Positions 1-33,231 of a DNA stretch of 33,231 nt are shown one piece after another. Origin of the DNA: Pirellulales bacterium (GTDB taxonomy: Bacteria > Planctomycetota > Planctomycetia > Pirellulales > S012-138). The position numbers were made by a program, and so were the translations under genes. Location of the stretch: the NCBI GenBank assembly GCA_028066245.1, contig JALCBR010000042.1, forward strand, positions 5,550 to 38,780. Reading direction: 5' to 3'. How positions within the stretch are numbered: position 1 is the first letter of the stretch; each line of letters starts with the position of its first letter. The notes beneath the pieces were generated by a model. It worked only from the letters and a program-made list of their open reading frames with translations, was not told where the DNA came from and did not search any database.

Positions 1-1086
1 CGCTCGCGCTTCCGCTTCCTGTTGATCGCGACCGAAGCTAAATCTCAAACTCCCTTCCAGCACGTCGCCCTTGCACCCCATCGCCATCAGGACTGGCGAG
101 GGATCTGTGGACCCGCTAGCGCATGCCGAACCGGCGGAGCACGCAATGCCCGCCGTATCCAAAGCCATGAGCAACTGTTGCCGATTGAGTCCGGGAAACC
201 CAATCGCGGATGTGTGAGGCAATCGCGGCGCCTCCGCGGAATGGATCACAACGTCTGGTAGCTGCTGACACAAATGGCTCTCGAACGTTTCACGGAGTTT
301 CGCCAAGCGGGATTGAATTTCGTCCGCATATCGCTTCCAGATTCGCAAAGCTTCAAGGAGTCCAATTGCCAGCGCGACTGACTCGGTTCCGGGTCGCAAC
401 GCTCCTTGTTGCTGGCCGCCGAACAACCGTGGTGCCAAGCGTACGCCTGGCCGGAGGATGAGCGCACCGATTCCCCGTGGTCCGTGGAATTTGTGCGCGG
501 TGACGGTCATGGCATCTACGCCCAGCGAGGAGAAATCCAGCGGCATCTTGCCTGCCACTTGAACGGCATCTGTATGGACGGCTGCGCCGGCTGCGTGGCA
601 CGCTGTCACGATCTCTTCTAATGGCTGCAAGACGCCTGTCTCGTTATTGCCGTAGATGACGCTGACCAATCGCGTGGGGGTTTGCAACATCTGCGCAAGT
701 TGCTCGCGCCGAAGCAAGCCGGAGGAATCGACAGGGATCTTCACGACGTCCCAACCCAGCGTGCGAAGTCGTTCCGCTGGCGCGTCCACACTGGGATGTT
801 CGATGGCGGAAATCAGAATGCGGGCGGGATTCTCGCCTGCCAATCCCAACAGGGCCAGGTTGTTGGCTTCCGTTCCTCCGCTGGTCAGGATCACGGCGTC
901 ATCTGGCGACGCGCCGAGCAACTGACTGATTTCTTCGCGAGCGTCTTCGAGCGTCGCTTTGGCAGCCCTGCCGGCGGAATGTTGACTGGCCGGATTGCCG
1001 GGGAAGGCCCGCTCAGCGTCCGCCATCGCCTGGAGCACTTCTGCGGCAACAGGCGTAGTTGCGTTGTGATCCAGGTAGAGAGACAT
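1..1086 (-). CDS. Cysteine desulfurase (NifS/IscS family), 3' end cut by window edge
   Basis: Pyridoxal-phosphate enzyme that takes sulfur from L-cysteine as a protein persulfide for Fe-S cluster or thio-cofactor assembly in the cytoplasm. The visible 362 residues begin MSLYLDHNATTP, the family's usual N-terminus, with ATG at 1086. The cofactor-binding lysine is K199 in the TAHKFHGPRG motif. The persulfide-forming cysteine should be C322 in CSAGSACASG, with another cysteine at C316. The GNNETG and HTDAVQ motifs are also present. The frame is open at base 1, so only the last few tens of residues are missing. No IscR, IscU or SufE gene is visible next to it, so whether it serves general Fe-S assembly or a specialised pathway cannot be told here. 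The family call is very secure; the IscS versus NifS subtype is not. Confidence 0.95.
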   Translation of the reverse strand, partial: MSLYLDHNATTPVAAEVLQAMADAERAFPGNPASQHSAGRAAKATLEDAREEISQLLGASPDDAVILTSGGTEANNLALLGLAGENPARILISAIEHPSVDAPAERLRTLGWDVVKIPVDSSGLLRREQLAQMLQTPTRLVSVIYGNNETGVLQPLEEIVTACHAAGAAVHTDAVQVAGKMPLDFSSLGVDAMTVTAHKFHGPRGIGALILRPGVRLAPRLFGGQQQGALRPGTESVALAIGLLEALRIWKRYADEIQSRLAKLRETFESHLCQQLPDVVIHSAEAPRLPHTSAIGFPGLNRQQLLMALDTAGIACSAGSACASGSTDPSPVLMAMGCKGDVLEGSLRFSFGRDQQEAEARA

Positions 1087-1298
1087 GACAAAGCGAGGCG
1101 TGCAACGACATAACGATCCGGAGGTTCAATCTACTCTATGATGTCTGGCACCGGCTTCGCCAGTGTTGAATGATGTTGGCGCTATCCGCCACCTGCTTTT
1201 CTTGCCTGGGGGTGTCCAATGCGGAATAATGATCTCGGGAGGCGGTAGCCGCGTTCTGCGCGGTTGCTTCAGGGTACGCGCCTTGGGAAGGACTCGTC

Positions 1299-2441
1299 AT
1301 GAATACGCGGCAGATGAAAGATCGGCCTGCGCTGCTCCCAGGATTCTCATCGTGCTGGCAAACCGCGCTCACCGCCGCACTGCTGCTGGCGTTTTGCACG
1401 GCAGCCCACGCACAGTATGACCGCAACCGGCACGGATCGCCGGGCATGCAACAAGCGGACCGCCACAACCCCTTCGCACAAGGGTCAACCGGTCTGCGTT
1501 CCGGCTCTCAACAGGGCAACAGCACAACCATCATCGGCAGCCCATTTGGCTTTGGGTACGGAAGTCCCTTTTTGGGCAACCCGTTCTCCAGGCGTCCTTA
1601 TTTTGGACAGCCGTACGCCAACCCGTACTACTACGGTTCTTACGTACCGTACGGCGGGTTCTATGAGCCGCACTTTCACTATTATCGCCAGCCAATTGTC
1701 TTGCCGCCGGTCGTTTTTCCAGCGGGGACGTTGTTCGGCCCTCGCGCGTTGAATCGCTTTCTGTACGGAACCGACTTCGTCAACCCGCCGGTGGTGAGAA
1801 ACGCCAACCCCGCGCGAAACGCAGCCGCCAATACTGTCACGCCCAACGCCAACAACGCCGCGGCGACAGACCCCAAGTGGGCTCGTGAAGTGTCGCTGGC
1901 TATGCGCGAGCGCGCGTGGCGGTTTATCGAGATGGGCGATAAAGCGTTCCTCGAACGTGACTATCGCGTTGCCCGTGACCGCTACCGTGCGGCTTCCCGT
2001 GCGGCGCCGCGTGTGGTGGAAGCCTATCTCAAGCAAGCACAATCTTTGATCGCTTTGGAGAAGTATGACTTGGCGCTCAACGCGTACCAAAGAGCGTTAG
2101 CGTTGCCGCCCTTGTGGGTCACGGCGAACTTCTCGCTCTCTGAGCAATATGGCCCAGAGGGACAAGCGACCAAAGACAGGCATCTCAATCAACTTGCCGC
2201 CGCCGCAGAACAGGACCCCAACAGCCCGGACCTGCTGCTACTGATTGGCATGGAACTCTTCTACGATCAACAACCGGAACGCGCGGCCAACTTCCTCCGC
2301 AAGGCGAAAGAACTTGGCGGTCAGGCGGTCGACCTGCCCTCACGCGACGCTGCCGAACGCAACGGTCCCCCAGCGGCTGCCGGCGACAATTTGCCAATCC
2401 CCAACCCGCCCCCTGTGGCCAAGGATCGCAAGATCTTCTAA
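1299..2441 (+). CDS. Secreted tetratricopeptide-repeat protein
   Basis: A 380-residue exported protein of unknown specific role; TPR repeats normally hold protein partners. Residues 1-38 form a Sec signal peptide (hydrophobic AALLLAFCTAA, likely cleavage AHA|Q). Residues 40-190 are low-complexity, rich in Tyr, Pro, Gly and Asn, as in surface-exposed planctomycete proteins. Residues about 205-330 contain at least two helical TPR-like units, including 'KAFLERDYRVARDRYRAASRAAP' split as adjacent helices and 'LIALEKYDLALNAYQRALALPP'. The C-terminus is Pro-rich. The ATG at 1299 follows a GGGAAGGA Shine-Dalgarno-like sequence at good spacing. It is divergent from the cysteine desulfurase with a 212-bp gap and appears monocistronic. 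Coding is secure; the function is only structural inference. Confidence 0.85.
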   Translation: MNTRQMKDRPALLPGFSSCWQTALTAALLLAFCTAAHAQYDRNRHGSPGMQQADRHNPFAQGSTGLRSGSQQGNSTTIIGSPFGFGYGSPFLGNPFSRRPYFGQPYANPYYYGSYVPYGGFYEPHFHYYRQPIVLPPVVFPAGTLFGPRALNRFLYGTDFVNPPVVRNANPARNAAANTVTPNANNAAATDPKWAREVSLAMRERAWRFIEMGDKAFLERDYRVARDRYRAASRAAPRVVEAYLKQAQSLIALEKYDLALNAYQRALALPPLWVTANFSLSEQYGPEGQATKDRHLNQLAAAAEQDPNSPDLLLLIGMELFYDQQPERAANFLRKAKELGGQAVDLPSRDAAERNGPPAAAGDNLPIPNPPPVAKDRKIF

Positions 2442-2811
2442 GACGCTTCTCCCACGCCGCCTGCTATTGCGGTTGATCAAACACGCTACACGTCGAACTG
2501 AATCGTTGCCCCGACATACTCAAGCGAGCCGCCGCGGCTTGTGCCAGGCGGCCGCCGGCTAGCGTTGGTCAAGTGCTTGGTGGTTTCTGAACGACGGTGT
2601 GCCTGTCGAGCCCTGCTTGTCCAAGCTCAGCAAGGTGGGTGACCGGCTGTTGGAATAAGGTTAAACCAGTTCCTACGGAGAGCACTGCTGGACAAGCCAG
2701 CAGTGGCACCCGGCGACTGTTCAAGTCCAACGGAAGGGACATCAACTTCATAATAACCGATTCCGTTGAAACAGCGTTTTCGCGCGGGCCAAGCATAAGG
2801 GTTCCGACACG
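2442..2811. other. Intergenic stretch holding repeat copy 1
   Basis: No convincing gene. It holds the first copy of the ~92-bp composite repeat (2623-2715). The 96 bases after the repeat (2716-2811) lead into the gene at 2812 and may include its promoter, though no clear box pair was found. A short open frame runs through the repeat on the plus strand, but it is just the repeat being read through. Confidence 0.6.
2623..2715 (+). repeat. Composite ~92-bp repeat, copy 1 (direct)
   Basis: Begins AAGCTCAGCAAGGTGGGTGA and ends at the CACCCGGCG that follows a perfect hairpin, CACTGCTGG-ACAAG-CCAGCAGTG (2683-2705, 9-bp stem, 5-base loop). It is nearly identical to 3563-3654, with a few substitutions and a one-base indel before the hairpin. 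The palindromic core resembles repetitive extragenic palindromes, and I recall this motif as dispersed in planctomycete genomes, which is from memory and not checked. Confidence 0.85.
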
Positions 2812-3138
2812 ATGAAGTTCTCCATAGACCTTGGATTTAGAAACGAGTCAATTGAGCAAATCCGCTCTCGTGTGGAAGCGTTCATGGGCGCAACGTGCGA
2901 GGAACGATGCAGCGACTATCGAGGGGGTGACTACCTCGTTTGTAGAAATGCCGGAGAAGAAGTTAAGATTCAACTAAACCGCGATGGGGATGAACTAGCT
3001 GAGGAAGAGTTTCCGGAACATACTGTGTTGGTATTGTTCGATCCAACGACCCGTGACCGCGATATTGAAGGTGCGTTTTTAGCCAATGATAACTGTGCGT
3101 TAATTCGGAAACGAGAATACCCGCGCGAGTCGGTGTAG
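2812..3138 (+). CDS. Small hypothetical protein, possible immunity-type protein
   Basis: A 108-residue acidic protein without signal peptide or membrane segment, so probably cytoplasmic. It is not a family I can name. It starts MKFSIDLGFRNESIEQIRSR, then has the segment SDYRGGDYLVC (about residues 42-52) and alternating strand-like hydrophobics (HTVLVLFDP). Its base composition is visibly more AT-rich than the neighbouring housekeeping genes, as expected of transferred DNA. It lies 59 bp upstream of a frame remnant resembling a polymorphic-toxin tail (3197-3322). Small acidic proteins in such settings are often immunity proteins, so that role is possible but is inference from context. The start has no strong Shine-Dalgarno site. 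Coding likelihood is good; function is unknown. Confidence 0.6.
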   Translation: MKFSIDLGFRNESIEQIRSRVEAFMGATCEERCSDYRGGDYLVCRNAGEEVKIQLNRDGDELAEEEFPEHTVLVLFDPTTRDRDIEGAFLANDNCALIRKREYPRESV

Positions 3139-3196
3139 ACGCTTTCTCATTTGGCGGCAGATGGCAAATTGAACGAAGGGGTGTTAGATGTGGTAA

Positions 3197-3322
3197 TGCA
3201 TAACGAAAAAACTGTATTCGCTAAACAACCGTCGCCTTGCAGCGTACAAGATTGCTGAACACAAAGAGTTCCCATTCGTGTATTCTATCAACGGGATCCG
3301 AGAGTTGCCGGGCGTTTTACTA
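3197..3322 (+). pseudogene. Fragment resembling the C-terminal tip of a polymorphic toxin
   Basis: An open frame right after an in-frame TAA (3194-3196), with no start codon. It reads KKLYSLNNRRLAAYKIAEHK and on to ...FPFVYSINGIRELPGVLL. The 'LYSLDNRRLAA(F/Y)' pattern is one I associate with the extreme C-terminal toxin domains of Rhs/YD-type and other polymorphic toxins (a ParB-like nuclease-type fold), where it lies close to the protein end. Here the frame then runs into the IS left end at about 3323, so the tail is both headless and interrupted. It would be an orphan toxin-tip cassette left from recombination. The motif resemblance is from memory; the broken state is visible in the sequence. 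Confidence 0.4.
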
Positions 3323-3466
3323 GAGGCTGTTTCAAACGTTTCTTGCTATGGGTTTGTAAGTTGGTTTGAGTATCGGCGGCGGAACGATCTTTTATGGACT
3401 CAAGGAGCCGAGGATGGTTAGGAAGACCCGACGTGTGTTGACGAACGAGCAGTGGGAGCGGCTGGC
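3323..3466 (+). mobile_element. Left end of an IS5-like insertion sequence (remnant)
   Basis: GAGGCTGTTTCAAACG at 3323 resembles the terminal inverted repeat of IS5-family elements. It lies 91 bp ahead of a transposase-like start (ATG 3414). The rest of the element, including the right end, is not found in the window. The sequence changes abruptly at about 3466 into the palindromic repeat core. It is therefore a truncated element, not mobile alone. Confidence 0.55.
3414..3466 (+). pseudogene. Transposase 5' fragment (IS5-like, DUF4096-type N-terminus)
   Basis: Reads MVRKTRRVLTNEQWERLAP, matching the usual opening 'LTDEQWERIAPLLP' of IS5-like transposases with a DUF4096 N-terminal helix. The frame then passes straight into the inverted palindrome (GGTGCCACTGCTGG...), so everything including the DDE catalytic domain is lost. 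About 17-19 codons of the roughly 250-residue family length remain. An earlier in-frame piece of coding identity is not expected, since ATG 3414 is a natural start. This is a clear relic; only the exact IS subgroup is uncertain. Confidence 0.65.
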
Positions 3467-3502
3467 GCCGGGTGCCACTGCTGGCTTGTCCAGCAGTGCT
3501 CT
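3466..3502 (-). repeat. Inverted copy of the palindromic repeat core
   Basis: CGCCGGGTGC followed by CACTGCTGG-CTTGT-CCAGCAGTG (3476-3498) is the reverse complement of the core of repeat copies 1 and 2, including the flanking GGTGCC and CTCT. The long left flank of the composite repeat is absent here, so only the palindromic part with about 7-10 flanking bases is shared. Confidence 0.85.
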
Positions 3503-3562
3503 TCTTTGAGCTTGCCGTCCGTTCTCGCGACCTTCCGCAGAATAGACTCAGCCTCCTCCTGG

Positions 3563-3654
3563 AAGCTCAGCAAGGTGGGTGACCGGCTGTTGGAATAAGG
3601 TCAAACCAATTCCACGGAGAGCACTGCTGGACAAGCCAGCAGTGGCACCCGGCG
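3563..3654 (+). repeat. Composite ~92-bp repeat, copy 2 (direct)
   Basis: Second direct copy of the repeat at 2623-2715, starting AAGCTCAGCAAGGTGGGTGA and ending CACCCGGCG, with the perfect hairpin at 3622-3644. Together with the inverted core at 3466-3502 it flanks the minus-strand coding-like piece at 3503-3562. Confidence 0.85.
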
Positions 3655-3723
3655 CCGTGCAATCTTCGATCACCTCCGGACGCTGGATCCGTCGCAACTT
3701 GGACGCACTCTGGGTAGATCGTT

Positions 3724-4053
3724 ATGGCTGGAACATTAGAGCTAACAAAATCGTTGTGCTGGATGCCGGCTGGCTGGGTTTACGACAACGCATTAGAAGG
3801 TATGGCGGGATTCCTTGATGCCGGGCTAAGAGAGCGAATGCTTGGGAGTTTAACCGACATCAACGGTGGGTATCTCGATCTTCAAAATGCTGCACATAGC
3901 GATATCAAATCTGTGCTTACTGCATTGCAATCGTTGATCGCAACAACGATCGAAGCAGGTCCGGCTGCGATGCATGATCCATCTTTCTTTGATGGGTACA
4001 TTCAGCAACTCAAGGAACTAGAGGCTATGTTGACGCAACGGTTGAATGGTTAA
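3724..4053 (+). CDS. Small hypothetical helical protein, possible immunity-type protein
   Basis: A 109-residue protein, apparently cytoplasmic and mostly helical, that I do not recognise. The N-terminal third has MPAGWVYDNALEGMAGF. The segment 'GGYLDLQNA' (about residues 47-55) precedes two amphipathic helices ending KELEAMLTQRLNG. ATG 3724 has no good ribosome-binding site, and part of the N-terminus could belong to an older reading frame. It lies 69 bp downstream of repeat copy 2 inside the decayed accessory stretch. Size, acidity and position after a toxin-tip-like relic would fit an immunity protein, which is inference only. It could also be a chance survivor of a larger gene. Confidence 0.5.
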   Translation: MAGTLELTKSLCWMPAGWVYDNALEGMAGFLDAGLRERMLGSLTDINGGYLDLQNAAHSDIKSVLTALQSLIATTIEAGPAAMHDPSFFDGYIQQLKELEAMLTQRLNG

Positions 4054-4482
4054 ACTTGCTCCCAATTGGCTTTCAGCAGCCCCGCCGCAGTAGCGGCGTG
4101 ATCGAAGCGAACGATTCTCAACTGCGGCGCTCTCAAGCTGACGACGGCACTGGCAAAGTTAGTGGCACTCGCACGGGTAACGGTCAAGTTCGACGAATGA
4201 ATGAGATCATTCGCGAGGAACGAATGGCCGGACAGGCTGAATACAGTGAGGGGCAACCACAGCAGCTTGTGTGATTGGACAGATTCAAAATCACACTGAA
4301 GTGCAATGACGAAAGTCCAGTCGTCGTAGGCTGGGTTGTCGTAGCGTAACTCAGCACACGATCGCTCACTTATCTACCGATCAACACTCATCAGACATTG
4401 TCTCTAGATTCGAACACGGCATGGCAAAGCCATTGGGCACGCTTTCTGGACGGATGATTTAGCACGCCGCAGCAAAGCTCAA
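4054..4482. other. Intergenic stretch, no convincing gene
   Basis: Short frames exist on both strands, but none has a plausible start, ribosome-binding site or recognisable composition. The only structured item seen is the imperfect hairpin at 4330-4355. It lies between the accessory patch and the small membrane protein. Confidence 0.55.
4330..4355. repeat. Imperfect palindrome, REP-like hairpin
   Basis: GCTGGGTT pairs with AACTCAGC (8 bp, one G-U) around the loop GTCGTAGCGT. The sequence GTAGGCTGGGTT...CGTAAC.CAGC resembles extragenic palindromic units of other bacteria, but only one copy is present in this window. Confidence 0.4.
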
Positions 4483-4689
4483 CTATCCATTGGTGAGAGT
4501 GGCGGTTACGGACAGCACGCTGAGTAGCCCCCAGACGATAAAGGCGGCGCCTAGCGTAATGCACACGATGCCGATCACCTTCGCCGGAGTTCCAGTGAGG
4601 TTCTTCTTGTTTGTTAGCGGCAGTCCCTTAGGCGTGAACGCTTTCGCACCCAAGAGGATGGTGAAGACTCCAAGAATGATTACAAGCAT
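4483..4689 (-). CDS. Small two-helix membrane protein
   Basis: A 68-residue protein with two hydrophobic segments: residues 1-14 (MLVIILGVFTILLG) and about 36-58 (IGIVCITLGAAFIVWGLLSVL). A short polar stretch with PKGLPLTNKKNLTG joins them. It is probably an inner-membrane peptide with no known partner. The frame is open further upstream, but ATG 4689 is chosen because GGAAGG stands eight bases before it and the upstream extension is polar and Arg-rich, unlike a protein start. It is followed by no gene on its strand. Small double-spanning proteins of this form are common in planctomycetes as hypothetical proteins. The function is unknown. Confidence 0.6.
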   Translation of the reverse strand: MLVIILGVFTILLGAKAFTPKGLPLTNKKNLTGTPAKVIGIVCITLGAAFIVWGLLSVLSVTATLTNG

Positions 4690-4899
4690 TGTCTGCCTTC
4701 CTACAGCAAGACCAAATAAACGATGAGTGGGACGCCGCAGTAGCCGGGACGAGCGGCACCCGGTGGCAGCTACCAATTTGGGAACTGCCAAAGTCCATGG
4801 AAGACTTTGTGGCTTCGACCGGTTGCCGCTTGACACGTGGTGGAGAGGCTGCCCTGGCTTGTGGCATTGTGTCTTGATCGCGTGAGCGGCCAGTATGGA

Positions 4900-6834
4900 T
4901 TATTGCCCGTCCGGCTCAGGCTCCCCATCTTGGTTGACGATTGCAAACAAGTGCGTCTTGTTCGCTAGGTACAACACGCCGTTGGCAATGATCGGCGTGC
5001 TGTACACGGCGTTCCCCATATTGATCTCAGAGATCTTTTCCATCTCGCGTCCATGCTTGAAGACAGTCACATCGCCGTCTTCATCGCCGATGTAAACCTT
5101 CCCATCGACAACCAGAGCGGAACCCCAGGCGGCGGAGAACATATCGTATGTCCAGACGGCCTTGCCGGACTGAGCGTCAACACAGTGGAACAAACCGCTG
5201 AAGTCGGCAATGTACAACAAATCATCCTTGATGACAGGCGTGGTGATGGAGCGGTGCATTTCTTCTTCCCACTCAATCTCGCCATCACTATTGATATCCG
5301 TACCTATGTAACCCCAGATCGCTCCCGAGTTTTCATTGTCGCGGATGACATCACCTTCTTCCAGAATCGCGGCTTGCAGGCGTCGGTGGGGGACGGGGTT
5401 GTCTGAAGCGTCAAACACGAGTGTCGGGCTGATGTCGCCGCGTTTGGTGGGATCGATACACCACAGATGGCCAATGCCTTCTCCATGCTCAGGGTCTTGG
5501 CCGGCAGCGAGATAGATTTTGTTGTCATAGACAACTGCCGTTCCGATGATGTTGTTTCGTGTGCCGCGTCCACCGCGAATCCATTTGGAATCTTTGGGAT
5601 TGGTGTCAAATTTCCACAGCAGCTTGGCGTTGCCGTTGCCATCACCAGCGGGATCAAAGCTGCGAACGTATCCGTCTCCGCCTGGAAAGATCACCTGAGG
5701 CTGGCCATCGATCTCGGCAAACGTGGGTGAAGACCATTGACCGTGCAAGATGTTGACGCCGGGTGAATTGTCCGCCCACAGCAACTCGCCTGTGTTTTTA
5801 TTCAACGCGATAAAACTGGGAGCTTCCGGCGAGGGGATCTCGTCGTGCGATTCGTCAACGCCATTGGACGTATTGACGAAGAGGTAATCTTTCCAGACCG
5901 TCACAGAGCAAGAACACATATTGTGCTGAAAGAGATTGATCTCTTTGAGCATGTCATATTCCCAGATCGTGTCCGCTTCATCCTCGGCTGTGGACTCTTC
6001 GCTGGCGAATGGTCCATCATTCTCGCCATCGCGAAAACCTTGCGTATCCAAGCAGACGACAACACCACGGCTAGTAACAATCCACAACCGGTCACCCTCC
6101 ACGCAAGGAGCACAGCAGATGCCCTGAAGTGGCCAATCTTGCTCGGTGGCGTTGACGAGCTTCTCGCTGGAATGTTGCCAAAGGAATTCGCCGTCCGATT
6201 CGCGGAAGCAAGCCAGCACGCCGAGGTCAACGTCGTATGGGTACCGCTTGAGATAACCGGCGCCGTTGTTGGTGCCTACATAAACCTGGCCATTGGCGAC
6301 CACGGGGTTTCCGTACGATTGCGAACCCAGCTTGGCGACCCACTTGATGTTCTGTCCGCTGCCAGGAATCCAATCACCTGTTTGCGGATCGAAATCGCCC
6401 GCGTCCCACTTGCTAGGGACGTTTGTGGCATTGGGCGTGTTGTTCTTGGAGGTGGATCCGCCCCATTGCGGCCAATCGAGTGGTCCGGCGCCCTGGGCAG
6501 CCACGGACTCTGCGGTGTCGCTGTCGTTCAGTTTTTCTTCTGTGACGATGTCTTCTGCAGGATGATCGTCTTCTGCAACGTCAGCGGATTTTCCATCGGC
6601 GTTGCCCTGTTCGTCGCTGGCGACTGTGTCACTTTCGGATTCGTTAGCAGTTGTTTCCTCAACATTGGTTTCATTCGCGGGACCAGTTTTGCCAGACGGG
6701 GAATCAACTTCTTGGGACTTGGAATTCTGGGCTACACCAGAGCCTGGCTCCTTCGCCGTGCTGTCTTCGCATCCCGCAAGTGCGAACAGCAGAACAAGGC
6801 CGGTTGATAACGTCAAAACGGTTTGGCTCTTCAC
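4900..6834 (-). CDS. Lipoprotein with PQQ-like beta-propeller
   Basis: A 644-residue exported lipoprotein with a quinoprotein-type eight-bladed propeller. Residues 1-25 are a signal peptide with lipobox LAGC. Residues about 25-130 form a disordered acidic linker rich in Glu, Asp and Ser. From about 130, repeated blades follow the usual 'G.VY.G...G.L...D...G..LW' pattern, such as NGQVYVGTNNGAGYLKRYP, VDGKVYIGDEDGDVTVF and ANGVLYLANKTHLFAI. No catalytic calcium or PQQ residues were verified, so it may be a scaffold like BamB and not a dehydrogenase. The GTG at 6834 is chosen because AAGAGG precedes it by nine bases and the signal peptide begins there; an in-frame extension to 6936 adds an unlikely polar leader. 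Planctomycetes carry many such proteins. Confidence 0.85.
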   Translation of the reverse strand: MKSQTVLTLSTGLVLLFALAGCEDSTAKEPGSGVAQNSKSQEVDSPSGKTGPANETNVEETTANESESDTVASDEQGNADGKSADVAEDDHPAEDIVTEEKLNDSDTAESVAAQGAGPLDWPQWGGSTSKNNTPNATNVPSKWDAGDFDPQTGDWIPGSGQNIKWVAKLGSQSYGNPVVANGQVYVGTNNGAGYLKRYPYDVDLGVLACFRESDGEFLWQHSSEKLVNATEQDWPLQGICCAPCVEGDRLWIVTSRGVVVCLDTQGFRDGENDGPFASEESTAEDEADTIWEYDMLKEINLFQHNMCSCSVTVWKDYLFVNTSNGVDESHDEIPSPEAPSFIALNKNTGELLWADNSPGVNILHGQWSSPTFAEIDGQPQVIFPGGDGYVRSFDPAGDGNGNAKLLWKFDTNPKDSKWIRGGRGTRNNIIGTAVVYDNKIYLAAGQDPEHGEGIGHLWCIDPTKRGDISPTLVFDASDNPVPHRRLQAAILEEGDVIRDNENSGAIWGYIGTDINSDGEIEWEEEMHRSITTPVIKDDLLYIADFSGLFHCVDAQSGKAVWTYDMFSAAWGSALVVDGKVYIGDEDGDVTVFKHGREMEKISEINMGNAVYSTPIIANGVLYLANKTHLFAIVNQDGEPEPDGQ

Positions 6835-7771
6835 AGCGACGTTCCTCTTATAACCAGTGGGAGCCCGGTGGTGGACTGTTTGATTGGTTGAGCGAGTAGT
6901 TTGGAGTGACCAGCGAATTTCGCCGGCATTGTTCAAGTACCGTCAAAGCGTTCAGGCAAAGACGTTGTACAAAATGGCATCAAGACACGCGAACACAGGC
7001 TGGGTGACAGTACGGTCATGAGCGTTCCATCAGAAACGAAGGAACGTAAGCATTTGGCAGGTCTGTAAGGATACGCCACGTGGTGAGAGTGGGCAAGGAA
7101 CCGATGCTCAGGCTCAGTAACGCTTACAAACGAAAACGGAAGGAAATTGCCACGAGGCTGTGTTTGTACAGGCGGGAGCGGAGCTGCCAAAATGCACCAC
7201 GATCGATGAGTCTTGCTGGACCGCGGGGGCGGGAGAACCATACCAAGAAAGGCGCCTTTGGTACCGGGCCAACGGTGCTACGCTGCTAGCGTTGTCTTAC
7301 GATCCCGCACTTAGTCCAACACTGCCCGATGCTAAACGATCTCTTTGGTGGGGTATATTTCCCCAAATTTGCCTAGACGCTGAAGGCGGAATACTTGCCA
7401 CAATGCGAGTTCTGAACCATCTGGGCAAAAGCCAGTTCGAATCTTCAAGGGGGCAACTCGCAGTCGCCGATACCGTTGTTGTTCCCAACCTCTGGGAGCT
7501 TTGCAAACACGAATGCGCCAGGGCATCCGAATCGGCTTTTCGGGTCAAGGATTGGCTCGACGGATCTGGCGGAGTGACCGAGTGAACGAGGATCGATCGC
7601 ACGCTTTCTGTTTCGGCCCGACCCAACGACCGATACGTTCAACATCCCACTTGGATGTGTGAACGGCAACGGTTGGAGTTTTCCAGACGGCCTTGGCTCA
7701 CGCCCAACGAGACAGTCACGTGTGTCCTGCAGGTCGAGAAATCCGTTCCATGGATGAGGAGACGTCTTACC
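6835..7771. other. Long intergenic stretch without a supported gene
   Basis: About 940 bases between two oppositely transcribed genes, the largest gap in the window. Open frames up to 141 codons exist (for example 7160-7585 plus), but they lack ribosome-binding sites and their translations show no domain-like pattern. It should hold the promoters of both flanking genes. No tRNA-like or riboswitch-like fold was recognised by eye. Confidence 0.5.
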
Positions 7772-8368
7772 ATGAAATTTAAGCTTTTGGTTGGAACGCT
7801 GATCGTCAGCGCCAGCATGTGTACCCAGAGCTATGGTTTCGACCTTCTGGGCCGGATGTTGGGACTGAACTATCACGGCGGCGGCTGCTGTGAACCCAGC
7901 TGCTGCGACACTGGCTACACTGGTTGTGGCCACGACTATGGCTGCGGCTACGACAGCTGCTGCGATCGCGGTCACGGATTGTTCGGCGGCTTCAAAGGCC
8001 GTCACCATGGTGGTTGCTGCGACCCATGCGGATACGATCCTTGCGCCTGCGGCCATGACTATGGTTGCGGTTACGACAAAGGTTGCGGCTACGATCACGG
8101 TTGCAACACTTGCAACACCTGCGATCCGTGCAACACCGGCTGCAAGCGTCGCTTCAGCCTGTTCGGTTGGCTGTTCGGTGGCCACCGTCGCGGTTGCTGC
8201 AACCCGTGCGACACCTGTGGTTGCGGTGGCGATTACCACTATGGCCCCACGGACCTGCCCGCCGGCGATCAAGCCGCTCCGGTCCCGCCGGCCCCGGTTG
8301 TTGATCCTTCCGCTTCGGCCCGCTACCCGATGTATATCCGTCCGGCCAGCCGGATCATCCGGAACTAA
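7772..8368 (+). CDS. Secreted cysteine- and glycine-rich repeat protein
   Basis: A 198-residue exported protein with about 26 cysteines counted by eye. Residues 1-22 are a signal peptide (MKFKLLVGTLIVSAS..SYG). Residues 23-155 carry irregular Cys/Gly/His/Asp repeats, including two copies of CGHDYGCGYD plus CDPCGYDPCAC, CNTCNTCDPCNTGC and CNPCDTCGCGG. Two nearly equal basic pieces, 'LFGGFKGRHHGGCC' and 'LFGGHRRGCC', end sub-domains. The C-terminus (160-198) is Pro/Ala-rich. Start ATG 7772 is preferred over upstream in-frame starts because GAGGAG precedes it and the signal peptide begins there. Many Cys plus His suggest metal binding or disulfide cross-linking in the envelope, which is inference. 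A strong terminator follows directly. Confidence 0.85.
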   Translation: MKFKLLVGTLIVSASMCTQSYGFDLLGRMLGLNYHGGGCCEPSCCDTGYTGCGHDYGCGYDSCCDRGHGLFGGFKGRHHGGCCDPCGYDPCACGHDYGCGYDKGCGYDHGCNTCNTCDPCNTGCKRRFSLFGWLFGGHRRGCCNPCDTCGCGGDYHYGPTDLPAGDQAAPVPPAPVVDPSASARYPMYIRPASRIIRN

Positions 8369-8401
8369 TCCACGGTCGTCCCCGTCCGTTGGAAAACTCC
8401 G

Positions 8402-8436
8402 CCGCCTGGAGCGAACTCTCGCTCCAGGCGGTTTTT
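8402..8436 (+). terminator. Rho-independent terminator
   Basis: A perfect 13-bp stem, CCGCCTGGAGCGA (8402-8414) with TCGCTCCAGGCGG (8419-8431), has a 4-base loop ACTC and is followed by TTTTT. It lies 33 bases after the stop of the Cys-rich gene and ends that transcript. Confidence 0.93.
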
Positions 8437-8617
8437 CTATTGCGCGAGTCAAAGCCGTTGGAGCCAGGCCCGCGAACGCTGACGGCCCCACATGGAGATT
8501 GTCACAACCGCTTGCGTGCCACGTTTCAGTTGGCGCGCCTGATGTGCGTTCTCCGTTTGAGCGACTGAACAGACCGCAGCGCCAGTCGCATAAGATACAC
8601 ACACGTGGCCGCACAGC

Positions 8618-11005
8618 TTAGTTTCCGCTGTTGCGGGCGGAAGCTGTCGATTCAATCGCATCCAAGATTGACGAAAGAATGGAGATCGTTTCGTCATCAG
8701 ATGTGCTGCTGGCGTTGTAGCGATCATACTGCCGCATCACTTGCGTGGACGTCAGCAACACGCCGTGCTGGCTCAAGCTGGCGGCAAATCCTACGGCAGC
8801 CTGACGGCGCAACTCCGCAGGCAGCGGAAGCGTACTGGCGTAATCGACCAACGCGGTTTGCGATTCCGGCAGCCCACAGGCGGCCTGGAAATTGATCGCG
8901 GCAGCGGCCAACTCAGGAACGTACATCGCCTGCTGTGCAGCTTTGGCCTCGGTGAGCGGATCGAACAAGACCTTGTCACCTTGGGTCAATTGTGTAAGCC
9001 ATGCCAGCGAGTTGTTGGCGTACGTGATGCGTTCTTCGTCCGAGAGCGGCGCGATCTCGGCGGAAGTCAAAAGATTGGCAAGTTGTGTGGTGAGCACTTC
9101 TTCTGATTGGGGCCGCATGAGCGCTGTTGAACTGGCGTAACGCCGCGTAAAGTTCTCGGCATCTTCCAACCGGTCCACAGGCGCCATGAAGCCGATGGGC
9201 AAGGCAGCCGACCGCGGGTCTTTGCGGAGTTGCTGGACGACCAGGTCGATATCGGCATTGGGGAGCGTGATGTCAAACAACACCGCCTGATAGTCTGGCG
9301 AAGAGAACGCTTGGCGGATCATATCGCGCGAGTAGTTGGCCGTATCCGCCTTCAGGCCGATCATGCGAACCAGTCCCGCCAGTTGCTGCGCGTCAATCAT
9401 TCGCGTGTCTGCGATCAACACCCGCGGCGCGCCACGCGTGGCGGCAAAGTGCCCAAGCGTGTGGATCACAAAACTGCTGCCAGGAAAGGAAATCTTCGGC
9501 TGCAACCGCAAGATAGCGTTTGCCGCCGCGTAGCGGACGCGCGGGTCGGGGCTCGCGCAAGCTGCCGCCAGCGGGGCCACGTCTTGCCCGCCGATGTGCA
9601 ACAGTCGCTGGTCGCCGGATTCGCCCAGTAAGTTAGCCGCCGCCCAAGCGGACAGATGCCGCCCCTCATCCAAGGCATTTTCCAAAGCAGTGCTCAGCGC
9701 TGCCGGGCCAAGCTCAGAAACGTCGCCTAGGGCAACCTCGCCTGCATCCAGGGGAGAAGTCGTTCCCCGCTCAGATGCGAATGACTGGAGTGTTGCGTTG
9801 ACGTAGAGTGTGGTTGCCTGCTGGGAGCGCGGCAGGATCTCATGCAGTTTCTTGGAGAGCAGCGCAGCAGCGGCGTAGGACGCTTGCAACTGAGAGTAAG
9901 TTTGAGCAGTCACAGTCTGGTCTTCCACTGACCAGGACCACAAGCGCGTGTCTTCACCAGTGTGGTTCCGCCAGACCGGCTTGCCCAGATAGAGTTCCCT
10001 TACCTGAGCGTACAGATGTTGGGCGACTTGCTGTGACGTGAGATCCCTCGCCAATAACGAGTTCAACGCACGGTCTGTCGCTTGACGGACAGCTTGATCG
10101 TCGCTGGCCGTGCCCGGCAGGAGAAACTTGATCGTATCGGCAGAGCGAAGCTGCGTTAAAACGTTGGCGGCAGACATCTGCACGTGAGGCTTAGGGCAGT
10201 CCAACGCACCGCACAGGGGCGCCACGGCGTGCGATTGTAAAGCGGCCAACGCTGTTTCCAGTACGTCGTCATCGATCACGGCATCGCCAGGCGTGCCCGA
10301 TGCCGCGGCGCGATTTTCGTCAGCGAGAAGACCTATCAACACGGCCGCGGCTTCCGCCTCACCATGTCGCAGTTCGGCCATCGCGCGGAAGCGAGTCTCA
10401 GCATCAGCACTTGCCAAATCGGCAGCCACGCCGGTCAGCCGAGCAGGATCATGCGCAACACGATCGGCTGTCGCCAACATCGTGCGAGCAAACTCGCCAG
10501 CCTGCGGTTGCAGCACGTCTGAGCGGCCAATCTTCAACACGGCCGCGGCGCCAAACTTCTTGTGAAGTTCATAGACGGTGATGTCATCCAACTGACCATT
10601 GGCCAGATCATCCAGAAACGGCGCGGCCACATTTGGGCTGCCCAAGTCAATCAGCGTGACAACCGCCTGCAGCTTGCGCTCGGGAGTGTCCGGATTGGAT
10701 TCCAAGATCGCCAGCACGGCCGGATCAGTCACGGTCGGAGGTTGCTGTTGATTGGCAATCGCCGGCGGCCGCTGGCGGTTGACTGGCGAAGCAGCCGTCA
10801 TCATTGAAGCGGTGGCCACTGACGCAGATACGGATTCCGCAGGCGATGCCTTCATGGGAACTAGCGGGGGTGATTCCGGCTCCGGCGTCGTCCCTTCGCC
10901 CAAGGGCGAAAGCAACATCACCACCACGATCGCTATCAGCGAAGTCGAAGCAAAGCGGCTAGTTCGATAGATCAGCGAGGGGGGACCGCCGGGGGGTTCG
11001 ATCAT
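8618..11005 (-). CDS. Membrane-anchored HEAT-repeat protein with degenerate receiver domain
   Basis: A 795-residue protein. An N-terminal hydrophobic segment (about 18-36, TSLIAIVVVMLL) works as a membrane anchor or uncleaved signal. Residues about 80-510 hold Ala/Leu-rich helical pairs of HEAT type, such as 'ALAALQSHAVAPLCGALD.PKPHVQMSAANVL' and 'DVAPLAAACASPDPRVRYAAANAIL'. Residues about 527-635 resemble a response-regulator receiver: 'RVLIADTRMID', then the phospho-acceptor-like Asp in 'AVLFDITLPNADIDLVVQQL'. The acidic pair is reduced to one Asp, and the conserved Lys near the end is replaced ('LMRP'). The last 150 residues are helical. It was probably derived from a sensor-scaffold design. 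Coding is secure; the receiver call is moderate. Confidence 0.82.
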   Translation of the reverse strand: MIEPPGGPPSLIYRTSRFASTSLIAIVVVMLLSPLGEGTTPEPESPPLVPMKASPAESVSASVATASMMTAASPVNRQRPPAIANQQQPPTVTDPAVLAILESNPDTPERKLQAVVTLIDLGSPNVAAPFLDDLANGQLDDITVYELHKKFGAAAVLKIGRSDVLQPQAGEFARTMLATADRVAHDPARLTGVAADLASADAETRFRAMAELRHGEAEAAAVLIGLLADENRAAASGTPGDAVIDDDVLETALAALQSHAVAPLCGALDCPKPHVQMSAANVLTQLRSADTIKFLLPGTASDDQAVRQATDRALNSLLARDLTSQQVAQHLYAQVRELYLGKPVWRNHTGEDTRLWSWSVEDQTVTAQTYSQLQASYAAAALLSKKLHEILPRSQQATTLYVNATLQSFASERGTTSPLDAGEVALGDVSELGPAALSTALENALDEGRHLSAWAAANLLGESGDQRLLHIGGQDVAPLAAACASPDPRVRYAAANAILRLQPKISFPGSSFVIHTLGHFAATRGAPRVLIADTRMIDAQQLAGLVRMIGLKADTANYSRDMIRQAFSSPDYQAVLFDITLPNADIDLVVQQLRKDPRSAALPIGFMAPVDRLEDAENFTRRYASSTALMRPQSEEVLTTQLANLLTSAEIAPLSDEERITYANNSLAWLTQLTQGDKVLFDPLTEAKAAQQAMYVPELAAAAINFQAACGLPESQTALVDYASTLPLPAELRRQAAVGFAASLSQHGVLLTSTQVMRQYDRYNASSTSDDETISILSSILDAIESTASARNSGN

Positions 11006-11584
11006 TTCCGTGCCAGGTCGAAGAGCGGACTACCGTCGTGGCGCCGTCAACCCAGGTGATTTGGGCAAGACGTGTGGCTCGCTATTCTAACTTGCCGATC
11101 AGCGAATTTCCTGGGTGCAATTCCAAGAAACGTACAGATTTAACTCAGCGTGCTGAACAAATGTCGCGTGCACGGATTTCATCGCCTCACTGGTCCTTTT
11201 GTGACGATAAATCCAAGTCAGTCCCATGCTCAGCGAGGGGTGAATCTCCGAAATTCGCACGAATTGTTGCTGGCGAAGTGGGGTTGATCTTGCCACCAAC
11301 AGCCTGGTTTGGGATGTAGTGGCCGGGCGAACGCCGGTGCCTCGCGCAAGATGCTATGGACAGCCGAACGACCAATCGGTGGCACTGATCGTGCCTGAAA
11401 ACCTCAGCGATGCGATCAGCCCGACCGCTCGTGGGTCGACTGTGTTGCTTTCCGATTCAAGTCGCATCGCGCATCGGGACGACGCAGATGAAGCGTGGAA
11501 ATGCCCTTGGTGCGAGCTGGTTGCAAGCACGCCGGCGTACTGTCAGTGCAGTCATCACCGATGGATCTTCCGGAGATGCGAGAC
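11006..11584. other. Intergenic stretch, no supported gene
   Basis: Divergent gap of about 580 bases between the HEAT protein and the Wzz-like gene. A plus-strand frame (11319-11735) includes a short Cys-rich piece reading WKCPWC then CQCSHHRW..CETC. It overlaps the following gene by 150 bases and has no ribosome-binding site, so it is not called. Nothing else stands out. Confidence 0.5.
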
Positions 11585-13138
11585 ATGCGATCTTCCCAGG
11601 CCACCGCGAATCGGCGCAGCCCTGCGACCGCAGGCAGCTCGCGTTGGTACGTGTTTGCCATCGCCTCTTTGTCCGTTTTCCTGCTGGGCATTTTCCTACT
11701 GGGCGATGCGGCCTCGAGTTCGCAAGCCGAAGTAGAACTGCGTCTGATAACAAAGGTGGAGAACGGCGCGGTCGGTCGGTCGTTCGATTCCCGCGCGATT
11801 GCCCAAGAGCTGGCAGCGGAACTGAGGCCGGACCCTACTCGCGACGTCTCTGCCGACCTCGCGGCGGAACTTGATGAAAACCTGGCGCTGCTTCGCGTTG
11901 CCGAGATCCGCTTGGACCAATCGGAGAGCCCTGGTGGGCTGGTCCTCATTCGTTGGTCGGCGGCAAGCAAACTTCAGCTAGAAACCGAGTTGCCATCGAG
12001 CGAGGATTTCGCGGCGCGATTAACCAATGCCAGCTACGCGTTCGCCAAGGCGATTTCCAACCGGGCACGGCAGCATGCGGCCTCCCATCATTTGGCCAGC
12101 GGAGAGCGCCTGCACGAAACAACTTCAACGATCAATCGTTTGGAACAGAACTTGGAACAACTGCTGGAGAGCAAGCTGACGACCGGTGGCATCGTTTCGC
12201 CGATCTCTTATCAAACGAGCTTGCCTGGGATGGAGAACGCGAAGACACAAAATCATCGGAAGCCGATGAGTGAGCCGCCGCCCGGTTTGATGATCAATGA
12301 TTTCGCAGGCGAGTTGGCATCAACACAAGACGCCGAAAGGCTGCGTGAGATGAAATTGCGTTTGATTAATGAGCGGACCCAGCTCTTGCAAGACATGACC
12401 GAGAAGCACCCGGACGTGCTCCGTAAGGACAAGCAAATCGCCTACGTGCAAGAGAGACTGGATGCGCTACCCATCGCGCCGTTGAACGCACTTCACGGCT
12501 CTGGCCCGCGTTTTCAAGATGCGTCCGCTGAGTTCGGTTCTGCCAGTTCTGAGCGGGTCGATGAACTGATGGGGCGATTGCAATCTATGCAACAAGGCCA
12601 AGAAACGTTGTTGGCCGAATGGCGGTCCCGGATGCTGACCCTCAATCAACTCAAGCAAGAACGGGATGAGCAGCTCAAAGCAGAACGGCTGGCCTTGACC
12701 GATTGCGTCAACCTGGCCGGGGCGGACCTGGCCACTGTCGAGAGTGTTCGCTTGAGCCGTGAAATCATTCCTGGACGCTGGGCCCTGATTGCCGGCGTGC
12801 TTGTGTTGGGTTCTGTCGTGTCAGGCGGTAGCCTTGTCAGCTGGGGCAAGCGCTGCGCAGCGACGTTCGCCAGCGTCGAAGAGGTACGCATGTCTGCCGG
12901 TATTCCCATCGTCGGTACGATTTCCTCCACCGAAGCTGATGTGATGCCTCCGGCTGCGCGGAGCAGGCGAATGTTTCGCGCCGTGACGTTCCTATGCGAG
13001 ATGTTCCTCGCGGTGAGCGTTTTGTGGGTCATCGTTTTGGCGATTGCTGACGCCGAATACCGCGCACTGCTGTTGGATAACCCTTTAGTGGCGCTCTTGG
13101 AAACGTGCGCCCGCTCCTGGCAGTTATTGCTGGGCTAG
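11585..13138 (+). CDS. Wzz/GumC-like chain-length or exopolysaccharide protein, no kinase domain
   Basis: A 517-residue inner-membrane protein resembling polysaccharide co-polymerases that set the chain length of exported polysaccharide. The first transmembrane helix is at about 18-40 (WYVFAIASLSVFLLGIFLLG). A long, mostly helical, periplasmic region follows, with coiled-coil stretches and the diagnostic 'LLQDMTEKHPDVLRKDKQI' (around residue 270, compare 'L...Y...HP.V'). Further membrane segments lie at about 399-420 and 467-488. Between them 'FASVEEVRMSAGIPIVGTI' matches the linker found after the second helix in Wzc/GumC proteins. There is no Walker motif. ATG 11585 is chosen because CCGGAG precedes it by nine bases; the frame is open upstream to 11495. 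No glycosyltransferase cluster is adjacent. The family call is moderate. Confidence 0.75.
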   Translation: MRSSQATANRRSPATAGSSRWYVFAIASLSVFLLGIFLLGDAASSSQAEVELRLITKVENGAVGRSFDSRAIAQELAAELRPDPTRDVSADLAAELDENLALLRVAEIRLDQSESPGGLVLIRWSAASKLQLETELPSSEDFAARLTNASYAFAKAISNRARQHAASHHLASGERLHETTSTINRLEQNLEQLLESKLTTGGIVSPISYQTSLPGMENAKTQNHRKPMSEPPPGLMINDFAGELASTQDAERLREMKLRLINERTQLLQDMTEKHPDVLRKDKQIAYVQERLDALPIAPLNALHGSGPRFQDASAEFGSASSERVDELMGRLQSMQQGQETLLAEWRSRMLTLNQLKQERDEQLKAERLALTDCVNLAGADLATVESVRLSREIIPGRWALIAGVLVLGSVVSGGSLVSWGKRCAATFASVEEVRMSAGIPIVGTISSTEADVMPPAARSRRMFRAVTFLCEMFLAVSVLWVIVLAIADAEYRALLLDNPLVALLETCARSWQLLLG

Positions 13139-13717
13139 AGCGTCTCTTTGACCGCTACTCCGCCGCCTGGGCAAACGCCAGTCAAGTCATCCCTCGATGA
13201 GAGCCCACGCAACCCTGCTCTCAGGCGTACGGGCGAAATTGACATTGGTCAAATTTGGGGGTGTTTCTGGCGAACATGCGCGCTGCCGAACACCATAGGA
13301 GGTTGACGGTTAACATGCTGCTGAACTTAACGTCAGGGTTGCCGGTGATGTTGTCGGTGCCATTGCTGGTTAATTGCTGGCCATGAAGCTTTTGCGCCAC
13401 GTCCTGGAGGCTGGAAAAATTTGACCAATGACAATTTTGCCCGTACGCCTGAGACATGCGCGGAGACGCCGTGGCACTTCAATCTCGCGTCTGCCAACCG
13501 ATGGGAGCTGCCGACGAACAGAACACCATCAGGGAGATGTTCTCAAGCGCTTTGTTGGTTCCTGTTCTGCTTGCAGTCCGGTTCGTCCAACACCCGCGAT
13601 GTCCGAACTCGCCAATGTTGGCACGGAATGTCAACAAGAAAGACGCTCTTAGAAGCGCTCGATTGGCACCGAATACTAGCGCAGGACGTCCATTAACGCA
13701 GTAAGGCCGATCCAGAT
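13139..13717. other. Intergenic stretch containing an inverted-repeat element
   Basis: About 580 bases without a secure gene. Its main content is the 234-bp element with 37-bp inverted ends at 13220-13453. The 264 bases after it, up to the FHA gene, show nothing recognisable. Confidence 0.55.
13220..13453. mobile_element. MITE-like element with 37-bp terminal inverted repeats
   Basis: The left arm, 13220-13256, starts CTCAGGCGTACGGGCGAAAT. The right arm, 13417-13453, is its reverse complement with 35 of 37 positions matching. About 160 bases separate the arms. A 78-codon frame on the minus strand (13221-13457) spans nearly the whole element, with the arms forming both its ends, so it may be carried by the element or be a coincidence. 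Target duplications were not obvious. The class is uncertain: it could be a small non-autonomous transposon or a large hairpin unit. Confidence 0.55.
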
Positions 13718-14206
13718 TTAAACCATGCGGTTGGGATCTTTGCGACCGTTGCCTTTGAGCGTGGCTGCGGCTTCCAAACGCCGCTTGAGATCCTCGTCGT
13801 CCTTTTCGAGCTTGTCACGATCTTGCTGGGTTTGCAGGCCGGCGCGCTCAAGGAGAGGCTTATCGAAGACATTGGCGCCAACGCTGGAAGGTGGCGGGCC
13901 AACGGCTCCCAACTTCATCGGAGAATAGTCTAACTTAAACTTGTGCTTGGCAATCGCTACCTGGTCGCCCGGATCGATCCGCCGCTCTCCGACTTCGACC
14001 CGTTCTCCGTTGACTTTGACGCCGTTGCGGCTGTTGAGATCCTGGATGAACCAATAGCCATCAACAACGCTGAATTTGCAATGATGGGCGGATACGTTTT
14101 GGAAGCGGAGGACGATGTCACAACTCTCGCGTCGACCGACCAACAGGTCTTTCTTCAGCAAGGGGATGTTGTCGCCACCGCCGGTTGGGACCAAGATGCC
14201 GTACAT
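13718..14206 (-). CDS. FHA-domain protein
   Basis: A 162-residue cytoplasmic protein that should bind phosphothreonine peptides. The FHA domain fills residues about 20-75 with all hallmark positions: G24-R25 (VGRRESCDIVL), S39 and H42 in NVSAHHCKF, and N61-G62 in DLNSRNGVKVNG. It is followed by the strand GDQVAIAKHKFKLDY (about 81-95). The last 65 residues are a charged, probably coiled-coil tail rich in Lys, Glu, Asp and Gln. ATG 14206 follows AAGAGA closely. FHA proteins normally pair with Ser/Thr kinases, of which planctomycetes have many; none is encoded nearby. Regulation and partner are unknown. Confidence 0.93.
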   Translation of the reverse strand: MYGILVPTGGGDNIPLLKKDLLVGRRESCDIVLRFQNVSAHHCKFSVVDGYWFIQDLNSRNGVKVNGERVEVGERRIDPGDQVAIAKHKFKLDYSPMKLGAVGPPPSSVGANVFDKPLLERAGLQTQQDRDKLEKDDEDLKRRLEAAATLKGNGRKDPNRMV

Positions 14207-14554
14207 AAATCTCTTTCTGTTGAGGACTTTGCCGCCGCAATGATAGGATGGGCGGGCAAACCTCGCATTCCGTTGAAGTAAGTTCCTAATATCTGTGTGA
14301 CCGAATTCGGCCGAAATGGTTTTGTGACAACGTCACACTTCGCTTGGAAAAGGGAAATTACCTGGCAAAGTGATCTACGAAAACGTAAAGCTGAACAAAG
14401 GGAATTGCGTTGAAGCAATCGGATATGAATCCGTCTTAACGTTGTCTCTTCAACCGGATACGAAACTGCCTGACTCGCGGTTCGCTCTCCGTTGCTCATT
14501 CAAATTTATCCAGGCACTTGTGTGACGTCAACGAAGCGCGCCAGCGGTGAGACC
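14207..14554. other. Divergent intergenic gap between FHA and radical SAM genes
   Basis: About 350 bases with no gene that I can support. It should contain the promoters of both flanking genes, since they are transcribed away from each other. No operator or riboswitch pattern was recognised. Confidence 0.5.
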
Positions 14555-15505
14555 ATGCAAAACCCCCTCTGGAGGGCCGGTGGTCTACGGTATTACGCCT
14601 ACAACTTCTTCTTGAGAAACCGCTTTGGAAGCCGAGTTCAGAAGGTTTCCGTTGACGCAGGGTTCACCTGTCCCAACGTGGACGGAACCGTTGCCACGGG
14701 GGGGTGTGTGTTTTGTGACAACCGCAGTTTTAGCCCCAGTCGACGGTTGCCCCGAACGGACATTTCTGGACAGATCGACGAAGGCATCCGTCGCCTGAAA
14801 TGGCGCTATGACGTTGATCAATTCATGGCCTATTTCCAGCCGGCTACAAACACCTACGCGCCGGTGGAAAAGCTCAAACCGCTCTATGAGCAAGCCTTGG
14901 CTCACCCGCAGGTTGTCGCTTTGGCAATTGGAACCCGTCCTGACTGTGTGCCTGACGATGTGCTGGACTTGTTGGAGGAGATTGCCGGGCGGACGTATTT
15001 GTCGGTCGAGTACGGGATGCAAACCATGCACGACCGATCCCTGGATTGGATGAACCGCGGGCATCATCACGATGCCTTTGTTGACGCCGTGGAGCGAAGC
15101 AAAGGTCGAGGTTTCGAAATTTGCGCCCACGTTATGCTGGATCTGCCTGGCGAATCGCGCGAAGACATGTTGGCGACTGCCTGTGAAGTGGCACGGCTGG
15201 GTGTCAATGCCGTCAAGATCCACAACTTGTATGTGGTCAAGAACACCCCCCTGGCGGACGACTATGCCGCGGGAAAGGTCAAGCTGATGGATCGCGATGC
15301 GTACGTTTCCATGGTGGTGGACTTCTTGGAGTTGCTGCCGCCTGAATGCATCGTCGAGCGGATCAGTGGTGAAGCTCCGCCTGGTTATCTTGTCGCGCCT
15401 GATTGGTGCGTTGACAAACCATCCATTCGTGATGCGTTGGAAGCGGAATTCGCCCGGCGAAATACCTGGCAAGGCAAGCTGTTCGCCGTGGCGGGCGCTG
15501 CCTAG
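14555..15505 (+). CDS. YhcC-type radical SAM protein (TIGR01212 family)
   Basis: A 316-residue cytoplasmic enzyme with a 4Fe-4S cluster that generates a 5'-deoxyadenosyl radical. The substrate of this family is not firmly established. The N-terminus YYAYNFFLRNRFGSRVQKVSVDAGFTCPN is characteristic. The cluster cysteines lie in CPNVDGTVATGGCVFCDN (a long spacer then CxxC), as in YhcC. Later family motifs are GTRPDC, YLSVEYGMQT, HVMLDLPGE and VKIHNLYVVKNTPL. The frame is open to a TTG at 14492, but ATG 14555 is preferred because GGTGAG precedes it and the family starts just before this point. It is convergent with the YHS protein, with a shared hairpin between them. The length matches the family. 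Confidence 0.93.
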   Translation: MQNPLWRAGGLRYYAYNFFLRNRFGSRVQKVSVDAGFTCPNVDGTVATGGCVFCDNRSFSPSRRLPRTDISGQIDEGIRRLKWRYDVDQFMAYFQPATNTYAPVEKLKPLYEQALAHPQVVALAIGTRPDCVPDDVLDLLEEIAGRTYLSVEYGMQTMHDRSLDWMNRGHHHDAFVDAVERSKGRGFEICAHVMLDLPGESREDMLATACEVARLGVNAVKIHNLYVVKNTPLADDYAAGKVKLMDRDAYVSMVVDFLELLPPECIVERISGEAPPGYLVAPDWCVDKPSIRDALEAEFARRNTWQGKLFAVAGAA

Positions 15506-15521
15506 TTTGCGCGCACAAATA

Positions 15522-15561
15522 GCCTCCGTGAACGGCCACCCAGCGCGGCATTCACGGAGGC
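15522..15561. terminator. Bidirectional terminator-like hairpin
   Basis: GCCTCCGTGAA (15522-15532) pairs perfectly with TTCACGGAGGC (15551-15561) around an 18-base loop. It lies between the converging radical SAM and YHS genes. The minus-strand side is followed by CTATTTGTG, a weak T-rich tract; the plus-strand side has no T run. Confidence 0.6.
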
Positions 15562-15622
15562 GTTGGCTTCAATCGCACCACTGGCTCTCTTAGTGCCGTC
15601 AGCGCGATGAGTAGGTTCTGCG

Positions 15623-16258
15623 TTACTTGCCTGCGTCCTTCTTGATCAGGTGCGCGACCTTGTCGGCATACTTCGCCGGGTCTTTCTCAAAACCGGCTTT
15701 GCAGTTCGGGCAGCAGAAATAAATGTCTGTGCCTTCGTGCTTAACGGTATGCTCCGTGGAGATCGGCTGGCCGGAGACAGGGCACTTTGTCTGCATGGTG
15801 AAGCCTTTGGCGGCACTGCCAAAGACCGTAGCGACCTGCTCTTTTTGATCCATTTTGGCGATCTTGCCTTGGCAGTTTTGGCAGCAGAAGTCGACCTCGG
15901 TCGTACCGATTTTGACCTTCTTGTCACCGGCGATGGGGCCGCCAGAGAGTGGGCAGCCCACTTGCACCATCTGCTTGGTTTGCAGCAGTTGGTAGTTGAC
16001 GGTTGCAGCGAACTTTTCCGGGCTGGCCTCAAACGCCTTAGAGCAGTTTGGACAGCAGAAGTAGATCTTCTTGCCATTTCGTTCGATAAAGTTCTCTTCA
16101 CTCGCCGCGCCGCCGGAAATCGGACAACTGGCGACGAACTTGTCTTGCGCCTTCGCGGTACTGCTGGCCGTTCCCTGCTGGCCATCCTGAGCGGACAAAC
16201 CGCTGACCGCAACGACGGCAAACAGCGCCAGAGTCAATGTCGTGATTCGAGCTTTCAT
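15623..16258 (-). CDS. Secreted protein with three YHS-like Cys motifs, probable metal binding
   Basis: A 211-residue exported protein. Residues 1-23 are a signal peptide ending SGLSAQ. Three tandem modules follow, each with a CP(I/L/V)SG motif and then FCC.NC: C45 with C68/C69/C72, C102 with C125/C126/C129, and C159 with C182/C183/C186. Module cores read KKIYFCCPNC, TEVDFCCQNC and TDIYFCCPNC. This matches the YHS/TRASH-like pattern used for heavy metals, probably copper or zinc, outside the cytoplasm. The third module looks closest to the first. ATG 16258 is chosen because GGAG stands six bases upstream and the signal peptide starts here; upstream in-frame codons are open to 16378. It lies 244 bp downstream of another Cys-rich gene on the same strand. 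Confidence 0.85.
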   Translation of the reverse strand: MKARITTLTLALFAVVAVSGLSAQDGQQGTASSTAKAQDKFVASCPISGGAASEENFIERNGKKIYFCCPNCSKAFEASPEKFAATVNYQLLQTKQMVQVGCPLSGGPIAGDKKVKIGTTEVDFCCQNCQGKIAKMDQKEQVATVFGSAAKGFTMQTKCPVSGQPISTEHTVKHEGTDIYFCCPNCKAGFEKDPAKYADKVAHLIKKDAGK

Positions 16259-16502
16259 AACGTTCTCCAGGATTGATATGAACTGATAGAGTTCTTGAAG
16301 GTTGAGAATATTCGCGTCTGCCGGGATCAACCGACTGCGCGATCTTATCGGGGCTCTCTTTAAGAACGGCCGTGTCAAAAGAGGTCTGACGACATCACAT
16401 GGTTGCGCTTCGCGGATATGTTCGTTCGTTTACAGCCAGCGCCAGCATGGTAGTCCGGCTGCCGAACTGCGCAACTCCGCGCGCAGCGGGGGCGCCGCGC
16501 GA

Positions 16503-17027
16503 TCAATTTCGCCAGCAACAAAGCAAGATGCTCAATTCAGCGCCAGAGGCGGACAGAGAAAACTGCCGCGCAGACTGATGATGGACGCCCTCAGATTCGT
16601 TTTCCACGCTCAGGTGCTGAGGCGGTTTGCCCAGCGGAAAGCGAACAGTCTGCGGTGGTGCCGGCCTGGGAACCTGGGGAGCGCGATCATTCACAGGACG
16701 GCTACATTTGCAACCGCAAGCCGGCTTGCCGCCGGAGCAACAGCAGCACTGGCAAGATTCTTCGGGGCTTTGCCCTGGTATGGATACCGTGACAGCACAA
16801 CAGTTTGGACGCGCCTCGGTCTTGTTAGGCGAATCTGGACGCTCTTTGTGAGCGCAACAGTCTGACTGTGGATTTGCATCAAGAACCAGAGAGACCTGGT
16901 GTTCAGCATGCATGCTGGCAGGATTCGCCCTCAGTTTCGCAATGCAGCCGAGCCCTCGTGTCGCACCAATCTGCAACATCCCGGAAATAACCGGGAGCAA
17001 AATCATGATGCGCTTCAAACGGCTCAT
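16503..17027 (-). CDS. Secreted Cys-rich hypothetical protein
   Basis: A 174-residue protein not matched to any family I know. The N-terminus (MSRLKRIMILLPVISGM) could be a short signal or membrane anchor, with a second start at M8. The middle has many cysteines: NPQSDCCAHKE, PNCCAV, and the cluster SCQCCCCSGGKPACGCKC (about residues 91-108). The C-terminal third is Pro/Ser/Gln-rich with little order, ending LLCCWRN. Together with the downstream triple-YHS protein it suggests metal handling in the envelope, as a working guess. Base use agrees with real coding, though the Arg- and Pro-rich end makes a shorter product possible. Start choice is uncertain. Confidence 0.55.
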   Translation of the reverse strand: MSRLKRIMILLPVISGMLQIGATRGLGCIAKLRANPASMHAEHQVSLVLDANPQSDCCAHKERPDSPNKTEARPNCCAVTVSIPGQSPEESCQCCCCSGGKPACGCKCSRPVNDRAPQVPRPAPPQTVRFPLGKPPQHLSVENESEGVHHQSARQFSLSASGAELSILLCCWRN

Positions 17028-17206
17028 GTAGAAAGATGATCCCGAGGAGTCGAGAAAAAGGCGGTCGGGCGACGCAAATGCCGCTGCTAAACAATACGGG
17101 AACTTGAAGGCAGAGGTTTGTTGGTTCGGTTACGGATGCTTGATTTGTGCAGACAAATATAGCAGTCAGGTGACTTATCCAACGAATTCTTTGTTTGACA
17201 AGGGAA

Positions 17207-17536
17207 TTACGACGTACCAAGAAACTGACTGGCAGCAACGCCTTCTTCCTTGGTCAGACGTGGAATTCGTCCAATCACGGTGTAGAAGACCTGGCCGTCT
17301 TCACGGATCAGTGCGGCATCAACGGACTCGACGATCGGTTCACCGGCCACATTCTTGACCTGGCCAGTGGAAATTGCTTTGTTCAGCGCTGAGACCGCGG
17401 ATGCATCCGCCAGAGCAAGCGGCTGCCGAGACTCTGGGCACAACAGCATTTTCACAAACTCCTCGCGCAAGACCGGCTCTGGCTCGGAGCCCGACAGGGA
17501 AGTGTCGTCTGCTGAAGTTTTTGCTGGCTTAGGCAT
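17207..17536 (-). CDS. Trm112-like (UPF0434 family) protein
   Basis: A 109-residue cytoplasmic protein of the Trm112p-like/UPF0434 family; in other organisms Trm112 activates methyltransferases acting on tRNA and release factors. The core reads KMLLCPESRQPLALAD, then PIVESVDAALIREDGQVFYT, VIGRIPRL. Normally two CxxC-like sites coordinate zinc; here only CPES is visible and the second is lacking, as in many UPF0434 members. ATG 17536 is taken as start; the frame is open to 17611, and neither start has a clear ribosome-binding site. A Ser/Glu/Pro-rich leader of about 25 residues precedes the domain. It is divergent from the secreted protein at 17889. The family call is good; the role is inferred. 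Confidence 0.8.
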   Translation of the reverse strand: MPKPAKTSADDTSLSGSEPEPVLREEFVKMLLCPESRQPLALADASAVSALNKAISTGQVKNVAGEPIVESVDAALIREDGQVFYTVIGRIPRLTKEEGVAASQFLGTS

Positions 17537-17888
17537 TGGAGGCTGTTGTGTGATTCGTTCAATGGATTGGGGAATCGCCCCCAAGATAGTCTTGCTAGCG
17601 GTGGATTGCACGAGGTGGCCGGGTCAATGCTCCACTTGGTACCCCGCAGCAGCGAGATTTCCGCTGCCATCAGTGAAGAACTTGCGAAATCCACCCTGTC
17701 GCCCGACCCGCAGGCTTTCGTGCCTCATGCGGAGTACGGGAATTCGCCGATACCCCCAAGGGGAGATCAGGGGAAGCGCCTCCGGTGGTGGGGACCACCT
17801 TTGGCGAATGCGGCGTAAAACGGGACGCGGCGACACGGACGTCGTTACGCGCAAGAAATGCACCCGCAGAACGACGCGGAGCGATCTC

Positions 17889-18503
17889 ATGTTGACCAAG
17901 AAGATCTGTTTGTTGGCCGCTACAATCTTGCTTGCTTGTTTCAATGTCGCCGCCCCGCAGGATGGGCAATACGTCACCCGCGACGGCAAGACCTACTACG
18001 AAACGCGGCAGAAAATCATGCGACCTGTCCAGCAGACCACGTATGAAGAGCGCGAGCGAACCGTCTACCGCGAACAGTACACCACGACTGTCGAGGAATC
18101 ACAGCGAGTGATCCACCTGCCGGTGACGGAGTATCGTTGGGAAGCCCAATGGCATGGACGCTGGAACCCGTTCGTGCAACCGTATCTGGCATATCGCTTG
18201 GTGCCGCGGACAACCTGGGAACCACGCGCGGAGACCGTGCGCGTTCCTGTCACCCAGCGCAATCTTGTGCCCGCTCGCGTCGTTGAGCGAATTCCCGTGA
18301 CCAGCCGGCAAATGGTCGAGGAAGAAGTCATTCGCCGCACGGCCGTTCTCAATCCGCCAACAGGAGTTCGCCGCGCCAATGACCCATTCGCAACTGGCGA
18401 GAGCCGCGTCGTCCGCCGCCCCGTCATCGGCGGTGTCTCGGAGCTAAAGAGCGATCCACCGCGCGCAGCGAACGGAAGTGAATGGCGCTCGGTGGTGAGA
18501 TGA
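17889..18503 (+). CDS. Secreted basic protein with Arg/Tyr/Val-rich repeats
   Basis: A 204-residue exported protein. Residues 1-22 form a signal peptide (LTKKICLLAATILLACFNVAA). The remainder is very rich in Arg, Val, Thr and Tyr, with motifs such as YVTRDGKTYYETRQK, YEERERTVYREQYTT and 'ETVRVPVTQRNLVPARVVERIPVTS', the last two reading like alternating strands. It resembles planctomycete secreted proteins with repeated YxE/VxVP units. A tryptophan-rich centre reads EYRWEAQWHGRWNPF. ATG 17889 is chosen with GGAG eight bases upstream; the open frame extends to 17355 through the opposite-strand Trm112-like gene and is not used. The 3' end overlaps the antisense continuation of the broken gene at 18504-18882. 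The role is unknown. Confidence 0.8.
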   Translation: MLTKKICLLAATILLACFNVAAPQDGQYVTRDGKTYYETRQKIMRPVQQTTYEERERTVYREQYTTTVEESQRVIHLPVTEYRWEAQWHGRWNPFVQPYLAYRLVPRTTWEPRAETVRVPVTQRNLVPARVVERIPVTSRQMVEEEVIRRTAVLNPPTGVRRANDPFATGESRVVRRPVIGGVSELKSDPPRAANGSEWRSVVR

Positions 18504-18882
18504 TGAACGGGCAAGGGCGACATCACCGCCTGCAGCGTCTCGTCGACCACAGCGTCTCCGCCAATAGCGACAATCTCCACCTTCGGTAGGGTCGCAAGAC
18601 AACCGCTCAGTTCCTTAGTCAGTTCAATATCTGCCAGGTTGACCAGCGTAATGTCCTGGCAGATTTTGTCGCCCAGCAGAGCTTGCAGCCAGCGAGGGCC
18701 GGGACGCATCTCGATGACGCCACCGGCATCTTTGAAGACTGCTGCGATTTCCGCCTGTTGCAGATACGGTCGTGCGAAATAGGTGAACGAACCAGTAAAC
18801 CGCCGACCAGTGCGAAGAAAATTACCAGCGTTCGCAACCGGATTTGAAACCAACGCAACCGTTGTTTCCGCTTGCCCATCAT
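18504..18882 (-). pseudogene. Frameshifted gene of the planctomycete 'RWFQxxLRTL' membrane-anchored family
   Basis: The first frame from ATG 18882 reads MMGKRKQRLRWFQIRLRTL followed by VIFFALVGGLL, a basic head plus membrane helix found at the start of many planctomycete proteins. About 32 residues on, near 18780-18790, sense moves to another frame reading YFARPYLQQAEIAAVFKDAG, GVIEMRPGPRWLQALLG and 'VNLADIELTKELSGCLATLPKVEIV', a leucine-rich-repeat-like end as in that family. A single -1 shift joins the two. The second frame stays open to 18065, but below 18504 it is only the antisense of the secreted gene. It follows the phosphatase gene by 30 bp with an AAGGGAAAGCG site, so it was once the last gene of that run. 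Mutation or sequencing error cannot be told apart here. Confidence 0.7.
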
Positions 18883-18912
18883 CGCTTTCCCTTACTCTTA
18901 CTTCTTGTTTCC

Positions 18913-20886
18913 TTACCTTTCTTCGATTCTCCTCTCAATCACTTCCGGCAGCGCGCCCACCTGGCTCGCTGCCGGTGCGGGGATGTGCAACAGTCGGGCG
19001 ATTGTCGGCGCGATCGCGGCTGGGCTGACGGTTTCTTCCACGTCAGCCTGATGGACGTTCCCCAGCACCATCAACGGGATATGCCGGTCATAGAGCCAGG
19101 GACTGCCGTGCGTGGAGGTCGCACTGCCTTGGAAGTAATACGGCTTTTGAGCAAAGAGCACATCGCCACTCCGGTGGGGGTGGAACGCATGGCGGAAGAG
19201 CGTTGTCAGTTCCGTGTCGGACGAGTTGGCGCTGACCGGCGCTTCGCGCAACAAATCACCACGCGTGACAGCCGCGACAATCGGGTCGCGTTGGAGCAGC
19301 CAGTCGCGGGTTAAGTCACAGACGAGCACGAAGCCGTTGCCTACTAGCGCGGGATGATCATCCCGATAGAGATACACGGCATTTTCTGTGACAGCCTGGA
19401 CGAGATGTTGTTCGTCACCCACATCGATATTCAATTGACCGCGCAAGTATGCTTCCAGCGGATCTCGCAAACCCGGGATGTTGTCATTGGAGTCCGATTT
19501 CCCTAGCGCACCGCGTTTCGCATCCAGCCCTCGCGCGGCGGCGCGTTCCGGAACGGGAGCAACTCCATGATCCGCCGTCACGAACATCACCCAAGATTGT
19601 CCGCCGAGACTTTCATTCAGGAAGTCAGCGAACTCACCCAAAGCAATGTCTGTGCGGTATGTCATGTCCTCCACTTCCAGGCTTTCCGGACCGAAGGCAT
19701 GGCCGACGTAATCGTTGGAAGAAAGGTTGATCCCCAGGATGTCAGGGTATTCATCCTCGCCCAGTTGTTCGTAAGTGATGATCTGCCGCGCGGCGTCAAG
19801 CGTGATCTCGTTACCGAAAGGGGAGCAAGCGAGTTGGTTGACGTAGTAGCGATTGTCTTCGGCAGCCAATACGTGCGGAAAGTCTCGCGTCATCCCGTAG
19901 CCAGGCTTTTCCGCCGTACTGTCTTCCATCGCTCCATGCTGGTACTCCTCGGGCGGCAACAGCAGCGTCCACTCCGCGCCGGCATACCGCTTGTAGTCAA
20001 TCTGTCGCAAATAGCCAGGCACGTCGTTCCGATAGTAATCCGTAGTAATCCACGGTCCGGCGTTAGCCATCCAAATCGCCGCGTCCGCCGTGTGTCCCGC
20101 CATCAAGATGGCGGCGCGGTCCTTGATGGCCACGGTGAAGATCTTGGACTTCCCCTGCGTAGCCAGCTTGAGTTGATTACCCACGGTTTCCACCAGCAAC
20201 TGTTTGGGAGAAACCTTTGAGTCCCGCGTATCGCCGACCAACGTTGCTTCCTGGTCGGCAACGCAGTACCGCGACTCGCCTGTTTCGCGATCAAACCAGG
20301 AGTTGCCGATGATGCCGTTGCGGTTGGGATAGGCTCCGGTCAGCAGCACGGAATGGCCTGGCCCGGTGTAAGTGAACGCGTGTTGGTGCAGGCAATTGCG
20401 ATGCCAGATGCCACTGCGTTGCGTGCGTTTGGTGACGCCATTAGGCGCTAAGTTCTTGCGGAACCGCTCGAAGTATTCGTACGCCCATTGATCAACGCTG
20501 ACGACAACGACCAGCGTGGGTACTTCCGGCGAAGACGAGTGTAACGGATTGCCGTGCGCGCTGCTGCTGACGTCAGATACATTGTCCGCTGCACGATGTA
20601 TTGAAGGCGAATTGGAAGCAGAGTACTGGAGTTCAGGCAGGCCCCCTCCGTCAGTAGATTCATCGGGAGAAACTGTTCGTATCGCAGGCAGGTTGCTTGC
20701 CGCGTGTGCTTGATGAATGCTGCCTTTGTTCGACGTGGAATTGCTGACTGCCGCCGTTCCAGATTGCGGACGTTCGCTACAACCGATCAGAGCTGCGACG
20801 GTCAGAGCAGCGCAGCATAGCCGAGCGTTGAGAACGCTCACCTGTTGCAATATTTGCTTTAATGTTGGCTGTTCGGCAACTTCCAT
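18913..20886 (-). CDS. PafA-like alkaline phosphatase/phosphodiesterase lipoprotein
   Basis: A 657-residue exported enzyme of the type I phosphodiesterase/alkaline phosphatase superfamily that hydrolyses phosphate esters with two zinc ions. The leader ends with a lipobox-like IGC (around residue 36), then a Ser/Asn-rich linker of ~100 residues. The domain starts VVSVDQWAYEYFERF. The nucleophile should be T174 in the TGPGHSVLLTG motif. Further metal sites are in NDYVGHAFGPES and TADHGVAPVPE, with a C-terminal H in STHGSPW. Such enzymes release phosphate from organic esters at the cell surface. ATG 20886 follows GAGGA closely. It is 54 bp after the acyltransferase on the same strand, so the two are probably co-transcribed. 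No Pho box was identified. Confidence 0.9.
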   Translation of the reverse strand: MEVAEQPTLKQILQQVSVLNARLCCAALTVAALIGCSERPQSGTAAVSNSTSNKGSIHQAHAASNLPAIRTVSPDESTDGGGLPELQYSASNSPSIHRAADNVSDVSSSAHGNPLHSSSPEVPTLVVVVSVDQWAYEYFERFRKNLAPNGVTKRTQRSGIWHRNCLHQHAFTYTGPGHSVLLTGAYPNRNGIIGNSWFDRETGESRYCVADQEATLVGDTRDSKVSPKQLLVETVGNQLKLATQGKSKIFTVAIKDRAAILMAGHTADAAIWMANAGPWITTDYYRNDVPGYLRQIDYKRYAGAEWTLLLPPEEYQHGAMEDSTAEKPGYGMTRDFPHVLAAEDNRYYVNQLACSPFGNEITLDAARQIITYEQLGEDEYPDILGINLSSNDYVGHAFGPESLEVEDMTYRTDIALGEFADFLNESLGGQSWVMFVTADHGVAPVPERAAARGLDAKRGALGKSDSNDNIPGLRDPLEAYLRGQLNIDVGDEQHLVQAVTENAVYLYRDDHPALVGNGFVLVCDLTRDWLLQRDPIVAAVTRGDLLREAPVSANSSDTELTTLFRHAFHPHRSGDVLFAQKPYYFQGSATSTHGSPWLYDRHIPLMVLGNVHQADVEETVSPAAIAPTIARLLHIPAPAASQVGALPEVIERRIEER

Positions 20887-20940
20887 GATCGATCCTCGAG
20901 AGTCCGGTATCGCCAGTATCAACAGCTGAGAGCGAAATCA

Positions 20941-22260
20941 TCAACCGTTCATGTTAAGCGACTGTGAAGTTGCGTTGCCAGGCAAAAGCGATTCTTGATT
21001 GGCGGCCAAGACAACGTCTTCATCAATCATTGCCTGGAGCCGCTGGTGCATCGTATCGGTGAGCGAGATCGCGGTCTCCTTGTCGCCGGGCTGATCAATC
21101 AGGATCGGTTCACCGAAGGTCAACTTGGCTTCCCGCACTCCACGGATGCCAGCGGTTTCCGCTCCCAGCACATCTTCTTCCAACTTGTCGATCGTTTCGG
21201 CGATGCGCTCCAACGTGGGGTTTGCGCTCAGATAACCGCTGGGATAGCTACAGAGTTGCACTGCTTGAAATAATTTCTCCACGTCACGGTTCAATTCCTG
21301 AAACTTGGAATCATTCGCCAGCGACTTTTCAGTCGCGTCGCGGGCGTGTCCGATGCGGTCTTTTGCCATCGTGGCAGAGTGCGAGTTCAGCAACTCGGCT
21401 CGCTTGACGATGACACGATTCCGCAACTGCATAACCCGCTCTGTGGCAGACCATCTTCGCGTCTCGATGCCGTATTTTTTATCCAATCCATTGAGGATCG
21501 CTTGGACCAACCGTGGCATCCGTTCCCGCAACAGTTGACCGGACTGGCTCTCACCCATGTGTTCCCGTTCCAGCCGTGCGGTGGCCGCATCGCCTGCGCG
21601 GTAGATGCGTTCAACAAGGTCCATTGACTGGTTGGGGCACAGTTCCAGCTTTTGCTCGACCCGATCCATCACGTCCAACAGTTCCGGTAGTGGGCTTTTC
21701 GAGTACCGGTACCGCAGCGCGCAGGGGACACAGGCGACCGAGCGCCCTGAACGTTTGACGGCCGCCTGAGCGATAGTTGCCGGACCCTCCCGGAAGGGCG
21801 CGACGCGGTCGGCCGTATGATAGACCTCGCCTTCAGGAAAGATCACCAATGGACGAGACGAAGTAGCCAACACATCCACGGAACAACGGAATGCCTGGCG
21901 ATCCGCGCCGTCGCGGTCGATGCTGAAGCATCCGTGTTGGCGGTATTGAAGGCGAACGATGGGACCCGCCATTTGGAACACCTGCCAAGTAGTCATTACG
22001 TAGCAGGTTTGCCGTAGTTGATCCAAGGCTTCAAAGATGGTCAACCAGTCTGCGTGCGTAGGATGGTTGGCGACGATCAGGACGCCCTGTTCCGCTTCGA
22101 TGGCTTGGCGGACGTATTGCAACCCGTTGATCTGCACGCTGGCGACATTCTCTTGCCGCTGCAAAATCCGCTGCCGCCGGCGTCGCCAAACGCGCATCCA
22201 GAACCGGCTGGGCCGCGGCGACCACCACTTTGGCGGCTTTCCGATGGGGTAGCGGTTCAT
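20941..22260 (-). CDS. PlsC-like acyltransferase
   Basis: A 439-residue protein with a 1-acylglycerol-3-phosphate acyltransferase (PlsC) domain, which moves acyl chains onto lysophospholipids or related acceptors at the inner membrane face. The catalytic HX4D motif is H66-P-T-H-A-D71 (NHPTHAD), and the acceptor-binding FPEGE motif is at about 141-145. The rest, about residues 230-430, is helical and charged with no known domain; it may be a planctomycete-specific tail. The N-terminal 35 residues are very basic (RVWRRRRQRILQRQ). It is about twice the length of a minimal PlsC. Its neighbours are metH upstream and the PafA-like gene downstream on the same strand. The substrate is not predictable from sequence alone. 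Confidence 0.85.
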   Translation of the reverse strand: MNRYPIGKPPKWWSPRPSRFWMRVWRRRRQRILQRQENVASVQINGLQYVRQAIEAEQGVLIVANHPTHADWLTIFEALDQLRQTCYVMTTWQVFQMAGPIVRLQYRQHGCFSIDRDGADRQAFRCSVDVLATSSRPLVIFPEGEVYHTADRVAPFREGPATIAQAAVKRSGRSVACVPCALRYRYSKSPLPELLDVMDRVEQKLELCPNQSMDLVERIYRAGDAATARLEREHMGESQSGQLLRERMPRLVQAILNGLDKKYGIETRRWSATERVMQLRNRVIVKRAELLNSHSATMAKDRIGHARDATEKSLANDSKFQELNRDVEKLFQAVQLCSYPSGYLSANPTLERIAETIDKLEEDVLGAETAGIRGVREAKLTFGEPILIDQPGDKETAISLTDTMHQRLQAMIDEDVVLAANQESLLPGNATSQSLNMNG

Positions 22261-22446
22261 AGGCGTGTTCTTCTGGCGAAGTCCGACATCGAGCGCCGCT
22301 TGACTTCCGAGCAGTCACTGACGCTGGGCGACCGTATCCTATCAGGCGAGATCTCGCCCGCGAAGCAACGGAGTCAGAACCCATGGCCGCTACCCGCTTA
22401 ATGAAATTTAGCGCTACCGATCTCGTTTTGCTTCGCCCAATCGCCA

Positions 22447-25400
22447 CTATGCTTCATACCCCAAGTTTGACGAAAGCCAGCGTTCGACTTCGGCAAGCGG
22501 CATTTGTTTTCGCGCCGCGTAGCTCTCGACTTGGTCACGCGTGAGCCGGTCGACAGAGAAGTACCGGCATTGTGGGTGGGCGAAATAGAGTCCTGAGACA
22601 GATGCGGCAGGGAACATAGCGAAGGACTCTGTCAGGGAGACACCAGTTTGTTCTTCCGCAGACAACAATGCAAACAGCGTGCTTTTTTCCGTGTGATCTG
22701 GGCAGGCAGGATAGCCAGCGGCGGGACGGATGCCGCGATACTTTTCAGCGATCAAATCATCTGCGGAGAGATTTTCTTCTCGCCCATAACCCCATTCCAC
22801 GCGGACGCGCGCGTGCAGCAGCTCCGCGAAAGCTTCCGCCAAGCGATCAGCCAAAGCTTTGACCATGATGGCGTTGTAGTCGTCGTGCTGGCTCTCAAAC
22901 TGTTTGACGAGTTGATCAACACCCAAGCCTGCGGTGACGACGAAGCCGCCGAGGTAATCCTTCCGTCCGGAATCAACGGGGGCGATGTAGTCTGCCAATG
23001 CCAGGAAGTGTTCCTGACCTTTGCGTTCCCACTGCTGACGAAGCGTGTGGAAGCGGGCGCGTTCTTTGTCGCGCGTATCGTCCGTGTAAATAATGATTTC
23101 ATCGTCCTGAGCAGCTGCCGGCCAAAAAGCATACACTCCGTGAGCCGTCAAAGATTTGTCAGCCAAGATCTGCTGGAGCATCTCCTGGGCATCGCCAAAA
23201 AGCTTCTTGGCTTCCTCGCCCAGGTTGGGATCATCGAAGATCTTTGGATATTTGCCGCGCAGTTCCCAAGTGGAGAAAAACGGCGACCAGTCGATGTACT
23301 CTGCGATTTCTGATAGCGGGAACTCTTGCAGGACGCGCTGGCCGACAAACTCTGGTTGGGGGATATCCACAGTTTCCCAATCGGTGGCGAAGCGCCGCTG
23401 ACGAGCTTCCTCGTACGAAACAAGCTTCCGCTGCTGGGACTTTTGATAGCTGTCAACCAGCTTGACCTGGGACTCACGATTTTGTTGACAGAATGCATCG
23501 CGTCGCTCGTCACTGAGCAGGTTATCAACAACGCCCACGCTACGGGAAGCGTCGACCACGTGAATCACGGCCCGTTCATACTTGGGAGCGATCTTGACGG
23601 CGGTGTGTTTGGCGCTTGTGGTGGCGCCGCCGATCAACAGTGGCAAGTTGACGTCGCGACGATTCATTTCTCCGGCAACATAGACCATTTCATCCAGGCT
23701 GGGGGTAATCAGTCCCGAGAGCCCGATGAGATCCGCGCCTTCCTGGGCGGCAGTGTCTAGGATCTTGTCGCAGGGGACCATCACTCCCAAGTCAATAACT
23801 TCATAGTTGTTGCAGCCGAGCACGACGCCGACGATGTTCTTGCCAATATCATGGACGTCCCCCTTAACGGTGGCCATGACGATTCGCCCGCGCGGTCCGC
23901 TCGCGCTGGCTTGTAGTTTTTCCTCTTCCATGAAAGGCGTAAGATAGGCCACAGCTTTCTTCATGACGCGGGCGCTCTTGACCACCTGTGGCAGAAACAT
24001 CTTCCCCGCGCCAAACAGATCTCCGACAACACTCATGCCGTCCATGAGTGGACCTTCAATGATCTTCAAGCAGCTGGGGAATTTCTGCCGAGCTTCCTCA
24101 GCATCTTCTTCCACATACTTGATGATGCCTTTGACGAGTGCGTGTTTGAGCCGCTCTTCAACGCTGTTCTCCCGCCAGGCGATATCTTCCGTCTTCGCTG
24201 CCCCGGGGCCAGCTTTGACAGTCTCAGCGAATTCCACCAGCCGTTCTGTAGCATCCTCACGGCGGTTGAAGAGCACATCCTCGACCCGCTCCAGCAGGTC
24301 TTTCGGGATTTCTTCATACACGGCCAACTGTCCTGCGTTGACGATTGCCATGTCCAGTCCAGCGGCGATGGCGTGATATAAAAACGCCGCGTGCATGGCC
24401 TCGCGAACAACGTCATTGCCGCGAAAGCTGAAGGAAATGTTGCTCAAGCCGCCAGAGGTTTTTGCGCCTGGGCATTGCTGCTTGATTTGGCGAATCGCCT
24501 CGATGAAATTCACCGCGTAGTCATTGTGCTCTTCAATCCCGGTGGCCACGGTGAGGATGTTGGGATCAAAGATAATGTCTTCTGGCGGAAAGCCAGCTTG
24601 CTCGGTCAGCAGTTTGAACGCCCGTGCAGAAATACGGACCTTGTCTTCAGTACTGGTCGCTTGACCTTCCTCGTCAAAGGCCATCACGACAACGGCCGCG
24701 CCATAGCGATGAATCAACCGGGCTTGCTCGAGGAACTTCTCTTCGCCTTCTTTGAGGCTGATACTGTTGACGATGCCTTTCCCCTGCAGGCATTTGAGAC
24801 CAGCTTCGATAATCTCGAACCGTGAGCTATCGATCATCACCGGCACACTGGCAATTTCGTGCTCGCCAGCGATCAGGTTGAGGAATCGCGTCATGGCTTC
24901 CACGCCGTCCAACAGCGCGTCGTCCATGTTGATGTCAATAATGTTGGCGCCGTTTTCAACTTGCTGCCGGGCAACCTCTACGGCTTCCTCTAACTCGCCG
25001 GAGCGGATCAGCCGGGCGAACTTGCGGCTACCCGTCACGTTGGTCCGCTCGCCCACCATCAGGAAGTTGCTGTCTGGGCGAACCACGAGCGCCTCGGTTC
25101 CGCTAAATCGCGAAAGCACCGGCACACTGGTCTTCTTGTGAGGATTGGAGTCTTCCGATTTGGCAGCCAGAGCGCGAATGTGGTCCGGTGTGGTCCCGCA
25201 ACAGCCGCCGACGATGTTTACCCAACCATTAGAGATGAACTCGCCCATCGTCGCGGCCATCTTGGTCGGCGTCAGGTCATATCCGCCCATCTCATTGGGC
25301 AAGCCCGCGTTGGGGTGGCAACTGATGAATGCCGAGCTAACTTTTGACAACTCTTCCACGTAAGGGCGCATCAAGTCGGGACCCAACGCGCAATTCACGC

Positions 25401-26148
25401 CGACCGCCAACAACGGAAAGTGAGAGATCGCATTCCAGAATGCCTCAACATTCTGACTGGAGACAAACGTCACGCCTGCGTCATTGAACGTGCCTGAGGC
25501 AATCACTGGAACGCTCACGTCGTGCTCGCGGAAATATCGACTGATAGCAAACAGGCAGGCCTTGAGATTGAGAGTGTCAATCACCGTCTCTGGCATCAGT
25601 AGATCTACGCCGCCCTCCATCAACGCGGCAACCTGCACATAGTACGACTCCATCATCTCGTCGAAGGTGACGTCCCGATGAGCAGGATCATCAACCTTGG
25701 TGCTGATTGCTGTCTGCTTGGTTGTGGGGCCAATGGATCCGGCCACAAACCGTGGCTTGTGAGGCGTGATAATCGAGTATTCCTCCGCCGCTTCACGGGC
25801 GCAGGCAACAGCCGCTAAGTTGACCTCGCGAGCAACTTCCGGACCGAGATCAAAGTCCACCAGACCAATCGGCGTCCCGTTGGCAAAGGTGTTGGTCTCG
25901 ACGATATCCGCACCGGCGTCCAGGTACGTGCGGTGGATCTCGATCAGTTTATCTGGGTGCGTGATCGCGAGCAGGTCAACGCAGTTGGCCAGATCGCAAT
26001 GATGGTCGGCAAACCGTTCGCCACGGAAGGACGCCTCGTCCAGTCTCAGCGACTGGATCATTGTCCCCATCGCGCCGTCCAGCAGTAGAATCCGTTCGGC
26101 GAGCAGCTCTTCCAACAACTGTTGTTTTGATGCGGTAGCGATGGACAT
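22447..26148 (-). CDS. metH: Cobalamin-dependent methionine synthase
   Basis: A 1233-residue cytoplasmic enzyme that transfers a methyl group from 5-methyltetrahydrofolate to homocysteine via B12. All modules are present in order: the homocysteine domain with zinc ligands C253, C316 and C317 (VNCALG and [11 protein letters not shown]), the pterin-binding domain ([13 protein letters not shown] to about 640), the cap, the cobalamin domain with base-off ligand H766 in DVHDIGKN, and the activation domain with [15 protein letters not shown]. The length matches E. coli MetH. ATG 26148 is chosen because the N-terminus [15 protein letters not shown] fits; a TTG twelve bases upstream is less likely. 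The 295-bp upstream gap shows no SAM, SAH or cobalamin riboswitch that I can recognise, only a 6-bp stem (26174-26190). The gene is full length and intact. Confidence 0.97.
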
Positions 26149-26443
26149 AAACCTAATCAATTAAGCAGCTTGCGCTGGACGTTCTCCAGCCCATCCGTGG
26201 TCCGGTCGCCGCACGCGCAGAATCTAGCAAGTCTGACAAATTATCGCATAGGCGGCTCCCCCCGGCAAGCGAAGCTCAGGTGGTAGCAAGAATGCAAAAA
26301 GGTTGTCTGTAAAATGTGCGTCGTCTAGCCTAGTTACCATAGTGTCCGGCACAGCCGGGCAACACGGCGATGACTGTCGTGACCGTAACGATTAATTCTG
26401 GGCAGCGCGCCACGATCTCATTCCGTAGCACATTGGAGACAAC
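26149..26443. other. Divergent gap between metH and the CsgG-like gene
   Basis: Holds a small hairpin, GCTGGA-CGTTC-TCCAGC (26174-26190), about 25 bases upstream of the metH start and read on the minus strand as leader RNA. It is too weak to call a riboswitch. No B12-box sequence was seen. Promoters of both divergent genes should lie here. Confidence 0.45.
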
Positions 26444-28045
26444 ATGAAGCTTCTGGGATTTGCGATGTTGTTGTTTTCGGGGCTTGAGTTTCCGGCGAAA
26501 GCCGAAGATCCAGTACTCGTTCGCTTCACATATCGTGCCAGTTCAGGTTTGGAGCCGGTCGCTGGGGTGCTTCTTAAGGACGAGCCGAAGGAATTGCGCG
26601 TACTCAACCTCAAAACACTTTACGAAAAATCGTATGAAAAGAAGTCGATTCTGCATCTCCAGAACCCAGCTTCGGAACAGGATTTGGTAACGGCTACTGG
26701 CATTGCACCGCTTGCTGCGTGGCTATTCAAGAGTTCGCTACCCGCTCAACTAGAATCGGGAAGAATTGCACTTGTGGATGGAGCCTTCGCATACATAAAT
26801 CTAGGTGACGATCAAAGTGTTCGCAAAACCGACAAATTCAACGTCTATCGCGGAGAGGAAGAAATTGTAGATCCCGAGACTGGTGAAGTGCTCGGTAAGC
26901 GACAACATCGGATTGGTATCGTAGAGATCGTCGAAGTGCGTCAGAAGCTGAGTAAGATTCGGCTCCTTGGTGATGTGGAGATACCGCTGAAAATAGGAGA
27001 CACTGTTCGTTTAACAACTGGTGGTCGGTCGGTGGCGGTTCTGCCATTCGGTAATGCGGATGGTGCAATTGCAAGAGCGAGCACTCGGCTAGTTGGTGAG
27101 ATGACAACTAATTTGGCGAAAAACCAAGTATCGGTTGTGGAACGTACACAACTCGCTGATGTACTTGTCGAACTCGCGTTGCAGCAGGCAGTCATTTTTG
27201 ATCAAAACACGATTCAAAAAATCGGTCGTCAAACCGCTGCCTTTGCCGTGGTTACCGGAACTATTGAGAATGATCGTCGAGCCTCGATCATCAATGTCAA
27301 GTTGATTGAGGTTGAGACTGGTAGGGTTCTGCGGGGCATTTCGGTTCGGACTAAAAAGATCGAAGCCGATTCGGCTGTAGGAGATGTTGACGCTAGTTCG
27401 ATTGTGCCGGCCGCTAGTGGAGCGATAGCTCATTGGCCGCTAGATGGAAACACTGAGAACGGCATTTCAAAGGAACTTGGTGCCATGATGCGGGGGAAAC
27501 CCCGATTTGTTGATGGCAAGTTTGACCAGTCGCTTGATTTCGGTGGGCGACGCAATACTGGCTACTTGGAGCTAACGCCTGAAGATCGAGTCGAAATAGT
27601 CCGTGACAAAGATTTTGCTATCTCGCTCTGGATTCATCCTATCGCAAATCAAAGACGTTGGCCGATCGCTGGACAGGGCATATGGGGAACACAAGGATGG
27701 ATTCTCGAGATTCTACCATCGGGCATACTATCCTTTGAGAGTTGGGACGAGAATGATCTCGACAATGGGACGGTGCGTAGCTCAAGTGGTGCGATAACAT
27801 TTGGTGACTGGAATCATGTCGCCCTGTCGGTCAAAAGGAGTCGAAGTGGCAACCAGACCAAGCTCTTCGTCAATGGTAATGAGGTGGATTCTGGTAATGT
27901 TCGTGAGGGAGACCTTGGCACCGCCGATTATTATATTGGTCGAATGCACCAAGACTACTTTCTCGGTCGCATTGACGAGATCTGGGTTTTTCAGTCGGCG
28001 TTAACTTCAAATCAGGTTCGTGAGTTGGCTACTGACAAGTACTGA
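26444..28045 (+). CDS. Secreted FlgT/CsgG-like protein with C-terminal LamG domain
   Basis: A 533-residue exported protein. Residues 1-20 form a signal peptide. Residues about 105-192 resemble the FlgT C-terminal/SHS-type fold, with 'GRIALVDGAFAYINLG', 'VRKTDKFNVYRGEEEI' and KIGDTVRL. Residues about 195-305 match the CsgG/FlgO/LpoB type: 'SVAVLPFGNAD', 'VVERTQLADVLVELALQQ' and 'VVTGTIE..RRASIINVKLIEVETGRVL'. Residues about 326-528 form a LamG-like concanavalin fold that starts AIAHWPLDGN and includes SLWIHP, GDWNHVALS, KLFVNGNEV and YYIGR. The combination suggests an envelope scaffold with a sugar- or protein-binding sensor at its end. ATG 26444 has only a weak GGAG ten bases before it. AT content is higher than in the flanking genes. 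Confidence 0.8.
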   Translation: MKLLGFAMLLFSGLEFPAKAEDPVLVRFTYRASSGLEPVAGVLLKDEPKELRVLNLKTLYEKSYEKKSILHLQNPASEQDLVTATGIAPLAAWLFKSSLPAQLESGRIALVDGAFAYINLGDDQSVRKTDKFNVYRGEEEIVDPETGEVLGKRQHRIGIVEIVEVRQKLSKIRLLGDVEIPLKIGDTVRLTTGGRSVAVLPFGNADGAIARASTRLVGEMTTNLAKNQVSVVERTQLADVLVELALQQAVIFDQNTIQKIGRQTAAFAVVTGTIENDRRASIINVKLIEVETGRVLRGISVRTKKIEADSAVGDVDASSIVPAASGAIAHWPLDGNTENGISKELGAMMRGKPRFVDGKFDQSLDFGGRRNTGYLELTPEDRVEIVRDKDFAISLWIHPIANQRRWPIAGQGIWGTQGWILEILPSGILSFESWDENDLDNGTVRSSSGAITFGDWNHVALSVKRSRSGNQTKLFVNGNEVDSGNVREGDLGTADYYIGRMHQDYFLGRIDEIWVFQSALTSNQVRELATDKY

Positions 28046-28167
28046 AGCTGACGGATGTGGCGTACCGTAAGTGCGTCAGTAGTTGAGTGGTGGACGTGCT
28101 TCGAGCGCTCGCATTATCGAAGCCCGTTGCGGAGACCGACCGGTTTCGCAGGGAACTCTGCGGTCGC

Positions 28168-28830
28168 TCACTCGTCCACCCGGCAGAAGGCCCGCACGGG
28201 AAATGTTCCCATACCACGGACTTTGACTGGCGGAGCGTGGAACGTGGCTCCAGTTTCCGGAACGGCGATCAGGTTGGTCATATGTTCGACGATGGGAATC
28301 CCGGCCGCCAACAACGTTGAGTGCACGGGGCGACGGAGATCGCCCACATTATCGATATTCAGGCTGTCAATTCCCACCAGGGCCGCGCCGGCATTACGTA
28401 AGTGGATGGCAGCATCTTCGCTAAGATAGGGGGGGTCTTCAAAGTATCGATTCGTGTTCCAATGTTGTGACCAGTCAGTCCGCACCAACACGGCTTTGCC
28501 AGCCACATCGTAATCGCGCAACTGCGGTGCAGAGACTTCTCGCCCAGCTTCGCGAGCATCGACAACTAGGCATTCCAGGCCGACGAATTTCTCCACTGGC
28601 ACATCGGCGAGGTCGTCGCCATCGGCATAGCGATGAAACGGAACGTCCACGTAGGTGCCGGTGTTGGCCACCATCTCGATCTTACCGATCTGAAATTCCA
28701 CTCCAGGAGCATAATGTTCGCGAGATGCCTCGCGCGATAAAAAGTCACAGACCAACGGTGCCGGCAGCCCACGATACGTCACTAGCCCATCTTCAATCAC
28801 GTGGCTTACATCAATGAATTGAGCTGGCAT
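28168..28830 (-). CDS. Cyclase-family hydrolase (kynurenine formamidase-like)
   Basis: A 220-residue cytoplasmic metal-dependent hydrolase of the cyclase/KynB family; known members open amide or ester bonds such as in N-formylkynurenine, so the exact substrate is unknown. The start MPAQFIDVSHVIEDGLVTYRG is typical. The family metal motif HxGTHxDxPxH is altered to NTGTYVDVPFH (about residues 58-68), with Asn and Tyr replacing two of the usual His, while the Asp and last His remain. The conserved downstream GIDSLNID and HSTLL..GIPIVEHM are present. Other family branches also read TGTYxDxPFH, so it may still be active. ATG 28830 was chosen because the family begins there; the frame is open to 28878. 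It is divergent from the amidohydrolase at 29016. Confidence 0.88.
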   Translation of the reverse strand: MPAQFIDVSHVIEDGLVTYRGLPAPLVCDFLSREASREHYAPGVEFQIGKIEMVANTGTYVDVPFHRYADGDDLADVPVEKFVGLECLVVDAREAGREVSAPQLRDYDVAGKAVLVRTDWSQHWNTNRYFEDPPYLSEDAAIHLRNAGAALVGIDSLNIDNVGDLRRPVHSTLLAAGIPIVEHMTNLIAVPETGATFHAPPVKVRGMGTFPVRAFCRVDE

Positions 28831-29015
28831 TGCGTGATCCCATAGTCTGGTTGATGACTGACGAGGGGTAGGTCTCAATCATCGCCATCATACCGTTTCG
28901 TGCCATGGCTCATGCGAACCTTGGCCAATGCGCCGAAAAGGCTCTCCCAGCCAAACATCCTGTTGGCACATCAGTTCTCCGACAGGTTATATTCATACAA
29001 CCCCTGGAGAATATC

Positions 29016-30764
29016 ATGCAAAACAGTATTACCTGCACTCTGTTGTTGGCAGTCGCTCTGTGCCTTGGCGGTTTGTCTGCGGCTGTTTGTGCCAATGATC
29101 CCTATGATCTGCTGCTAACGAATGGTCACATCATCGATGGATCCGGCAACCCTTGGTATGCCGGCGATGTCGCCATCAGGGCCGGACGAATTGCTGCCAT
29201 CGGCCAAATTGATGAAGCTAGTGCACAGCGAGTCATTGACGTCAGCGGCAAAGTGATCGCGCCAGGGTTCATTGATATTCACAGTCATGCTGAAGACGGT
29301 CTGGTTCACGATGACGCAGAACGCCGCGCGGCTCCGAATCTCGTCTCGCAGGGGATCACCACAGTTGTCGTCAATCAGGATGGATATGGGCCGGCTTCGT
29401 TGGCCGAGCAGATGGCCCAGTTCCGCTCCAAGGATTTTGGCCCCAACGTGGCGTTGATGATCGGCCATGGCGGCGTCCGGCGCAACGCCTTGCGCAATGA
29501 CTTCCAACGCCCGGCGACGGACAACGAAATCAAGCACATGGTGGCGCTGGTTGCTGAAGCGCTGGACCGCGGCGCCTTTGGTTTTTCCGCCGGTCTGGAG
29601 TATTCGCCCGGCCGCTGGAGTAGAACCAATGAGATCATCGCAATTGTCGGCGAAGTCGCTAAGCATGACGGCGTGTACATTCTGCATGAGCGCGCCTCCG
29701 GAGCGGACCCAATGTGGTACATCCCCAGTCGTCATGAGCCAGGTCCGCCTTCGATGCTGGACAACATTCGCGAGTTGATCGAGGTTGGCAAAGTCACTGG
29801 AGGACGGGTCGTTGCCACGCATATCAAGGCGCGAGGGACCGATTTCTGGGGGTCGGCGGGAAAGATTATTGAGATGATCAACGCCGCCCGCGCAGAAGGT
29901 GTACGGATTTACGCCGATCAATACCCCTACAACACCAGCGGCACGGACGGTTCCATCGTGTTGATTCCGAGTTGGGCCATGCAAGCTCGGGTGGACGACA
30001 GACAACAAGACGTTGGCGGTCAAGAAACGCGGCGCCAGCGCCGCAATCGAAGAGGTCCGGCGGCCGCGTTGGAAACCCATCTGAAAGATGAACAGACTGT
30101 TTCCAAATTGCGGATGGATATCGAGCATGCCATTCGCCGTCGCGGTGGCGCGGAGAACATCATCATTATGGAACACCCGCGGGAAGAGCTGGTCGGCAAG
30201 AGTATCGCGGATCTCGCTCGGTTGCTGGAGAAGTCACAGTTCGAGGCGGTGCTGGCGCTGCAATTGGAAGGCAATCGATCCCGCCGTGGTGGCGCTCGCC
30301 TGCGGAGTTACTCGATGTCTGAGGAAGATGTGGAAGCCTTCGCTGCTCAACCCTGGTGTGCCACGTGTACAGACGGAGGCATCGCCGTGCCCACGGATCG
30401 CGGCAGCGTACACCCGCGATATTACGGCACGTTCCCGCGCAAAATCCGCCACTACGCCATGACTCGCGGAGTGCTGTCCGTCGAGGACGCTGTCCGCAGT
30501 TCCACGTCACTTCCCGTTCAAATCATGGGTATGCGCGAGCGAGGGTTGATTCGCGAAGGCATGCACGCGGATATCGTCGTCTTTGATCCTGAGGAGATCC
30601 GCGATGTCGCCACGGCGTTTGAGCCGCATCAATATAGCAGCGGTATCGAACACGTGCTCATCGCGGGGCAGTTTGTCGTTGAGTCCAGTGAATTGACCGG
30701 CGCCATGCCCGGCCGACTTTTGCTACGTGAAGACTCCAAGGCGGCCGGAGATGAAGAGCGATAG
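29016..30764 (+). CDS. D-aminoacylase-type amidohydrolase (N-acyl-D-amino-acid deacylase family)
   Basis: A 582-residue exported member of the amidohydrolase superfamily. Residues 1-27 are a signal peptide (TCTLLLAVALCLGGL..AVCA). The domain begins DLLLTNGHIIDGSGNPWYAGDVAI. Metal-binding H89 and H91 lie in GFIDIHSHAEDG. Later family motifs are GAFGFSAGLEYSPG, YILHERAS, ATHIKARG and the C-terminal GMHADIVVFDPEEIRD. D-aminoacylases carry a Cys metal ligand in a GNCG-like motif; here the aligned stretch reads VVNQDGYGP without Cys, so metal binding or substrate may differ. A Gln/Arg-rich insert occurs around residues 330-350. ATG 29016 is chosen with GGAG before it; the frame extends upstream to 28905. 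It is convergent with the membrane protein. Confidence 0.9.
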   Translation: MQNSITCTLLLAVALCLGGLSAAVCANDPYDLLLTNGHIIDGSGNPWYAGDVAIRAGRIAAIGQIDEASAQRVIDVSGKVIAPGFIDIHSHAEDGLVHDDAERRAAPNLVSQGITTVVVNQDGYGPASLAEQMAQFRSKDFGPNVALMIGHGGVRRNALRNDFQRPATDNEIKHMVALVAEALDRGAFGFSAGLEYSPGRWSRTNEIIAIVGEVAKHDGVYILHERASGADPMWYIPSRHEPGPPSMLDNIRELIEVGKVTGGRVVATHIKARGTDFWGSAGKIIEMINAARAEGVRIYADQYPYNTSGTDGSIVLIPSWAMQARVDDRQQDVGGQETRRQRRNRRGPAAALETHLKDEQTVSKLRMDIEHAIRRRGGAENIIIMEHPREELVGKSIADLARLLEKSQFEAVLALQLEGNRSRRGGARLRSYSMSEEDVEAFAAQPWCATCTDGGIAVPTDRGSVHPRYYGTFPRKIRHYAMTRGVLSVEDAVRSSTSLPVQIMGMRERGLIREGMHADIVVFDPEEIRDVATAFEPHQYSSGIEHVLIAGQFVVESSELTGAMPGRLLLREDSKAAGDEER

Positions 30765-30825
30765 AGCGTGGGTATCAGATTGCTTTCGGCTGACAATCTT
30801 CGCGGCACAAGCCGATGGAATTTCA

Positions 30826-31611
30826 CTAACCCGTCGATTTCATAGCGGACGCGATCAGCGCAAGCAGCCCTGCCACCGCGGCGAAATGTGTCCAGCCGAC
30901 CTTGTTTCTTTGTGGCGCATGTGCAAGCCAAATGCCGCCAAGACCCAGCAGCCATAGATAGTAGCCAAGGAGCGGACCTTTTAACGCGCCAGTAGGTGAC
31001 CCGTCATTGAAGAAAAAACTGGCTGTTCCGGCCGCACAGACGACCGTCATTCCACTAACCAGGCGGCCGATGCTCTTGCAGCGATTCTCTCGTGACCAGA
31101 ACGCGGTGGCCAATGTCAGGTAGGTGAGAATGGTGCCGTAGGCGGATCCCGTCCAGCTGATCAGCATCAGCCAACCCATACTGTGGTTTTGCCATAGCCA
31201 AGTGGCATCCATGAAGGATGCAGATGGCATCTCTAAGCCACCGACGAAGGTTTCCCAGCCATTGTGCTGTGAGGGAGAGAAAATTGTGAGCACCAAGACC
31301 GGCAACTCAAAAGAAATCGTCACACTGAGTGTCGCAATGACGGCCATCGCGCGGCACAGTAGGTGCCGGCGGGACAGCCAGTTTCCTAGGCCCAACATGC
31401 TGACTGTGAGCAATGCTGCGAAGCCCAATAGCGGCAACGAACTGGGCCAAGAGGGCACGGCCAACGCGATCAATCCGCACCACAAAGTAACAATTCCAGT
31501 CAGCAGCCTGAGCGTGTATTGGCTCTTCGGCCGATCACTCTTAGGCGCCGGTCCGGCAACCACTCTTGTTTCGCTCTGAACGGCAACGTGTGACTCTCTA
31601 TTGAGAGACAT
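30826..31611 (-). CDS. Multi-spanning membrane protein of unknown function
   Basis: A 261-residue inner-membrane protein with about seven hydrophobic helices, starting after a polar 33-residue N-terminus. They include 'LLTGIVTLWCGLIALAVPSW', 'LLGFAALLTVSMLGLG', 'AVIATLSVTISFELPVLVLTIF', 'MGWLMLISWTGSAYGTILTYL', 'VSGMTVVCAAGTASFFF', 'YYLWLLGLGGIWLAH' and 'FAAVAGLLALIASAM'. The loop after the third helix (about 110-150) is longer and has PSQHNGWETFVGG. No transport or enzyme motif is visible. ATG 31611 has GGGG seven bases upstream. It is convergent with the amidohydrolase and divergent from the ParA gene, so it is probably transcribed alone. No family was recognised. Confidence 0.75.
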   Translation of the reverse strand: MSLNRESHVAVQSETRVVAGPAPKSDRPKSQYTLRLLTGIVTLWCGLIALAVPSWPSSLPLLGFAALLTVSMLGLGNWLSRRHLLCRAMAVIATLSVTISFELPVLVLTIFSPSQHNGWETFVGGLEMPSASFMDATWLWQNHSMGWLMLISWTGSAYGTILTYLTLATAFWSRENRCKSIGRLVSGMTVVCAAGTASFFFNDGSPTGALKGPLLGYYLWLLGLGGIWLAHAPQRNKVGWTHFAAVAGLLALIASAMKSTG

Positions 31612-31910
31612 GATTTACCCCGCCGCGCAACGAGCTTGGCTCGCCGTGTTTCTCGGATCAACCTAGCCTAGTTCGCAAGCTAAGAACCGTTGGTGCGGGA
31701 GATTATTCCAGAGAATTTCGCCAGATCAGGCCCGCCCTGGTCGTTCTTCTTGGCCTGAGGCACTGCTAGCACGCCGTCAATTCATCTATGGTCACATGCA
31801 GCGGCTGCCTATAATCCCCCGCCGAGAATTCCAAATTCAATAGGTATCCTGTTCCGTTTCGACGGAATTTCGGCTGTTGAACATCGTCTGCGCGAACCAG
31901 GGAAGGTGTC

Positions 31911-32786
31911 ATGCGCAAGATCGCCGTACTGAACCAAAAAGGGGGCGTGGGCAAGACCACCACGGCCGTGAACTTAAGCGCCGCGTTAGCCAGACGTGGA
32001 CGCAAGGTCTGCCTGGCAGATCTCGATCCGCAGGCGCACGCTTCGCTGCATTTGAGCAGTGGATTGCGTGACGCTCGGTTGCCAGACCGTAACCTCTACG
32101 ATGTGTTTATTCACGAGGCCAACCTCCGTGACATCACCCAGCCCGCAGGCGAGAACCTGTGGGTGATCCCGTCCGGCATTGATCTTTCGGCTGTGGAGCT
32201 GGAGATGGCCGGCGTCGCAGGTCGTGAAGTGATCCTGCGGCAAAAACTGCCTGTCATCGATGATGACTATGACTTGTTGGTGATCGACTGCCCTCCGTCA
32301 CTAGGCATCCTCACGCTCAACGCCTTGACCGCCGCGGACGAAGTTTTCATCCCACTGCAGCCTCACTTCCTGGCACTGCACGGCGTGAGCAAGCTGCTGG
32401 AGACCATCAGTCTGGTCTCACAGAGACTGAATGCCCAACTGACGCTGGCCGGCGTGCTGTTGTGCATGTTCGAATCTGGCACCAAGTTGGCCAAAGAAGT
32501 CGCCGGCGATGTGGCCGAGTTCTTTGAGCAAGCTCATGACCAAAACACGCCCTGGGCGAACGCCCGGCTGTTTGAAACCAAGATTCGTCGCAACATCAAA
32601 CTGGCCGAAGCTCCCAGCTATGGCCAGTCAATTTTCGACTACGCACCAACTTCGCCTGGGGCGCAGGACTACGACGCGCTGGCGGACGAGGTGGTGGAGC
32701 ATATCTTGCCGACCGCGACGATCAGCATCTCACGTGAAGAGTTTATCTCACAGATGGATGCGCTCTCACAGCCGAAAGTTGCGTAA
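31911..32786 (+). CDS. ParA/Soj-type ATPase, orphan
   Basis: A 291-residue deviant-Walker ATPase of the ParA/MinD superfamily, which forms ATP-dependent patterns on DNA or membranes to place chromosomes or cell structures. The deviant P-loop is K10-GGVGKTT with signature Lys10, then A' LADLDPQAHA (D38/D40) and Walker B LLVIDCPPSLG. The NALTAADEVFIPLQPHFLALHG segment and 'ETKIRRNIKLAEAPSYGQSIFDYAP' are typical of chromosomal Soj/ParA. The C-terminal 30 residues (TATISISREEFISQ) are extra. No parB gene is next to it, so it may act without a local partner or with one elsewhere. ATG 31911 was chosen with GGAAGG upstream. It is probably monocistronic. Confidence 0.93.
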   Translation: MRKIAVLNQKGGVGKTTTAVNLSAALARRGRKVCLADLDPQAHASLHLSSGLRDARLPDRNLYDVFIHEANLRDITQPAGENLWVIPSGIDLSAVELEMAGVAGREVILRQKLPVIDDDYDLLVIDCPPSLGILTLNALTAADEVFIPLQPHFLALHGVSKLLETISLVSQRLNAQLTLAGVLLCMFESGTKLAKEVAGDVAEFFEQAHDQNTPWANARLFETKIRRNIKLAEAPSYGQSIFDYAPTSPGAQDYDALADEVVEHILPTATISISREEFISQMDALSQPKVA

Positions 32787-32883
32787 CCTCATCGGACCGT
32801 GCGATTCGCTTTCGCACAGCAGCGCCAGCTGGAATCAGAGTCCATCCCCACTCCTGAGGTGCGTGTCTCGATGCCAGCGCTCG

Positions 32884-33063
32884 CTACCCCGCTTTCATGC
32901 TCTCAACAGTGACGTCGCCGTCCCGAGGGTCGTACCCCCCGACATCATCTGCCGCGGAAGTCGGCGCAATCTTTGGAGCTGGTTTGTCAACGGACGCAGA
33001 TTCGCCACATCCAGAAACGGCCGCGGCTGTGATGGCGACAAAGAGCAAGAGCAAACGGGACAT
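32884..33063 (-). CDS. Small lipoprotein
   Basis: A 59-residue exported peptide. Residues 1-18 form the signal peptide MSRLLLLFVAITAAAVSG followed by Cys19 in a VSGC lipobox, so it is probably lipidated. The mature part of about 40 residues is acidic and Pro/Asp/Gly-rich (PAPKIAPTSAADDVGGYDPRDGDVTVES) with no structured domain. ATG 33063 is preferred over ATG 33078 because AGAAGGAAG precedes it. It is convergent with the ParA gene with a 97-bp gap. Such tiny lipoproteins are frequent in planctomycetes and have no assigned role. Confidence 0.7.
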   Translation of the reverse strand: MSRLLLLFVAITAAAVSGCGESASVDKPAPKIAPTSAADDVGGYDPRDGDVTVESMKAG

Positions 33064-33231
33064 GATCTTCCTTCTCAAGAAAGCAGGTGAGATTTCTCAG
33101 TCTGGCCAGACAAGAAAATGAATCAAATTTAGCGTGCTGCTGAGAGCCACAGCATGCTGGCTTGAGCACGTTGTTGCTTAAACCGTCTTTGGGTATCGTC
33201 GCGCTCCACTTTGAATTGCAACGATGGTCGA

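Follow-up and report, generated by a model that had tools for sequence, protein, structure and literature searches.

Gene structure and domain architecture

Our study examined a gene of 533 codons within a 33,231-nucleotide stretch of planctomycete DNA, the whole of which is referred to here as the window (Table 1). The frame opens with ATG and represents a real gene; the longest open run in the stretch was 538 codons, compared with a maximum of 247 in 300 base shuffles. A signal peptide was called by reading the translation by eye only, with cleavage placed after AKA. No cysteine occurs in residues 1–40, and hence no lipobox; therefore nothing indicates a lipoprotein, and on the same ground the protein fits poorly with lipoproteins of the FlgO, LpoB or CsgG kind. 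A stem-loop search 3' of the gene gave no signal (z −0.79), and searches for repeats and promoters near it were uninformative. A 20-base direct repeat (90 % alike) was seen with one copy inside the gene (26934–26953) and the other just past the stop codon (28069–28088), which may be due to chance.

Table 1. Features of the gene and its product (window positions), and C-terminal tip groups of the 12 intact family copies
Feature	Position or copies	Strand	Basis
Whole gene, exported protein, 533 aa	26444..28045	+	ORF; homologous core in 12 further copies
GGAG, Shine-Dalgarno-like, five bases 5' of ATG	26435..26438	+	Sequence, counted by eye
Signal peptide, residues 1-20 (AKA|ED), without Cys	26444..26503	+	Read by eye; Cys count
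N-domain, residues 21-102, new	26504..26749	+	Family conservation; present with FlgT_C-type in L044/L048
FlgT_C/TsaP-type domain, residues 104-190, motif VYRGEEEIVDPETGEVLG	26753..27013	+	Pfam, core profile
FlgO/LpoB/CsgG-type domain, residues 195-303	27026..27352	+	Pfam, core profile, family models
Linker	27353..27412	+	Translation; family alignments
Laminin_G_3 (concanavalin A-like) C-terminal domain; Pfam match residues 372-525	27413..28042	+	Pfam; PDB profile
Tip group 1	L093, L094, L095, L170, L171, L172		BLAST E≤0.01
Tip group 2	L096a, L096b		BLAST E≤0.01
Tip group 3	L097, L173		BLAST E≤0.01
Tip group 4	L098		BLAST E≤0.01
Tip group 5	Window copy		BLAST E≤0.01

The chain runs from the signal peptide through a new N-domain, a FlgT_C/TsaP-type domain and a FlgO/LpoB/CsgG-type domain to a C-terminal Laminin_G_3 domain. 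The last of these gave the strongest Pfam match (E 7.6e-21, 75.3 bits, above the cut-off of 27.6), and its best PDB matches were an arabinanase (E 2.3e-4) and an S-layer protein (E 6e-4). Three families exceeded their cut-offs over the preceding domain, namely FlgO (residues 216–298, E 2.8e-7, 30.9 bits, cut-off 22.6), LpoB (E 1.4e-5, 25.4 bits, cut-off 22.3) and CsgG (best stretch 223–274, E 4.7e-5, 23.2 bits, cut-off 20.8), the best CsgG stretch spanning just profile positions 47–98 of 210. FlgT_C, matched at residues 116–174 (E 2.1e-4), scored 22.1 bits and stayed under its cut-off, 27. NCBIfam returned only TafC and LpoB for the window protein, both far under cut-off. A single-sequence fold prediction of the core reached a pLDDT of 35, and the domain picture is therefore without structural support.

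The FlgT_C assignment was examined across the family. Each of the 11 other intact relatives scanned showed a match at the corresponding position (E from 2e-6 to 0.058); L171 alone exceeded the Pfam cut-off (28.6 bits), the remaining 11 intact copies falling short of it. When a 7-row core profile was compared with all solved chains, the secretin-associated protein TsaP (6ve2) came top (E 8.6e-6, positions 95–158), followed by LpoB (4q6z, E 0.02) and a second TsaP structure (3jc8, E 0.036); a 10-row profile gave 3e-4 for 6ve2, 0.016 for LpoB and 0.0028 for 3jc8. Recurrence at one place in 11 relatives, the score of L171 and the TsaP profile match argue that the FlgT_C match is not due to chance, and by sequence comparison the call appears weak in the window protein and convincing for the family. 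The sequence-only reading had placed FlgT-like, CsgG-like and LamG domains in one chain, and the profile searches back all three, FlgT_C weakly in the window protein itself.

The N-domain is conserved across the family. Pfam gave nothing for it in the window protein and nothing convincing in eight relatives, and no PDB chain matched it below E 0.7; it is probably a small beta fold.

Distribution of the family

The family comprises 13 copies in 10 genomes, all of one class, of which 12 copies are intact and one is broken. Full-length cores were sought in three overlapping genome samples. Of 396 genomes from the order, 6 had one (G000, G008, G067, G183, G352 and G376); of 392 sampled across the phylum, 2 did (G000 and G758); and of 397 sampled across the class, 7 did at E≤1e-20 (G000, G067, G183, G758, G970, G986 and G1008). 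Two copies are carried by G758 and three by G1008, the third of which (L174, 6879–8318, minus strand) has its frame broken between the N-domain and the FlgO-type domain. The window genome holds a single copy with the core, its two further matches being to LamG only, and the gene was found in none of the four other genomes of the host's family.

The remaining matches are mostly confined to a single one of these core domains, FlgT_C-type or FlgO-type. By the family models, the proteins L044 and L048 carry the N-domain and the FlgT_C-type domain without the FlgO-type domain, and they continue into leucine-rich repeats, which exceed the cut-off in L044 but not in L048. A search of genome contigs with the single window protein found no match, and the same search with the 7-row core found at least 17 loci, mainly over the FlgT_C-type domain and, among the matches listed, mostly in Acidobacteriota.

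Domain order

Domain order was scanned with models of the three core parts over the 3493 open frames with 120 codons or more in the collected loci. The order N-domain, FlgT_C-type, FlgO-type was returned in 15 rows, which correspond to 12 distinct intact copies, as some loci overlap. Outside the family, the FlgO/CsgG-type domain preceded the FlgT_C-type domain in 26 of 26 two-domain proteins among the sequences scanned, although this is a biased count, many of them having been retrieved via their FlgT_C motif. The N-domain was present in none of these 26. Pfam was concordant for L099, L101 and L052, where CsgG was followed by FlgT_C below cut-off; for L100 it gave only CsgG and LpoB, and the FlgT_C-type match came from our in-house model.

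Proteins with FlgT_C and a CsgG-type domain in a single chain are common in Acidobacteriota, in the window's own phylum and elsewhere. Such two-domain proteins (L099, L101, L052 and others) share both domain types with the family, but place the CsgG/FlgO-type domain first and FlgT_C last, lack the N-domain and have a fuller CsgG match. The sequence-only reading had regarded the fusion as unusual. On the sequences compared, the combination of FlgT_C with a CsgG-type domain is ordinary and widespread, and it is the reversed order that is unusual; the rare features are this order, an additional N-domain and a C-terminus that can be exchanged. The permuted order, the N-domain and the pattern of a constant base with a variable tip were not found described in the open-licence literature, judged by titles. 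The domain types themselves are already known, and these three features would appear to be undescribed.

Two other arrangements were observed. Six Acidobacteriota contigs (L101, L102, L103, L105, L106 and L109) carry two adjoining CsgG-FlgT_C genes in the ordinary order, and each pair may act together. An SHD1-CsgG protein (L008, 1081–2550, plus strand) resembles the family in having a small N-terminal domain, a CsgG/FlgO-type domain and a C-terminal region, but differs in lacking FlgT_C, in the family of its N-domain and in a far lower score; a second CsgG-type gene lies nearby in its genome (G089:C114).

Constant core and variable tip

The core, of about 285 aa, is homologous in every pair compared (about 31–99 % identity), whereas the tips of the 12 intact copies fell into five groups (Table 1). 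The best hhalign comparison between tip groups, of the window with L097/L173, reached a probability of 4.3 % (E 0.0094), and Laminin_G_3 was found in 1 of the 12 intact copies, that of the window. The tips have thus been replaced or have diverged fast. In a core tree, in which the long rows of the window and of L098 are of uncertain placement, the window joined L173 (85/87, below the tool's starred level), whose tip belongs to another group. Both L096 copies fell in an eight-row group (94/96, unstarred) in which the rest have a group-1 tip. Taken at face value, the tree would imply two or more tip replacements; alternatively, a single fold that has diverged very fast, beyond recognition, may underlie all five groups.

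The tandem pair of G758 (L096, 8098–11057, minus strand; reading frames overlapping by four bases) allowed a closer comparison. Over 290 core residues the two copies are 99.3 % identical in amino acids and 97.4 % in nucleotides, with 22 changed codons, compared with 71.8 % and 71.2 % over the last 124 codons, where 76 are changed. The drop in identity from core to tip is sharp and lies at one point. Synonymous changes number 20 in the 290 core codons and 41 in the 124 end codons; because these rise too, the pattern reflects homogenized cores or a replaced end, and not amino-acid selection alone. Gene conversion or end replacement is possible in this pair.

Core and tip identities elsewhere were 78 and 74 % for L093/L094, 73 and 51 % for L170/L172, and 40 and 56 % for L093/L095. 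The last pair, with a tip more alike than its core, indicates that the two parts do not move together, and the near-equal values of the orthologue-like L093/L094 indicate that fast tip change is not general.

Composition and genomic context

The gene has a GC content of 49.2 % and a GC3 of 46.5 %. For comparison, 223 mechanically chosen ORFs of 200 aa or longer, from 395 kb of the host genome, had means of 56.2 % (sd 1.8) and 62.5 % (sd 3.7), and the gene lay below all of them in both values; the sampled sequence comprised twenty stretches on eight contigs, one contig supplying nine. The core (48.9 %) and the LamG part (49.4 %) are alike in GC, and the fused gene therefore forms a single unit in composition. 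The AT-rich stretch stops at the 3' end of the gene, with GC rising from ~0.50 to 0.63 at 28050. An AT-richer composition and a later acquisition had both been suggested from the sequence alone; the first agrees with these values, and the second is well supported by the lowest GC and GC3 together with absence from the four other genomes of the same family; the gene looks like a recent arrival from another bacterium.

Among the relatives, GC3 was the lowest of its locus for the window gene (first of 18) and for L173 (first of 6), but not for the other ten intact copies. L173 is the nearest copy to the window by core and comes from the same class but another order. The GC3 anomaly is strong in these two copies only and is absent in both L096 copies and in L097; the total GC of the G376 and G067 copies lies below that of all their neighbours.

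Across the window and six relatives' loci, no shared gene adjoins a family gene, distant resemblances being found further off. The ten neighbouring genes scanned encode unrelated enzymes and various other proteins, and a Mutator-type transposase frame, matching part of that family, adjoins the G067 copy. An empty-site test in 14 relatives (one of only 649 bases) found no tried window gene upstream of metH, other than metH itself. Phage or plasmid cargo was rejected, as no core match was found in phages or plasmids, and a defence protein was rejected for want of a PADLOC match. One viral contig in IMG/VR contains a 71-residue FlgT_C-type match (L175, 5001–5219). Four long ORFs of the window (7445–8614, 11495–13138, 17355–18503 and 30826–31611) had no Pfam match or only matches far below cut-off.

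Proposed role

Our tentative interpretation, which we would put somewhat short of an even chance, is that the gene encodes a scaffold of the cell envelope. The protein would be exported in soluble, non-lipidated form; its core, made of the N-domain and the TsaP/FlgT_C-type and FlgO/LpoB-type domains, would dock to a fixed envelope partner; its C-terminal module, of LamG type in the window copy, would bind a ligand that differs between copies; and the gene would move horizontally among genomes of its class. By analogy with ring and activator proteins, the core is taken as the docking part, and the likeliest partner would be a complex of the outer membrane or one linked to peptidoglycan, for instance a secretin. 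The argument for docking to an envelope machine is one of domain analogy only, because no partner is linked to the gene by position; it draws on the roles of FlgO, FlgP and FlgT in the Vibrio H ring (PMC7990780) and of TsaP with PilQ in the Myxococcus pilus machine (PMC7545093). LamG domains and leucine-rich repeats are common binding modules and, together with the variation of the tips, they suggest that the tip is the ligand-binding part, with a polysaccharide or a surface protein as the likeliest putative ligand. The earlier suggestion that the protein may bind a surface polymer is possible.

A wider form of this interpretation, which we regard as rather unlikely, is a mobile scaffold family in which a permuted ring-type base stays fixed and the tips are exchangeable, tandem copies keeping near-identical bases and diverging in their tips, such that a cell could alter binding at one envelope site by a tip swap. 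If true, bacteria with a poorly understood envelope would have re-used domains of flagellar, pilus and curli machines, permuted, as a general platform for binding tips that can change. Such an invariant base would then offer a single bait for the partner, and the tips a natural comparison set of binding domains.

Among the alternatives to the envelope scaffold, a TsaP-like protein would use the FlgT_C-type domain to ring an outer-membrane secretin in a type IV pilus or type II system, with the tip decorating or sensing the nearby surface. TsaP is the best solved-structure match of the core, and the host genome contains six secretin matches above cut-off. Against this, TsaP has a LysM domain (so named in the PDB), whereas LysM went unmatched in the window protein at E≤10; the gene is rare and patchily distributed, unlike the secretins of its own genome; and the shared domain is a single one, equally at home in CsgG-FlgT_C proteins. 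We consider this reading unlikely. A horizontally acquired orphan without a settled role in its host would fit the extreme composition, the absence from the same family and the solitary gene, but not an intact 533-codon frame with conserved core motifs, nor twelve intact copies in ten genomes with only one further copy broken, and it appears improbable. An LpoB-like activator of peptidoglycan synthesis, localized by its LamG domain, would account for the shared alpha/beta domain, seen as an LpoB match above the Pfam cut-off and in the core profiles. However, the lipid anchor is absent, FlgO outscores LpoB, and the NCBIfam equivalog score was 19.4 against a cut-off of 110.55, on which an LpoB orthologue was rejected. 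We give the activator the smallest chance of the explanations considered here. CsgG has a lipid-anchored N-terminus, and its full domain includes barrel-forming hairpins; the window protein shares part of the periplasmic domain and is unmatched over the rest of the profile. A curli pore was rejected on this short match and the missing lipobox.

A part of the flagellar H-ring type, with FlgT and FlgO domain types in one chain bracing the basal body, is suggested by the FlgO and FlgT_C matches. In FlgT the middle domain precedes the C domain, whereas the FlgT_C-type domain comes before the FlgO-type domain in 12 of 12 intact copies. FlgO is, moreover, an outer-membrane lipoprotein, unlike the window protein. 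The Vibrio H ring consists of FlgO, FlgP and FlgT (PMC7990780). FlgT and FlgO are separate proteins in Vibrio, whereas the window protein is one chain in reversed order, and a LamG or otherwise variable tip has no role in the H ring as described. The sequence-only reading had seen no flagellar or curli genes nearby, and none of these families was found in the 16 other window ORFs scanned. A full-length FlgI lies on another contig of the host genome; given this and the six secretin matches, both kinds of machine, flagellum and secretin, may be present in the host. FlgI-family matches occurred in 11 of 11 genomes tried, carriers or not. They include the four same-family genomes without the gene (in G002 as a short match only), and carrier G183, at 99 % completeness, shows no more than a short FlgI-like match. 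The distribution of the gene does not follow that of the flagellum, on which an H-ring part was rejected, leaving it a very slim chance.

A short FlgI-family match within a frame of ~580–800 aa was observed in each of the 11 genomes (for example L124, G000:C95:3150-3842). These frames occur with or without a full-length FlgI and perhaps represent a non-flagellar FlgI-like family.
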